Part shown: positions 1-52,967 of the stretch, piece after piece | How the letters are laid out: each line of letters starts with the position of its first letter | How positions within the stretch are numbered: position 1 is the stretch's first letter | NCBI GenBank assembly: GCA_016744695.1 | Contig: JADGDV010000025.1 | Span: 1 to 52,967 of the forward strand | Direction of reading: 5' to 3' | DNA from: Hahellaceae bacterium | Lineage (GTDB): Bacteria > Pseudomonadota > Gammaproteobacteria > Pseudomonadales > Oleiphilaceae | DNA length: 52,967 nt | The notes under the pieces: generated by a model | Databases searched by the model: none | What the model saw: only the letters and a program-made list of their open reading frames with translations | What the model was told of the DNA's origin: nothing | Position numbers and translations under genes: made by a program

Positions 1-369
1 ACTTACGGGCATGATGCAGGCGATTCCGTATTAAAAGATTTCGCGTCGCTACTTAAGCCTCTTTCAAGGAAAGTAGATATCATATCTCGCTGGGGCGGTG
101 AAGAATTTTTAATGTTGCTCCCAGACACATCACTCGTACAAGCGCTAGCCATGGCAGAAAGACTCAGAGCTGAAGTAGAAGGTTATTCGTTTAATTATAA
201 GTCCACATCAATCCCTATAACGATAAGTGCAGGCGTATGCTCTATTAGCCAACATGGAAACATCAACAGCGTATTAAAGCAGACTGATGTTAATTTGTAC
301 GAAGCAAAACTAAAGGGTAGAAACAGAATTGAACCACCGGTAAAAAAGGGCCAAAACTCATCTCATTAA
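1..369 (+). CDS. Diguanylate cyclase, GGDEF domain (C-terminal fragment)
   Basis: This is the 3' end of a gene that begins before the window; the frame is open from base 1. It encodes the C-terminal part of a GGDEF domain, which makes the second messenger c-di-GMP from two GTP. The active-site GGEEF lies at 94-108. It is preceded by RKVD at 67-78, exactly five residues upstream, which fits an intact RxxD product-inhibition site. The tail (YEAKLKGRNRI) is the usual end of the domain. The N-terminal sensory part is outside the window, so the input signal is unknown. It is likely an active, feedback-inhibited cyclase. Confidence 0.9.
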   Translation, partial: TYGHDAGDSVLKDFASLLKPLSRKVDIISRWGGEEFLMLLPDTSLVQALAMAERLRAEVEGYSFNYKSTSIPITISAGVCSISQHGNINSVLKQTDVNLYEAKLKGRNRIEPPVKKGQNSSH

Positions 370-599
370 TACAACAATCTAAAGTAAATATTAAAACAAG
401 TCCTGAAAAAACAAAGAACTTCCACTGAATATGACGGTTACATAGACTAACCATTTAACAACGATAAGAGCAGGGCTGGCACTTTACTTTAACACGTTAA
501 AAGCCTATACCTAAAACAGTGGCAAGCGTAATCTATACACCTCAGCAATCACAAACCAACAGACATAAATAACAAATAGAAGACTTATATACGAACCTT

Positions 600-3176
600 A
601 TGCGACTTAGACATGTATTACTGTTTACACTGGTTTTATTTAGCAGTTCCCAGTCGTTAGCAGATCAGAATCAAACCCAACAAGGAGTCTTTCAACAGCT
701 TATTAATGTAAGCTACTTAGAAGATGGCTCAGGCACACTTGACCTTAAAGATGTCAGAGAAAGCGCTCATACAGCTGAATGGATATCTATATCTGGGGAA
801 ACAGCCAACCTTGGATATACCGAGTCACCCTACTGGTTCCGTTTTACCATCACAAACACCGAAGCCAGCAACGCAGACAAACTAATAGTCATTAGCTACC
901 CTCAACTTGATTCCATCGATTATTACCGTATAGAAAATAAGTCCATCATCGAGCACACCGTTACCGGGGATAACTTTCCATTTTCTGAACGTCCTATTGA
1001 ACATCCATATTTTTTGTTCCCTACGGTAATCCCAGCCAACTCCACCGTCGAGTTTTTTATTCGCATGCAAACCGGCGGCACAATGAAAGCGCCCCTCTCA
1101 CTCTGGGATCGTCAGGGATTCCTTATTTCCATAGGGAAAGAAGACCAAATACACGCATTTTTCTACGGTATACTTATTGTACTGGCGTTATTTAATTTTT
1201 TCGTTTACTTGGCATTGCGAGAGAAAACCTACTTATACTACTCAATCGCCACTTTCGGTTATGCCTTCTTTTTTGCCACGATGAGAGGCAAACCCTTTCA
1301 GTTTTTATTTCCGGACTTCCCTGCAGTCCATAACCACAGTTTGTTGATAATCATCCCCCTTACCACCCTGTTTTCGGCACTATTTGCTCGATCATTCCTG
1401 TCACTAAAAGAACACAGCAAACTATTAGATAACACCACCAAAGTGATTTCAGCACTGGCATTAGGGTGCATCATTGCATCTCTTTTTGTTGATTATGCTT
1501 ACTCGATAAGAATCTCCGTGTTATTTGCCATTCCAAGCTATTTATTCCTACTTGCCTTAGGCCCTTTAATGTGGGGGAAAAGCGGGCAGTCAGCGCATTA
1601 TTATACGGTTGCCTGGAGTCTTCTGACTGCAGGTACAACAATAACAGCGCTCAATGGCGCAGGTGCAATACCCAATAGCTTTATAAGCGAGTATGGCATG
1701 CAAATTGGTTCGGCTCTCGAAGCAACCCTGCTAACGGTTGCGCTGGCGGCAAGGCTTTACCGCGAAAGAGAAGATAAACTAAGCGCTCAAGAATCTACCA
1801 TTCACGAACACAAAGAACGCCTGCAAACAGAAATGAAATTAGTACACCAGGCTTTGCACCACCCTGTCACAAAACTACCAAATAGAGCCTGCTTTGAAAT
1901 GCTTATTAATGATAGCGTTCGTCGCAGAAAAAACGGGAGTTTTGCGGTTTGCCTGCTTAATCTGACTCGCTTTCATGAAATCAATAAAACGCTGGGACAC
2001 AACAACGCCGACTTATTAATTCAAGAAACAGCCAGGTTAATTAATAAAACCGTACAAGCATTACCCGGCATTCAAATTGCCGAAAATAATGACAACAATC
2101 CATTTTATGCATTCTCTTTTGAAGGTGCCACATTTGGTGTTCTGCTTGATATAGCGAGCGCCGAGCAAACAAAAGAAATTGTTACCTCAGTTATTGATGA
2201 ACTTTATCACCCCATTGAATTCAAGGGCATGCTAATGGAGCTAGCACCTGCGATAGGCGTTTCATTTTTCCCGGAAAATGGTCGAGAAGCATCTACATTA
2301 ATCCGCCACGCCAACGTTGCACTAGAATCAGCAGAAACCAATGACCGAAAACTCGCTTATTACCAGCCAGAACAAGATAAATATAATGCCCGCCGCTTAA
2401 CGCTTATGTCAGAACTCAAGCAAGCTATTAGCAATAACCAATTAACACTGTACTTTCAACCGAAAATTAACCTTAACACTAATACAGTGGTAGGGCTTGA
2501 GGCGTTAATTCGCTGGAAGCACCATCGCTTTGGTTTTGTTCGACCTGATGAGTTTATTCCTATTGCAGAACAAACAGGCATTATCAAACCCCTTACTCGT
2601 TGGGTCGTTAAACGCTCACTAGAGGTTCAAAAAGAACTATTGGCAGAGGGGCATGACTTAGATATTTCTATTAATATTTCAGCCAAAAATCTTAGAGAAG
2701 ATGACTTTATTCCTTTCATTGCCGAAGCACTAAAAAGTAACCCCGACCATATAGACAAAATCACCATAGAGCTAACCGAAACCTCTATGATGGAAGACCC
2801 TCTTAAAGCGCTTCAGGTATTAAATGAGCTAAGCCAGTCAGGCGTTAAGCTATCTATTGATGACTTTGGGACGGGCTATTCATCACTTGCTTACATTAAG
2901 AAACTACCAGCAGATGTAATTAAGATTGATAAATCCCTAGTGTTTGACCTAACTAACAATAGCGATGACCAGGTCATCATTAAAACAACCATTGAAATGT
3001 GCCACCGCCTTGGGTTTACCGTTGTTGCAGAGGGCGTAGAGAGCCAGAGCATTGTAGATATTTTACGAGAACTTAATTGCGACTTATTACAAGGCTACTT
3101 TATCTCCCCTCCGCTCCCCCTAAACAAACTGAAACTCTGGCTAACCGATATTGATGATTATGCCGCGCTCGCCTAA
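600..3176 (+). CDS. 7TMR-DISM membrane protein with degenerate GGDEF and EAL domain (c-di-GMP phosphodiesterase)
   Basis: The 858-residue protein has a signal peptide (about residues 1-21), a periplasmic DISM-type sensing region (about 35-165), seven membrane segments (about 185-390), a GGDEF-like domain (about 420-590) and an EAL domain (about 610-850). The GGDEF motif is degenerate: the expected position reads EGATF, so cyclase activity is unlikely. The EAL domain looks complete: EAL at 634-636, ELTET, DDFG at 754-757, KID, AEGVES and QGYF are all visible. The likely role is therefore c-di-GMP hydrolysis controlled by a periplasmic ligand, with the GGDEF domain possibly sensing GTP. It follows another c-di-GMP gene on the same strand after 230 bp with no obvious terminator. 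Confidence 0.9.
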   Translation: MRLRHVLLFTLVLFSSSQSLADQNQTQQGVFQQLINVSYLEDGSGTLDLKDVRESAHTAEWISISGETANLGYTESPYWFRFTITNTEASNADKLIVISYPQLDSIDYYRIENKSIIEHTVTGDNFPFSERPIEHPYFLFPTVIPANSTVEFFIRMQTGGTMKAPLSLWDRQGFLISIGKEDQIHAFFYGILIVLALFNFFVYLALREKTYLYYSIATFGYAFFFATMRGKPFQFLFPDFPAVHNHSLLIIIPLTTLFSALFARSFLSLKEHSKLLDNTTKVISALALGCIIASLFVDYAYSIRISVLFAIPSYLFLLALGPLMWGKSGQSAHYYTVAWSLLTAGTTITALNGAGAIPNSFISEYGMQIGSALEATLLTVALAARLYREREDKLSAQESTIHEHKERLQTEMKLVHQALHHPVTKLPNRACFEMLINDSVRRRKNGSFAVCLLNLTRFHEINKTLGHNNADLLIQETARLINKTVQALPGIQIAENNDNNPFYAFSFEGATFGVLLDIASAEQTKEIVTSVIDELYHPIEFKGMLMELAPAIGVSFFPENGREASTLIRHANVALESAETNDRKLAYYQPEQDKYNARRLTLMSELKQAISNNQLTLYFQPKINLNTNTVVGLEALIRWKHHRFGFVRPDEFIPIAEQTGIIKPLTRWVVKRSLEVQKELLAEGHDLDISINISAKNLREDDFIPFIAEALKSNPDHIDKITIELTETSMMEDPLKALQVLNELSQSGVKLSIDDFGTGYSSLAYIKKLPADVIKIDKSLVFDLTNNSDDQVIIKTTIEMCHRLGFTVVAEGVESQSIVDILRELNCDLLQGYFISPPLPLNKLKLWLTDIDDYAALA

Positions 3177-3189
3177 AAAGGCGAGTTTA
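3168..3189 (+). terminator. Possible terminator hairpin after the GGDEF/EAL gene
   Basis: CTCGCC (3168-3173) pairs with GGCGAG (3180-3185) around a six-base loop that contains the stop codon of the preceding gene. A short T-run follows. The stem is only six pairs and the T-run is weak, so termination is plausible but not certain. The next gene, tesB, is convergent. Confidence 0.4.
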
Positions 3190-3194
3190 GTAGC

Positions 3195-4058
3195 TTACCT
3201 CTCATTACGATTACGAATGAGTGCCTCTTGGCACACAGAGGCAACAAGAACACCCTGCTGATTATAAATATTCCCTCTATTTAACCCCCTTCCCTGAGAT
3301 GCACTAGGACTATCCATATCATATAGCAACCAGTCATCTACTCTGAAGTCACGGTGAAACCAAATCGCATGATCAAGGCTCGCTACCTGCATACCTTTCT
3401 GCATAAAAGAAACACCATGAGGATGCATTGACGTGCCAAGCAAACCAAAATCAGAGGCATAAGCCAAAATACACCGATGAATAACAGGATCGTCAGGCAA
3501 TGACGATACGGCGCGAAACCAGTTTTGCTTGTATGGTTTACATACTTCTGGCTTTAGGTAATTAATAGGGTTAACAGGACGAATTTCAATAGGACGGTCA
3601 CGGGTGTACTGATCTCTTACCTTTTCAGGTATAAAATCACTGTATTTTCGTCGCATTTCAAGTTCAGAGGTGATTTCTTCAGGCCCACGAGTATCAGGCA
3701 TATCAAACTGGTGATCATACCCCTCTTCTTCTACTTGAAAAGACGCATTAAGTGTAAATATTTCCTTGTCATGCTGTCTACCAATAACCCTGCGCGTAGA
3801 AAACCCAGAGCCATTCCGGATAACCTGAACTTCATAATCAATAGGACAAGAGTGATCACCAGGACGTAAAAAATAACCATGCATAGAATGCGCTAGCTTT
3901 CCTTCCACCGTTTTGCTGGCAGCCATTATGGCCTGGCCGAGCACCTGGCCACCAAATACATTCCTGAAACCCAAGTCTTCACTAGAGCCTCGAAAATTCA
4001 AGTCATCAATCGGATCTAGTTGTAACAACGCTATTAACTTCTCAAGTACTTCCGTCAT
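3195..4058 (-). CDS. tesB: Acyl-CoA thioesterase II
   Basis: TesB hydrolyses acyl-CoA to free fatty acid and CoA in the cytoplasm. The 287-residue length equals the family norm of about 286. It shows the double hot-dog pattern: an N-terminal FRGSSEDLGFRNVFGGQVLG stretch, SMHGYFLRPGD, then in the second half YASDFGLLGTSMHPHG, which carries the catalytic aspartate, and SLDHAIWFHR. It is a single gene converging on the GGDEF/EAL gene. Neighbours do not suggest a specialised substrate. Recognition is firm. Confidence 0.95.
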   Translation of the reverse strand: MTEVLEKLIALLQLDPIDDLNFRGSSEDLGFRNVFGGQVLGQAIMAASKTVEGKLAHSMHGYFLRPGDHSCPIDYEVQVIRNGSGFSTRRVIGRQHDKEIFTLNASFQVEEEGYDHQFDMPDTRGPEEITSELEMRRKYSDFIPEKVRDQYTRDRPIEIRPVNPINYLKPEVCKPYKQNWFRAVSSLPDDPVIHRCILAYASDFGLLGTSMHPHGVSFMQKGMQVASLDHAIWFHRDFRVDDWLLYDMDSPSASQGRGLNRGNIYNQQGVLVASVCQEALIRNRNER

Positions 4059-4279
4059 GCATTTTTCCTGATTTTTGGTTTGGGCATATCTTTATTTGTT
4101 CGTTTAATAGAAAACAAGATTAACAAGAGTAAACAAGGTAATTCAATTGCAAATTCTTACATAAGCACTGGTCACTTCAATAAACGGCCATCATTTCGGT
4201 AAACCCTTATAGCCGCTATTATTAATGGCATATATTATATATGACATACGCCATTAAGCAGAGTTGAGGGTATTCATTC
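4059..4279 (+). promoter_or_regulatory. Upstream region of the small secreted protein, with an 8-bp inverted repeat
   Basis: This 221-bp divergent gap lies between tesB and the next gene. TTAATGGC (4222-4229) and GCCATTAA (4250-4257) form a perfect inverted repeat. The A/T-rich 20 bases between them include a TATATTATATA run that could be a -10 region. This is consistent with an operator around a promoter, but no regulator can be named. The ribosome site GAGTTGAGGG follows at about 4261. Confidence 0.35.
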
Positions 4280-4699
4280 ATGATGAAAAACAAATATAAA
4301 CAACAAACGCTTAATTTCATGGCCGTTATTCTGCTTTCCGCATCTGGCGTGGTAGGAGCAATGGATCTCAACTATGACCCAAGCCTTGATGCGCCAAAAT
4401 CTACGTATGCAGAGTCTGAGGTTATACCTAAACAACCAAGAAGAGCCATTGAAAGTCAGTCCACACCAACATTAAACAACGAGAAACAGGACAGCTCACC
4501 TGAAGAAGGTTGGAATATTAAGGCGCCGACTATTTCATCGGATAAAACACCTTATATCAGCGATGAGCGTGAGGCAGTAAGAATATCAGAAGAACAAAGG
4601 TGGCTTAACGACGCAAAAAGAAGTGGAAAAAACTACGATGAGAATCCTCTCAACAGTGATAACTACCGTATCACTGTTGAGGCTGAGTACTCTTTTTAG
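4280..4699 (+). CDS. Small predicted secreted protein, unknown function
   Basis: The 139-residue product is not recognised. It begins with a likely signal peptide (basic MMKNKYKQQ, then a hydrophobic run ending near VVGAMD, about residue 28). The mature part is hydrophilic and low in structure, rich in S, P, E, K and D, and ends with YRITVEAEYSF. That beta-like, aromatic-terminated ending recalls outer-membrane proteins, but the protein is too short for a barrel. A GAGTTGAGGG ribosome site supports this start. It stands alone between divergent tesB and a convergent zinc-finger gene. A periplasmic location is inferred. Confidence 0.7.
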   Translation: MMKNKYKQQTLNFMAVILLSASGVVGAMDLNYDPSLDAPKSTYAESEVIPKQPRRAIESQSTPTLNNEKQDSSPEEGWNIKAPTISSDKTPYISDEREAVRISEEQRWLNDAKRSGKNYDENPLNSDNYRITVEAEYSF

Positions 4700-4711
4700 T
4701 TAAATAGCGGA

Positions 4712-5044
4712 CTAATGAGCCTCTTCCTTTTCTGCACAGTTAACACAACGAGATGAAAAAGGCCTTACTTCCAGCCTTTCAGCAGGAATACTAATTCCGC
4801 AAGCAACGCAGTCACCATAACGCCCTTCATCCATGCGAATGAGTGCACTATTAATTTTAAGTATTTCCGTCTCAGCCCCAGAACCCAGAGCATCTAGAAC
4901 TTCTCCATTTTCTAATTCTACCGCTTGCTCTGCAAAATCATGATCCAAGGGCTTGGATATATCTTTTTTTATACATCCTAAGCGAACTTCAAGCTCAGAG
5001 CGTCGCTCTAAAAGTTGCGAACGAATTTCAGAATATTTTTTCAT
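4712..5044 (-). CDS. DksA/TraR-family zinc-finger protein
   Basis: The 110-residue protein has an N-terminal predicted coiled coil and a C-terminal C4 zinc finger with cysteines 79, 82, 100 and 103 (YGDCVACG and SSRCVNC). This is the DksA/TraR signature; such proteins bind the RNA polymerase secondary channel. It is shorter than E. coli DksA (151 residues), and the DxxDxA coiled-coil tip of true DksA is not visible. It is more likely a DksA-like paralogue than the main ppGpp cofactor. It is transcribed divergently from ubiC and has an AAGGAAT-type ribosome site upstream. Confidence 0.85.
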   Translation of the reverse strand: MKKYSEIRSQLLERRSELEVRLGCIKKDISKPLDHDFAEQAVELENGEVLDALGSGAETEILKINSALIRMDEGRYGDCVACGISIPAERLEVRPFSSRCVNCAEKEEAH

Positions 5045-5140
5045 AGCGGTAATTCCTTTTTAAGGTAAACAACAACACATACATTAAATATAGCACCCAA
5101 AGCAGGTCTCGCTTTGATGCAGCTCAGCTGTTTTCAATTT

Positions 5141-5171
5141 TTTACGATATGACTCTAAACTGGGCTATAAT
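5141..5171 (+). promoter_or_regulatory. Candidate sigma-70 promoter for ubiC-ubiA
   Basis: A perfect TATAAT lies at 5166-5171, 60 bases before the ubiC start. An imperfect TTTACG or TTACGA -35 lies at 5141-5147 with 18-19 bp spacing. The assignment is inferred from the motif and its position. Confidence 0.5.
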
Positions 5172-5230
5172 GCCGCGCTGTTAACTATTAAATCATGTCT
5201 ATTCATACGAACACTTAAGGGAATGTAGGA

Positions 5231-5776
5231 ATGAACCTTAATCAACGCTGGCATACATTTAAGCGTGTTCCGTCATTTTACCTTCCTCATGAGTGGCGTG
5301 ACTGGGTATTGGATAGAGGCTCTTTGACACAACGTTTAATTCAGGCAAGCCATGGTAACTTTTCTGTTAGAGTCGTTCGCCAACAATGGTTGCAACCAAA
5401 CAGAGATGAAGCACTGTTATTAAACTGCCCAACAAAAGCTCTTGCACTTATCCGAGAAGTAGAACTTCTCTGTTATGGCGAAGTATGGGTTGTTGCTCGC
5501 AGTATCATTCCCTACACCACATTAACAGGCACTGAGCGCCAATTACGCGTATTGGGTAATCGCCCCCTTGGCGCATTTTTATTTAAATCAAAAACAATGA
5601 AGCGAGGACCGCTACAGGTAAGCAAAGCCACTCCCGAACGTCTTTCAATGCAGGCTGGTCAAGCCTTACGAGAGTCTCTTTGGGGGCGTCGTTCTTTATT
5701 CTTTCTTCACAACAAGCCTTTATTGGTCAGTGAGTTATTTATGCCAGCAGCACTATCAGGACACACACAACAATGA
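5231..5776 (+). CDS. ubiC: Chorismate--pyruvate lyase
   Basis: UbiC removes pyruvate from chorismate to give 4-hydroxybenzoate, the first committed step of ubiquinone synthesis, in the cytoplasm. The 181-residue protein matches the family through LTQRLIQASHGNFSVRV, ALIREVELLCYGEVWVVARSIIP, LGNRPLGAFLF and LWGRRSLFFLHNKPLLVSELFMP; the last holds the product-binding glutamate. Its stop overlaps the ubiA start (ATGA), so the two are translationally coupled. A TATAAT promoter element lies 60 bp upstream. Confidence 0.95.
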   Translation: MNLNQRWHTFKRVPSFYLPHEWRDWVLDRGSLTQRLIQASHGNFSVRVVRQQWLQPNRDEALLLNCPTKALALIREVELLCYGEVWVVARSIIPYTTLTGTERQLRVLGNRPLGAFLFKSKTMKRGPLQVSKATPERLSMQAGQALRESLWGRRSLFFLHNKPLLVSELFMPAALSGHTQQ

Positions 5777-6654
5777 ACAACTCATCTCCTCAACCTTATA
5801 ATTTCAAAACACAACTACCCTATTATATTGAGCTAACCCGATTAAATCGCCCTATCGGTATTTACCTTCTTTTATGGCCTACAATGTGGGCTTTGTGGTT
5901 TGCCGCATCAGGTATTCCTTCATTAAGCGTGCTCTTTATTTTTATCGCGGGCGTTATACTGATGCGCTCAGCAGGCTGCGTGATTAATGACTTTGCAGAC
6001 AGGAAAATTGATGGTCATGTTAAAAGAACCCAAGACCGCCCCCTTCCTGCGGGTAAAGTTTCGTCTAAGGAAACATTAATCCTTTTTGGCGTTATTTGTT
6101 TGAGCGCTTTTATACTAGTGCTGTTCACCAATACGCTAACAATCTACCTGGCTTTTGGCGGGGTTTTCCTGGCGGCTATCTATCCATTTATGAAGCGCCA
6201 CACCTACCTACCCCAAGTATTTCTTGGCGCCGCGTTTGCTTGGTCAGTCCCCATGGCCTATACAGCAGAAACCGGAGAGCTACATAAGCAAGCATGGTTG
6301 CTTTACCTTATTACTGTGCTGTGGACAGTCGCTTACGACACTATGTATGCAATGGTTGACCGTGATGACGATATAAAAGTGGGGGTAAAATCTACCGCTA
6401 TATTATTTGGTAAGGCAGACCGAATGGTTATCGCGGGTATTCAAACATTAGTTATTGCCGCACTCTGTATTGTAGGCAACCAGGCAAGCCTAGGCAGCTT
6501 CTTCTTTTTTTCAGTAGTGGTTGCAGCAACACTTTTTGTTTACCAGCAGCACCTTATTCGCAATAGAGATAGAGACGCTTGCTTTAAAGCCTTTCTCAAT
6601 AATCACTGGGTGGGTTTGGCCATTTTTGTTGGTATAGCCTTAGAATATTTTTAA
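5773..6654 (+). CDS. ubiA: 4-hydroxybenzoate polyprenyltransferase
   Basis: UbiA is an inner-membrane enzyme that attaches the polyprenyl tail to 4-hydroxybenzoate, the step after UbiC. The 293-residue protein has about eight to nine hydrophobic helices and both Mg-diphosphate motifs: NDFADRKIDGHVKRTQDRPL in the first half and YDTMYAMVDRDDD in the second. The length equals the E. coli enzyme (290). The start overlaps the ubiC stop by four bases. Recognition is firm. Confidence 0.96.
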   Translation: MNNSSPQPYNFKTQLPYYIELTRLNRPIGIYLLLWPTMWALWFAASGIPSLSVLFIFIAGVILMRSAGCVINDFADRKIDGHVKRTQDRPLPAGKVSSKETLILFGVICLSAFILVLFTNTLTIYLAFGGVFLAAIYPFMKRHTYLPQVFLGAAFAWSVPMAYTAETGELHKQAWLLYLITVLWTVAYDTMYAMVDRDDDIKVGVKSTAILFGKADRMVIAGIQTLVIAALCIVGNQASLGSFFFFSVVVAATLFVYQQHLIRNRDRDACFKAFLNNHWVGLAIFVGIALEYF

Positions 6655-6669
6655 CGATTAAAAACAAGA

Positions 6670-6705
6670 CTGTCATATACTTGTAACATATTACCGTTGT
6701 AATAG
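6670..6705 (+). promoter_or_regulatory. PHO box and -10 element upstream of phoB
   Basis: CTGTCATATACTTGTAAC begins at 6670. It fits the PhoB-binding direct repeat (CTGTCAT, four A/T-rich bases, CTGTCAT-like), and a third weaker unit follows. A -10-like TAATAG (6700-6705) lies about eleven bases beyond, the usual geometry when PhoB replaces the -35. It indicates autoregulation of phoBR under phosphate starvation. Confidence 0.8.
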
Positions 6706-6748
6706 TGGCTACTTAAACTATTAAGAATAAATTAGCGGGTCATAAAGT

Positions 6749-7441
6749 ATGACAGGAAAAACAGTACTCATTGTTGATGATGAAGCACCCATCCGTGAAA
6801 TGATTGCTGTCGCACTTGAAATGGCAGATTATCACTGCCTTGAAGCCTGCGATGCAAAGGAAGCTCACTCACTAATTATTGACCATAGCCCCGACCTGAT
6901 ATTATTAGATTGGATGCTTCCCGGTACCAGTGGCATTGAACTCGCTCGGCGTCTTAAAAAAGATGAGGGAACATCTGAAATCCCCATCATTATGTTAACC
7001 GCTAAAACAGAAGAAGATAATAAAATTCAAGGCCTTGAGATAGGGGCTGATGATTACATCACCAAACCCTTCTCACCACGAGAACTGGTCGCGCGCTTAA
7101 AAGCCGTGTTAAGACGAGCAAGCCCTCTAGGAAAAGAATCACCCATTACCATTGAAGGACTAACGCTAGACCCTATCTGCCATCGTGTGAGCTCTAATGA
7201 TGAAGCCTTAAGCATGGGGCCAACCGAATATAACTTATTACAGTTTTTTATGACTCACCAAGACAGGGTTTATACCAGAACACAATTGCTAGACCATGTG
7301 TGGGGTGGTAATGTTTATGTTGAAGAAAGGACTGTAGATGTGCATATTAGGCGCTTAAGAAAAGCACTAGGTGAACGTCATGAGCACCTTGTTCAAACCG
7401 TAAGAGGGGCCGGCTATCGCTTTTCTACTAAAGCGGCTTAA
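6749..7441 (+). CDS. phoB: Phosphate regulon response regulator PhoB
   Basis: PhoB is the DNA-binding response regulator that switches on phosphate-scavenging genes. The 230-residue protein has a receiver domain (about 1-120; acidic pocket DDE near 10-12, phospho-acceptor Asp54 in LLDWMLPG, Lys in [10 protein letters not shown]) and an OmpR-type winged helix (about 130-228; [24 protein letters not shown] and RGAGYRF). Length and sequence match PhoB (229 in E. coli). phoR follows after 27 bp, and a PHO box lies 60-80 bp upstream, so the pair is probably self-activated. Confidence 0.95.
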
Positions 7442-7468
7442 TTACTTTGCTTTGGGCTACAAAAAATA

Positions 7469-8776
7469 ATGAGAAAAAACTGGCAAGGCTACATTCAACG
7501 CGTTATCACTGCCCTGATTTTATTGATAATTTTTGGGTTTATAACAGGGTCTGTGAGTATCGTGATAATCCTTGGCCTGAGCGCCTATGTTGCTTGGACC
7601 TTAATACAGGCAGTAAAGCTACACCGATGGCTTTATTCTACAGATGAGCGAAGAACTCCACCCGAAAGCCACGGCCTTTGGGGTGACCTGTTTGACGGCA
7701 TCCATCAACTTCAAGAACGGCACAGCCTCACGCAAAGTCGTTTAAAAACGCTCATTAACAGAGTTCAAGAGTCAACTAACGCACTGAATGATGCCGTTAT
7801 TATGACCAATGCAAGCGGGTCCATGGAATGGTGGAACAACTCTGCAACAGACTACTTGGGTTTTATTGAGCAATCCGATCAAGGTCAACCCATTTACAAC
7901 CTAATTAGAACCCCTGTCTTTAAACGATATTTCGAAAATAAGAATTACAGTGACCCGATAGAGCTATGCTCTCCCGCTAAGCCTCATATAATACTGCGAT
8001 TTCATATCACCTTATTTGGTGAAGATGACCGATTAATAATCGCTGAAGACATTACCCGCGTTCACAACCTCGAACAAATGCGAAAAGACTTTGTCAGTAA
8101 TGTTTCTCACGAATTACGTACTCCGCTCACCGTTATTAGCGGCTATCTTGAGACATTCTTAGATAATAGTGATGCTTTACCTGGAGGCTGGAAGCGAGCA
8201 TTAAATACCATGACTCTACAAGCAGATAGGATGGAAAAATTAATCAGTGACCTTCTGTTACTGGCAAAATTTGAAACATCAGACCAAAGTCAGGCGCAGC
8301 AAGAAACCTCGATAAACCATCTACTTGAAACCATTCGTAGTGATGCCCTAGCGCTCAGTGGTAACAAACAACACAAAATAAACATTATGAATAGCACCCA
8401 CGGCTCGTTTCTTGGCGATGAAAGTCAGCTTCGAAGTGCATTCTCGAATATTATATTTAATGCCGTTAAGTACACCCCCGCAGAAGGGGAAGTTGACATC
8501 CATTGGTGGTCAGATAGTTCAGGCGTACATTTATCCGTTAAAGATACCGGAGCAGGATTCGACCCGATACATATCCCTCGCTTAACGGAGCGATTTTATC
8601 GAGCAGACCCTAGCCGTCATAAAGAAACAGGCGGGTCTGGATTAGGGCTAGCTATCGTCAAGCATGTTTTGCTCAATCACGATGGGCAGCTTGAGATAAA
8701 AAGTGAATTAGGTGCAGGGAGCGAGTTTATTTGTCATTTTCCGCAACAGCGTCACTCGATAGAAATTGAACATTAA
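7469..8776 (+). CDS. phoR: Phosphate regulon sensor histidine kinase PhoR
   Basis: PhoR is the membrane-bound partner of PhoB. The 435-residue protein has two N-terminal membrane segments (about 10-52) with almost no periplasmic loop, a PAS domain (about 105-195), the HisKA domain with His214 in NVSHELRTPL, and an ATPase domain (NAVKYTPAEG, DTGAGFD, GGSGLGLAIVKH). This is the standard PhoR layout, in which phosphate status is read through the Pst/PhoU complex. No pst or phoU genes lie in this window. The stop codon abuts the first degenerate unit of the 23-bp repeat array. Confidence 0.95.
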   Translation: MRKNWQGYIQRVITALILLIIFGFITGSVSIVIILGLSAYVAWTLIQAVKLHRWLYSTDERRTPPESHGLWGDLFDGIHQLQERHSLTQSRLKTLINRVQESTNALNDAVIMTNASGSMEWWNNSATDYLGFIEQSDQGQPIYNLIRTPVFKRYFENKNYSDPIELCSPAKPHIILRFHITLFGEDDRLIIAEDITRVHNLEQMRKDFVSNVSHELRTPLTVISGYLETFLDNSDALPGGWKRALNTMTLQADRMEKLISDLLLLAKFETSDQSQAQQETSINHLLETIRSDALALSGNKQHKINIMNSTHGSFLGDESQLRSAFSNIIFNAVKYTPAEGEVDIHWWSDSSGVHLSVKDTGAGFDPIHIPRLTERFYRADPSRHKETGGSGLGLAIVKHVLLNHDGQLEIKSELGAGSEFICHFPQQRHSIEIEH

Positions 8777-8857
8777 AATCATGCCACCTCTTTTTAAAAT
8801 CGGGCCATCTTTTTATTTAAAATCGGGCCATCTTTTTATTTAAAATCGGGCCATATA
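8775..8857. repeat. 23-bp tandem repeat spanning the 3' end of the response-regulator gene
   Basis: Units beginning AAAATCGGGCCATCT start at 8796, 8819 and 8842; the spacing is exactly 23 bp. A diverged unit (AAAATCATGCCACCT) starts at 8775, inside the phoR stop. Read on the minus strand, each good unit repeats the last codons and stop of the response-regulator gene (Met-Ala-Arg-Phe-stop). The array therefore looks like tandem duplication of that gene's end into the phoR intergenic space. It is not palindromic and gives no clear terminator. Confidence 0.9.
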
Positions 8858-9724
8858 TTTGGAAAGGTGCTCCATTTTCTGAGGGTCTTCATCTACAAAG
8901 CGAATAATAATGCTAACAAAATCGGTATCCATTCGCTTATCAACCGCTTGTAGTTGATGAACATAGCCGTTAAGGCGCGCGACCTCACCCTCTAGCTCTA
9001 AATCAACCACTGCAGAGTCAAGAATACCCGGAAAGTTCTGCTCCCTTGCCGACACGACTTTAATTTCAGTCAGGTTTATGGCCTTTATCACACACTTTAA
9101 TGTGCTCTCCGCAAAACGAACTTCCGCAACCCCCTTCCCTGCGCCTTGTGCCGCACCGGCTTTTTTAGCAGCCTGCTTCATCTGCCCCATGGCTGGAGTA
9201 GACCCTGCTAACAGTGATGCAGACTGACTTGCCGCTGCAGAAGGTTTTGCTTTCGGTGCAGGAGCCTGGCCTCCGGTTAACAAGCTAGCGGAGCTTTTAA
9301 ATGCATCTTGTAAAGGTGAACCCTGTACTTTAGCCGCTCCTTTTAGCTTAGAACCTAGGGCTTTAACTATACGACCAGATAACTGTTCAGGGCTGAAAGG
9401 CTTTCCAAGGTACCCGGAAACACCCTCTTTTACAGCCTCAATAACATGGTCTCGGTCTCCTCGACTGGTGATCATAATAAACGGTGTTTTTTTATAATCA
9501 TCATTTTGACGAGCCCAACGAAGTAGCTCAAGCCCATTCATTTCTGGCATTTCCCAATCACACAATATCAAGTCAAAAGAGACTCGACTCATCATGCTCT
9601 GGGCTTTTTTCCCGTTAATAGCTTCTTCCATATCAATATTGGGAAAACTGTTCCGTACTGTACGTTTCACTAAATCCCGAACAAAACTGGCATCATCTAC
9701 TACTAAGGCCTTAATATTGGCCAT
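8840..9724 (-). CDS. Response regulator with receiver domain and PilZ-like C-terminal domain
   Basis: The 294-residue protein starts with a CheY-type receiver domain (residues 1-122): acidic DD at 10-11, phospho-acceptor Asp56 in LILCDWEMPEMNG, Thr/Ser in FIMITSRGD and Lys in GKPFSPEQL. An Ala/Gln/Ser-rich linker follows (about 130-195). The last 95 residues form a beta-rich domain that looks like a divergent PilZ-type fold, but a clear RxxxR...D/NxSxxG c-di-GMP motif is not seen. There is no DNA-binding domain, so it probably acts by protein contact. It converges on phoR, and its final codons form part of a tandem repeat. The partner kinase is unknown. Confidence 0.8.
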   Translation of the reverse strand: MANIKALVVDDASFVRDLVKRTVRNSFPNIDMEEAINGKKAQSMMSRVSFDLILCDWEMPEMNGLELLRWARQNDDYKKTPFIMITSRGDRDHVIEAVKEGVSGYLGKPFSPEQLSGRIVKALGSKLKGAAKVQGSPLQDAFKSSASLLTGGQAPAPKAKPSAAASQSASLLAGSTPAMGQMKQAAKKAGAAQGAGKGVAEVRFAESTLKCVIKAINLTEIKVVSAREQNFPGILDSAVVDLELEGEVARLNGYVHQLQAVDKRMDTDFVSIIIRFVDEDPQKMEHLSKYMARF

Positions 9725-9866
9725 ACAATTCGTCCCCCAAAAACTTGATCGATCAATACTTTATTTTCATCTTTACAGCATAGATGAGTGCTGGTGGTTT
9801 GCGTTGATAATTCCATTATTTTCTTACATCAAAGTATAAAACTAACGCCGTTTCACCTCATCAATA

Positions 9867-10646
9867 CTACACGTTCGCCTGACGTTCCTTCACCCAAAAT
9901 GCAGTTGCACCACACACTGCAGCAGGTACTGCCACTAAATTAACTAACGGTATCATAGCCACCCCATAAACCAGCATGCCAAATGAAAGCGAAGACCAAC
10001 GACGCTCAGAGGCAAATTGCTTCAAATCTGAAAACGACATTTTGTTATTGTCGGCGGGGTAGTCCACATACTGTAACGTCATCATCCAGCTAGAAAAAAG
10101 AAACCAAGCGGCAGCCCCTATCAAATTGACACCAGGAATAGGAAGCACCCCTATAAGTAGTAACGGAATAGCTCTGGGCAAGTAATAAAGAAGTTTACGA
10201 AGTTCACGACCAATGCTGCGAGGTATCGTGGCTATCAACTCTCGCCAGTCATCATCACTTTCTGGGTCCTGCCCTGTTAGCTCTCGCTCTACTTTTTCAG
10301 ACAGCACCCCATAAAAGGGAGAACCAATAAGGTTCGCAACCGCGACAAAACAATAGGCTAGAATCATGACAATAGCCACGGCATATAGAGGCCAAAAAAG
10401 CCATTCAAGAAACCCTAACCAATCAGGCAAATAACTCATTAATGATGTCATCCAGCCACCAAAAAGGTCATAACTAGCGGTCACCATCCAATAAAATATC
10501 AAGGTATTTAAAATCATTGGGGCTATCACAAACAACCTTAAGCCAGGCTGTTTTATTAGACGAAAACCTTCTGAGAAATAGGCTACCCCTCCAATGCCTC
10601 CTGCAGGGCTCGTGGCATTGATATTTTTAGCGACCTTGTTGTTCAT
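9867..10646 (-). CDS. cysZ: CysZ/EI24-family inner-membrane protein (sulfate uptake)
   Basis: The 259-residue protein has several long hydrophobic segments. It also has family features: GVAYFSEGFRLIKQPGLRLFVIAPM near the start, LIGSPFYGVLSEKVE, and the IPLLLIGVLPIPGVNLIGAAAWFLFSSWM region. E. coli CysZ (253 residues) helps sulfate entry for cysteine synthesis. The start lies 3 bp after the stop of the upstream DUF2971 gene, so they are cotranscribed. The sulfate role is inferred from family membership; no cys genes adjoin it. Confidence 0.85.
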   Translation of the reverse strand: MNNKVAKNINATSPAGGIGGVAYFSEGFRLIKQPGLRLFVIAPMILNTLIFYWMVTASYDLFGGWMTSLMSYLPDWLGFLEWLFWPLYAVAIVMILAYCFVAVANLIGSPFYGVLSEKVERELTGQDPESDDDWRELIATIPRSIGRELRKLLYYLPRAIPLLLIGVLPIPGVNLIGAAAWFLFSSWMMTLQYVDYPADNNKMSFSDLKQFASERRWSSLSFGMLVYGVAMIPLVNLVAVPAAVCGATAFWVKERQANV

Positions 10647-10649
10647 TAA

Positions 10650-11474
10650 TTATCCTTTTAGTTCAATTCGATGAATTAGATATTGGGTGGAGTCGAGACG
10701 GCATTCAAGTACAGGAATGTGTCGGTATCGTAAATCCGTTTTCAAAAGGTTCAATAAAGTATTTTTGAGTTCATCAGTGATCATTGCACCCAGCGTAACT
10801 GATTTAATAATGTTTGCAGGTATACGATGTAAGTAGAAACGGCCACCGACCTTATTAATCGACTTATCGGCAACAGAAACAGGCCTTAATATACGCCACT
10901 CACGCTCACTAGCATAGTGTTCACTTCGGTGAAAAAAAGGAGCAAACACATGTGTCTGTTTTAATCTTAATGGGCGTTCCTGATCATATTTCACAGGTTT
11001 AAATAATTGCGGGTCACCATGATATTTCGCCCCGGTAAAAAACTCATGAGTTTGGTCTAACTCAATAACAAAACCTTGATGCTTCGCCCCATAGTGTTGC
11101 CATAACATCGGGTTATCTGCTCGCTCATATAAACTAATAAACGTCAGGTTGTTTCTGGTTTTTTCAGGTATGACTAAAGGTATAGGTTGTGACCGCTGAC
11201 GAATGCTGGACTCTATTGAACCTCGTTTTTGCACCGCCTGAGCCTGAAAATACTCAAATGTCATCATGCTAGATAATGATTCTGGCAAGGCGCGGTATTG
11301 CTCGCTCAACTCGGCCCTAAACTCCTCATCAGATATAGGGACGACCTGATCAGGTTCTTTAACCGCACGATTAAAAATGAAAGGATCTTGCAAAGACTCC
11401 GCATCAACAAAAGGAAGTCGCCCTTCTCTTAACCACGTCAGCCCCATATCATCGCAATAGAAAAATAGACTCAC
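10650..11474 (-). CDS. DUF2971 family protein
   Basis: The 274-residue soluble protein carries the DUF2971 hallmark: FISLYERADNPMLWQHYGA followed by KHQGFVIELD, and later HYASEREWRIL. The family is widespread and sporadic, and its biochemical role is not established to my knowledge. There is no signal peptide. It sits 3 bp upstream of cysZ in what looks like a two-gene operon. Function unknown. Confidence 0.75.
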   Translation of the reverse strand: MSLFFYCDDMGLTWLREGRLPFVDAESLQDPFIFNRAVKEPDQVVPISDEEFRAELSEQYRALPESLSSMMTFEYFQAQAVQKRGSIESSIRQRSQPIPLVIPEKTRNNLTFISLYERADNPMLWQHYGAKHQGFVIELDQTHEFFTGAKYHGDPQLFKPVKYDQERPLRLKQTHVFAPFFHRSEHYASEREWRILRPVSVADKSINKVGGRFYLHRIPANIIKSVTLGAMITDELKNTLLNLLKTDLRYRHIPVLECRLDSTQYLIHRIELKG

Positions 11475-11625
11475 AAAACACCTTTAAAATATTGATTGTA
11501 GATGCACTTATATACCAAACTATACCCTAAATTATATGAACCGCTATATGAATAGTTATATCAAAAAAAATATGAACGGTTAAATCGACAGTCGCAATTA
11601 ATCTCAATCCTCTGTATAAAGCAGC

Positions 11626-12258
11626 ATGAACATAAATCAGATCCCCATTGTATATCAAGACGACCACGTTATAGTTGCTGTGAAACCTAACGGTCTACTT
11701 TCGGTACCCGGCAGAGCTCCAGAGCATAAAGATTGTCTCATTACCCGCATCCAGCAAGACCGCCCTGAAGCACTTACGGTTCATAGGTTAGATTGTGAAA
11801 CATCTGGATTAGTTGTGCTTGCCTGCAATAAAGAGAGCCAGCGTGAACTGAGCCGACAATTTCATGACCGAGAAACTAAAAAGCGATATGTTGCCATTGT
11901 GAATGGTCTCATTTCTGAGATGGAAGGTGAGATCAATGTGCCGTTAATGAAAGACTGGCCAAACCGTCCAAAGCAAAAAATAGACTTAGAACAAGGTAAG
12001 TCAGCCCAAACCCATTATAAAGTACTCAGTCATACACATGACGAAACCCGAGTTGAACTCATACCCATAACGGGGCGCACCCACCAATTAAGGGTACATA
12101 TGCTATCCCTCGGCCACCCTATTCTGGGCGACAGCCTTTACGGCACTGAGCAATGTTTGAAAAAGTCTCCACGTATGCTGCTTCATGCCCTTGAGCTAGG
12201 TTTTCATCATCCAACCACAGGAGAATGGTGTGTTTACCAATATCCAGCAGAGTTTTAG
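11626..12258 (+). CDS. rluA: Dual-specificity pseudouridine synthase RluA
   Basis: RluA isomerises U746 of 23S rRNA and U32 of some tRNAs to pseudouridine. The 210-residue protein closely follows E. coli RluA (219): VYQDDHVIVAVKPNGLLSVP, HRLDCETSG with catalytic Asp56, DWPNRPKQK, PITGRTHQLRVHML and GHPILGDSLYG. It has no S4 domain, as expected for RluA and TruC. Its end overlaps the downstream VanZ-like gene by 29 bp, which suggests coupled expression. Confidence 0.94.
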   Translation: MNINQIPIVYQDDHVIVAVKPNGLLSVPGRAPEHKDCLITRIQQDRPEALTVHRLDCETSGLVVLACNKESQRELSRQFHDRETKKRYVAIVNGLISEMEGEINVPLMKDWPNRPKQKIDLEQGKSAQTHYKVLSHTHDETRVELIPITGRTHQLRVHMLSLGHPILGDSLYGTEQCLKKSPRMLLHALELGFHHPTTGEWCVYQYPAEF

Positions 12259-12640
12259 TGCTTTATTTAGCCCCAGGTTATCAAAACTTCATCAAACCGC
12301 ACTGTGGTGTGCTGTTATTGCTATTTTATATCTTGCAACCACTTCGGTAGATCATAAAGTTCAGTCTACGTTTAATGACAAGTTTAACCACTTATTTGCC
12401 TTTATTGTGCTCTCTTTTCTGGCTCATATTGCATATTCTAAAATGCAAAAAATTAAATGGGCTGCCGCTTTATTTTTCTACGGGCTACTTATTGAATGTA
12501 TTCAATACTTTTTGCCCCATCGTGAGTTCTCACTACTTGACCTCGCTACAGATGCCTTGGGCATAATCGTTTATCTTATTATTTTCTGTTCACTTTTTGA
12601 CCGAATTATAAGTAAACAAGCTCTTAATAATAACGAGTAA
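12230..12640 (+). CDS. VanZ-like family membrane protein
   Basis: The 136-residue protein has about four membrane helices and the VanZ pattern: DKFNHLFAFIVLSFL, then LLIECIQYFLPHREFSLLDLATDALGI. VanZ-like proteins are small membrane proteins. The founding member gives low-level teicoplanin resistance, but most homologues have no known role. No van cluster is present, so resistance is not implied. The only in-frame start gives a 29-bp overlap with rluA. Confidence 0.8.
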   Translation: MFTNIQQSFSALFSPRLSKLHQTALWCAVIAILYLATTSVDHKVQSTFNDKFNHLFAFIVLSFLAHIAYSKMQKIKWAAALFFYGLLIECIQYFLPHREFSLLDLATDALGIIVYLIIFCSLFDRIISKQALNNNE

Positions 12641-12693
12641 CGGGTTATTCAATAATTAAGAATATTACCGCGTAGGACATTATCCATTGTCTT

Positions 12694-12756
12694 TGTGCGA
12701 GATCTCTTACAAACATGTAGGATATCTCCCTTAATTACTGTAGTCCTGCTCTTACG
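12694..12756 (+). promoter_or_regulatory. GacA/UvrY-type upstream activating sites of the CsrB-like RNA
   Basis: TGTGCGAGATCTCTTACA (12694-12711) differs by one base from the 18-bp UvrY palindrome I recall for enterobacterial csrB/csrC, and has the TGTAAG-N6-CTTACA layout of pseudomonad GacA sites. A weaker second copy, TGTAGTCCTGCTCTTACG, lies at 12739-12756. They sit 125-190 bp before the predicted RNA start, where such enhancer-like sites are usually found. The regulator itself is not in this window. Confidence 0.75.
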
Positions 12757-12835
12757 CGCCATCACAAAAAAACTATCCAGTTGTTTTATATAGGTTTATT
12801 GAGCGCTCTAAAATTATCATTTATAAAGTACGGAA

Positions 12836-12872
12836 CTATGTCACATAGACGGCTATAGCCAGCTGTTATATT
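12836..12872 (+). promoter_or_regulatory. Candidate promoter of the CsrB-like RNA
   Basis: A TATATT -10-like element (12867-12872) lies just before the first GGA-bearing sequence, suggesting a start near 12880. No good -35 is seen, as expected for an activator-dependent promoter. A 13-bp palindrome, CTATGTCACATAG (12836-12848), covers the -35 position and might bind a regulator. The exact start is inferred. Confidence 0.45.
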
Positions 12873-12879
12873 TATCTCA

Positions 12880-13323
12880 GTCAAGGCCGACTGGGAACAA
12901 GGACTTAACTAGGATGGTTTCTTCGTAAGGATGCGAAGGGAAGCAAGGATAGATGGAATCTATTAGCTTAAGGGATATATTCAGGATGTGAAGCAAGGTC
13001 GCTTCATTTAGAGCAAGGAGATAATCTAGCTCATAAGGATACAGGACTGGCCACGGTAGGCTAAAAGGAAACAAGGACTGTTTGGAATTAAAGGAACAAT
13101 ACGGATATTGAAATCGTTGGACACCCAGGAAGGGCAGGAAGCCAAAGGATAAGCAAGGTTGCATTGGCGCACTGACGGATCAGTGAGATTTCAAGGTAGA
13201 AAGCTATAGGGACTTTAAAGGACTTATAAAACCTAAAATAAAGGTGGCGATAGCCGTATCATGGAAGATTGAAACAGACCTGTTCCAACGCAAGGGCAAC
13301 CGTAAGGTGAGCCCTTTTATTTT
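12880..13323 (+). ncRNA. csrB: CsrB-like regulatory RNA that sequesters CsrA/RsmA
   Basis: About 445 bases carry roughly 25 GGA triplets, many in CAAGGA, CAGGA or TAAGGAT contexts; about 7 would be expected by chance. This is the hallmark of CsrB/CsrC/RsmZ RNAs, whose loops bind and titrate the translational regulator CsrA. The segment has no supported protein gene. It ends in a good intrinsic terminator (13292-13323) and is preceded by UvrY/GacA-type sites. Its length is nearer to CsrB (about 360) than to the 110-130-base RsmY/Z. The long open frame upstream of mnmH crosses this RNA and is not coding. Boundaries are estimates; csrA, barA and uvrY are not in the window. Confidence 0.88.
13292..13323 (+). 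terminator. Intrinsic terminator of the CsrB-like RNA
   Basis: AAGGGC (13292-13297) pairs with GCCCTT (13311-13316). An inner ACC/GGT stem is closed by a GTAA tetraloop, and the run TTTTATTTT follows. Shape and position match the 3' end of a CsrB RNA. Confidence 0.88.
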
Positions 13324-13372
13324 GTCTAAAATTTATCGTAGTGCTGTTATTGTCTTTTTTAAGATGAAGATA

Positions 13373-13401
13373 TTGACGAACACTAGGTTATCACCTGTAT
13401 T
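13373..13401 (+). promoter_or_regulatory. Candidate promoter for mnmH and the selenium genes
   Basis: TTGACG (13373-13378) and TGTATT (13396-13401) are separated by 17 bp, 70 bases before the mnmH start and downstream of the RNA terminator. The match is moderate and inferred from sequence only. Confidence 0.4.
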
Positions 13402-13471
13402 TTCTTTATACTTCTCATTTTTGGTGTTTTGTCTTCTTAAAAGCGCTCCGTCCCTCAAACAGTGGCTAGCT

Positions 13472-14584
13472 ATGACTAATCGTCCTAATACCGATGACTT
13501 TCTTGCACTTTTCCTGAACGATACTCCTATGATGGATGTACGAGCACCTGTTGAATATTCAAAAGGCGCATTTCCAAATACAGTAAATGAGCCATTAATG
13601 AATGATGATGAGCGTCATTTAGTGGGTATTCGTTATAAGCAAAAAGGGCAAGATAGCGCTATTGAGTTAGGCAATGAATTGGTTTGCGGAGAAACGAAAG
13701 CGCAACGCCTTGCCCAATGGCTCGCATTTACTGAACAAAACCCTGAAGGCTACCTTTATTGCTTTCGTGGAGGACTTCGTTCACGAACGACTCAGCAATG
13801 GATTAAAGAGGCCGGCGTAGACTACCCCCTGATCACCGGCGGCTACAAAGCGATGCGTCGATTCTTAATTGATGAATTAGAAAAATCAGTTAAGGCGCTC
13901 AATTTTAGAGTGATTAGCGGTCGAACAGGCACAGGTAAAACAAGAGTGCTCAAACTCACCCCTAATTTTGTTGACTTAGAAGGGCTAGCGAATCATCGAG
14001 GCTCAAGTTTTGGCAGACAATTAACACCTCAACCCGGCCAGATCGATTTTGAAAATGCACTTTCAATTGAGCTTCTAAAATCCATCCACCACCGTAGTGG
14101 GCCAGTCTATATTGAAGATGAAAGCAGGCTGATAGGTCGAAGTGCTATTCCTCAGGCATTTCGTGATGTATCTACCCTTAGTGACATTGTTGTTTTAGAA
14201 GCATCGATAGATGAAAGAATGGATATTGTTCTGCAAGATTATGTTATCGACATGACTCAGGCTTACCAGTCACATGCAGGCTCTGAAACGGGGTTTTCCT
14301 TATTTTCAGAATACCTGCTTGGTAGCGTTTCTAGAATTTCAAAAAGACTGGGCGGAGAACAAACTAAGCGCCTTGAAGGCATCATGCATAATGCACTAAA
14401 TATACAAAAATCTGCAGGAAATTTAGATGCGCAAAGCGTAGAACCTCACAAAGAGTGGATACAAATACTCCTATCAGATTATTACGACCCGATGTACGAC
14501 TACCAATTAAGTAAAAAGTCTAAGCAAATAATATTTAAAGGCGATAAGTGCGGTATTTTAGAATGGGTAAAAGAAACCACCTAA
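13472..14584 (+). CDS. mnmH: tRNA 2-selenouridine synthase
   Basis: MnmH (SelU, YbbB) uses selenophosphate to replace sulfur by selenium at wobble uridine 34 of certain tRNAs. From this ATG the protein is 370 residues (E. coli 364). It has an N-terminal rhodanese domain with catalytic Cys97 in YCFRGGLRSR, the same number as in E. coli, and a C-terminal P-loop domain with GRTGTGKT at 150-157. That agreement decides the start: the frame is open back to 13244, but that stretch crosses the CsrB-like RNA and its terminator. No strong ribosome site is visible. It is followed after 60 bp by a selenium-type ABC transporter and selD. Confidence 0.94.
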   Translation: MTNRPNTDDFLALFLNDTPMMDVRAPVEYSKGAFPNTVNEPLMNDDERHLVGIRYKQKGQDSAIELGNELVCGETKAQRLAQWLAFTEQNPEGYLYCFRGGLRSRTTQQWIKEAGVDYPLITGGYKAMRRFLIDELEKSVKALNFRVISGRTGTGKTRVLKLTPNFVDLEGLANHRGSSFGRQLTPQPGQIDFENALSIELLKSIHHRSGPVYIEDESRLIGRSAIPQAFRDVSTLSDIVVLEASIDERMDIVLQDYVIDMTQAYQSHAGSETGFSLFSEYLLGSVSRISKRLGGEQTKRLEGIMHNALNIQKSAGNLDAQSVEPHKEWIQILLSDYYDPMYDYQLSKKSKQIIFKGDKCGILEWVKETT

Positions 14585-14644
14585 GCTAAAAAACACAGTA
14601 AGATACAACCCAACATTAACTATAAACCGGTAAAAAGTACTTCC

Positions 14645-15508
14645 ATGATGAAAATTTTAACCCTACCTCTAATAACTCTCCTATTAACATGCCTGGCTTC
14701 CCCTCTTAATGCAGAGCCCTTTGTATTTACAGCCATCCCTGACCAGGATGAAACTCAACTTCAACAGCGCTTTAACAAAGTAGCTCAATATCTTGAGCAA
14801 ACACTTAACGTAGAAGTGAAGTATGTTCCTGTAAAATCATATACAGCGGCCGTTTCTGCGTTTAGAAACAATCAAGTTCAGTTAGCGTGGTTCGGTGGAT
14901 TATCAGGGGTTCAAGCAAGGCGTTTAGTACCCAACTCAATGGCCATCGCACAAGGGGTTGAAGACGAACACTTTAAAACCTACTTTATTGCTCACAATTC
15001 AAGTCAATTAACAAAACAAGACACACTACCTGAGCAAATGAAGGATATGACCTTCACTTTCGGATCAAAAGGTTCTACCTCTGGCCGCCTAATGCCAGAG
15101 TTTTATATTCGTGAGCAATTTAAAAAATCACCTAATGATCTATTTAAAAGTGTTGGATTTAGTGGTGACCACTCTCGCACTATTGCCTTAGTTCAAGCAG
15201 GTACTTATCAAGTGGGCGCACTCAACTTCAAAGTATGGGATAGAGCCCTTGCAGACGGTAAAATTGATTTATCAAAAGTATCTGTCATTTGGGAAACCCC
15301 TGAATACCCAGATTATCAATGGACCATTCGCGGTGATGTAAATGCTAAATGGGGTGAAGGTTTCGCTCAAAAAGTAAAGCAAGCACTACTTGATATTAAA
15401 GATCCAGAGCTACTTAAGAGCTTTCCTCGCGAAGGTTTCATACCCGCAAGTAATGAAGATTATGCCCCCATACTCGATACCGCTAAAAATATCGGCCTTA
15501 TTGAGTGA
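14645..15508 (+). CDS. PhnD-like periplasmic binding protein, putative selenium oxyanion (selenate) transporter
   Basis: The 287-residue protein has a signal peptide (MMKILTLPLITLLLTCLASPLNAEP) and a PhnD/phosphonate-type fold: FTAIPDQDETQLQQRF, YLEQTLNVEVKYVPVKSY, AFRNNQVQLAWFGG and FGSKGSTSGRLMPE. Transporters of this subfamily found beside selD and mnmH are annotated as putative selenate/selenite importers. The substrate is inferred from context; phosphonate or phosphite cannot be excluded from sequence alone. The stop overlaps the ATPase gene (GTGA). Confidence 0.85.
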   Translation: MMKILTLPLITLLLTCLASPLNAEPFVFTAIPDQDETQLQQRFNKVAQYLEQTLNVEVKYVPVKSYTAAVSAFRNNQVQLAWFGGLSGVQARRLVPNSMAIAQGVEDEHFKTYFIAHNSSQLTKQDTLPEQMKDMTFTFGSKGSTSGRLMPEFYIREQFKKSPNDLFKSVGFSGDHSRTIALVQAGTYQVGALNFKVWDRALADGKIDLSKVSVIWETPEYPDYQWTIRGDVNAKWGEGFAQKVKQALLDIKDPELLKSFPREGFIPASNEDYAPILDTAKNIGLIE

Positions 15509-16173
15509 TCACCCCCTGCCCTCTGTTTAATTTGCAGGCACAGTCTTTAGGCTGGGGGCAGCAGTGTGTTTTAGGTTCGCTAGACCTTAGTATTTATGAA
15601 GGTGAGAACGTTGCTATTGTCGGAAAAAGCGGCTCTGGTAAAACCACACTCATTAAAGCCTTGTTCCAACAAGCACCTGACAAGGTCGCATTATGTGGTC
15701 AAGATTACGGGCTAGTGCCCTCTCTATCTGTGTTCCACAACATTTATATGGGGCAGTTAGATAAACACTCATTTATCTATAATTTTACCAATTTACTTCG
15801 CCCATTTAAAAAAGAAATTAACGCAATAAGCACCCTCACAACGCCATTAGCACTTACTGAAGACTTATTTAAGTCTGCAGAAAATCTGTCGGGAGGACAG
15901 CAACAAAGAGTTGCATTGGGCAGAGCGTTATTTCAAAACAAAGCGGTGTTTATTGGCGACGAGCCAGTTTCATCTGTAGATGAAGTACAAGCTGAAAATC
16001 TCTTACAATTAATTATGTCTCGTCATCACACCACAATACTCACTCTCCACAACATTGATCTGGCACTTCGTTTTTGTGATCGAATAATTGGGCTTCGTCA
16101 TGGAGTGATTGAATTGGACAAGCCCGTTACAGACATTTCCGAATCACAACTCCGAACACTTTATCAGGACTAA
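15505..16173 (+). CDS. ABC transporter ATPase, putative selenium oxyanion importer
   Basis: The 222-residue ATPase has Walker A GKSGSGKTT (about residues 38-46), the signature LSGGQQQRVALGRAL, Walker B AVFIGDEP and the switch His in ILTLHNIDLAL. It resembles PhnC-type ATPases. It starts with GTG overlapping the stop of the binding-protein gene, and the permease starts 1 bp after its stop, so the three are coupled. It would power the permease at the inner face of the membrane. Confidence 0.9.
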   Translation: MITPCPLFNLQAQSLGWGQQCVLGSLDLSIYEGENVAIVGKSGSGKTTLIKALFQQAPDKVALCGQDYGLVPSLSVFHNIYMGQLDKHSFIYNFTNLLRPFKKEINAISTLTTPLALTEDLFKSAENLSGGQQQRVALGRALFQNKAVFIGDEPVSSVDEVQAENLLQLIMSRHHTTILTLHNIDLALRFCDRIIGLRHGVIELDKPVTDISESQLRTLYQD

Positions 16174-16174
16174 C

Positions 16175-17674
16175 GTGAGCCCCCCTTCACCACAAGCCAC
16201 AGGTATCCGCAAACTTTCGCTTAGTTTCACGCTCATCGCTTTAGCGTGCCTATTTTTCGCAGATACCAGTATTATTACAACGAACCCTTGGGGAGAAGTA
16301 GGCAACATTGGGCAGGGCTTAATCACCCCATCGTTTACATCACCGTCGACACTTTTAACCAGCTTAATGAACACCCTAGCCTTTGCGCTCATCGGTGTCG
16401 TTTTTGCCGCTCTACTAGGCATGGTATTGGCTCACTTCTTTGAGTGGCGAGTCGTTCGGATATCGTGCGCGTTTATTCGTTCTATCCATGAACTTTTTTG
16501 GGCACTGATTTTCTTACAGGTTTTTGGCTTAAGCACCCTGACAGGGCTTCTCGCCATCATCATCCCTTATACGGGTATTTTTGCCAAAGTCTATGCCGAA
16601 ATATTAGAAGAAAGTGATCAAACAGCCCTCCAACGGCTACCCATAGCAACCAGCCGCTGGTCTTCTCACCTCTATGCTCGCTTAATGCCTGCTTGGCCAC
16701 AACTCGTTCATTACACTCAATATAGGCTTGAATGCGGTATCCGTAGCAGCTCTGTGCTGGGTTTCGTGGGTCTACCAACCTTAGGTTTTCACTTAGAGTC
16801 CTTCTTTAAACAAGGTTATTATTCAGAGGCAGCTGGCGTTCTGTATTTATTTATTGCCGTCATCGCACTCATGCGCTTTTGGGCAAAGAAAAGGTACCTT
16901 TTACCCCTGCTAGTTATTGCGTTTATCTGGTTACCATTTCAAGTCAGCGTTGATACAGACTTACTCTATCGCTTTTTCAGTCACGATATACTGCCTGCTC
17001 CGCTTCGACAAGAAGGCCCATTAACAATGGGTAGCTGGAGCCAAACATTAGATTGGTGCATTTTGTTATTTAAAGATCAAATTCTAGTCGGTAGTTGGAA
17101 TACCTTATTGCTCACTCAAATAGCGTTAGTGGGTAGCGGCATAACCGCATTATTGTTATACCCTCTTATTTCTCCATTATTTTTCACTCAACGAAAAAGA
17201 ACCGTCGGTCACCTCTTTCTTATAACGCTTCGCTCTATACCTGAACTTATTTTTGCATTCGTCATATTGCTTATAACAGGGCCTTCAATGATCCCCGCGA
17301 TTATTGCGTTAAGTTTGCATAACGGGGCCATTATCGCTCATTTAATCGGCCGTTATACTGAAGTAATAAAACTACGAGCCGACAGCCCTACCCACGGCAA
17401 CCGATACGCCTATGAAGTCACCCCCAGAATCTACAAACCCTTTTTGGCCTTTTTATTCTATCGCTGGGAGGTGATATTAAGAGAAAGTGCCATTTTAGGC
17501 ATTTTGGGCATTCAAACACTCGGATTTTTTATCGACTCAGCCTTCGAAGAGTTTCGTTTTGACCGTGCACTGTTTCTAATATTGGTCACCGCCTTGCTTA
17601 ACATTCTGGTAGACTCTTTCTCACGATCAATCAGAAGCAAGTTAAGACTCTCCACCTCACCTGAAGCCCAGTAG
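16175..17674 (+). CDS. ABC transporter permease with two fused membrane domains, putative selenium oxyanion importer
   Basis: From GTG at 16175, one base after the ATPase stop, the protein is 499 residues. An ATG at 16109 would add 22 residues that overlap the ATPase gene and lack membrane character. It contains two successive PhnE-like permease modules. The first has SIHELFWALIFLQVFGL (about residues 105-125) and the EAA-like LPIATSRWSSHLYARLMPAWPQ. The second has RSIPELIFAFVILLITG (about 360-375) and a matching RIYKPFLAFLFYRWEVILRE loop. Two modules in one chain make a complete pore, where PhnE transporters usually use a homodimer. Confidence 0.85.
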   Translation: MSPPSPQATGIRKLSLSFTLIALACLFFADTSIITTNPWGEVGNIGQGLITPSFTSPSTLLTSLMNTLAFALIGVVFAALLGMVLAHFFEWRVVRISCAFIRSIHELFWALIFLQVFGLSTLTGLLAIIIPYTGIFAKVYAEILEESDQTALQRLPIATSRWSSHLYARLMPAWPQLVHYTQYRLECGIRSSSVLGFVGLPTLGFHLESFFKQGYYSEAAGVLYLFIAVIALMRFWAKKRYLLPLLVIAFIWLPFQVSVDTDLLYRFFSHDILPAPLRQEGPLTMGSWSQTLDWCILLFKDQILVGSWNTLLLTQIALVGSGITALLLYPLISPLFFTQRKRTVGHLFLITLRSIPELIFAFVILLITGPSMIPAIIALSLHNGAIIAHLIGRYTEVIKLRADSPTHGNRYAYEVTPRIYKPFLAFLFYRWEVILRESAILGILGIQTLGFFIDSAFEEFRFDRALFLILVTALLNILVDSFSRSIRSKLRLSTSPEAQ

Positions 17675-17695
17675 AGTCAAACAGAGAACCAGAAA

Positions 17696-19954
17696 ATGAT
17701 GAAGTTAGCCGCCCCTCAAATAACCCAAGACGTCGTTTTTATTGGTGGGGGGCACGCTCATGCAGTTGCGCTAAAAATGTTAGCCATGCAATCGTTGCAA
17801 GGCATTCGTTTAACGCTTATTTCTAATGCCGTTCAAACACCTTACTCAGGCATGTTGCCGGGCTTAATTGCAGGGCACTACACCTATGACCAAACCCATA
17901 TTGATTTAGGCCGATTATGCCGTGCCTGTGGTGTTCGTTTTATTGAAGACACGGTCGTTGAACTCGACACTGACACTCAAAAAATCATCTGTAAAGATCA
18001 CCCCCCATTCGATTACGACATACTCTCAATAGATACAGGCTCAACGCCTGACAAAAGTGCGGTCCCTGGTGCAAAAGAACTCACCCAAGGGGTCAAGCCC
18101 GTTCCTCAGTTTCTGGAGTACTGGCGCAATTTACAGCAGAGCATGAATGATGGAGGGTCAAACAATGACCCAATACGCATTGGTACAGTAGGGGGCGGCG
18201 CTAGTGCAGTAGAAGTATTACTGGCGATGCAACACCATCTTCAAAACATCGCAAAAAAAGAAAACAGATCACTTCCCGCGGTTGAGTTTCATGTAGTTTC
18301 AGGCTCTAAGCAGATACTGCCTAGCCACAACAATAAGGTGCGTAATAAATACAGCGAGCTATTAGAAGCACGTGGTATCACCACTCATAACGCATTCAGA
18401 GTCAGCCATATAACGCCCGTAGAGACTAATAAAAACACACAGGCAAAACAGCTATTCGCAGAAGACGGGCGAATACTTGAGTTAGATGAGATCATCTGGA
18501 CAACAGCCGCTCAACCAGCAAAATGGCCCGCAAAAGCAGGGTTATCTTGCAGTAGTCGAGGCTTCATCACCGTTAACGACAGTCTACAAACACTCTCACA
18601 CCCGAATATTTTTGCCACTGGTGATATTGCCGATATGGTCAACCATCCCCGCCCCAAAGCAGGAGTTTTTGCAGTCAGACAAGGTAAACCCCTAGCGATA
18701 AATATCATTCGGGCACTGCAAAAAAAGGCCCTTAAGCCTTTCAAGCCTCAAGAGAAATTTCTCAGTTTAGTCAGCACCGGAGAACAGTACGCAGTAGCCT
18801 CCCGAGGCAATTGGGCACTTGCAGGAAAGTGGGTTTGGCGATGGAAAGATCATATCGACCAAAAGTTCATGGTTCAAATTAACACCTTCACTATGAACAA
18901 AGAGCAATCAACAACAGAGTCACCTGCCATGCGCTGCGGAGGTTGTGGTGCAAAAGTAGGACAACCCATTCTGCAGCGAGTCATTAGCCAATTAACGACC
19001 CCCCTCAACAACTTAGTACAACTAGGTTTGGACGCTCCGGATGACGCCGCTGTTTTAAAAGTCCCTGAGGGGAAATTACTCATTCAATCTGTTGATGCTT
19101 TCAGAAGTATGATTGATGACGACTACCTATTTGGACAAATTGCCGCCAACCATGCATTGGGGGATATTTTTGCGATGGGAGCAAGCCCTCACTCTGCTCA
19201 AGCGATAGTAACCCTTCCCTACGCTAGCGAAGCCAAGGTTGAACAGCAACTCCTTCACATCATGCAAGGCGCAACAAAAGTATTCAACCAGTGCGGCATG
19301 ACATTAGTGGGTGGTCACACGGCTGAAGGCGCGGAACTGTCCCTCGGTTTTTCTGTCAATGGCATTGCTCACCCAGATCAACTATTGAGAAAATCAGGAC
19401 TCAAAGCGGGTGATAAAATAATCCTGACAAAACCCTTAGGAACCGGTGCATTATTTGCTGCAGACATGAGGGGTGAAGCACAAGGTCATTGGATAAAACA
19501 AGCCACGCAGTCAATGGTTCAATTAAACCAAGCCGCAGCCGATTGCTTAATTAAGTTCAACACCAAAGCCTGTACCGATGTAACAGGCTTTGGCCTAGTA
19601 GGCCACCTAATAGAAATGCTCAGAGCTTCAGGCGTTAATGCGAATTTATGTTTAAACGAGCTTCCATTATTAGAGGGCGCCTCGGAGTGCTTTAAAGCAG
19701 GCATTGTAAGCACGCTACAACCCCAGAATAAAAAAACACACCACTACATCAGTAATTACAATCAATTTTCTGACTTGCCCGATCTAGAGGTATTATTCGA
19801 CCCTCAAACGGCGGGGGGGCTTATTGCAGGCGTTTCAGCAGATGTCGCTGAAGAGTGCATTCAAGCATTAACAGCACTAGGCTATGTTCATGCGAGTGTT
19901 ATTGGTGAGGTTATTGACGAACAAAAGGGAGTAAAGCTAATCTCTTTAGTTTAA
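17696..19954 (+). CDS. selD: FAD-dependent oxidoreductase fused to selenide, water dikinase (SelD)
   Basis: The 752-residue protein has two parts. Residues 1 to about 395 form a pyridine nucleotide-disulfide oxidoreductase of the NADH dehydrogenase type (FAD motif FIGGGHAHA near 16-24, NAD motif GTVGGGASAVE, FATGDIAD). Residues about 408-752 are SelD, which makes selenophosphate from selenide and ATP. Active-site Cys417 and Lys420 lie in RCGGCGAKV, followed by GLDAPDDAAV, DIFAMGA, GGHTAEGAEL, DVTGFGLVGH and DPQTAGG. The nucleophile is Cys, not selenocysteine. The fusion suggests the flavoprotein supplies reduced selenium to the kinase; that is inference. It is the last gene of the selenium block and feeds MnmH. 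Confidence 0.94.
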   Translation: MMKLAAPQITQDVVFIGGGHAHAVALKMLAMQSLQGIRLTLISNAVQTPYSGMLPGLIAGHYTYDQTHIDLGRLCRACGVRFIEDTVVELDTDTQKIICKDHPPFDYDILSIDTGSTPDKSAVPGAKELTQGVKPVPQFLEYWRNLQQSMNDGGSNNDPIRIGTVGGGASAVEVLLAMQHHLQNIAKKENRSLPAVEFHVVSGSKQILPSHNNKVRNKYSELLEARGITTHNAFRVSHITPVETNKNTQAKQLFAEDGRILELDEIIWTTAAQPAKWPAKAGLSCSSRGFITVNDSLQTLSHPNIFATGDIADMVNHPRPKAGVFAVRQGKPLAINIIRALQKKALKPFKPQEKFLSLVSTGEQYAVASRGNWALAGKWVWRWKDHIDQKFMVQINTFTMNKEQSTTESPAMRCGGCGAKVGQPILQRVISQLTTPLNNLVQLGLDAPDDAAVLKVPEGKLLIQSVDAFRSMIDDDYLFGQIAANHALGDIFAMGASPHSAQAIVTLPYASEAKVEQQLLHIMQGATKVFNQCGMTLVGGHTAEGAELSLGFSVNGIAHPDQLLRKSGLKAGDKIILTKPLGTGALFAADMRGEAQGHWIKQATQSMVQLNQAAADCLIKFNTKACTDVTGFGLVGHLIEMLRASGVNANLCLNELPLLEGASECFKAGIVSTLQPQNKKTHHYISNYNQFSDLPDLEVLFDPQTAGGLIAGVSADVAEECIQALTALGYVHASVIGEVIDEQKGVKLISLV

Positions 19955-20048
19955 GAGAGACAGCGCATTATTTGACATAAAGCATTCACTATCCTTAACT
20001 TAATATTGATTTCACCCATATGATATTGATACTAGGAAATTGGACAGT

Positions 20049-21086
20049 ATGCCTTGGCAATGGATTAGTCAGATATTTAACAGAGCCTCCCCAAAGAATC
20101 AAAAGCCCCTATTGGTCACCAAGGTAAACCAAGGAGGCAATGTAAATACCATTAATGAAAATTCACGTCCTCCAGTTCAACAGTCGGCCAAAGACCTCGA
20201 GCTTGCATTTTTTTGCTGGCTACTAGAATGTAGCGACGCAGATTTAAACTACGATTCAAAAGCGTTAGGCGAGAAAGAAGAACGACTTCTTAAAGCACTT
20301 GACCAAGACACACTTAATTTGAATCAATTACCCCGCCGGCCAGCATCATTCCCTATTCTTATTAAGTTGTTAAATGATACAAACACATCCCTCACTGATA
20401 TATCCAGCACACTGCTATCAGACCCTGCACTCGCTACCAAAACATTACAAACCGCAAACTCACCCTTTTTTAAAATATCTTCAGAGTCTATCGATAGCGT
20501 TGAGCGAGCCGTTTTTGTACTTGGAAGCCAAGGTATTCGAAACATCATCTCAACCACCGTGATGATGCCCATGCTGAAAGGGAAAGGAAGTAAGGAAAGC
20601 CTGTTCAGCCAAAAAGCCTGGGAGTGGGCGCTTTTATCGGCCACGGCAAGTGATCAATACTCGAATATTCAAGGGCATGAGCCCGGCGCGCTTTATTTGC
20701 TGGGCTTACTCCCATCACTTGCTTATCTTGTAATATACCGGTCGCTATTAGCACATCAAAGTAAACATCAGCCATTTAAAGATATTGAACCTGCACTAGT
20801 AAAGTCAATTATTCAAAAAAGGAGTTGGAAAGTCTGTCATGACATATGCCAACAATGGGGTCTGCCACCCTCATCGAATAAATACTTGCTAGATGCAGAA
20901 AGACCTTCTCCCACCTCCACCTTTACACCGTTAAGAGATGGCATATTAATGGGGAGCCACAAGGTGTTGCAGAGCACGAATAGATCCCCAATTAATGATC
21001 TCAATGCATTTTCTTTAACCAGCGCAACAACAGCGGTTAATACACGTGTTATCGAGTATATTGAAGACCGAATGAAAGGTGAATGA
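20049..21086 (+). CDS. HDOD domain protein
   Basis: The protein has 345 residues from ATG 20049. A TTG at 20040 would add three, but the AGGA at 20034-20037 is better spaced for the ATG. After a short basic/variable N-terminus (about 1-90) it carries an HDOD domain: LPRRPASFPILIKLLND, LLSDPALATKTLQTANSPFF, IDSVERAVFVLGSQGIRNIIS. HDOD proteins lack catalytic HD residues and act as signalling scaffolds, often near c-di-GMP or chemotaxis systems. The exact role is unknown. It converges on argA with only 9 bp between the stops. Confidence 0.82.
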   Translation: MPWQWISQIFNRASPKNQKPLLVTKVNQGGNVNTINENSRPPVQQSAKDLELAFFCWLLECSDADLNYDSKALGEKEERLLKALDQDTLNLNQLPRRPASFPILIKLLNDTNTSLTDISSTLLSDPALATKTLQTANSPFFKISSESIDSVERAVFVLGSQGIRNIISTTVMMPMLKGKGSKESLFSQKAWEWALLSATASDQYSNIQGHEPGALYLLGLLPSLAYLVIYRSLLAHQSKHQPFKDIEPALVKSIIQKRSWKVCHDICQQWGLPPSSNKYLLDAERPSPTSTFTPLRDGILMGSHKVLQSTNRSPINDLNAFSLTSATTAVNTRVIEYIEDRMKGE

Positions 21087-21095
21087 AAACATAAA

Positions 21096-22406
21096 CTACA
21101 AATGCTTCACAAAGACCTTAGAGTTTCTATTCAGGTTGTAGTTTGACTGTTTGTTTCCTGGCAAACTATCCTTTGTTGATTTCTCAAAACCTCGTTCGAT
21201 AAACCAGTGCTCAGTCTGAGTCGTTAATACAAATAGTCGGCTAAAACCATGAGATCGTGCTCGCTTCTCTACCGCCTCTAGCAATGTATCTCCCCTGCCA
21301 TAGCGACGATAATCTGAACGTACAGCAAAGCATGACAATTCGCCCGCACCATCTTCAGGGAAGGGATACAGGGCGGCACAACCAATAACAGCACCGTCTC
21401 GCTCATCTACGGTAAAATAAGCTATTTCTGTTTCAATTAATTCTCTTGATCGACGAACAAGCACCCCTTGCTCTTCAAGGGGTTGAATCAGCTCCATGAT
21501 GCCGTTGATATCATCCAGCTTTGCGGGGCGAACTTGTTCATAATCATCCGAGTTGACCATGGTACCACCACCATCACGAGTGAATAGCTCTTCAAGTACC
21601 GCGCCATTGGTTTTATAACTGATAATATGGGCCCGCTTTACGCCGTTAGCACAGGCTTCACAGGCGGCTTTTAATTGCCCTACGGCTAGATCATCCAAGT
21701 TTTCTGATGACGCCATCAGCGCACGACCATCAGCGATGGTTAGCTCTCGAATTAAATGCCCTTTTGTATCCATAACGCCAGGCTTATCTGTCAGCATAAT
21801 TAGCTTTTCAGCTTTTAGCGCTGCAGCCGCGGTACTAGCAACGTCCTCATAACTCAAATTGAATGCATCACCCGTTACTGAATAGCCTAACGAAGGTAGT
21901 AAAACCACAGCACCAGCATCCAGTAAGCCTTCAATAGCTTCTCGGTCTATTCGTCTAACCTTACCTGTATGGCAAAGGTCTGTTCCCTCCAATACCCCCA
22001 CAGGCCTAGCCATAATAAAGTTACCGCTACACACGCGAATTTTAGCGCCGTGCATAGGAGAGTTAACAACGCCGGTAGAAAGTCGAGCCTCTAGTGTTGC
22101 ACGTAACCGACCCGACACCTCTAGAATATGAGGCATTATTGATTCATGGGTTATGCGTAAACCTTTGTGGAATTCAGACTCAACACCCGCATCATTAAGA
22201 CGGGCATCAATTTGAGGTCGAGCACCAAAAGCCACCACCAACCTCACCCCAAGACTGTTAAGCAGTGCGATATCATGAATAATATTAATTAAGTTTTCAT
22301 CTTCTAGAGCTTCACCACACAGCGTAAGAACAACGGTTCGTGTTCTGTGTGCATTAATATAAGGTGATGATTGTCTAAACCAATTAACCCACTCTTTAGA
22401 ACTCAC
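21096..22406 (-). CDS. argA: Amino-acid N-acetyltransferase (N-acetylglutamate synthase)
   Basis: ArgA makes N-acetylglutamate, the first step of arginine synthesis. The 436-residue protein has the classical layout: an amino-acid-kinase-like domain (about 1-285; RTVVLTLCGEAL, LVVAFGARPQID, VLLPSLGYSVTGDAFN), which binds arginine, and a GNAT domain (about 290-436; SCFAVRSDYRRYGRGDTLL). The length equals E. coli ArgA (443) closely. The start overlaps the argE stop by 11 bp. Feedback inhibition by arginine is expected for this family. Confidence 0.95.
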   Translation of the reverse strand: MSSKEWVNWFRQSSPYINAHRTRTVVLTLCGEALEDENLINIIHDIALLNSLGVRLVVAFGARPQIDARLNDAGVESEFHKGLRITHESIMPHILEVSGRLRATLEARLSTGVVNSPMHGAKIRVCSGNFIMARPVGVLEGTDLCHTGKVRRIDREAIEGLLDAGAVVLLPSLGYSVTGDAFNLSYEDVASTAAAALKAEKLIMLTDKPGVMDTKGHLIRELTIADGRALMASSENLDDLAVGQLKAACEACANGVKRAHIISYKTNGAVLEELFTRDGGGTMVNSDDYEQVRPAKLDDINGIMELIQPLEEQGVLVRRSRELIETEIAYFTVDERDGAVIGCAALYPFPEDGAGELSCFAVRSDYRRYGRGDTLLEAVEKRARSHGFSRLFVLTTQTEHWFIERGFEKSTKDSLPGNKQSNYNLNRNSKVFVKHL

Positions 22407-23580
22407 CTTTTATCTCTCCCTCATTGATACAATACTGTTGAATTAGCCCTTGTAGAATAGCAACCGCGGGCTTTATTTGGTCAACGGCTAAAAATTCATC
22501 AGGCTGATGTGCTTGGTCAATTGAGCCAGGCCCCATCACGATAGTTTCCATACCTAAACGCTGTAAGTAAGGCGCTTCCGTTGCAAAAGCAACCGCATCA
22601 GAGTTTTGGCCACTTAAACGTTCACAGGCTTTAACAAACACTGAGTCATCAGGTGTTTCAAAGGCAGGCACCCCGCCAAAAAGATGCTCAATTTCAAGTG
22701 TAACCTGATGCTTTTGAGCAATAGGTGTCACTCGCTGACTAATCAATTCTCTCAGTGAGTCGATATCCATTCCAGGTAAGGGCCTTAGATCAAACTGGAG
22801 TTCACACGACCCACATATACGGTTAGGATTATCGCCCCCATGGATATGACCAAAATTCATAGTCGGTACATCAATTTCAAAAGCAGGGTTCTGATACTGG
22901 GCTTGCAACATATTTCTGAACTCAACAAGATCAGATAACACTTCAACCATACAATCTAAAGCACTACGCCCTAACGAAGGATTAGATGAGTGGCCTGACT
23001 GCCCTTGAAGTCGAATGCACTCCATCATCATGCCTTTATGCATACGGATAGGCTTTAAGCTTGTAGGCTCTCCTATAACGGCACAACGCGCTTTGGGTCT
23101 ACCTGCTTCGGCCAAGGCGCGAGCTCCTGACATAGAGCTCTCTTCATCAGCGGTGGCTATTACAATCAATGGTTGTTTAAAGTCCGCCCCCACAAAGGAG
23201 CGAACAGCACTTAATATGACCGGGAAAAAACCCTTCATATCACAACTACCTAAGCCATAAAACCGGTTATCGCGATAGCTAAGCGAAAAAGGATCGGAGC
23301 TCCATTTTGACTCATCAAAAGGCACCGTGTCTGTATGCCCTGAAAGCACCAAGCCTCCAGAGCCATGCCCTATTGTTGCGATTAAATTTTGCTTACCCGA
23401 AAGTCCAGGTACATCCATGATTTCAACAGAAAAACCTAGCTGACCAAACCAGTCAGCCAAAAGTTTAATCACCTGACTATTACTTTGATCCCATGATGAT
23501 GAAGGGCTACTTATAGACGGTGCAGAAATGAGCTGTTTAAGCAGCTCATCGAACTCAGGTAATGAAACATCCTTTATCAT
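22396..23580 (-). CDS. argE: Acetylornithine deacetylase
   Basis: ArgE releases ornithine and acetate from N-acetylornithine in the linear arginine pathway. The 394-residue M20 metallopeptidase-type protein shows GLVLSGHTDTVPFD, GLGSCDMKGFF, ATADEESSMSGA and VIGEPTSLKPIRMHKG, which hold the zinc ligands and catalytic acids, and the C-terminal GPGSIDQAHQPDE. I prefer ATG 23580 over an upstream GTG at 23595. It follows the stop of the preceding gene by one base and has a GGAAATAGC ribosome site. The first choice would overlap that gene. Confidence 0.93.
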   Translation of the reverse strand: MIKDVSLPEFDELLKQLISAPSISSPSSSWDQSNSQVIKLLADWFGQLGFSVEIMDVPGLSGKQNLIATIGHGSGGLVLSGHTDTVPFDESKWSSDPFSLSYRDNRFYGLGSCDMKGFFPVILSAVRSFVGADFKQPLIVIATADEESSMSGARALAEAGRPKARCAVIGEPTSLKPIRMHKGMMMECIRLQGQSGHSSNPSLGRSALDCMVEVLSDLVEFRNMLQAQYQNPAFEIDVPTMNFGHIHGGDNPNRICGSCELQFDLRPLPGMDIDSLRELISQRVTPIAQKHQVTLEIEHLFGGVPAFETPDDSVFVKACERLSGQNSDAVAFATEAPYLQRLGMETIVMGPGSIDQAHQPDEFLAVDQIKPAVAILQGLIQQYCINEGEIKGEF

Positions 23581-23581
23581 G

Positions 23582-24889
23582 CTATTTCCAAACACTAATC
23601 AAAGTAATATTTCGTTTCCTTAGCGGGTAACTCACTTTACCCCCCGATACAAGCTGTTCGACTTCAACAACAAATTCATCCACAGAAACAATTATACCTT
23701 CAACCTGTTTCCCGCTATCCAACTCAACTCGAACCGGGAAATTTAAGTAGTCACTTGCCTCTTCGGGCAAAATATCCTGGTAGCCTTTTTCAGGCATCTG
23801 GGGAATCGCAGGTTGCGCGCTACTGGGTGCCGTCAACTCTACATTAGAACCTGAATCACCGTAAAACCCTGCCATCTTTTTCTCTTCTAGCTCCAAGGAT
23901 AAATCAGGAAGCAGACTTCCATTTAATTTAATCTGTAAATTAAGCATGCTAACAATATCGTTAGCTGAAAATAATGAAAGCGCAGAGTAATCTATATCTT
24001 TATCTGGTGTAACGCTTATATTCAGCAAACCACCATCCAGTATGTATTGGCGATAAGTATCAACTAAAGATGGGTTTAGTGTAATACCATTATCTTGAAG
24101 ATCCGCATCCCACTCTTGAGCTGCTTGAGCAACATATGTTGTACGCTCTACGCCGGTCTTTTTACCACAGAAAAATGATAACCTTCGAAAGTATCCTCCG
24201 TCATGAAAATCCCATTGCGCTCGGTTGAGTATAGGCAGAGTAGGTGTTGTTAAAAGTGAATCCATTGAGCTTTCAGTCACCCCTAATTCAACCTTAATAT
24301 CGCTACGCCCCATGCTTTCTGAGTCAACAATAGATGATATTGTTAAGACCTTTGTCATGGGGTCGAGTCTGTACCCAATATCACTGCTTAAAGTGAATTT
24401 ATTGTAGCCCATAGATTTGAGCTCATCATTCTTCACAATAACGGTATCACCGCAACCATAAACGCCCAGAGGGTTAAAGCTGTTAGCGGAAGCGCCATCA
24501 TCCGTCTCATCAAGTGAGTTCAACAAACCTGCAATTTCACTATCAAGTGGGAGTGACATATTTTTTATGCTGAAGTGCATCTGGTCTGGCAGGCGTCGTT
24601 GAGAGATATTATCTTTCAGTTTAAATAAAGCGCTTGCGTCCTCTAGCTTCAAACTCACTTCATCAATAGAAATCGTTCCTTTGAGTAAATACGGTGTTAT
24701 TTCAATACCTGAAACGCCCACAGTTCCATCAAAGTCTGAGAATATCCAACTGTATTTAATACGCGCATGAGGCGCTAACTGCTCTTTAATCTCACTTAAT
24801 TGGTTATACACCTGATACCCGACATAACCCTTAAAAGAAGCTACCGAAGCAATGGCAACAAGAATAATTCCCCACAATAATTTTTTCAT
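23582..24889 (-). CDS. Conserved membrane-anchored protein of unknown function, upstream of argE
   Basis: The 435-residue product is not recognised with confidence. Residues 1-22 form one membrane anchor (MKKLLWGIILVAIASVASFKG). Most of the rest is beta-rich and probably periplasmic, with lipid-scaffold-like features (GVSGIEITPYLLKGTISIDEVSLKL) recalling DUF945/AsmA-type proteins. Two cysteines (YGCGDT and SFFCGKK) may pair. The last 60 residues look like a separate small barrel (YLNFPVRVELDSGKQVEGII...), Sm- or SH3-like. Its stop is one base from the argE start, so it is cotranscribed with argEA, yet no arginine role is evident. Confidence 0.75.
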   Translation of the reverse strand: MKKLLWGIILVAIASVASFKGYVGYQVYNQLSEIKEQLAPHARIKYSWIFSDFDGTVGVSGIEITPYLLKGTISIDEVSLKLEDASALFKLKDNISQRRLPDQMHFSIKNMSLPLDSEIAGLLNSLDETDDGASANSFNPLGVYGCGDTVIVKNDELKSMGYNKFTLSSDIGYRLDPMTKVLTISSIVDSESMGRSDIKVELGVTESSMDSLLTTPTLPILNRAQWDFHDGGYFRRLSFFCGKKTGVERTTYVAQAAQEWDADLQDNGITLNPSLVDTYRQYILDGGLLNISVTPDKDIDYSALSLFSANDIVSMLNLQIKLNGSLLPDLSLELEEKKMAGFYGDSGSNVELTAPSSAQPAIPQMPEKGYQDILPEEASDYLNFPVRVELDSGKQVEGIIVSVDEFVVEVEQLVSGGKVSYPLRKRNITLISVWK

Positions 24890-25115
24890 TACTAATAAAC
24901 ACCCTGAAGCAGAAAAATACGATGAACACTATAGCTAAACTATATCAGAGATATCTAAATAGGGTGCTGCAAGGAGTAATATATTTTCCTTAATGCAGTG
25001 ATCTAAGCAAGGAAATAATTTTTTGTAGTATTAACTCACTATGATTAGTAGTATTAGCCCTGTAAAATTATGGCATTGCCCCCTTCAACTTAGTGGAGAG
25101 GGATGGAAAAGGACA

Positions 25116-26195
25116 ATGGCGCGAAGGGATATGGCACACCAAAGTGATGATCTTGCTCAGGCAGTACGATATTTAAAGCTTACACTCCCCGAAATGAGCA
25201 AGCGGGAAATACCCACTACACCTGAAAATTATTCTGTCTGGTACGAATACACGGCAGGAACAAACCACGACCTAAAACAATCCATAGATAGCTTAATTAA
25301 AGCCAATACGGAATTTTCTGACCAGGTCAATGAAGATCTCTATCAAAAATTTATCGGCGGCGGGCAGCAAACCGCTATTACAGAGATCCGAGATAGCGTT
25401 AGACAAGTCATTAATGACCTTCTAGCTCAGATATCCGCAGAAGGGGATGGCCTTGGTGATTATGCAAAAACTCTCGAAAGCTTTTCTGAAAAAGTCAACG
25501 ACACCATTGACTCCAGCGCCGTCAACCTGTTGATCGGTGAACTGCTGATTGAAACTAAAAAAAGAGAAGAAGCCACTCATAACTTGCAAAGCACATTGGA
25601 TACAATGGCTCAAGAAATGACGCAATTAAGACAAGAGGTCGCCCGGTTAAATGATGAAGCCAGTACCGATGCGCTAACGAAAGTCAGCAACCGCAGAGCT
25701 TACGACATAGCTATTGAACGAGCAGTATCTGCAAGCAAAATGAACTCAACTCTTTTAAGTGTACTAATACTAGATATCGATCACTTCAAAAAATTTAACG
25801 ATAAGTTTGGTCATATTGTTGGAGACAAGGTGCTTCGCTTTGTTGCTGCCATGCTGCAAAAACATGTTAAAGGTAATGATACTGTAGCGCGCTTCGGCGG
25901 TGAAGAATTCGCAGTCATCCTTCCTGAAACAAGTTACACCGATGCACTGTCTGTGGCCGAAAATGCAAGAAAACGAATCAGCGCACAAGTGCTTTCTGAT
26001 AGCGCAGAAAACATTAAGCTGGGTTCAGTAAACGTATCTATTGGTGTTGCGCAATATCGCTACGGAGAAAGCCCTGAAGAGTTCATTCACCGCGCTGACA
26101 AGTGCTTATATCAAGCAAAGAGTAATGGTCGAAACAGAGTGGTTGGCGAAGGGGATTATGAAGAACGTAAGGCACCACAACAGCAGACTATTTAA
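25116..26195 (+). CDS. Diguanylate cyclase, GGDEF domain
   Basis: The 359-residue cytoplasmic protein has a helical N-terminal sensory region (LKLTLPEMSKREIPTTPENYSVWYEY, about residues 20-45, then a coiled coil to about 185) and a C-terminal GGDEF domain with ARFGGEEFAVIL. The position of the RxxD inhibitory site reads KGND, so product inhibition may be weak. The start is uncertain: ATG 25116 follows AAGGAC closely, ATG 25131 follows GAAGGG, and the frame is open to 25041. It synthesises c-di-GMP; the input signal is unknown. Confidence 0.88.
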   Translation: MARRDMAHQSDDLAQAVRYLKLTLPEMSKREIPTTPENYSVWYEYTAGTNHDLKQSIDSLIKANTEFSDQVNEDLYQKFIGGGQQTAITEIRDSVRQVINDLLAQISAEGDGLGDYAKTLESFSEKVNDTIDSSAVNLLIGELLIETKKREEATHNLQSTLDTMAQEMTQLRQEVARLNDEASTDALTKVSNRRAYDIAIERAVSASKMNSTLLSVLILDIDHFKKFNDKFGHIVGDKVLRFVAAMLQKHVKGNDTVARFGGEEFAVILPETSYTDALSVAENARKRISAQVLSDSAENIKLGSVNVSIGVAQYRYGESPEEFIHRADKCLYQAKSNGRNRVVGEGDYEERKAPQQQTI

Positions 26196-26228
26196 ACCAA
26201 CTGTCTGCTGTTGTGAAATGATTTTTTA
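26176..26228 (+). terminator. Hairpin at the end of the diguanylate cyclase gene
   Basis: CACAACAGCAGAC (26176-26188) and GTCTGCTGTTGTG (26203-26215) form a perfect 13-bp inverted repeat that spans the stop codon. A T-rich run follows at 26221-26227. It probably terminates this gene, which converges on argB. Confidence 0.6.
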
Positions 26229-26241
26229 AATCAAGCCGATC

Positions 26242-27141
<900 letters not shown>

Positions 27142-27188
27142 TTATTTACTTTCCCAATCTTTCTCGGTTTTAATTAAAAGTGCATAAT

Positions 27189-29870
27189 TTAAAAGGTAAG
27201 CTCTAACTCAGGATCAACCAAGAGTAACTGCTCTCGGAAAACTTGCTGAATACGAGACAAAGCGGCTTCATCATCAGCCTCAAAACGTAGCACTAAAACA
27301 GGAGTTGTATTTGATGCCCTGCACAAGCCCCATCCGTCTTGGTAATCAACCCGTACACCATCAATAGTTGAAATATTACCGTCGTCAAAAGACCCCTGGG
27401 CATTCAACTTCTCTACTAAAGCAAACTTATTCTCATCAGTTACGTTAATATTAATTTCTGGTGTACAGCTATCTTCAGGAAATGAACCAAACACATCTTC
27501 TGATGAACGCTCGTCAATGCCCAGTATTTCTAATAAACGTGCAGCACTATAGAGCCCATCATCAAAACCGTACCAGCGCTCTTTAAAGAACATATGGCCA
27601 CTCATTTCGCCCGCGAGTAACGCGCCCGTTTCTCTCATTTTAGCTTTAATAAGCGAGTGCCCGGTTTTCCACATAATCGGGCGACCACCATAACCACTAA
27701 TAAGCCCATTCAAACGACGTGAACATTTCACATCAAAAATAACATCGGCACCTGGATTGCGAGATACGACATCTTTAGCAAAAAGCATTAACAAGCGATC
27801 TGGCCAGATAATTTTACCTTTATTGGTTACCACCCCTATGCGGTCACCATCACCATCAAAGGCAATACCAAGATCTGCACCCTCTTCTTCTACTTTACGA
27901 ATCAGGTCTTGCAAGTTTTCTGGCTTACCGGGGTCTGGGTGATGATTTGGAAATGTACCATCGATTTCACAATGAAGCGGAATAACCTCACAACCTAATT
28001 CTTCTATTAATGCAGGGCCTAACTCTCCAGCAACGCCATTACCGGCATCTACAACAACCTTTAGAGGTGCCGCTACAGCAATATCATTTAATATGGTGTC
28101 TAAATAATCCCGACCTATATCTTGTTGACTCACCTGCCCAGCATTTTGTTCTACATCGAAATCTTGAAGAATAATTCGGTCATATAGTTTCTGAACATCA
28201 TCTCCAGCGAGGGTTTCTCCCCCTAGAACCATCTTAAAACCATTATAATTTGCTGGATTATGGCTTCCGGTAATCATAATGCCAGAACCAGTACTTAGGT
28301 GATGTGTCGAGAAATATAAGACTGGCGTAGGCACGCAGCCCAGATTGATAACATCTCTTCCTGTTGCGATTAAGCCTCGAATAAGAGCCTCGGCCAATTC
28401 AGGGCTTGATAATCGCCCATCATAACCAACACAGATCGTTTTCTGACCACGCTTTGCCGCTTCACTACCTAAAGACAAACCAATTTGTTGTACTATTTCA
28501 GGTGTGAGTGATTCGCCCACAACCCCTCGAATATCATATGCTCGAAAAATAGACTGCGGCACATCAACAGTGGGCACGTCAACGACACTTGCCCCTGTGC
28601 CGCCTAACATTACATCAGCCTCAGCAGCCAGAGGATCAAAACCATCATCGTTTTGCCCTAAGCCTAACAGGTCATCATCTCCCTCCATCATATCGATATC
28701 AAGTACATCACTCCCTTGAAATAGAGGGTCTGAATGGTCAGTGTCTTCTTTTAGTTTTGGCTCCGCGGTTTTTGTAGCAACCGGAGTGGCCGCCGCAGCC
28801 GCAGTGACTGCTTCAAATTTCTTCTCAGATGCAACAGCCAAGCGCTGCATTGTAGTCGCCATGGTATGAAACATAACGAACTCAATCGCTGGCAGCTTTT
28901 TCCTTTCATAGTTAAAAAGGCTTTGAGCATACTGAGTAATCAGTATTGATTCTTTTCTCATGCGCTTAAACAGCGTTGTTAACGGTAGCCCTACTACCAG
29001 CAAAACAAGCAATGCAGAGCCTGCAACCAAAATCCAAAACAAACTGATATCTAGATGACTAACTACCTGTCCGGCAGGGTGTAACCTAACCTGCCAATGA
29101 GGGATAGATGTATTGAGAGAAAGCTCTGTGCCACTGCCCTGACCAGAAGAAGCAACAACCTGTTCAACACTTCCAATAACCTGAACTAAGCTAAGCTTTC
29201 CACCATCTTTAATGGAGGCTAATTTTAACGTTTCCTGAATAACACCTTTTTCAAACACAATTAGTAGAACACCGGCAACAATGTCTCCTCTACTCACAGG
29301 AACCACTGCCTGCACCAACCACCCCTTACCACTCAAAAAAGCTTCTGGAGGAGGTGTTTCACCTTTTTCTGCCCTTTTAATAAGATCAAGACTTGAGAAC
29401 CCCAAAGGATGCTCTCCTGAAGAGTCTCTGCGGGCTAAACCTTTTTTGAAGAAATGAACCTTTGAAACATAAGGTAAGAAACCTTCAATGTTTATCTCCA
29501 TCTGCGTTCGTGTAGCTTTATCATCAAGCGCCACAATCACATTTTCAAGGGAAGCAATACTCTCAATCTCTCGTTTCACAAAGTCGATTCTCTGATCAAC
29601 CTGCAACTGAGTGCTCATTAACAGCAACTCAGACCGACTTTGTGCAACCGATTCATCAGCAGGGTTAATCACCAGAAGCTGTATTAAAAAACCCGCAATA
29701 GCGATAACAATAGCGGCTCCCGCAAGAGCCAAATACAAAGCAGGCGTTAACCGTTTAAGCGTTACTCCACTTGCTGATTTTGTTTTTTTATTTTTAACCG
29801 TTTTAGGTTGTGTATTCTTATCTATTACCGAAACATCATTGCCTTTTTTAGGTTTTCTACCTAGCTTCAT
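27189..29870 (-). CDS. algC: Phosphomannomutase/phosphoglucomutase with membrane-anchored N-terminal extension
   Basis: The C-terminal ~460 residues are AlgC, which interconverts hexose 1- and 6-phosphates for LPS and exopolysaccharides. They contain IFRAYDIRGVVGE, the phosphoserine loop TGSHNPANYNG, the metal loop FDGDGDRIGV and the sugar loop GEMSGHMFF. Ahead lie about 430 extra residues: a basic start, a membrane segment (about 45-70), a periplasmic-looking region (75-270), a second membrane segment (about 275-300) and a low-complexity linker. The total of 893 is almost twice the 463 of P. aeruginosa AlgC. Long forms occur in related bacteria. The extension resembles a dCache-like sensor but has no assigned role. 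Confidence 0.92.
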   Translation of the reverse strand: MKLGRKPKKGNDVSVIDKNTQPKTVKNKKTKSASGVTLKRLTPALYLALAGAAIVIAIAGFLIQLLVINPADESVAQSRSELLLMSTQLQVDQRIDFVKREIESIASLENVIVALDDKATRTQMEINIEGFLPYVSKVHFFKKGLARRDSSGEHPLGFSSLDLIKRAEKGETPPPEAFLSGKGWLVQAVVPVSRGDIVAGVLLIVFEKGVIQETLKLASIKDGGKLSLVQVIGSVEQVVASSGQGSGTELSLNTSIPHWQVRLHPAGQVVSHLDISLFWILVAGSALLVLLVVGLPLTTLFKRMRKESILITQYAQSLFNYERKKLPAIEFVMFHTMATTMQRLAVASEKKFEAVTAAAAATPVATKTAEPKLKEDTDHSDPLFQGSDVLDIDMMEGDDDLLGLGQNDDGFDPLAAEADVMLGGTGASVVDVPTVDVPQSIFRAYDIRGVVGESLTPEIVQQIGLSLGSEAAKRGQKTICVGYDGRLSSPELAEALIRGLIATGRDVINLGCVPTPVLYFSTHHLSTGSGIMITGSHNPANYNGFKMVLGGETLAGDDVQKLYDRIILQDFDVEQNAGQVSQQDIGRDYLDTILNDIAVAAPLKVVVDAGNGVAGELGPALIEELGCEVIPLHCEIDGTFPNHHPDPGKPENLQDLIRKVEEEGADLGIAFDGDGDRIGVVTNKGKIIWPDRLLMLFAKDVVSRNPGADVIFDVKCSRRLNGLISGYGGRPIMWKTGHSLIKAKMRETGALLAGEMSGHMFFKERWYGFDDGLYSAARLLEILGIDERSSEDVFGSFPEDSCTPEININVTDENKFALVEKLNAQGSFDDGNISTIDGVRVDYQDGWGLCRASNTTPVLVLRFEADDEAALSRIQQVFREQLLLVDPELELTF

Positions 29871-30049
29871 AAGGTTTCCCTGTTACCAACAAAAACAGCT
29901 AATAAAATAATTAACGAACAGCAGTTAAAACAACCACATCACATGCTATATAATTCAAGATCTTACTTAGTATAGATCAGCAATTGAAGATTGCCCCCTC
30001 TTGATCAAAGTAGAACAGTTTAAGATTATACCGCTTAAAAAATTGCGAT

Positions 30050-30541
30050 TTAATGCGTTCCTGTTGAACCAAAACCACCCTCACCACGATCACTATCACC
30101 AAAGGCTTCAACAACCTCAAAATTAGCCTGTACGACCGGTACAAGAATCATTTGAGCAATGCGCTCGCCAACGTTAATAGTAAAAGGCTCGCTACCTCTA
30201 TTCCAGCAAGACACCATCAAAGGACCTTGGTAATCAGAGTCAATCAACCCCACCAAATTCCCTAAAACCACCCCATGCTTATGACCTAAACCTGAGCGAG
30301 GAAGAAGCATGGCTGCAAGACCGGGGTCTTCAATGTAAATAGACATGCCAGTAGGTATAAGAATAGTTTGACCAGGGTTTATTTCTAACGGCCCATCAAC
30401 ACACGCTCGGAGGTCTATTCCTGCCGAACCCTCTGTTGCATAAGTAGGCATAGGAATTTCATTTCCTAAACGAGCGTCTAGAATTTTTAACTGTAGGTTT
30501 TTTTTTGACGTATTTTTAGTTGATATAGATTTAGTAGACAT
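30050..30541 (-). CDS. dut: dUTP pyrophosphatase
   Basis: Dut hydrolyses dUTP to dUMP, keeping uracil out of DNA and feeding thymidylate synthesis. The 163-residue trimeric-type protein has all five motifs: [40 protein letters not shown] and the C-terminal [10 protein letters not shown]. Its N-terminus is about 12 residues longer than E. coli Dut, rich in Ser/Thr/Lys. It lies 38 bp downstream of coaBC, the usual gammaproteobacterial pair. Confidence 0.96.
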
Positions 30542-30579
30542 AGATATTATTTAACCCAATACACGGTTTTTAAGAGTTA

Positions 30580-31797
30580 TTATGATGCGGCTATTTGCGC
30601 CGAGATCAATTCAATTATATTTGTCGCTAGCTGAGTTTTATTCTGCAATGAAAAAGCAGTGTTTTCATCAGCCCCTGATTGTTTATTCTGCCACAATACG
30701 GTCACTTCATTATCTTCACTATTAAAGCCAATGCGCGAGTCTGACACATCATTGGCAATAATCATGTCCAATTTCTTTCTGATCAGCTTGCCTTTCGCAT
30801 AAGCTAATACATCTTGTGTTTCTGCAGCAAAACCGACCACAAAGGGCTTCACCTTACGAGAGGCTATAGTCGCAACAATATCTGGATTTTTACTTAGCTC
30901 TATCACCATATCATCGTTCGTTTTTTTGATTTTTTGCTCTGCAACCTCTAACACCCGATAATCTGCAACGGCAGCCGCTGCAATAAAAATATCACAACCA
31001 TTATCTGCAAGGATTTCAGCTGATTTTAACATTTCAGAGGCAGTAACTACCGACTGAAGGTCAACTCCCTCAGGTACTGGTATCGAAACAGGGCCGGAAA
31101 TAAGCGTTACATTAGCACCAGCAACTTGGGCCGCTGCAGCTAAGGCATAACCCATTTTTCCAGAGCTATGGTTTGAGATATATCTTACTGGGTCAATAGC
31201 CTCTCTCGTTGGCCCTGCAGTAATCACGACATTCTTACCCTGCAAGGCACCTGACTTAAAATACCCTAGCACGTTATCCATTAACTGAACGGGCTCAAGC
31301 ATTCGCCCTAAGCCTACATCTCCGCATGCCTGCACGCCAGAATCAGGCCCCCAAACAAATAGATTTGAATCCGATAAGAACGAATTAATGTTGCGCTGAG
31401 TACGTGGGTTTTTCCACATTGCCTGATTCATTGCAGGCGCGATAGCTACAGGAGCGTCAGTGGCCAAACACAAGGTACTCAGTAAATCATTAGCCATGCC
31501 CGCCGCAAACCGAGCAATAAAATTTGCCGTCGCGGGCGCCACAACGATCAAATCAGCCCATTTAGCTAATTCAATATGCCCCATACCAGCCTCGGCAGAC
31601 GGGTCAAGTAAGGTATGATGAACGGGGTTCCCAGAAAGCGCTTGCAACGTTAAAGGCGTTATAAACTCTTTAGCCCCTTCAGTCATTACAACACGAACCT
31701 CAGCGCTGGACTTAACCAACAACCTTACGAGCTCTGCAACCTTATAGGCTGCAATGCCTCCCGTAATACCTACTAATATTCGACGACCATTTAGCAT
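30580..31797 (-). CDS. coaBC: Bifunctional phosphopantothenoylcysteine decarboxylase/synthetase
   Basis: CoaBC (Dfp) carries out two steps of coenzyme A synthesis: it joins cysteine to 4'-phosphopantothenate and decarboxylates the product. In the 405-residue protein, CoaC (about 1-185) shows GITGGIAAYK, ATANFIARFAAGMANDLL and the PAMNQAMW motif. CoaB (about 190-405) shows ITAGPTREAIDPVRYISNHS, GKMGYALA, AAAVADYR and KKLDMIIANDV. It is divergent from radC and upstream of dut, a conserved arrangement. Confidence 0.96.
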   Translation of the reverse strand: MLNGRRILVGITGGIAAYKVAELVRLLVKSSAEVRVVMTEGAKEFITPLTLQALSGNPVHHTLLDPSAEAGMGHIELAKWADLIVVAPATANFIARFAAGMANDLLSTLCLATDAPVAIAPAMNQAMWKNPRTQRNINSFLSDSNLFVWGPDSGVQACGDVGLGRMLEPVQLMDNVLGYFKSGALQGKNVVITAGPTREAIDPVRYISNHSSGKMGYALAAAAQVAGANVTLISGPVSIPVPEGVDLQSVVTASEMLKSAEILADNGCDIFIAAAAVADYRVLEVAEQKIKKTNDDMVIELSKNPDIVATIASRKVKPFVVGFAAETQDVLAYAKGKLIRKKLDMIIANDVSDSRIGFNSEDNEVTVLWQNKQSGADENTAFSLQNKTQLATNIIELISAQIAAS

Positions 31798-31988
31798 AAA
31801 AAAACACGCCCAAAGACAAGGTAAAAAGCAGCGACTGTTTCAGCCTACAAAATTGCAGTCTAAGATAACATCTGGACGAGAAATTTTCACGCCATGATTA
31901 CATCCTGTCACCACATTCGGCTATAATTACGTTCAGGTTATGGATAACCCCGTTTTAACTATGACTAACAACAAACAAGGATGTAATC

Positions 31989-32663
31989 ATGGCAATATCA
32001 GATTGGCCCATAAATGAGCGGCCACGAGAAAAACTACTTCAGCACGGCCCTCAGGCTCTCAGCGACGCCGAACTACTCGCGATATTCTTACGCACAGGCA
32101 CTCCAGGTAAAACAGCTGTAGACCTATCGAGAGAGCTTCTTAATCAGTTTGGCAGCCTTAGAGGGCTTTTATCTACTTCATTAAAAGATTTTTGCTCAGG
32201 CCCAGGACTAGGAAGCGCTAAATACGCACAACTTCAGGCAACCCTTGAGATGGGGCGACGCCATATGCAAGAGCAAATAGAAGAAGCCGACTACCTCACC
32301 AGCCCCGGATTGACCAAAGACTATTTAAAACTCAAGTTAACAGGGCGCCCTTATGAAGTCTTTTGCTGCTTATATCTGGATAATCAAAACAAAGTACTAG
32401 CATTCGAGGAGTTATTTCGCGGCACCATTGACGGGGCATCGGTTTATCCACGCGAAGTCGTTAAGCAAACATTAAACAACCACGCCGCAGCCATTATTTT
32501 CGCCCACAACCACCCATCAGGAATTGCTGAGCCAAGCCTGGCAGATAAGCAAATCACCACAAGGTTAATTGAGGCCCTCGCGCTAATTGATGTAAGAGTG
32601 TTAGACCACCTTATTGTTGGCAATGGAGAGGTCACCTCTTTTGCTGAGCGAGGCCTACTATAA
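31989..32663 (+). CDS. radC: RadC family JAMM/MPN+ protein
   Basis: The 224-residue protein has an N-terminal helix-hairpin-helix region ([31 protein letters not shown]) and a C-terminal JAMM metalloprotease-like domain. The metal site HNHPSG (His173, His175) is followed by a downstream Asp ([10 protein letters not shown]). RadC was once linked to DNA repair, but its function remains unclear. The name is given by family and by synteny with coaBC and rpmBG. ATG 31989 has a preceding AAGGATG. Confidence 0.93.
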
Positions 32664-32733
32664 TGGGTATTTTTTTCAAGTTTAGAGGTGATTCATAAAA
32701 ATCAGCTTAAATAGCCTTTTTTAGTAGTTTTTT

Positions 32734-32762
32734 TTGCCATTAAAATTGGTTTCTGGTATAAA
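32734..32762 (+). promoter_or_regulatory. Promoter of rpmB-rpmG
   Basis: TTGCCA (32734-32739) and TATAAA (32757-32762) are separated by exactly 17 bp, about 90 bases before the rpmB start. The strong consensus suits a ribosomal protein operon. Confidence 0.7.
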
Positions 32763-32771
32763 GGCGGGCTC

Positions 32772-32799
32772 CTTGACTATGACTCGTTTTTTAGTCAAG
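32772..32799 (+). promoter_or_regulatory. Inverted repeat in the rpmB 5' leader
   Basis: CTTGACTA (32772-32779) and TAGTCAAG (32792-32799) form a perfect 8-bp stem with a T-rich 12-base loop. It lies inside the predicted leader RNA, about 50 bases before the start codon. It may be a regulatory or stabilising hairpin; no known leader family is claimed. Confidence 0.45.
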
Positions 32800-32850
32800 T
32801 CAAAGTACTAGTTTATGGTTACCAACACAGGTTGGAGTCGAGGTCACATT

Positions 32851-33087
32851 ATGTCAAAAGTATGTCAGGTTACAGGTAAAAGACCAGTAGCTGGTAATAA
32901 CGTTTCACACGCTAAGAACCACACAAAGCGTCGTTTTCTGCCTAACTTGCAGAGCCACCGCTTCTGGATCGAAGGCGAAAAGCGCTTTGTTAAGCTTCGC
33001 GTATCTGCTAAAGGTATGCGTATTATCGACAAGAAAGGTATTGAACAAGTATTGTCAGATATGCGTACAAGCGGTCAAAAAATCTAA
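32851..33087 (+). CDS. rpmB: 50S ribosomal protein L28
   Basis: The protein has 78 residues from ATG 32851, the length of E. coli L28, with [34 protein letters not shown] and [12 protein letters not shown]. The frame is open to an ATG at 32815, but the GAGG ribosome site at about 32838-32843 and family length favour the inner start. L28 is a structural part of the large subunit. rpmG follows after 25 bp. Confidence 0.97.
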
Positions 33088-33112
33088 TAGTAAAAACTAA
33101 GGAGTTATCGTA

Positions 33113-33268
33113 ATGCGCGATAAAATCAAATTAGTTTCATCAGCTGGCACAGGTCATTATTACACGACCGACAAGAACAAGCGCAACATGCCAGAAAAGA
33201 TGGAAATTAAAAAGTTCGACCCAGTAGTACGCAAGCACGTGATGTATAAAGAAGCTAAGATCAAGTAA
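33113..33268 (+). CDS. rpmG: 50S ribosomal protein L33
   Basis: The 51-residue protein begins [20 protein letters not shown] and ends in VMYKEAKIK, a clear L33. It has no CxxC pairs, so it is the zinc-independent form; its production does not depend on zinc supply. The ribosome site AAGGAG lies 8 bases before the start. It is cotranscribed with rpmB and followed by a terminator. Confidence 0.97.
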
Positions 33269-33338
33269 TTGATCTGCTTCCAACCTGAACACAAGGCCTG
33301 AAGCGCCTGATATTCAGGAAAGCTTCACGCTTACAAAG

Positions 33339-33363
33339 AACCTCGCTTAACGCGGGGTTTTTT
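33339..33363 (+). terminator. Terminator of rpmB-rpmG
   Basis: AACCTCGC (33339-33346) pairs with GCGGGGTT (33352-33359) with one wobble pair, followed by a T-run to 33363. It lies 70 bp after the rpmG stop. Confidence 0.85.
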
Positions 33364-33422
33364 GCGTTTAGATCTAAATAAAAGCTGATATCAAAAAACG
33401 TTCCACCCAAAATTCAGGCACA

Positions 33423-33452
33423 AAAAAACCGCATTAAACAATGCGGTTTTTT
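33423..33452 (-). terminator. Bidirectional terminator after the malic enzyme gene
   Basis: A perfect 13-bp inverted repeat (33423-33435 and 33440-33452) has a four-base loop, a GC-rich core (CCGCATT) and A/T runs on both sides. It can stop the malic enzyme transcript and act as a second stop for rpmBG. Confidence 0.85.
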
Positions 33453-33469
33453 CTTACCATTAACGATAT

Positions 33470-34735
33470 TTACTTAATATCATCAACAGAGTTTAGAGGG
33501 TAGTGAGCTGGGTATGGCAACTGAGCCACACCAGAATCTACCGCCGCCTTAGCAACCGCAGCAGACACAACCGTCAACAAACGAACATCTAATGGCTTAG
33601 GAATAATATTATCCTTTCCATACTCAAGACTCTCACCACCGTACGCATCAATAACCGCTTGTGTCACAGGCTCTTTAGCAAGATCTTTAATCGCATGAAC
33701 CGCTGCAACCTTCATCTCTTCGTTTATAACCTTAGAACGCACGTCTAAAGCACCACGGAAGATGAAAGGGAAGCCAAGTACGTTATTAACCTGGTTAGGG
33801 TAATCAGAACGACCTGTCGCCATGATAAGATCATCACGCGTCGCTAAAGCCAACTCAACCGCAATCTCAGGATCAGGGTTTGAACAAGCAAAAACAACAG
33901 GGTTTGGAGCCATTGACTTCAACGCCTCAGCTGGGAACAAGTTAGGCCCAGACAAACCAACAAATACGTCAGCACCATCACAAGCATCAGCTAAAGTACG
34001 CTTATCAGTCTCAGTAGCAAACATTGCCTTGTACTGGTTTAAATCTTCACGCCCAGAGTGAATTACACCCTTACGATCCAACATTAGAATATTGTCAGAC
34101 TTCGCGCCACAGCTAATTAACAGCTTCATACACGCCACAGCTGCTGCACCAGCACCTAGACATACAATAGTCGCTTCTTCGATCTTCTTGCCTTGCAACT
34201 CAAGCGCGTTCAACATGCCCGCAGCCGTTACAATCGCAGTACCGTGCTGATCGTCATGGAATACAGGGATATCACACTGCTCAATCAATATACGCTCTAT
34301 CTCAAAACACTCTGGCGCCTTAATATCTTCAAGGTTAATACCACCAAAAGTATCTGCAATACGACGAACTGTATCAATGAAAGCCTGAGGGCTCTCAGAG
34401 TTTACTTCAATATCAAAAACATCAATGCCAGCAAAGCGCTTGAATAATACGCCTTTACCTTCCATTACTGGCTTGCTTGCCAAAGGTCCAAGATTTCCCA
34501 AACCAAGAATCGCAGAACCATCAGAAATTACAGCAACCAGATTACCCTTAGCTGTGTACTTGTAAGCATTTTCAGCATCTTTTGCAATTTCACGAACAGG
34601 CTCAGCAACACCTGGGCTATAAGCCAAAGATAAATCTCTGGAAGTTTCAGTTGGCTTAGAAATTTCTACGCTAATTTTACCTGCCTTTGGATTCGCATGG
34701 TAATCGAGGGCAGCTTGTTTCATATCTTCAGACAT
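33470..34735 (-). CDS. maeB: Malic enzyme, short form (malate dehydrogenase, oxaloacetate-decarboxylating)
   Basis: The enzyme oxidatively decarboxylates malate to pyruvate, giving NAD(P)H. The 421-residue protein has SLAYSPGVAEPV, VISDGSAILGLGNLG, ESPQAFIDTVRRIADTFGGI, PVFHDDQHGTAIV, the dinucleotide motif VCLGAGAAAVAC and the FACSNPDPEI region. It lacks the phosphotransacetylase-like C-terminal domain of E. coli MaeB (759 residues); the short form is common in pseudomonads and relatives. Cofactor preference cannot be read from the sequence. With pckA in this window it supplies the malate/oxaloacetate-to-C3 steps. Confidence 0.93.
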   Translation of the reverse strand: MSEDMKQAALDYHANPKAGKISVEISKPTETSRDLSLAYSPGVAEPVREIAKDAENAYKYTAKGNLVAVISDGSAILGLGNLGPLASKPVMEGKGVLFKRFAGIDVFDIEVNSESPQAFIDTVRRIADTFGGINLEDIKAPECFEIERILIEQCDIPVFHDDQHGTAIVTAAGMLNALELQGKKIEEATIVCLGAGAAAVACMKLLISCGAKSDNILMLDRKGVIHSGREDLNQYKAMFATETDKRTLADACDGADVFVGLSGPNLFPAEALKSMAPNPVVFACSNPDPEIAVELALATRDDLIMATGRSDYPNQVNNVLGFPFIFRGALDVRSKVINEEMKVAAVHAIKDLAKEPVTQAVIDAYGGESLEYGKDNIIPKPLDVRLLTVVSAAVAKAAVDSGVAQLPYPAHYPLNSVDDIK

Positions 34736-34959
34736 TGTATCTTTTCCGTCTTGACGTTAATTAAATCAGGAAAATCATCAGGGATGTTTCCCTATCACAT
34801 TTCTCAGTGAACCTGACCACTTTAGCCATGGGCGAGTTATTATCACCTGTTTCAGCCCCCCGCACAAGACCAAGCTATTCAAAAACGACCCCAACAAAAG
34901 CAGTAATACGTTAGAGCCATGTACAGGGCAACACCCCCAGAACCTCACACCTTTTACTT

Positions 34960-35727
34960 CTAGCTACCAAAGCTATTTAGCAGCCCTTTGAGTTTCTCTC
35001 CATTTTCACCATCTAACTCTTCCATTAGTTTTTCTTTTACTTTTGCTTCTAGCTTATCCTGCTGCTTTTCTTTAGCTTGTTTAACAATTCTATCTAGCAT
35101 GCTTTTACCAATAGCCTGCCCCAACTCTTCAGGTGGCAAACCATTGCTGCCACCGATGTTTTGAATGGAAAATGTAGGCAAGGTTTCATCATATTTTTCT
35201 TGATCTAACGCCGTTAGATCCAACACAAGCCGCGTACCTTTAACAACTAACTTTTTAACCACAATTCGAACATCAGACTCACCCGAAGACGCTTCCTCCA
35301 ACGCTTTAGACTCTGCCTTTTGACTTGAACCCTGAGCACTTATTTGATCAAGCAGCGCATTTAAATTGCCCTTCCCTTGTGCATCAAGCTCGTAAAGTGT
35401 CGATACAGAGTCAATTAATATCTCTTCAATGATAATAGGCATCTCGGTTATGTTTTCAGTTCCTATATCAAGCCTTACAGTATCAAACCCTATCGCTACG
35501 GCAGAGCTAAAACCCTCAGGGTTGGCGATGGAAAACCCAGTGATTTCACCAAAACCATCCAAAATTTTAATATTGACACCACCTACCTTAACGCTTGTTT
35601 GAAGTGCATTAGAACCGTGTTTCTCAATTTGCTCTTTGACGATTGAGTTAATAGACCCGAGATAGTAATAAGCCGCACCACCTAGAGCCACTATTACTAA
35701 GAGAATTGTGACGAGTATTTTTTTCAT
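34960..35727 (-). CDS. AsmA-like membrane-anchored protein
   Basis: The 255-residue protein begins with one membrane anchor (MKKILVTILLVIVALGGAAYYYLG) and continues as a periplasmic region with the beta-strand pattern of AsmA-like proteins: TSVKVGGVNIKILDGFGEITGFSIANPEGF and FDTVRLDI...IIEEILIDS. The C-terminus is charged and helical (KQAKEKQQDKLEAKVKEKLMEEL). AsmA-like proteins affect outer-membrane assembly or lipid movement, but small members such as this are uncharacterised. It is 36 bp downstream of the nuclease gene and probably cotranscribed with it. Confidence 0.75.
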   Translation of the reverse strand: MKKILVTILLVIVALGGAAYYYLGSINSIVKEQIEKHGSNALQTSVKVGGVNIKILDGFGEITGFSIANPEGFSSAVAIGFDTVRLDIGTENITEMPIIIEEILIDSVSTLYELDAQGKGNLNALLDQISAQGSSQKAESKALEEASSGESDVRIVVKKLVVKGTRLVLDLTALDQEKYDETLPTFSIQNIGGSNGLPPEELGQAIGKSMLDRIVKQAKEKQQDKLEAKVKEKLMEELDGENGEKLKGLLNSFGS

Positions 35728-35763
35728 TATTAAGTCCTTGATAAAAGAAAATAGATTGCACAG

Positions 35764-36576
35764 TTATGGATTAAAAACTGCCCCAACAAAAGCCGCAGGG
35801 TGCTTCACTGACATCATATAAGGTTTATAACCTTTTGCTTTTTGCTTTGCACTTAGTTTTTTCTTAATCAGCCAGCCACTCACCAATATCTTTTGACCCA
35901 CAAGCTCTCGCAAGGCTTGTGGGTCAAAGTACACCTGTGACGACCTAGAAACCATTAAGGCTAGCTTGCCCTCAAGCAACACCCACCAGCTTCCGTTTTT
36001 TTTGATCACGACCTTTTCAACCACACCCTGAACCAAGCGAAAACCTGTATCAGCAGAACGCAATTTAGCACTTTGTCTTGGCGAAAAATAAGCATCAGAC
36101 CATACACCCCGTTTAGCACTTTTTGCTTCCTGTTGAGCGTCAGCCAAACAGGCCTGTAACAATAAGTTGGGAGGGAACACTACCGCAAAACCCAGCCCTT
36201 CCCGAATCAACACCGCCTCAACACTTTCACCCTGTGCAGTAAAAATATGAGCAAGCAAGCGCCCATATCGATCTTTTTTGTCTATCCCGAGACTTAGTTT
36301 AACCGAAGGTTTCTCACCCAGCAGCTCAACCACCCGCTTTCGCGCTTTTTGAGCAAGCGGCTCAGTTACTTTACCTTTTCGGCCTATCTCTGGCGTGTTA
36401 ATACCTATAAAGCGAACCTTTCGACCATCAGAAAGTATAATAGTATCGCCATCGACAACCGATTTAACGCCAATAGTCAGATCAAACCGAGCAACATTAC
36501 AGCCAACAGAACCCGTCGCCGCAACTCGCCCCACCCCAAACAACAAAACACTCAGGCACAAAAAAAGGGCGCCCAT
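35764..36576 (-). CDS. Secreted thermonuclease-like (SNase) protein
   Basis: The 270-residue protein has a likely signal peptide (MGALFLCLSVLLFGVGRVAATG) and an SNase domain (about 30-155): VKSVVDGDTIIL, KVRFIGINTPEIG, KKDRYGRLLAHIF and the FAVVFPP end, with the metal and catalytic Asp/Arg/Glu residues in place. A C-terminal region (about 180-265) looks like an OB-type fold. The frame is open to 36708 but there overlaps rpmE. The chosen ATG gives a proper signal peptide; ATG 36618 is an alternative. The chosen start sits in the loop of the rpmE terminator. It probably degrades extracytoplasmic nucleic acid. Confidence 0.83.
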   Translation of the reverse strand: MGALFLCLSVLLFGVGRVAATGSVGCNVARFDLTIGVKSVVDGDTIILSDGRKVRFIGINTPEIGRKGKVTEPLAQKARKRVVELLGEKPSVKLSLGIDKKDRYGRLLAHIFTAQGESVEAVLIREGLGFAVVFPPNLLLQACLADAQQEAKSAKRGVWSDAYFSPRQSAKLRSADTGFRLVQGVVEKVVIKKNGSWWVLLEGKLALMVSRSSQVYFDPQALRELVGQKILVSGWLIKKKLSAKQKAKGYKPYMMSVKHPAAFVGAVFNP

Positions 36577-36594
36577 AACAGGAGCCCTTTTTTT
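36560..36594 (-). terminator. Terminator of rpmE, overlapping the nuclease start
   Basis: AAAAAAGGGCGCC (36561-36573) and GGAGCCCTTTTTT (36581-36593) pair with one mismatch around a seven-base loop. Read on the minus strand this is a strong intrinsic terminator with a U-run, 50-90 bp after rpmE. The loop contains the proposed AUG of the nuclease gene. Confidence 0.8.
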
Positions 36595-36646
36595 AAATAC
36601 CTTAACGCCACAGGTCATATTAAACACTGCGGAGATAAACGTATTA

Positions 36647-36865
36647 CTACGCCTTGCTGCCAATACGGCTGCCAAAACGCTTCTTGAACTTGTCAACGCG
36701 TCCGCCAACTTCAGTACTCTTCTGCTTACCAGTATAAAAAGGGTGACAAGCTGAACAGATGTCCAAGTGAAGATCTTTACACATAGTAGAACGTGTTTCG
36801 ATTACATTTCCACAACTGCATGTTGCAGTTACTTTTTGATATTCTGGGTGTATACCGTCTTTCAT
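36647..36865 (-). CDS. rpmE: 50S ribosomal protein L31
   Basis: The 72-residue protein has [43 protein letters not shown] and [11 protein letters not shown], matching L31. It keeps four zinc cysteines (CxC, C, CxxC region), so it is the zinc-binding form. L31 bridges the ribosomal subunits. It is divergent from priA, a conserved arrangement. Confidence 0.97.
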
Positions 36866-37058
36866 GTCGAGCCTCGGGTTTTCTCATGCCGCTACCCAAT
36901 CAATGATCAAATCTATTGCTGGGCACCGCATTTAATTGCATCATAAGGTGATAAATCACCTTGCGGGGTGGCATAAAGCCAAAATCAGACCGCGCATCTT
37001 ACCAAAAAAAGAACAATTAGCAAGATTTAATCATTTTTACTTCAAGGTAATTATTTAA

Positions 37059-39302
37059 GTGTCAAGTACAAGCAGCGCGATCACCCCACACAAAATACTC
37101 AGCATTGCGCTGCCGACTCCGCTTTACCGTGCCTTTGATTATATTTACCCCATAAACCATAAAGGGAATGACATTCAGCCAGGCCAAAGGGTTATCGTCT
37201 CATTTGGCCGCAGAACATTAACGGGGATCGTATTAGAAATTAAATCAGAAAGTGATTTCCCGATAGCAAAACTCAAACCCGTAACACTACTCATTGACAC
37301 GCATCCCATTCTCCCACCTTCAATTATGTCCATGGCAAAATGGGCATCACAATACTACTGCCACCCAATAGGCGAAGTATTATTTGCCATTATTCCAACC
37401 GCCCTCAGGCAAGGCAAAGCAATTTGTATTGCGAGCACACGTCGCTGGTCAATAAATAAAGACAGAGCCGATAAAGCTGAGCTACTCATTAAAACAAATG
37501 CAAAAAAACAAAGTGCTCTTTATCAAGCCTTATCCCATTCAAGCGATGGCCTTTTGGAATCAACCATTCGACTACTGGGCTACACATCGACGCACATTAA
37601 AGCCTTAAAAGACAAAAGACTCATTAATGAAGAAGAATTAGATGCGCTAACCGCAGCCGCCACTGAGTACAATATAAGCCAACCAGACTGGCCTTTATCA
37701 GAAGAGCAAAACACTGCTGTCAGCACCATAGGCAAGCACATAGGAGAGTACCAAGGCTTTTTACTGCAAGGCGTTACAGGCAGCGGCAAAACCGAAGTTT
37801 ATATGCACCTAGTTGATAAAGTGCTTCAAAATAACCAACAAGCCCTTATTTTAGTCCCTGAGATCAGTTTAACCCCCCAAACCTTGGCCAGGTTTCAGAA
37901 TCATTTTAATTGCCCTATAGGCACTATTCACTCAGGCCTCAGCCAAAGCGAACGACTCACAAACTGGGAACTTGCAAGACAAGGTGCGGCAAAAATCATT
38001 ATTGGCACACGCTCTGCCATCTTCACGCCAATGAAAAACCTAGGGTGTATTATTGTTGACGAAGAACACGATACGTCATTCAAGCAGCAAGAAGGTTTTC
38101 GCTACTCCGCCAGAGACCTTGCGGTTGCCCGAGGCCATAAAGAAAAATGTCCCGTTGTTTTAGGGTCTGCCACCCCCTCATTCGAATCAATTAACAACGC
38201 CCAATGCGGTAAGTATAAAAAAATTAGCCTCCCTTCTAGAGCAGGGGGCGCTACATTCCCCGATATAGAATTACTAGATATTAAAAGCCGACCTCTTGAG
38301 GGTGGCTTATCTCGCCCATTAATTGACAGTATCAAGCACCACCTAGACAACAAACAACAAGTGATTGTTTACCTTAATAGAAGAGGATTTGCACCAGCGA
38401 TTATGTGTGAAGATTGCGGCTGGCTGGCAGACTGCAAACACTGTGATTCAAGAATGACGCTACACAAGCACCCAGCACATTTACGCTGCCATCACTGCGA
38501 CTCCCGCAACGCAATCCCGACCAGCTGTCCAAGCTGCCAAAGCGTTAACCTTAAAACCCTTGGCACCGGCACAGAAAAGGCTGAAGAAATACTTGAAGCT
38601 CGCTTCCCAGACACACCGATCATTCGTGTCGACAGAGACAGCACCCGCAAAAAAAGCGCCATGAAAAATCTCGTTGACGAAGTAAATAAGGGCCTACCTT
38701 GCATATTAGTGGGCACTCAAATGCTGGCAAAAGGGCATAATTTCGCTAATGTAACCTTAGTGGCAGTAGTTGATGCTGACGGAGGGCTCTTTAGTGCTGA
38801 CTTTCGCGCTCTAGAAAAAACAGCACAATTACTCATACAAGTCGCTGGTCGCTCTGGGCGCGGCAGCAAAAAAGGGCAAGTCATTATTCAGACCTGCCAT
38901 GGAGATCACCCAATCCTTCAACAGATCGCAAAAGGAAACTACCAAGAATTAGCGGAAGACCTGCTTGAAGAAAGAAAAGATGCCTGCCTCCCGCCTTTCG
39001 CCTACATGACACTATTAAAAGCTGAAAACCCCTACCTCAGCAATGCCACACATTTACTTGAACAAGCCAAACAAATAGCGCCACACTTCCAAAGCAGCAC
39101 CTCACACCCTATAGAAGTACTTGGTCCCATTCCCGCGGCAATGAGCAGAAAAGCCGGCGTACACCGCTCCCACCTGTTATTTGTTGCAGAGAGCCGCAGC
39201 GCGCTCCAACGACTCACTCAGCAGCTATGCAGCTGGCTTAATGATAATAAATGGGGGAAAACTCGCTGGATGATTGATGTTGACCCCACTGAAGTCAATT
39301 AA
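37059..39302 (+). CDS. priA: Primosomal protein N' (PriA helicase)
   Basis: PriA restarts stalled replication forks by loading the replisome. The 747-residue protein has the N-terminal DNA-binding domain (about 1-110; LPTPLYRAFDYI, PGQRVIVSFG), helicase motifs GVTGSGKTE (from residue 238), DEEH (334-337), VLGSATPS and RSGRG, and the zinc-binding insert with four cysteine pairs (CEDCGWLADCKHC, RCHHC, CPSC). It starts with GTG. It is a single gene divergent from rpmE; argS follows after 99 bp. Confidence 0.95.
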   Translation: MSSTSSAITPHKILSIALPTPLYRAFDYIYPINHKGNDIQPGQRVIVSFGRRTLTGIVLEIKSESDFPIAKLKPVTLLIDTHPILPPSIMSMAKWASQYYCHPIGEVLFAIIPTALRQGKAICIASTRRWSINKDRADKAELLIKTNAKKQSALYQALSHSSDGLLESTIRLLGYTSTHIKALKDKRLINEEELDALTAAATEYNISQPDWPLSEEQNTAVSTIGKHIGEYQGFLLQGVTGSGKTEVYMHLVDKVLQNNQQALILVPEISLTPQTLARFQNHFNCPIGTIHSGLSQSERLTNWELARQGAAKIIIGTRSAIFTPMKNLGCIIVDEEHDTSFKQQEGFRYSARDLAVARGHKEKCPVVLGSATPSFESINNAQCGKYKKISLPSRAGGATFPDIELLDIKSRPLEGGLSRPLIDSIKHHLDNKQQVIVYLNRRGFAPAIMCEDCGWLADCKHCDSRMTLHKHPAHLRCHHCDSRNAIPTSCPSCQSVNLKTLGTGTEKAEEILEARFPDTPIIRVDRDSTRKKSAMKNLVDEVNKGLPCILVGTQMLAKGHNFANVTLVAVVDADGGLFSADFRALEKTAQLLIQVAGRSGRGSKKGQVIIQTCHGDHPILQQIAKGNYQELAEDLLEERKDACLPPFAYMTLLKAENPYLSNATHLLEQAKQIAPHFQSSTSHPIEVLGPIPAAMSRKAGVHRSHLLFVAESRSALQRLTQQLCSWLNDNKWGKTRWMIDVDPTEVN

Positions 39303-39401
39303 ACCGGCAGATTTAATCAATCGATAATTGTTTCAGCCTGCAGATTCAGCCATAATAGCCGGTTCCTTATTTTCCGTTCTGAATGGTAGATTCTAATAGC
39401 A

Positions 39402-41171
39402 ATGAAAGACTATATCGCAGGTTTAATCCAATCCGCCGTTGACACATTAAAAGAGTCAAATGAGCTTCCCGCAGATATTTCACCTAAAATATCGGTGGAT
39501 AACACACGCGACAAAAGTCACGGTGACTTTGCAAGTAATATTGCATTAGTCCTTGCGAAGCCAGCCGGCAAACAGCCTCGCCAATTGGCCGTTCGTCTCT
39601 GTGAACTCATCATAGAACAATCTGCAGCAGACGGAAAAGGCATTGAAAAAACAGAAATAGCCGGGCCTGGCTTTATCAACTTTTTTGTCAGCTCAGCTAG
39701 CAGCTTTTCTGTTATTCCTGAAATTCTAAATAGCGGCGAGCAATATGGCCGCAGCAATGCAGGGAAAGGCAAAAAAGTTCAGGTTGAATTTGTTTCTGCA
39801 AACCCAACAGGCCCACTTCATGTAGGTCATGGCCGTGGTGCAGCTTATGGTGCAAGTGTTGCAGACCTTTTATCTGCTGCAGGTTTTGATGTTCATCGTG
39901 AGTATTATGTAAACGATGCAGGCCGCCAAATGAATATTTTGGCCACAAGCGTGTGGCTACGATACCTGGAACTACAAGGCGAACAATTCACTTTCCCTTG
40001 CAACGGATACAAAGGCGACTATGTTTTTGATATTGCTCGAGAGCTGAGCGAGAAATACCAAGACAAGTTTGCGCATTCAGCTGAAACCGTATTCTTGAAC
40101 ATTCCTGACGATGAGCCTGCAGGCGGTGATAAAGAAGTTCATATTGATGCGCTCATTGCTCGCTGCAAATCTTTAATCGGTGAAAGTGACTTTCGCATTG
40201 TGTTTGATTCCGGACTTGACGGCATTGCAGGAGACATAAAAGACGACCTTGGTGGTTTTGGTGTTCACTATCAAAACTGGTTCTCTGAGCGCTCGTTATC
40301 AGACAGCATTGACGATGTTATTCAACAACTCCAAGACTCAGGACACCTTTACGAAAAAGAAGGCGCACTTTGGTTTCGCTCAACAGAGTTTGGCGACGAT
40401 AAAGACCGCGTAGTTAAACGTGATAACGGAGAGACAACATATTTTGCCTCTGACATTGCTTACCATAAAAATAAATTTGAGCGAGGCTTCACTCAGGTTA
40501 TAAATATATGGGGAGCAGACCACCACGGTTACATCGCCAGAGTTAAAGCCGCACTACAAGCTTTAGGCCTTAACCCAGACCAGCTTACCGTTAAACTGGT
40601 GCAATTTGCGATTCTTTACCGTGGTTCAGAACGTGTTCAAATGTCTACCCGAAGCGGTTCATTTGTCACCCTGAGAGAACTAAGAGAAGAAGTAGGAAAT
40701 GATGCAGCCCGATTTTTCTATGTGACACGTAAAGCTGAACAGCATATGGACTTTGACCTTGAACTGGCAAAGTCAGAAAGCAAAGATAATCCGGTTTACT
40801 ACATTCAGTACGCCCACGCCCGTATTTGTAGCGTACTGAAAAAGCTAGCCGAACAGGACAGCAACTGGGATAAAGAGAACGGCTTAGCTAATATTGAAAA
40901 GCTCACCCTTGAAAATGAGCGTGACCTTGCCTCTAAAATAGCGAAGTACCCAGAAGTGCTGACCAATTGCGCCATTAACCTTGAACCCCATGTTTTAACA
41001 CATTACCTCAAGGAACTTGCGTCAGACTTCCACTCTTATTATAACTCTCACAAAATGATAGTAGAGGACGAAGGCCTGCGTAATGCCCGTATCACTCTAG
41101 GAATGGCCGTTAAACAAGTTATAGCCAATGGTTTGAACCTTTTAGGTGTTAGCGCACCCGAAGAGATGTAA
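39402..41171 (+). CDS. argS: Arginyl-tRNA synthetase
   Basis: ArgS charges tRNA-Arg. The 589-residue class I enzyme has the N-terminal Add-1 domain ([17 protein letters not shown]), the HIGH motif as HVGH (140-143) in [34 protein letters not shown], the KMSKS equivalent as QMSTRSG, and an anticodon-binding C-terminus. The lack of a true KMSKS lysine is normal for many ArgS enzymes. It is 8 bp upstream of the SPOR gene. Confidence 0.96.
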
Positions 41172-41179
41172 ACCAAACT

Positions 41180-41845
41180 ATGACGCACGACTTTGCCAAG
41201 CCTAGCACTACCCGATCCAGCTCTGCTGGGTCTAGTGCCCCAAAAAAGCCAGGGAAGCGCTCAAACGAGCGCAACTCTCCTCGCAAGCCAAAAAACCAAA
41301 AAACAAGTCAGAAAAACGTGAGTAAAAAAGCACCGGAACCACAGTCAAAAATGAAGCCTCTTATTATTTTCGTAAGCGCAGTGGTTGCTATCGCCTTTAT
41401 TACGAGTTTGTATTTCCTCAACAAAGTTCCTCCCTCAAGCTCAGCACTCACCGAGCCATCATCAAGCACACAAACAAAGACTCAGAAAAAGACAGAACCC
41501 ACAGCAAAAACTGAAGAGCGATTTAACTTTTACGACATACTTAAAGAAAGCGAAGTTGTCCCCCCAAAGGTAGATGAGTACAAGTACACCGAAAAAGGTA
41601 AAGCGACTAAATACCAATACATATTACAGACAGGGTCATTCAGAAGCCTTAAAGATGCCGAAAGACAACGAGCAACCATTGGTTTTCAGGGCCTGAAAGG
41701 GAAAATAGAAAAAACAAACAATAAAGGTAGTACCTGGTATCGAGTACAAGTCGGTCCGTTTTATTCAAGAAGTAAAATGAATGGTGCTATGGACAAATTG
41801 GTTGCGATTAACCTTCAACCCTTAGTCCGTCAAAGCAAGCGATAA
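41180..41845 (+). CDS. SPOR-domain membrane protein (FtsN-like)
   Basis: The 221-residue protein has a basic, Ser/Pro/Lys-rich cytoplasmic start (about 1-55), one membrane segment (LIIFVSAVVAIAFITSLYFL, about 58-78), a low-complexity periplasmic linker and a C-terminal SPOR domain (about 143-218; YILQTGSFRSLKDAERQRA, WYRVQVGPF). SPOR domains bind denuded septal peptidoglycan. The topology, and the position after argS as in pseudomonads, suggest an FtsN-type cell-division protein. Assignment as FtsN itself is inferred. Confidence 0.88.
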   Translation: MTHDFAKPSTTRSSSAGSSAPKKPGKRSNERNSPRKPKNQKTSQKNVSKKAPEPQSKMKPLIIFVSAVVAIAFITSLYFLNKVPPSSSALTEPSSSTQTKTQKKTEPTAKTEERFNFYDILKESEVVPPKVDEYKYTEKGKATKYQYILQTGSFRSLKDAERQRATIGFQGLKGKIEKTNNKGSTWYRVQVGPFYSRSKMNGAMDKLVAINLQPLVRQSKR

Positions 41846-41873
41846 AGGTCTAATATCAGCAATAGGTGCAACT

Positions 41874-42683
41874 TTGCCCGAACTACCCGAAGTAGAAACC
41901 ACCAAACGTGGCATCCAGCCCTATATTGAGAATGTAGAAATACGTGCCATTGCGATAAGGCAGCCTAGCCTACGCTGGCCAGTATCCGAGGAACTATACA
42001 CACTAGCACCCTCCAAGGTTGTGAGTATTGAGCGAAGAGCCAAGTATTTATTTCTCAACCTTATTAATGGTCACATCATAATCCACCTTGGCATGTCGGG
42101 CAGCTTACGAGTGGTTGAGAAATGTTGCCCTGTAGGCAAACATGACCATATTGACTTCCTGATGGCCAACGAAAAAATTATTCGATATAACGATCCAAGG
42201 CGTTTTGGTTCAATACTTTGGACAACAGACCTGAAAAACCACCCCTTACTTTCTAAGCTAGGCCCTGAACCGCTTGAGAATTTGTTTGATGGTGACTATC
42301 TATTCAAACAAAGAGAAGGCAAAAAGATAAATATCAAACAATTTATCATGGATAATAAAATCGTCGTGGGCGTAGGTAATATTTATGCTAACGAAGCACT
42401 TTTTCTTAGCGGAATCCATCCCAAACGCCCTGCCAACAAAATATCCCTCAAACGTTTTAAGCAACTAGCCAATAATATTAAGCTAGTACTCTCTGAAGCC
42501 ATAAAACAAGGAGGCACCACCCTAAAAGATTTTGTCGGAGGAGATGGGAAACCAGGCTACTTTCAACAACAGTTGAATGTATATGGCAGAGGCGGCCAGG
42601 CTTGCAGTCATTGCAAATCAACACTCAAAGAGGTTCGAATAGGGCAACGATCGACGGTTTATTGCCCAAATTGCCAGCATTAA
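41874..42683 (+). CDS. mutM: Formamidopyrimidine-DNA glycosylase
   Basis: MutM (Fpg) removes 8-oxoguanine and other oxidised purines and nicks the strand. The 269-residue protein begins (M)PELPEVET. The catalytic Pro must directly follow the initiator, which fixes the start at this TTG. Other features are SIERRAKYLFL with the beta-clamp lysine, HLGMSG, NDPRRFG, QFIMDNKIVVGVGNIYANEALF and the zinc finger CSHC...CPNCQ. The TTG start suggests low expression. It follows the SPOR gene by 28 bp. Confidence 0.95.
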   Translation: MPELPEVETTKRGIQPYIENVEIRAIAIRQPSLRWPVSEELYTLAPSKVVSIERRAKYLFLNLINGHIIIHLGMSGSLRVVEKCCPVGKHDHIDFLMANEKIIRYNDPRRFGSILWTTDLKNHPLLSKLGPEPLENLFDGDYLFKQREGKKINIKQFIMDNKIVVGVGNIYANEALFLSGIHPKRPANKISLKRFKQLANNIKLVLSEAIKQGGTTLKDFVGGDGKPGYFQQQLNVYGRGGQACSHCKSTLKEVRIGQRSTVYCPNCQH

Positions 42684-42744
42684 CGTCAACACCAAAGATC
42701 ATTCGTTTATTTTTGTAACATTACCCGCGAATATCGTAAAAATC

Positions 42745-42792
42745 GTCTAAAAAACAGCCGATAAGGATGGATTTCTTAACTATTTTTTAGAC
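42745..42792. repeat. Inverted repeat between mutM and the small CxxC protein
   Basis: GTCTAAAAAA (42745-42754) and TTTTTTAGAC (42783-42792) form a perfect 10-bp inverted repeat with a 28-base spacer, in the 187-bp gap after mutM. It is A/T-rich and long-looped, so a poor terminator; it could be an operator. A TATAGT -10-like element lies downstream near 42810. Confidence 0.35.
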
Positions 42793-42870
42793 ACCTCCGA
42801 TATACCTGTTATAGTTAAGGAAACTACATATTCGCACTGTGTTAATTTTAATTTTTTAGGAGAAGTTTAG

Positions 42871-43206
42871 ATGCGATCCAGATTCCTACGCATATGCATG
42901 GCCATGGTAGCAACATTGGCATTAACACTACCGGCTGTAGGCTCAGCAAATACAATCACTGAAACACCTTCAGCGCTTGCAATGACAGGCGATGCAATCA
43001 TCGCAAGGCCAGTACTACTGGTAATGACTGTTGTAAGCTCAGCAATTTTCTTAGTCTCGCTTCCATTTTCTGCACTGGGTGGAAACGCCGGTGAAGCCGC
43101 AGACGTATTGGTCATGGGGCCAGCAAAAGCGACGTTTGTTCGCTGTCTTGGCTGCTCAATGAGTGGAAGACAGGTTTCTAAAGTAATAGAGCAAGAAGAA
43201 AGCTAA
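42871..43206 (+). CDS. Small membrane protein with CxxC motif, unknown function
   Basis: The 111-residue protein has a signal peptide (about 1-26), one central membrane segment (ARPVLLVMTVVSSAIFLVSLPFSALGG, about 45-71) and a C-terminal tail with C92 and C95 in FVRCLGC. The strong ribosome site TTAGGAGAAG lies just upstream, so it is likely well translated. The CxxC could bind a metal or be redox active; this is speculation. Similar small proteins occur near mutM in pseudomonad-type genomes as I recall, without known function. Confidence 0.75.
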   Translation: MRSRFLRICMAMVATLALTLPAVGSANTITETPSALAMTGDAIIARPVLLVMTVVSSAIFLVSLPFSALGGNAGEAADVLVMGPAKATFVRCLGCSMSGRQVSKVIEQEES

Positions 43207-43254
43207 TTTAAGCACTTCATTTTGCAGGGTGTGATGTACATACCCTGCAAAACA

Positions 43255-44097
43255 TTACTGCTCCAACGCTCGCGCCACTAATGACTCCCAATCAAATTCA
43301 GCATCAGCTATCGCATGAAAGAAAGGGTTTAACAATGAGTCTTTTCTATTGCATTCCAGCGGCTTAAATTCGTCGTTATAAATAAGCCCTCCCGCTGCTA
43401 CGAGTACTGCTTGAGCTGCCGCGGTATCCCACTCCGAAGTCAACGCTAATCGAGGGTACCAATCGGCCGTACCGTCTGCCAGCATACAAATTTTAAGAGA
43501 ACTCCCCATACTCACGCTTTCAATATTACCAAATGCCTTTTCAGCCTCACGCAGCATCCCCTCTAGAGCATCGGCACCATGCCGTCTGCTAGCAACCACA
43601 CGAACAGGATTTGCTTCTGCCACTTTGCGCGCAGAAATCACTTGAGTACCGACTGTCGTTTTCTTCCAGCTTCCCTGCCCCTTTACACCGTAATAAAAAA
43701 TCTTAGTAACTGGCACGTAGACAACACCTAATACAGGCTCATGATCCACTATTAAGGCAATATTAACGGTATATTCACCATTGCGATTAATAAACTCTTT
43801 AGTGCCATCTAAAGGGTCTATCAACCAATATCGGTTCCAGCCTGATCTCTCAGAAAAGTCAGGAACACAACCTTCTTCGGATAACCGAGGGATATCGGGC
43901 GTCAATAATTTCAAACCTGCATCAATCACTTCATGAGCTGCATGGTCAGCCTTCGTAACAGGAGAGTCATCATCTTTTGTAATAATTTCAATATCTTGAC
44001 TCGAATTATAAACCTGTAAAATAGCCTTACCCGCCTGCTCAGTGATATCCAGTAATTGAGGAATCCACGCCATTAATTCACTATTGTTATCATTCAT
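43255..44097 (-). CDS. cysQ: 3'(2'),5'-bisphosphate nucleotidase
   Basis: CysQ converts 3'-phosphoadenosine 5'-phosphate, a by-product of sulfate reduction, to AMP. The 280-residue protein shows DDDSPVTKADHAAHEVI, LSEEG, the metal motif WLIDPLDGTKEFI and EWDTAAAQAVLVAAGG, all typical of the inositol-monophosphatase superfamily CysQ group. I chose ATG 44097, with GGAAAAACT upstream; the frame is open to 44136. It is divergent from yrfG. Confidence 0.92.
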   Translation of the reverse strand: MNDNNSELMAWIPQLLDITEQAGKAILQVYNSSQDIEIITKDDDSPVTKADHAAHEVIDAGLKLLTPDIPRLSEEGCVPDFSERSGWNRYWLIDPLDGTKEFINRNGEYTVNIALIVDHEPVLGVVYVPVTKIFYYGVKGQGSWKKTTVGTQVISARKVAEANPVRVVASRRHGADALEGMLREAEKAFGNIESVSMGSSLKICMLADGTADWYPRLALTSEWDTAAAQAVLVAAGGLIYNDEFKPLECNRKDSLLNPFFHAIADAEFDWESLVARALEQ

Positions 44098-44223
44098 AGT
44101 TTTTCCATTTATTTCGAAGAGGGTCGTATTCGTCAATCTATACTGACTATTATTTCAATGTTCTGTAAAATAACACAGTCCATAATTAAAGCACCCCAAA
44201 CACTCACTTTTGAAAAATACTTT

Positions 44224-44880
44224 ATGATTAATTGGAATAGCATTGATTCAGTTTTCCTCGATATGGACGGCACGTTACTCGACCTTCATTTCGATAATTA
44301 TTTTTGGCTGACGCATTTACCTGCAAGATACTCCTCGATTAAAGGCCTGTCTCAGGAAAAGGCCAATGACACACTGTTGCAGCTAATCAAAAAGGAAGAA
44401 GGTACGCTTAACTGGTACTGCCTCGATTTCTGGACAGAAAAACTGGGGGTTGATATTCGCCAACTCAAAGAAGAAATACAGCACCTCATAGCCTTCAGAC
44501 CCCATGTAAAAACATTTCTTCAATCTTTGAAAGAATCAGATCACCGCGTTGTACTTATGACCAACGCCCATCACAAAAGCCTAAATTTAAAGCTAAGTAT
44601 TACAGGCTTAGATCATTATGTGGATGAAATCGTTTGCTCCCATGACCTGAAGCTACCAAAAGAAAACCCACTATTCTGGGAAAAATTACAAGACATAGAA
44701 CCATTCACTAAAGAAAGGACCTTATTAATAGATGACAGCCTGCCGGTACTTAAATCAGCCAGGCAATATGGCATAGCTCATCTTTACTCAATACTACAGC
44801 CTGACAGCCAAAAACCTCCCAGAGATATCACAGAGTTTCCAGCAATCGATCAGTTTGACTATCAACCTAGAAAAACATAA
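44224..44880 (+). CDS. yrfG: HAD-family GMP/IMP nucleotidase YrfG
   Basis: The 218-residue HAD hydrolase has DMDGTLLDL (nucleophile Asp13, acid Asp15), VVLMTNAHHKSL, LKLPKENPLFW with the conserved Lys, and LLIDDSLPVLKSA. It follows E. coli YrfG closely (DNYFWL, TLNWYCLDFW). YrfG dephosphorylates purine mononucleotides. ATG 44224 gives the family length of about 220; the frame is open to 44158. The order yrfG-hslR-hslO-pckA is also found in E. coli. Confidence 0.9.
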   Translation: MINWNSIDSVFLDMDGTLLDLHFDNYFWLTHLPARYSSIKGLSQEKANDTLLQLIKKEEGTLNWYCLDFWTEKLGVDIRQLKEEIQHLIAFRPHVKTFLQSLKESDHRVVLMTNAHHKSLNLKLSITGLDHYVDEIVCSHDLKLPKENPLFWEKLQDIEPFTKERTLLIDDSLPVLKSARQYGIAHLYSILQPDSQKPPRDITEFPAIDQFDYQPRKT

Positions 44881-44928
44881 CTGCTATACTAAGCGTCAAT
44901 ACTCGACGAACGGCTTATCTGAATAAAA

Positions 44929-45348
44929 ATGCAAAAAATAGATCAAACAGACAAAATAAGATTAGATAAGTGGCTATGGGCTGCCCGCTTTTTCAAAACA
45001 CGCGCCCTTTCGAAAAAGGCCATAGAAGGTGGAAAAGTACATTATAACGATGCCCGAACCAAACCAGGCAAAATAATGGAACTCAATTCACACATTACCG
45101 TTCGGCAAGGTCTGATTGAAAAAAAAGTGGTTGTATTAGCCATTAGCGATAAACGAAGAGGCGCACCTGAAGCGGCACTTCTTTATAATGAAACCGAAGA
45201 AAGTATCATAAAACGAGAACAAGAAGCAGTAACACGTAAACAACTGATATCGGCACAAATGCCTCCTGCAAGGCGACCTAACAAAAAACAACGTCGCCAG
45301 ATACATAGATTTGAAAACATAAATAACGCCAGCGACACACAAGATTAG
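44929..45348 (+). CDS. hslR: Heat shock protein 15 (ribosome-associated, S4 domain)
   Basis: Hsp15 binds stalled 50S subunits that carry a broken nascent chain and helps recycle them. The 139-residue protein has the S4 RNA-binding domain at its N-terminus (IRLDKWLWAARFFKTRALSK, AIEGGKVHYNDARTKPG) and a basic C-terminal tail (RPNKKQRRQIHRF). The length is near E. coli HslR (133). It lies between yrfG and hslO. Confidence 0.94.
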   Translation: MQKIDQTDKIRLDKWLWAARFFKTRALSKKAIEGGKVHYNDARTKPGKIMELNSHITVRQGLIEKKVVVLAISDKRRGAPEAALLYNETEESIIKREQEAVTRKQLISAQMPPARRPNKKQRRQIHRFENINNASDTQD

Positions 45349-45380
45349 TCAACTACAACCCCTGATACAGGTTACCCGGA

Positions 45381-46238
45381 ATGAAGCATCTCGACACATT
45401 TCAACGCTTTTTATTTGATAATCACCAAATAAGAGGGGAAATAGTTCGCCTTGATAAAACCTATGTGGATATCAAGCAAAGACAAGACTATCCAGCCCCC
45501 ATTGAAGCATTATTAGGTGAAGCATTAGCTGCGTCAGTATTGATGAGCGGCACACTAAAATTTGAGGGTGTTCTTTCAATCCAGGCGAGAGGAGACGGCC
45601 CTGTTAACTTGCTTGTAGCAGAGTGTACTCATGACAAAAAAGTACGTGCTATTGCGCAATGGGAAGGAGATGTTCCCGCTGACAACCTAACTAAACAACT
45701 TGGTGCAGCTCAACTCGCGATTACTATCGACCCTAAACAAGGCAAACGCTATCAAGGAATAGTCCCCCTTGAAGAAGAAAAGTTAGCAGTTTGCCTAACT
45801 CACTATTTTGAACAGTCAGAACAACTTAGCACCTATATACTTTTATTCTGTGATGGCAGCTCTGCATCAGGCATTTTTCTACAGCAACTACCTGCCCGAG
45901 ACAAAGAGTTAAACGATGATGATGCATGGAATAGAATAACCCAGTTTGCCAGCACGCTAACTCAAGAAGAAATTTACAAGCTTGCAGGAGAAGAAGTACT
46001 AAACCGCTTATTTCATGAAGAAGACATCACCCTGTACCCTGAAGAGCCTGTCGCATTCGAATGTAATTGCAGCAAAGAACGAACAGGTAACGCATTAACC
46101 TCTCTGGGACAAGATGAAATTTACGAAATTCTAGCCGAAGAAAATATTATTGATATAAATTGTCAGTTTTGTAATGAGCAATACAGCTACCAAAAAGCTG
46201 ATATTGATGCACTTTTTGGGAATAAAACCCTCCATTAA
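45381..46238 (+). CDS. hslO: Redox-regulated chaperone Hsp33
   Basis: Hsp33 is a cytoplasmic holdase activated by oxidation and heat. The 285-residue protein has the N-terminal domain (HQIRGEIVRLDKTY, LLGEALAASVLMSGTLKFEG) and the C-terminal zinc redox switch with CNC (CNCSKE) and CQFC, whose four cysteines release zinc and form disulfides on oxidation. It follows hslR by 32 bp. Confidence 0.96.
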   Translation: MKHLDTFQRFLFDNHQIRGEIVRLDKTYVDIKQRQDYPAPIEALLGEALAASVLMSGTLKFEGVLSIQARGDGPVNLLVAECTHDKKVRAIAQWEGDVPADNLTKQLGAAQLAITIDPKQGKRYQGIVPLEEEKLAVCLTHYFEQSEQLSTYILLFCDGSSASGIFLQQLPARDKELNDDDAWNRITQFASTLTQEEIYKLAGEEVLNRLFHEEDITLYPEEPVAFECNCSKERTGNALTSLGQDEIYEILAEENIIDINCQFCNEQYSYQKADIDALFGNKTLH

Positions 46239-46409
46239 TAGACATAAAGTGCCACATTCATCACCAATAATGCCAAAGAAAAATACAAGTAGTCGTTTTT
46301 TACTCAACATTTTGGCATAATGGCGCCCCATATTTTTTTAGATCACAAGTCGTGCGTCCAAAAGACGCCAATACTCGTGATAAACGCCAGCATAAAAGGT
46401 GAGACCAAA

Positions 46410-47945
46410 GTGAGTAACACTTATATTGATCTAAGCTCAGCTCAACTCGTCGAGCAAGCACTTGAACGCAACGAAGGCCAACTGGCTGCAAATGGATCTC
46501 TAGTTATTAAAACTGGAAAAAGAACAGGACGTTCACCATTAGACCGTTTTATCATTGAGGAGCCAAGCACCTCAGACCTCATTCAATGGGGCCCTATTAA
46601 CCGTCCTTTTGATGCTGATAAATTTGATGCTCTATGGGACCGCGTTGAAGCTTACCTTGCAGAGCGAGATAGTTTTGTTTCTCACCTGCACGTAGGCGCT
46701 GATCCAGACCATTATCTTGCAGTTAAAGTCTCCACAGAGACTGCATGGCAGAACCTGTTTGGGCGCAATTTATTTATTCGTCCATCTGAATATAACCCTG
46801 CAGATAAGAAAGCATGGCAAATTCTAAATGTCGCCAGCTTTACTTGTGATCCAGAAAGAGATGGCACCAACAGCGACGGCACAGTAATGATTAACTTTGC
46901 TCAACGCAAAGTTTTACTTGCTGGCATGAGCTACGCAGGCGAAATGAAGAAAGCAATGTTCTCTGTACAGAACTTCCTTTTACCTGAAAAAGACGTATTA
47001 CCAATGCATTGCTCTGCCAATGTGGGTGACGACGGCGAAACATGCTTATTCTTTGGTCTGTCAGGCACAGGTAAAACAACACTTTCAGCAGACCCTGCTC
47101 GTAACCTTATCGGTGATGATGAGCACGGCTGGGGTAAAGGGGTTGTATTTAACATCGAAGGTGGTTGTTACGCTAAGTGTATTGATCTTAGCCAAAAAAA
47201 TGAGCCTATCATTTGGGATGCCATTCGCTTTGGCGCTATCGTTGAGAACGTTGTTATTGATGATGAGTCTCGCGAGCCAGACTACAAAGATGTATCTCTT
47301 ACAGAAAACTCTCGCTGTGCTTACCCTCTTGAGCATGTTGAAAAGCGTGTTATTGAAAACCTTGCAGGCGAACCAAAAGCAATTGTATTCCTAACTTGCG
47401 ATATGACTGGCGTACTGCCTCCTGTTTCTATCTTGTCTAAAGAAGCGGCGGCATACCATTTCTTAAGTGGTTACACTGCGCTTGTTGGCTCTACTGAAAT
47501 GGGCTCAGACTCAAAGCTTAAGTCTACCTTCTCTACCTGCTTTGGCGCACCGTTCTTTCCTCGCCCTGCTGGCGAGTACGCAGAATTGCTAATGAAGCGC
47601 ATGGAAGAATTTGGCAGCAGAGTATACCTGGTAAACACTGGCTGGACTGGCGGTTCTCACGGCGTAGGAAAGCGATTCAGCATCCCTACCACTCGTGCAA
47701 TTATCAGTGCAATTCAAAGTGGCGACATCAACAATGTTGAAACTGAGCACCTTGACCAGCTTAACCTCGAAGTGCCTAAGCAACTTGAAGGTGTTGATAG
47801 CGAATTACTCAACCCAAGAAACACTTGGGACGATAAAGGCGCTTATGACGCAAAAGCAAAAGACTTGATTACTCAGTTTACAGAAAACTTTAAGAAGTTT
47901 AATGTATCTGACGCGATTGTGAGCGCAGGCCCTAAACAGGCTTAA
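46410..47945 (+). CDS. pckA: Phosphoenolpyruvate carboxykinase (ATP)
   Basis: PckA converts oxaloacetate and ATP to phosphoenolpyruvate, the entry step of gluconeogenesis. From GTG 46410 the protein is 511 residues, close to the pseudomonad enzyme (513). AAAAGGTGAG is a good ribosome site six bases upstream, so the open frame back to 46320 is discarded. Motifs: [39 protein letters not shown], the P-loop GLSGTGKTT (216-224), GDDEHGWG and [11 protein letters not shown] very strong terminator follows. Confidence 0.96.
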
Positions 47946-47970
47946 ACGTTAACAAAAGCAATTTACAATA

Positions 47971-48005
47971 AAAAGCCCCGCTTGTTTACGCAAGCGGGGC
48001 TTTTT
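47971..48005 (+). terminator. Terminator of pckA
   Basis: A perfect 14-bp stem with core AGCCCCGCTTG (47971-47984 with 47991-48004) has a six-base loop and a following T-run. It is a strong intrinsic terminator 25 bp after pckA. Confidence 0.93.
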
Positions 48006-48031
48006 ATTGGTATTTATAAATAAGTGCAATC

Positions 48032-48099
48032 GTAGCCTTGATGAAGCGAAGCGAAATCAGGGTTTTATCACTGATTCCGTTGCACTGCATCACGGCTAC
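48032..48099. repeat. MITE/REP-like imperfect hairpin with GATGAAGCGAAGCG core
   Basis: GTAGCCTTGATG (48032-48043) pairs with CATCACGGCTAC (48088-48099) with one mismatch, and AATCAG with CTGATT further in. The GATGAAGCGAAGCG core resembles a widespread intergenic repeat (GTAGCCCGGATGAAGCGAAGCG...CCGGGCTAC) found in many proteobacteria. It looks like a decayed, non-coding copy between the convergent pckA and binding-protein genes. Confidence 0.65.
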
Positions 48100-48117
48100 A
48101 ATGGTAGACAGTGCGTG

Positions 48118-49155
48118 TTATTCAGTCTTTTCAGTACACTCTGCATGAGTAGGATTTTGAGAACAACGAACCTTACGCATTAACGTGAGCATCTTCGGAC
48201 TATAAACACCATCATCTCTCAAACCAATTCGCACATTACGAAACATCTCACCATAACCTGACGCTTCCACGGCATTTGGTGAGACCCAAAGGTCGTCATT
48301 AATGGTTGCTTCAGCTTCAGCTATCATTTTAAATGCTTCGTCATACTTTGATGCTGAATACGTTCTGAAATTTTGCCCAAAACCTTCAGGGAATTTCTCT
48401 GCATCAATCACAACCTGAAAGGTAAGCTGAGCCACTTTATAACTAAACACTCCACCCTTATCACCTACCCCTTTGTATAGCTCAAGAGGCTCATAGGCAA
48501 CCGCTGGCGCATAAGCAAGGTCAACACTACCATTATTGAACTTACCAGCAAAATTTGCAGTACTTGAACCCACGATAGATGCACCTACATGCCTAACCAT
48601 ATGCATTGCAGCAGAGTCATAATCGAACGTTGCTATTTTCTTACCCTGCAACTCCCCTACGGTATCAATAGTTTTATCATTAGCAAAAAGATAAACAGCG
48701 CCGGCTGGTAAAATACCTGCAATTTCATACTTTCCTTTTTTAAGAAGCTTTGCTGCTTTTGGCTGGCTTAAAGTATCAAGGATCATTCGCATTTCTTTTT
48801 TACTTTGAATAGCCCCCAGCGCACCAATTGAACCAGAGAAGACATTAAACTCTCTCACACGTACATCGGTAATTAGAACCGAGTCGCACTGGCCTGCTTT
48901 AAAGTCTTCCGCTGCAATTTTTTCATCAGTATATGCCTTAAGCTCTAACTCCACCCCCCACTTCAAAGCGGCTGGTTTTGCTGATTTCATTAAGTTATAA
49001 AGAGGGCCATTAGCTCCAATCGCATCCCACACACAGAAATTTCGTTTAATCATTTCAGCCTGAACAGGCGAAGTAGAGATCATCGCGCCAGCAACCAATG
49101 CCAGGGCCGATTTGACGATAGTTTTGGATTTGAGTTGTTTCTTTATTATTTTCAC
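48118..49155 (-). CDS. Putative periplasmic solute-binding protein of a TRAP-type system (copy 2)
   Basis: The 345-residue protein has a signal peptide (VKIIKKQLKSKTIVKSALALVAGAM...VQA). The mature part is plainly paralogous to the 339-residue protein at 51586-52605. Shared blocks include FC.WD..GANGPLYN, KWGV.LELKAYTDEKIAAEDF, AGILPAGAVYL, RH.GAS.VGSSTANFAGKFN and YAPAVAY.PLELYKG, and both end in a two-cysteine tail (VRC...AEC). The start is GTG 49155, with GGAG upstream and alignment to the paralogue; the frame is open to 49221. It resembles TRAP-associated binding proteins (I recall the label DUF6091). The ligand is unknown. Confidence 0.83.
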   Translation of the reverse strand: MKIIKKQLKSKTIVKSALALVAGAMISTSPVQAEMIKRNFCVWDAIGANGPLYNLMKSAKPAALKWGVELELKAYTDEKIAAEDFKAGQCDSVLITDVRVREFNVFSGSIGALGAIQSKKEMRMILDTLSQPKAAKLLKKGKYEIAGILPAGAVYLFANDKTIDTVGELQGKKIATFDYDSAAMHMVRHVGASIVGSSTANFAGKFNNGSVDLAYAPAVAYEPLELYKGVGDKGGVFSYKVAQLTFQVVIDAEKFPEGFGQNFRTYSASKYDEAFKMIAEAEATINDDLWVSPNAVEASGYGEMFRNVRIGLRDDGVYSPKMLTLMRKVRCSQNPTHAECTEKTE

Positions 49156-49306
49156 GTGAACTCCGTTACGTTTTATTTTTGTTTTCAGACCGCTCTTAGC
49201 CCTACAAGCTAATCGTCCCAAATATCGCTATCAAATACTGTGATCACGTACAGAGTTAAGAGCTACAGCTATAAACTTTTGCTATAAGGAATTTCCTTTC
49301 TTGCAT

Positions 49307-49337
49307 AAAAAAGGTGAGCCTAAGCCCACCTTTTTAT
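49307..49337 (-). terminator. Terminator after the TRAP-type permease gene
   Basis: AAAAGGTGAGC and GCCCACCTTTT pair with one mismatch around a short loop, flanked by A and T runs, in the gap between the permease stop and the second binding-protein gene. It would separate the transcription of the two on the minus strand. Confidence 0.75.
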
Positions 49338-49364
49338 TTAGCCAAAGAAACCTAGATATGGAAA

Positions 49365-51434
49365 TTAATACCCAATCGCTAAGGGGGCAAACGCTACAAT
49401 TATTAAAGAAAGCCCCATTACAATTAATGGCATAATAATTCTCTCATGACGCTGATAGAACGTATCTCCTTCCTGCAGCGCCAGTTCGACCTCTTCTTGA
49501 CCTACCACCTGTCGAGCTAACAAGTGGTTTAGAGCAACAGGTGGGCTCATATAGCCTAATTCAAAAGCAACCAGAGTCACCATCCAAAAATGCACAGGGT
49601 GTATACCGCTGTTATAGCCTATGGTTGCTATAGTGGCACTAACCAGAATAACGGCACCAAAGGCATCCATTACCATTCCAAGAATGACTAAGATAAACAC
49701 CAATAAGGCCATCGCGTGCCATGGACTATCAAAAGAGTGTGGGAACATCTCCATCACACCAGATCGTTCAATAACACCACCAATACTAACCGAGCAACCA
49801 ATTAGAAGTAACAATGCCCCAATCTCAGAGGTTGTGTCATTGGTAGCAGACCGAATACTATTTTCCAGCCCTTTATGATCAAGCTCACCAGATACGTTAT
49901 TATTATTGCCCCTTAACGTAATATGCTCATAAAACAAAATACCAAGCATGATTACGGGCAATACTCTAGCCGCAGAAAATTCATCAATTTTGACATCTAA
50001 CGCCCAACGGTAAAACAACACTATCGCAGCAATAACTAATATATAGGGAACCAACGCCTTAAACGCCGTCACCATCGCAGGAAATGCTTCGCTTACTGGT
50101 GCCAACTGAAGTTTACTTTGTCTATTAACTGTCAAGCCAACCAATAAGAATAAGCCTGCCGTTAATAAGAAGACCCAAATACCCCAATCAAAAAGCTCAT
50201 CAGTTGTTACTTCACGATTCAAATACGCAATAACCACAACGAGTAAACAAGGCCTCAAAACCACACCTAAACTACCAGACATTGCCGTAGCAGCTAAAGC
50301 TAATTGCCTTCTCGCACCAGCCTCTCGTAGTTCATGATAAATAACAGCACCCGCGGCAATAACAAAAATACCCGAAGCGCCGGTGTAGGCCGTAGGAATC
50401 GCTGCGGCAACAACAGCTACAACAGCCAACATTTCCGGAGGCATTTTCCAAGGTTTAAATAGAGCAAAAATCAAAGAAGCCAAGCGAGTTTCTTTGAGCA
50501 TCATTCCCACCCAAATATACAAACCCACACTTAAGAACATATCTGATAAATCCATCATTTTATCAAGATAAATCCCGATACCGGCAACGTGACCTGAGAG
50601 TGCAAAGTAAGTCCCTGAAATCAAGCACATCGTTGTATAAAGAGGCACTGATAGTAGTGCATGTGAAAGCTTTCCGCCCGGCTTGGCATCGACAGGCATT
50701 TTAAATAACTTAACCGCACTGATAATAGTCAACAAACCAAAACCAGCAATCCATAAGTCATGAAGAATTTCTTTCGGTAAATCAACATCACCGCCGCCCG
50801 CATGAGACAAGCCCCGGAATGACAAAACAGATATAAATAACATGCTATTTGCGATGAATTGCAAAGTGAATGAAACAGTATGATCCAACTGTGTTTGCAT
50901 AGACCTCATCGCAATATGGTGACGCGTCATTGTTGCTGTTGCGGCACACAATAAAACCAAAAACGCCAAAATAAAACGCTGAGCAGTAAGTCCAAAAGCA
51001 ACAAGGTCAGAAACAAATAACTCTACTGAACGAAAAACCACGACGCCAGAAGAAATGCGATCTTTCAGCCCTTCAAATTCAGCATGTTTAGCGCCACAAT
51101 CTTTACGGGCATTAATTAAAGAATTCCGAAGAACCGCAGGGTCAATAGGATCCTCATCAAATAGGTCCATATCATCATCGGCGGGAGCCTCTTGCTCTGC
51201 AAGCAACTGCTCTTGCAAACGCACATCAACATCAAACGTCGCATCACAGGTTGGCAGTTGAGGGTCAATTCGAAGCTTATAATATCCTCCCCAAATTTGT
51301 TCGCCCATTTTTAGCATTTGGTTATGAATATCACTTCCTGAGCTAAAAATAACAACAGAAAGCAACAAAATACAGGCAGGTAAGGAAGATATCCACTCCC
51401 TGGTAGAACGTTTAGCTAATCCATTATTTTCCAT
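49365..51434 (-). CDS. TRAP-type transporter large permease with fused N-terminal membrane region
   Basis: The 689-residue inner-membrane protein has a DctM-like C-terminal half of about 12 helices. It includes IPTAYTGASGIFVIAAGAVIY, SGSLGVVLRPCLLVVVIAYLN and the final GYMSPPVALNHLLA stretch, typical of large TRAP permeases. The N-terminal half (about 1-290) adds a membrane anchor, a probable periplasmic loop (about 32-145) with an acidic patch (EAPADDDMDLFDEDP, about 82-96) and two cysteines (63, 113), then further helices that may replace the separate small DctQ subunit. No separate DctQ gene is nearby. It lies between two binding-protein genes. The substrate is unknown. Confidence 0.85.
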   Translation of the reverse strand: MENNGLAKRSTREWISSLPACILLLSVVIFSSGSDIHNQMLKMGEQIWGGYYKLRIDPQLPTCDATFDVDVRLQEQLLAEQEAPADDDMDLFDEDPIDPAVLRNSLINARKDCGAKHAEFEGLKDRISSGVVVFRSVELFVSDLVAFGLTAQRFILAFLVLLCAATATMTRHHIAMRSMQTQLDHTVSFTLQFIANSMLFISVLSFRGLSHAGGGDVDLPKEILHDLWIAGFGLLTIISAVKLFKMPVDAKPGGKLSHALLSVPLYTTMCLISGTYFALSGHVAGIGIYLDKMMDLSDMFLSVGLYIWVGMMLKETRLASLIFALFKPWKMPPEMLAVVAVVAAAIPTAYTGASGIFVIAAGAVIYHELREAGARRQLALAATAMSGSLGVVLRPCLLVVVIAYLNREVTTDELFDWGIWVFLLTAGLFLLVGLTVNRQSKLQLAPVSEAFPAMVTAFKALVPYILVIAAIVLFYRWALDVKIDEFSAARVLPVIMLGILFYEHITLRGNNNNVSGELDHKGLENSIRSATNDTTSEIGALLLLIGCSVSIGGVIERSGVMEMFPHSFDSPWHAMALLVFILVILGMVMDAFGAVILVSATIATIGYNSGIHPVHFWMVTLVAFELGYMSPPVALNHLLARQVVGQEEVELALQEGDTFYQRHERIIMPLIVMGLSLIIVAFAPLAIGY

Positions 51435-51489
51435 GGATCTAGAGCCCCCAAGCTTATTATTTATAAAAATCTGTTTTATTTACTCTTAA

Positions 51490-51527
51490 AAAAATGAGAG
51501 TCGCAAGTTATTGCGACTCTCATTTTT
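51490..51527 (-). terminator. Strong hairpin between binding protein copy 1 and the permease
   Basis: A perfect 17-bp inverted repeat (51490-51506 and 51511-51527; core TGAGAGTCGCAA) has a GTTA loop and A/T runs on both sides. It lies just downstream of the binding-protein gene. It would limit read-through into the permease gene, giving more binding protein than permease. Confidence 0.88.
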
Positions 51528-51585
51528 CGTATATACAAGCACTGTATATAGTTAAGTGCCTTTTACACATTCAAGAGAAAGAATA

Positions 51586-52605
51586 TCACTCTCTTTTCTC
51601 TGCACACTCTGCATTAGCAGGGCTCTTCTTGCAGCGAACTTTTCTCATCAAGCGAAGCGCTTTGGCGTCATAGACACCTTCATCTCTCAATGCAATACGC
51701 ACTTCCTGAAGCATTTTAGTATAGCCTTCCAAATTCTCAGGACTTGGTCTTACCCAATATTTTTCTTTGATCTCAGCTTCAGCTGTTTCAACAATTTTAT
51801 AGGCTTCCTCGAAACGGGTAGACGTATAATCTCTTACTTTCTGACCGTAACCTGCAGGAAAACGATCTACATGAATAAGAATCTGGAAGTTCATCTGACC
51901 TAATGGAAAATCAAAAACACCACCATTCTCACCCAAACCTTTATAAAGCTCTAAAGGTGTATAAGCGACAGCAGGAGCATAAGCAACATCAACACTGCCA
52001 TTATTAAATTTACCGGCAAAGTTTGCAGTACTAGACCCTACAACAGATGCACCAATATGACGAACCATTGTCATAGATGCTTTGTCATAATCAAGTGTTG
52101 CTACTTTTTTACCTTGTAACTCTTCAACCGTGTCGATATTACGGTCTCTTGTGTACAGGTAGACAGCACCCGCCGGCAAAATACCTGCCACTTCGTAGTT
52201 GCCGTTCACCATCAATTTAGCCGCTTTAGGCTGCACGATAGTATTCAGCACCATCTTCATTTCTTCCGTGCTTGGTAGTGCACCAATAGCTTCTAAAGAA
52301 CCTGTAAACTTATTGAATTCTCTAGCACGCGTACCGGTTAAAAGGACCGTATCACACTGACCGGCCTTAAAATCTTCAGCGGCTATTTTTTCATCGGTGT
52401 AAGCTTTAAGCTCTAGATCAACACCCCATTTAATGGCACTAGGCTTAGCAGACTTCATTACATTATATAATGGACCGTTCGCACCGACTGGGTCCCATAT
52501 GCAAAAAGAACGCTTCATCATATCTGCCTGAGCTACGCCGCTCAGAGCTGCGGTTGAGACTGTTGCTGCAACAGTTAATGCCTTAATGTTTTTCAATAAT
52601 TTCAC
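51586..52605 (-). CDS. Putative periplasmic solute-binding protein of a TRAP-type system (copy 1)
   Basis: The 339-residue protein starts with a signal peptide (MKLLKNIKALTVAATVSTAALSGVAQA) and continues DMMKRSFCIWDPVGANGPLY. It shares most of its length with the protein at 48118-49155. Cysteines occur near the mature N-terminus (C35), in AGQCD, and as a pair at the C-terminus (VRCKKSPANAEC), so disulfides are likely. It is first in order before the permease, and a strong hairpin separates them. The AGAVYLY/F and SSTANFAGKFNNGSVD blocks are the best family markers. The ligand is not known. Confidence 0.85.
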   Translation of the reverse strand: MKLLKNIKALTVAATVSTAALSGVAQADMMKRSFCIWDPVGANGPLYNVMKSAKPSAIKWGVDLELKAYTDEKIAAEDFKAGQCDTVLLTGTRAREFNKFTGSLEAIGALPSTEEMKMVLNTIVQPKAAKLMVNGNYEVAGILPAGAVYLYTRDRNIDTVEELQGKKVATLDYDKASMTMVRHIGASVVGSSTANFAGKFNNGSVDVAYAPAVAYTPLELYKGLGENGGVFDFPLGQMNFQILIHVDRFPAGYGQKVRDYTSTRFEEAYKIVETAEAEIKEKYWVRPSPENLEGYTKMLQEVRIALRDEGVYDAKALRLMRKVRCKKSPANAECAEKRE

Positions 52606-52679
52606 AATGTTACCCTTCTTTCCACTATTTAATGCGCTAGCTGGAGTGTTGACTGTTCTCTGATTATTATTAGGCGACC

Positions 52680-52967
52680 TTATAAAAGGTCATCCAGATC
52701 TAGCACTTCTATGTTTGATTCTTTCTTATCATCCCAAAATTTTCCGAACCCACCCATTGGTGTTCTGTGTCCAGTATTCTCAGTCCAAAGTTTGTCTGAC
52801 AGCGCCATCAATTGAAGCGTGGCTGTTTTATCAATCAGAGCATACTCTGGATTTGCCGGATGCTTCTTAACTTGGTCAGCATGACGACGAATTATATCTT
52901 TCACTAAATCATTTTTACCATTTGTAAATGCAGCCATCGCATATAGTACATTAGCTAACCTTACACG
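52680..52967 (-). CDS. Unknown protein, probably the C-terminal part of a gene that continues beyond the window
   Basis: An ATG at 52937 would give 85 residues, but the frame stays open to the window edge (ten more codons, RVRLANVLYA), so this is probably the end of a longer protein. The visible part is soluble, rich in charged residues, with HPANPEYALIDKTATLQLMALSDKLW and an acidic end (NIEVLDLDDLL). I do not recognise it. It lies 74 bp upstream of binding protein copy 1 on the same strand and may belong to the transporter operon. Confidence 0.55.
   Translation of the reverse strand, partial: RVRLANVLYAMAAFTNGKNDLVKDIIRRHADQVKKHPANPEYALIDKTATLQLMALSDKLWTENTGHRTPMGGFGKFWDDKKESNIEVLDLDDLL

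Follow-up and report, generated by a model that had tools for sequence, protein, structure and literature searches.

A predicted GacA-activated, CsrB-type RNA in the gap before mnmH of a Hahellaceae bacterium

The gap before mnmH in a Hahellaceae bacterium (positions 12880-13323 of the 52,967 nt analyzed here, referred to as the window) very probably encodes a non-coding RNA of the CsrB/RsmB type that is activated by GacA and titrates CsrA. The initial annotation had described the region as a CsrB-like CsrA sponge. This claim is supported by an excess of GGA motifs, a covarying hairpin with GGA in its loop, a terminator, and a csrB-type UvrY/GacA palindrome at about the csrB distance. It gains further support from GGA-rich RNAs in relatives without a conserved reading frame, and from homologs of CsrA, GacA, and GacS/BarA in the genome. 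Transcription, activation by GacA, CsrA binding, and a downstream phenotype are predictions made on the basis of the anatomy, conservation, covariation, and protein partners described below. The features are listed in Table 1.

Table 1. Features of the predicted RNA and its surroundings (window coordinates)
Feature	Position	Strand	Remarks
VanZ-like gene	12230..12640	+	Upstream neighbor
Conserved upstream activating region	12672..12737	+	Common to same-genus relatives (blastn-type matches, alignment)
GacA/UvrY palindrome TGTGCGAGATCTCTTACA	12694..12711	+	18 nt; center at -177 if 12880 is +1
Second half-site TGTAGGATA	12716..12724	+	4 nt after the palindrome
Promoter	12840..12872	+	GTCACA - 21 nt - TATATT, TG before the -10 (extended -10)
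Predicted CsrB-like sponge RNA	12880..13323	+	~440 nt, 25 GGA; start predicted from the -10 and the conserved 5′ end
Conserved 5′ core (model R1)	12880..12979	+	37-sequence alignment, pair counts, genome searches
Hairpin 2	12920..12939	+	GGA in loop; double changes in 5 of 7 pairs (37 sequences)
Hairpin 3 (AAGC/GCTT)	12941..12969	+	Invariance built in by the search pattern
CCTGTTCC (CTGTTCC-like) element	13279..13286	+	Before the terminator
Intrinsic terminator	13292..13323	+	Minimum-energy fold, alignment of relatives, census
mnmH	13472..14584	+	Start probably 13472

About 25 GGA triplets had been claimed for this region, and exactly 25 are present in the 444 nt of 12880-13323. By sequence context, there are 15 AGGA, 10 AAGGA, 4 CAGGA, 4 CAAGGA, and 2 TAAGGAT, and 17 ANGGA were counted. 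Dinucleotide shuffles of the region contained a mean of 15.0 GGA (sd 2.5), and 0 of 2,000 reached 25. Windows of 444 nt on the + strand hold 3.2 GGA on average (all windows, 12880-13323 included), and the maximum on the - strand is 13. The many GGA and ANGGA motifs that characterize CsrA-sequestering RNAs are present beyond chance.

The minimum-energy fold of 12870-13330 reached -122.4 kcal/mol, compared with -106.8 ± 6.1 kcal/mol for 100 shuffles (z = -2.55). As a check, the initial annotation had proposed counting the GGA located in loops. In the single-sequence ensemble, 18 of the 25 GGA had an unpaired probability above 0.5, and the mean unpaired probability was 0.64 for GGA bases vs 0.45 for all bases. 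Both these 18 motifs and the covarying hairpin 2 predict GGA in hairpin loops or single strands. The terminator proposed for the end of the RNA was recovered in the minimum-energy fold as an AAGGGC/GCCCTT stem at 13292-13316, followed by TTTTATTTT; this stem is not in the output of a simple terminator scan that admits loops of 3-8 only. On sequence evidence, the region is a non-coding unit with its own promoter and intrinsic terminator. We also noted that the CCTGTTCC element at 13279-13286 has been kept in addition to the GGA sites. Of 36 sequences, 25 carry a similar element, 15-60 nt upstream of the RNA end, and inspection by eye found no consistent GGAACAG partner for the element.

An alignment of 37 distinct 5′ cores, including that of the window, supports a structure of three hairpins. 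In this structure, 93.6% of the cells were paired, vs 87.9% in shuffled alignments and at most 48.3% when the structure was slid along the alignment. Cells with double changes numbered 38 vs 10.6 in shuffled alignments, and the covariation score was 0.235 vs 0.122. Pairs with double changes numbered 5 vs 3.3, a value reached by 30 of 500 shuffles. The covariation signal sits in hairpin 2, and most members have a GGA in the loop of this hairpin. The pattern used to collect the sequences includes hairpin 3 and some of the 3′ arm of hairpin 2, so that the invariance of these parts carries no weight. In the host's genus, GGA is absent from the 5′ hairpin; the top pair of this hairpin is unpaired in 21 of the 37 sequences.

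Upstream of the RNA, the control region resembles that of Escherichia coli csrB, for which the accessible part of the published description gives a UvrY site, TGTGAGAGATCTCTTACA, centered at -183/-182, and TGTAGGAGA 5 bp downstream of it (PMC4682653). The letters of TGTGAGAGATCTCTTACA and TGTAGGAGA were confirmed in the E. coli sequence record, and the host palindrome at 12694-12711 differs from this UvrY site at a single base. A terminator was recognized in 36 of the 37 sequences, and 33 of these 36 (window included) carry a palindrome-type site. For 32 of these sites the center falls between -176 and -182, and for the remaining one it is at -170; under the census pattern, no palindrome was found for L050, L054, and L068. 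The predicted RNA start at 12880 follows from the extended -10 (TG-T-TATATT, ending at 12872) and the conserved 5′ end GTCA. A promoter scan found no standard promoter at this start. The GTCAC element was rejected as a universal feature; it occurs at similar spacing in 21 of 37 sequences (window included).

The genome encodes the proteins with which such an RNA would act. CsrA is encoded at C2:51402, and 49 of its first 52 residues are identical to those of E. coli CsrA (manual count). A GacA is the best match to UvrY, with 55% identity across residues 1-215 of 218 (E = 3e-70; next match 2e-25). The best match to BarA is a 981-aa frame (E = 4e-129; second 6e-100), one of 99 matches in the genome. 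The predicted GacA site and these putative GacA and GacS/BarA homologs are consistent with activation through the Gac pathway. Phosphorylated GacA (UvrY type) would bind the palindrome at 12694-12711 and activate the extended -10 promoter, with transcription starting ~177 bp downstream of the palindrome. The ~440-nt transcript would then offer ~25 GGA sites, many of them in hairpin loops or single strands. Binding of several CsrA dimers to these sites would release CsrA-controlled mRNAs, and short GacA-boxed RNAs elsewhere in the host genome would add to the titration of CsrA.

To follow the RNA through related bacteria, several searches were combined. A DNA search with 12640-13340 matched 15 of 58 genomes, counting the host. 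In each of the four other genomes of the host's genus, the upstream region matched, as did the terminator and the 5′ part of the RNA; the middle has diverged, still being GGA-rich. Weaker matches in G014, in G026, and at a second place in G003 covered the palindrome region alone. With a pattern for the core, 31 stretches were retrieved from the genome collection; 28 of them were kept and three were judged to be chance. The kept stretches come from Marinobacter, Hahella, Halospina, Halovibrio, Mangrovitalea, Tamilnaduibacter, an uncultured Oleiphilaceae MAG, records labeled Halomonas, Vreelandella, or Halomonadaceae, and gammaproteobacterial MAGs. Those rejected, from Desulforhopalus (L057), Lachnospiraceae (L061), and Solincola (L076), had neither a terminator nor a GacA box and contained 9, 14, and 12 GGA in 500 nt. 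One stretch in which the same script recognized neither feature, L062 from Marinobacter persicus, was kept for its organism and its 18 GGA, and is not counted in the ranges of length and GGA number given below.

Among 151 genomes of the family, the core pattern was found in 40, representing 14 of 16 genera, and a reversed control gave no match. The covariance model R1 matched 54 of 61 sampled family genomes (host included), again from 14 of 16 genera, Marinobacter and Hahella among them. Of these 54 genomes, 20 have no exact match to the collecting pattern. The seven genomes missed by R1 are all the sampled genomes of genera g3 and g4, and more than one match was found in five genomes (G010, G014, G061, G064, and G077). 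Across the order, R1 matched 13 of 293 genomes, and each of the 13 belongs to the host's family; among the 280 without a match, 260 are not itemized. Stricter filters applied to both R1 searches, and distant copies may thus have been missed.

In the census of the 36 sequences with a terminator, RNA length ranged from 189 to 645 nt (median 233) and GGA number from 12 to 44 (median 15), which is 1.8 to 6.4 sd above dinucleotide shuffles. The RNAs of the host's genus contain 25, 24, 44, 24, and 31 GGA. One stretch (L058, G010:C7:6738-7362) carries four tandem core matches within one predicted 625-nt RNA with 35 GGA, which can be read as growth by duplication of the whole core.

The genes around the RNA were compared with those of its relatives. 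Using the start at 13472, 16 of 23 matching relatives align with mnmH from residue 1; the frame from GTG 13244 is probably an upstream extension. A VanZ-like neighbor was rejected as a family-wide feature, since 21 of 34 relatives have it no more than 1 kb upstream of the core, two have it at 3-5 kb, and 11 gave no match. Between 13472 and 19954, mnmH is grouped with a phosphonate-type ABC transporter and a fusion gene of a pyridine-nucleotide oxidoreductase with AIRS (selenide-water-dikinase-like). This grouping hints at a selenium cluster, whose transporter might carry a selenium compound.

The proximity of mnmH raises an alternative, namely that the GGA-rich stretch is the 5′ leader of mnmH, through which CsrA would regulate this gene in cis with the terminator acting as an attenuator. 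Both lie on the same strand, mnmH starts ~150 nt after the terminator, and 22 of 34 relatives have mnmH no more than 3 kb downstream of the core (sequence reaching that far was available for 24 of them). Against a leader, the terminator is recognized in all but one of the 37 sequences, and the four same-genus relatives have 1.3-1.5 kb between the core and the start of mnmH. The core of Hahella (L030) is followed by a convergently oriented gene for a PrmA-type methyltransferase, and the 3.6 kb examined there contain no mnmH. Moreover, 25 sites are far above the need of a leader. We consider this explanation very unlikely. It is even harder to sustain that the region is a functionless, purine-rich stretch of low complexity: GGA does arise in purine-rich DNA, and dinucleotide shuffles still yield 15 GGA, but the GacA palindrome, promoter, and terminator are conserved in position and the core spans 14 of 16 genera. 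Finally, a small protein gene, e.g. the 95-aa frame that is open on the - strand at 12877-13164, has next to no probability, as the 286-nt counterpart lacks a stop-free antisense frame in four of four same-genus relatives and the alignment shows gaps of varied length and compensatory base changes. This frame is the largest in the region and is not conserved in these relatives, in line with the earlier statement that no real gene lies inside.

A CsrB/RsmB-type RNA with its own promoter is the reading we retain for 12880-13323. The initial annotation had also pointed to three c-di-GMP enzymes nearby as frequent CsrA targets. A domain check of eight window proteins found two (GGDEF-EAL, 600-3176; GGDEF, 25041-26195) and did not find the third; of the other two candidates, one is a response regulator and one an HDOD protein. 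The link of the c-di-GMP enzymes to the CsrA RNA is a weak one of proximity.

The host genome has six sites that fit the GacA palindrome pattern with at most one mismatch (6 matches on each strand, compared with 2 on each for the reversed control), and five of the six are exact (reversed control 0). One belongs to the long RNA, and four precede short RNAs of 124-160 nt with 8-9 GGA. The sixth (L041) lies before a divergent candidate (128 nt, 7 GGA) and also faces a gene for a beta-CASP nuclease. For the short RNAs, a model (R2) was built from 14 aligned sequences of five same-genus genomes. It matched 6, 4, 6, 3, and 3 places in G000-G004 and, overall, 15 of 61 family genomes from four of 16 genera. 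Of the six matches in the host (G000), four lie behind a GacA palindrome; the other two, with lower scores (68 and 35 bits), lack a palindrome match. The host's short RNAs do not reach the 57 bits required for RsmY (RF00195), scoring 22.6 and 20.7 bits at two of five loci, with no match up to E = 1 at the other three.

Exact matches to the palindrome pattern were present in 26 of 38 genomes (reversed control 0 of 38). In the four same-genus relatives, the long RNA apart, 13 of 17 boxes have, within 360 nt, a stretch of 150 nt with 7 or more GGA, compared with 13 of 1,969 random windows drawn from the host window, a control for host composition only. The boxes without a clear short RNA were L175 and L182 (4 GGA per 150 nt) and L183 and L184 (6 each). 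Boxes from other genera reached 7 or more GGA per 150 nt in 10 of 17 examined cases, and one of these 10 (L190) resembles coding sequence. Reading by eye added one more box, which lies upstream of an MBL-fold gene in G003.

We also observed that short Rsm-type RNA genes adjoin genes for Rpn-like nucleases on G000:C20 (L211, L043, L044) and G000:C6 (L042); the one such neighbor tested is a Transposase_31 (PF04754). On the 4.7-kb contig C20, the RNAs stand in tandem, with R2 matches at 336, 2408, and 4202, as if Rsm-type RNA and Rpn-like nuclease genes multiplied together. A third, divergent class of GacA-boxed short GGA RNA was recognized by eye (L041 at G000:C6:28947, L172, L176, L184, and L193). 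At L041, the box separates a beta-CASP/MBL nuclease gene from the RNA, and a small helix-hairpin-helix (ComEA-like) gene comes after the RNA; with the box in this position, GacA might also control a ribonuclease. Genus g4 (G007, G021, G026, G031, and G036) has no R1 match. It does have exact GacA boxes in G007 and G021, one seen by eye in G026, and an R2 match of 94 bits in G036, so the long RNA may have been lost there and the short ones kept.

Tentatively, these observations might be joined into a two-tier Csr sponge for the family. Its first tier would be one long RNA in which a constant structured 5′ core and the CTGTTCC 3′ element enclose a GGA array that grows and contracts (12 to 44 sites). 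The second, in the host's genus, would consist of multiplying short GacA-boxed RNAs, some in tandem with Rpn-like nuclease genes. Possibly, the constant ends are more than CsrA sites, e.g. a loading or decay signal, and the length of the array sets the titration threshold of a species.

CsrA sponges set the timing of gammaproteobacterial shifts in carbon use, motility, and biofilm life. The working principle, by which GacS/GacA turns on RNAs that titrate CsrA, is already known, and the member described here is lineage-specific. The RNA family, its distribution, and the host's mixed set of long and short RNAs appear to be undescribed within the literature searched. Titles and abstract openings of the Marinobacter literature on CsrB, CsrA, RsmZ, and (for the most part) GacA, and of the Hahella literature on CsrB, yielded no paper describing such an RNA. 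An earlier paper on CsrA-RNA prediction (NAR 2006) may already contain a prediction of it. The main text of another prediction paper names neither Marinobacter nor Hahella (PMC5568370). In a metatranscriptome, CsrA was upregulated in a Marinobacter, and small RNAs go unmentioned in the accessible part of that report (PMC10516948). As the RNA reaches the gathering score of no family in Rfam release 15, yet is present in 54 of 61 family genomes, studies of regulation in Marinobacter and Hahella may overlook a main CsrA antagonist. Its presence in most sampled relatives makes it matter for lifestyle switching of these marine bacteria, and relatives with 12 to 44 sites per RNA form a natural series for the evolution of sponge capacity.

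A search with Rfam models had been suggested at the outset. The best match was indeed CsrB, at 22.2 bits (E = 5e-4 for 841 nt), and this is below the gathering score of 71 bits, so that membership of RF00018 (CsrB/RsmB) was rejected; by the same comparison, automatic annotation would miss the RNA, as had been anticipated. At gathering scores, Rfam gave no match in the window, nor in 15 loci of relatives, 12 of which contain the RNA. Relaxed scans found CsrB in three of nine loci (E = 9e-4, 0.011, and 0.75), and a second relaxed scan, with E up to 0.5, found it in none of six. As a control, E. coli csrB scored 380.4 bits with the Rfam CsrB model. R1 gives E. coli csrB 9 bits, too weak to claim common descent with enterobacterial CsrB. 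A plasmid search gave no match.

Among known systems, the RNA resembles E. coli CsrB (RF00018) in its length class (csrB has 369 nt and 22 GGA, compared with ~440 nt and 25 here), in its GGA hairpins and terminator, and in a UvrY palindrome near -180 with a TGTAGGA half-site just downstream. It differs in that its sequence is not recognizably homologous and its gene neighbors are different. With RsmY (RF00195) and RsmX/RsmZ of Pseudomonas, it would share the role of a GacA-controlled CsrA/RsmA sponge; the 12880-13323 RNA is 3-4 times longer than the Rsm RNAs and has about four times their GGA. Several Csr RNAs of unequal size are also found in another marine gammaproteobacterium, Pseudoalteromonas fuliginea, compared here by description. 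Its Pf1-Pf3 contain 25, 21, and 9 GGA, and Pf1 and Pf2 are reported, in the accessible part of the source, without matches beyond Pseudoalteromonas (PMC11882849). Pf1-Pf3 were bench-tested, Pf2 and Pf3 also by a glycogen test in E. coli K-12 (PMC11882849), in contrast to the host RNA, which is predicted from sequence. Aln1a-c of Alteromonas, also a marine bacterium, are analogs of CsrB-C/RsmX-Z according to the accessible description on which this comparison is based (PMC5864184). As far as the available excerpts go, duplication of CsrB is known in vibrios (PMC6262261), and CsrR1 and CsrR2 have been proposed in Alcanivorax (PMC9788540). By its anatomy, the 12880-13323 RNA would be placed functionally among these GacA-activated CsrA sponges.
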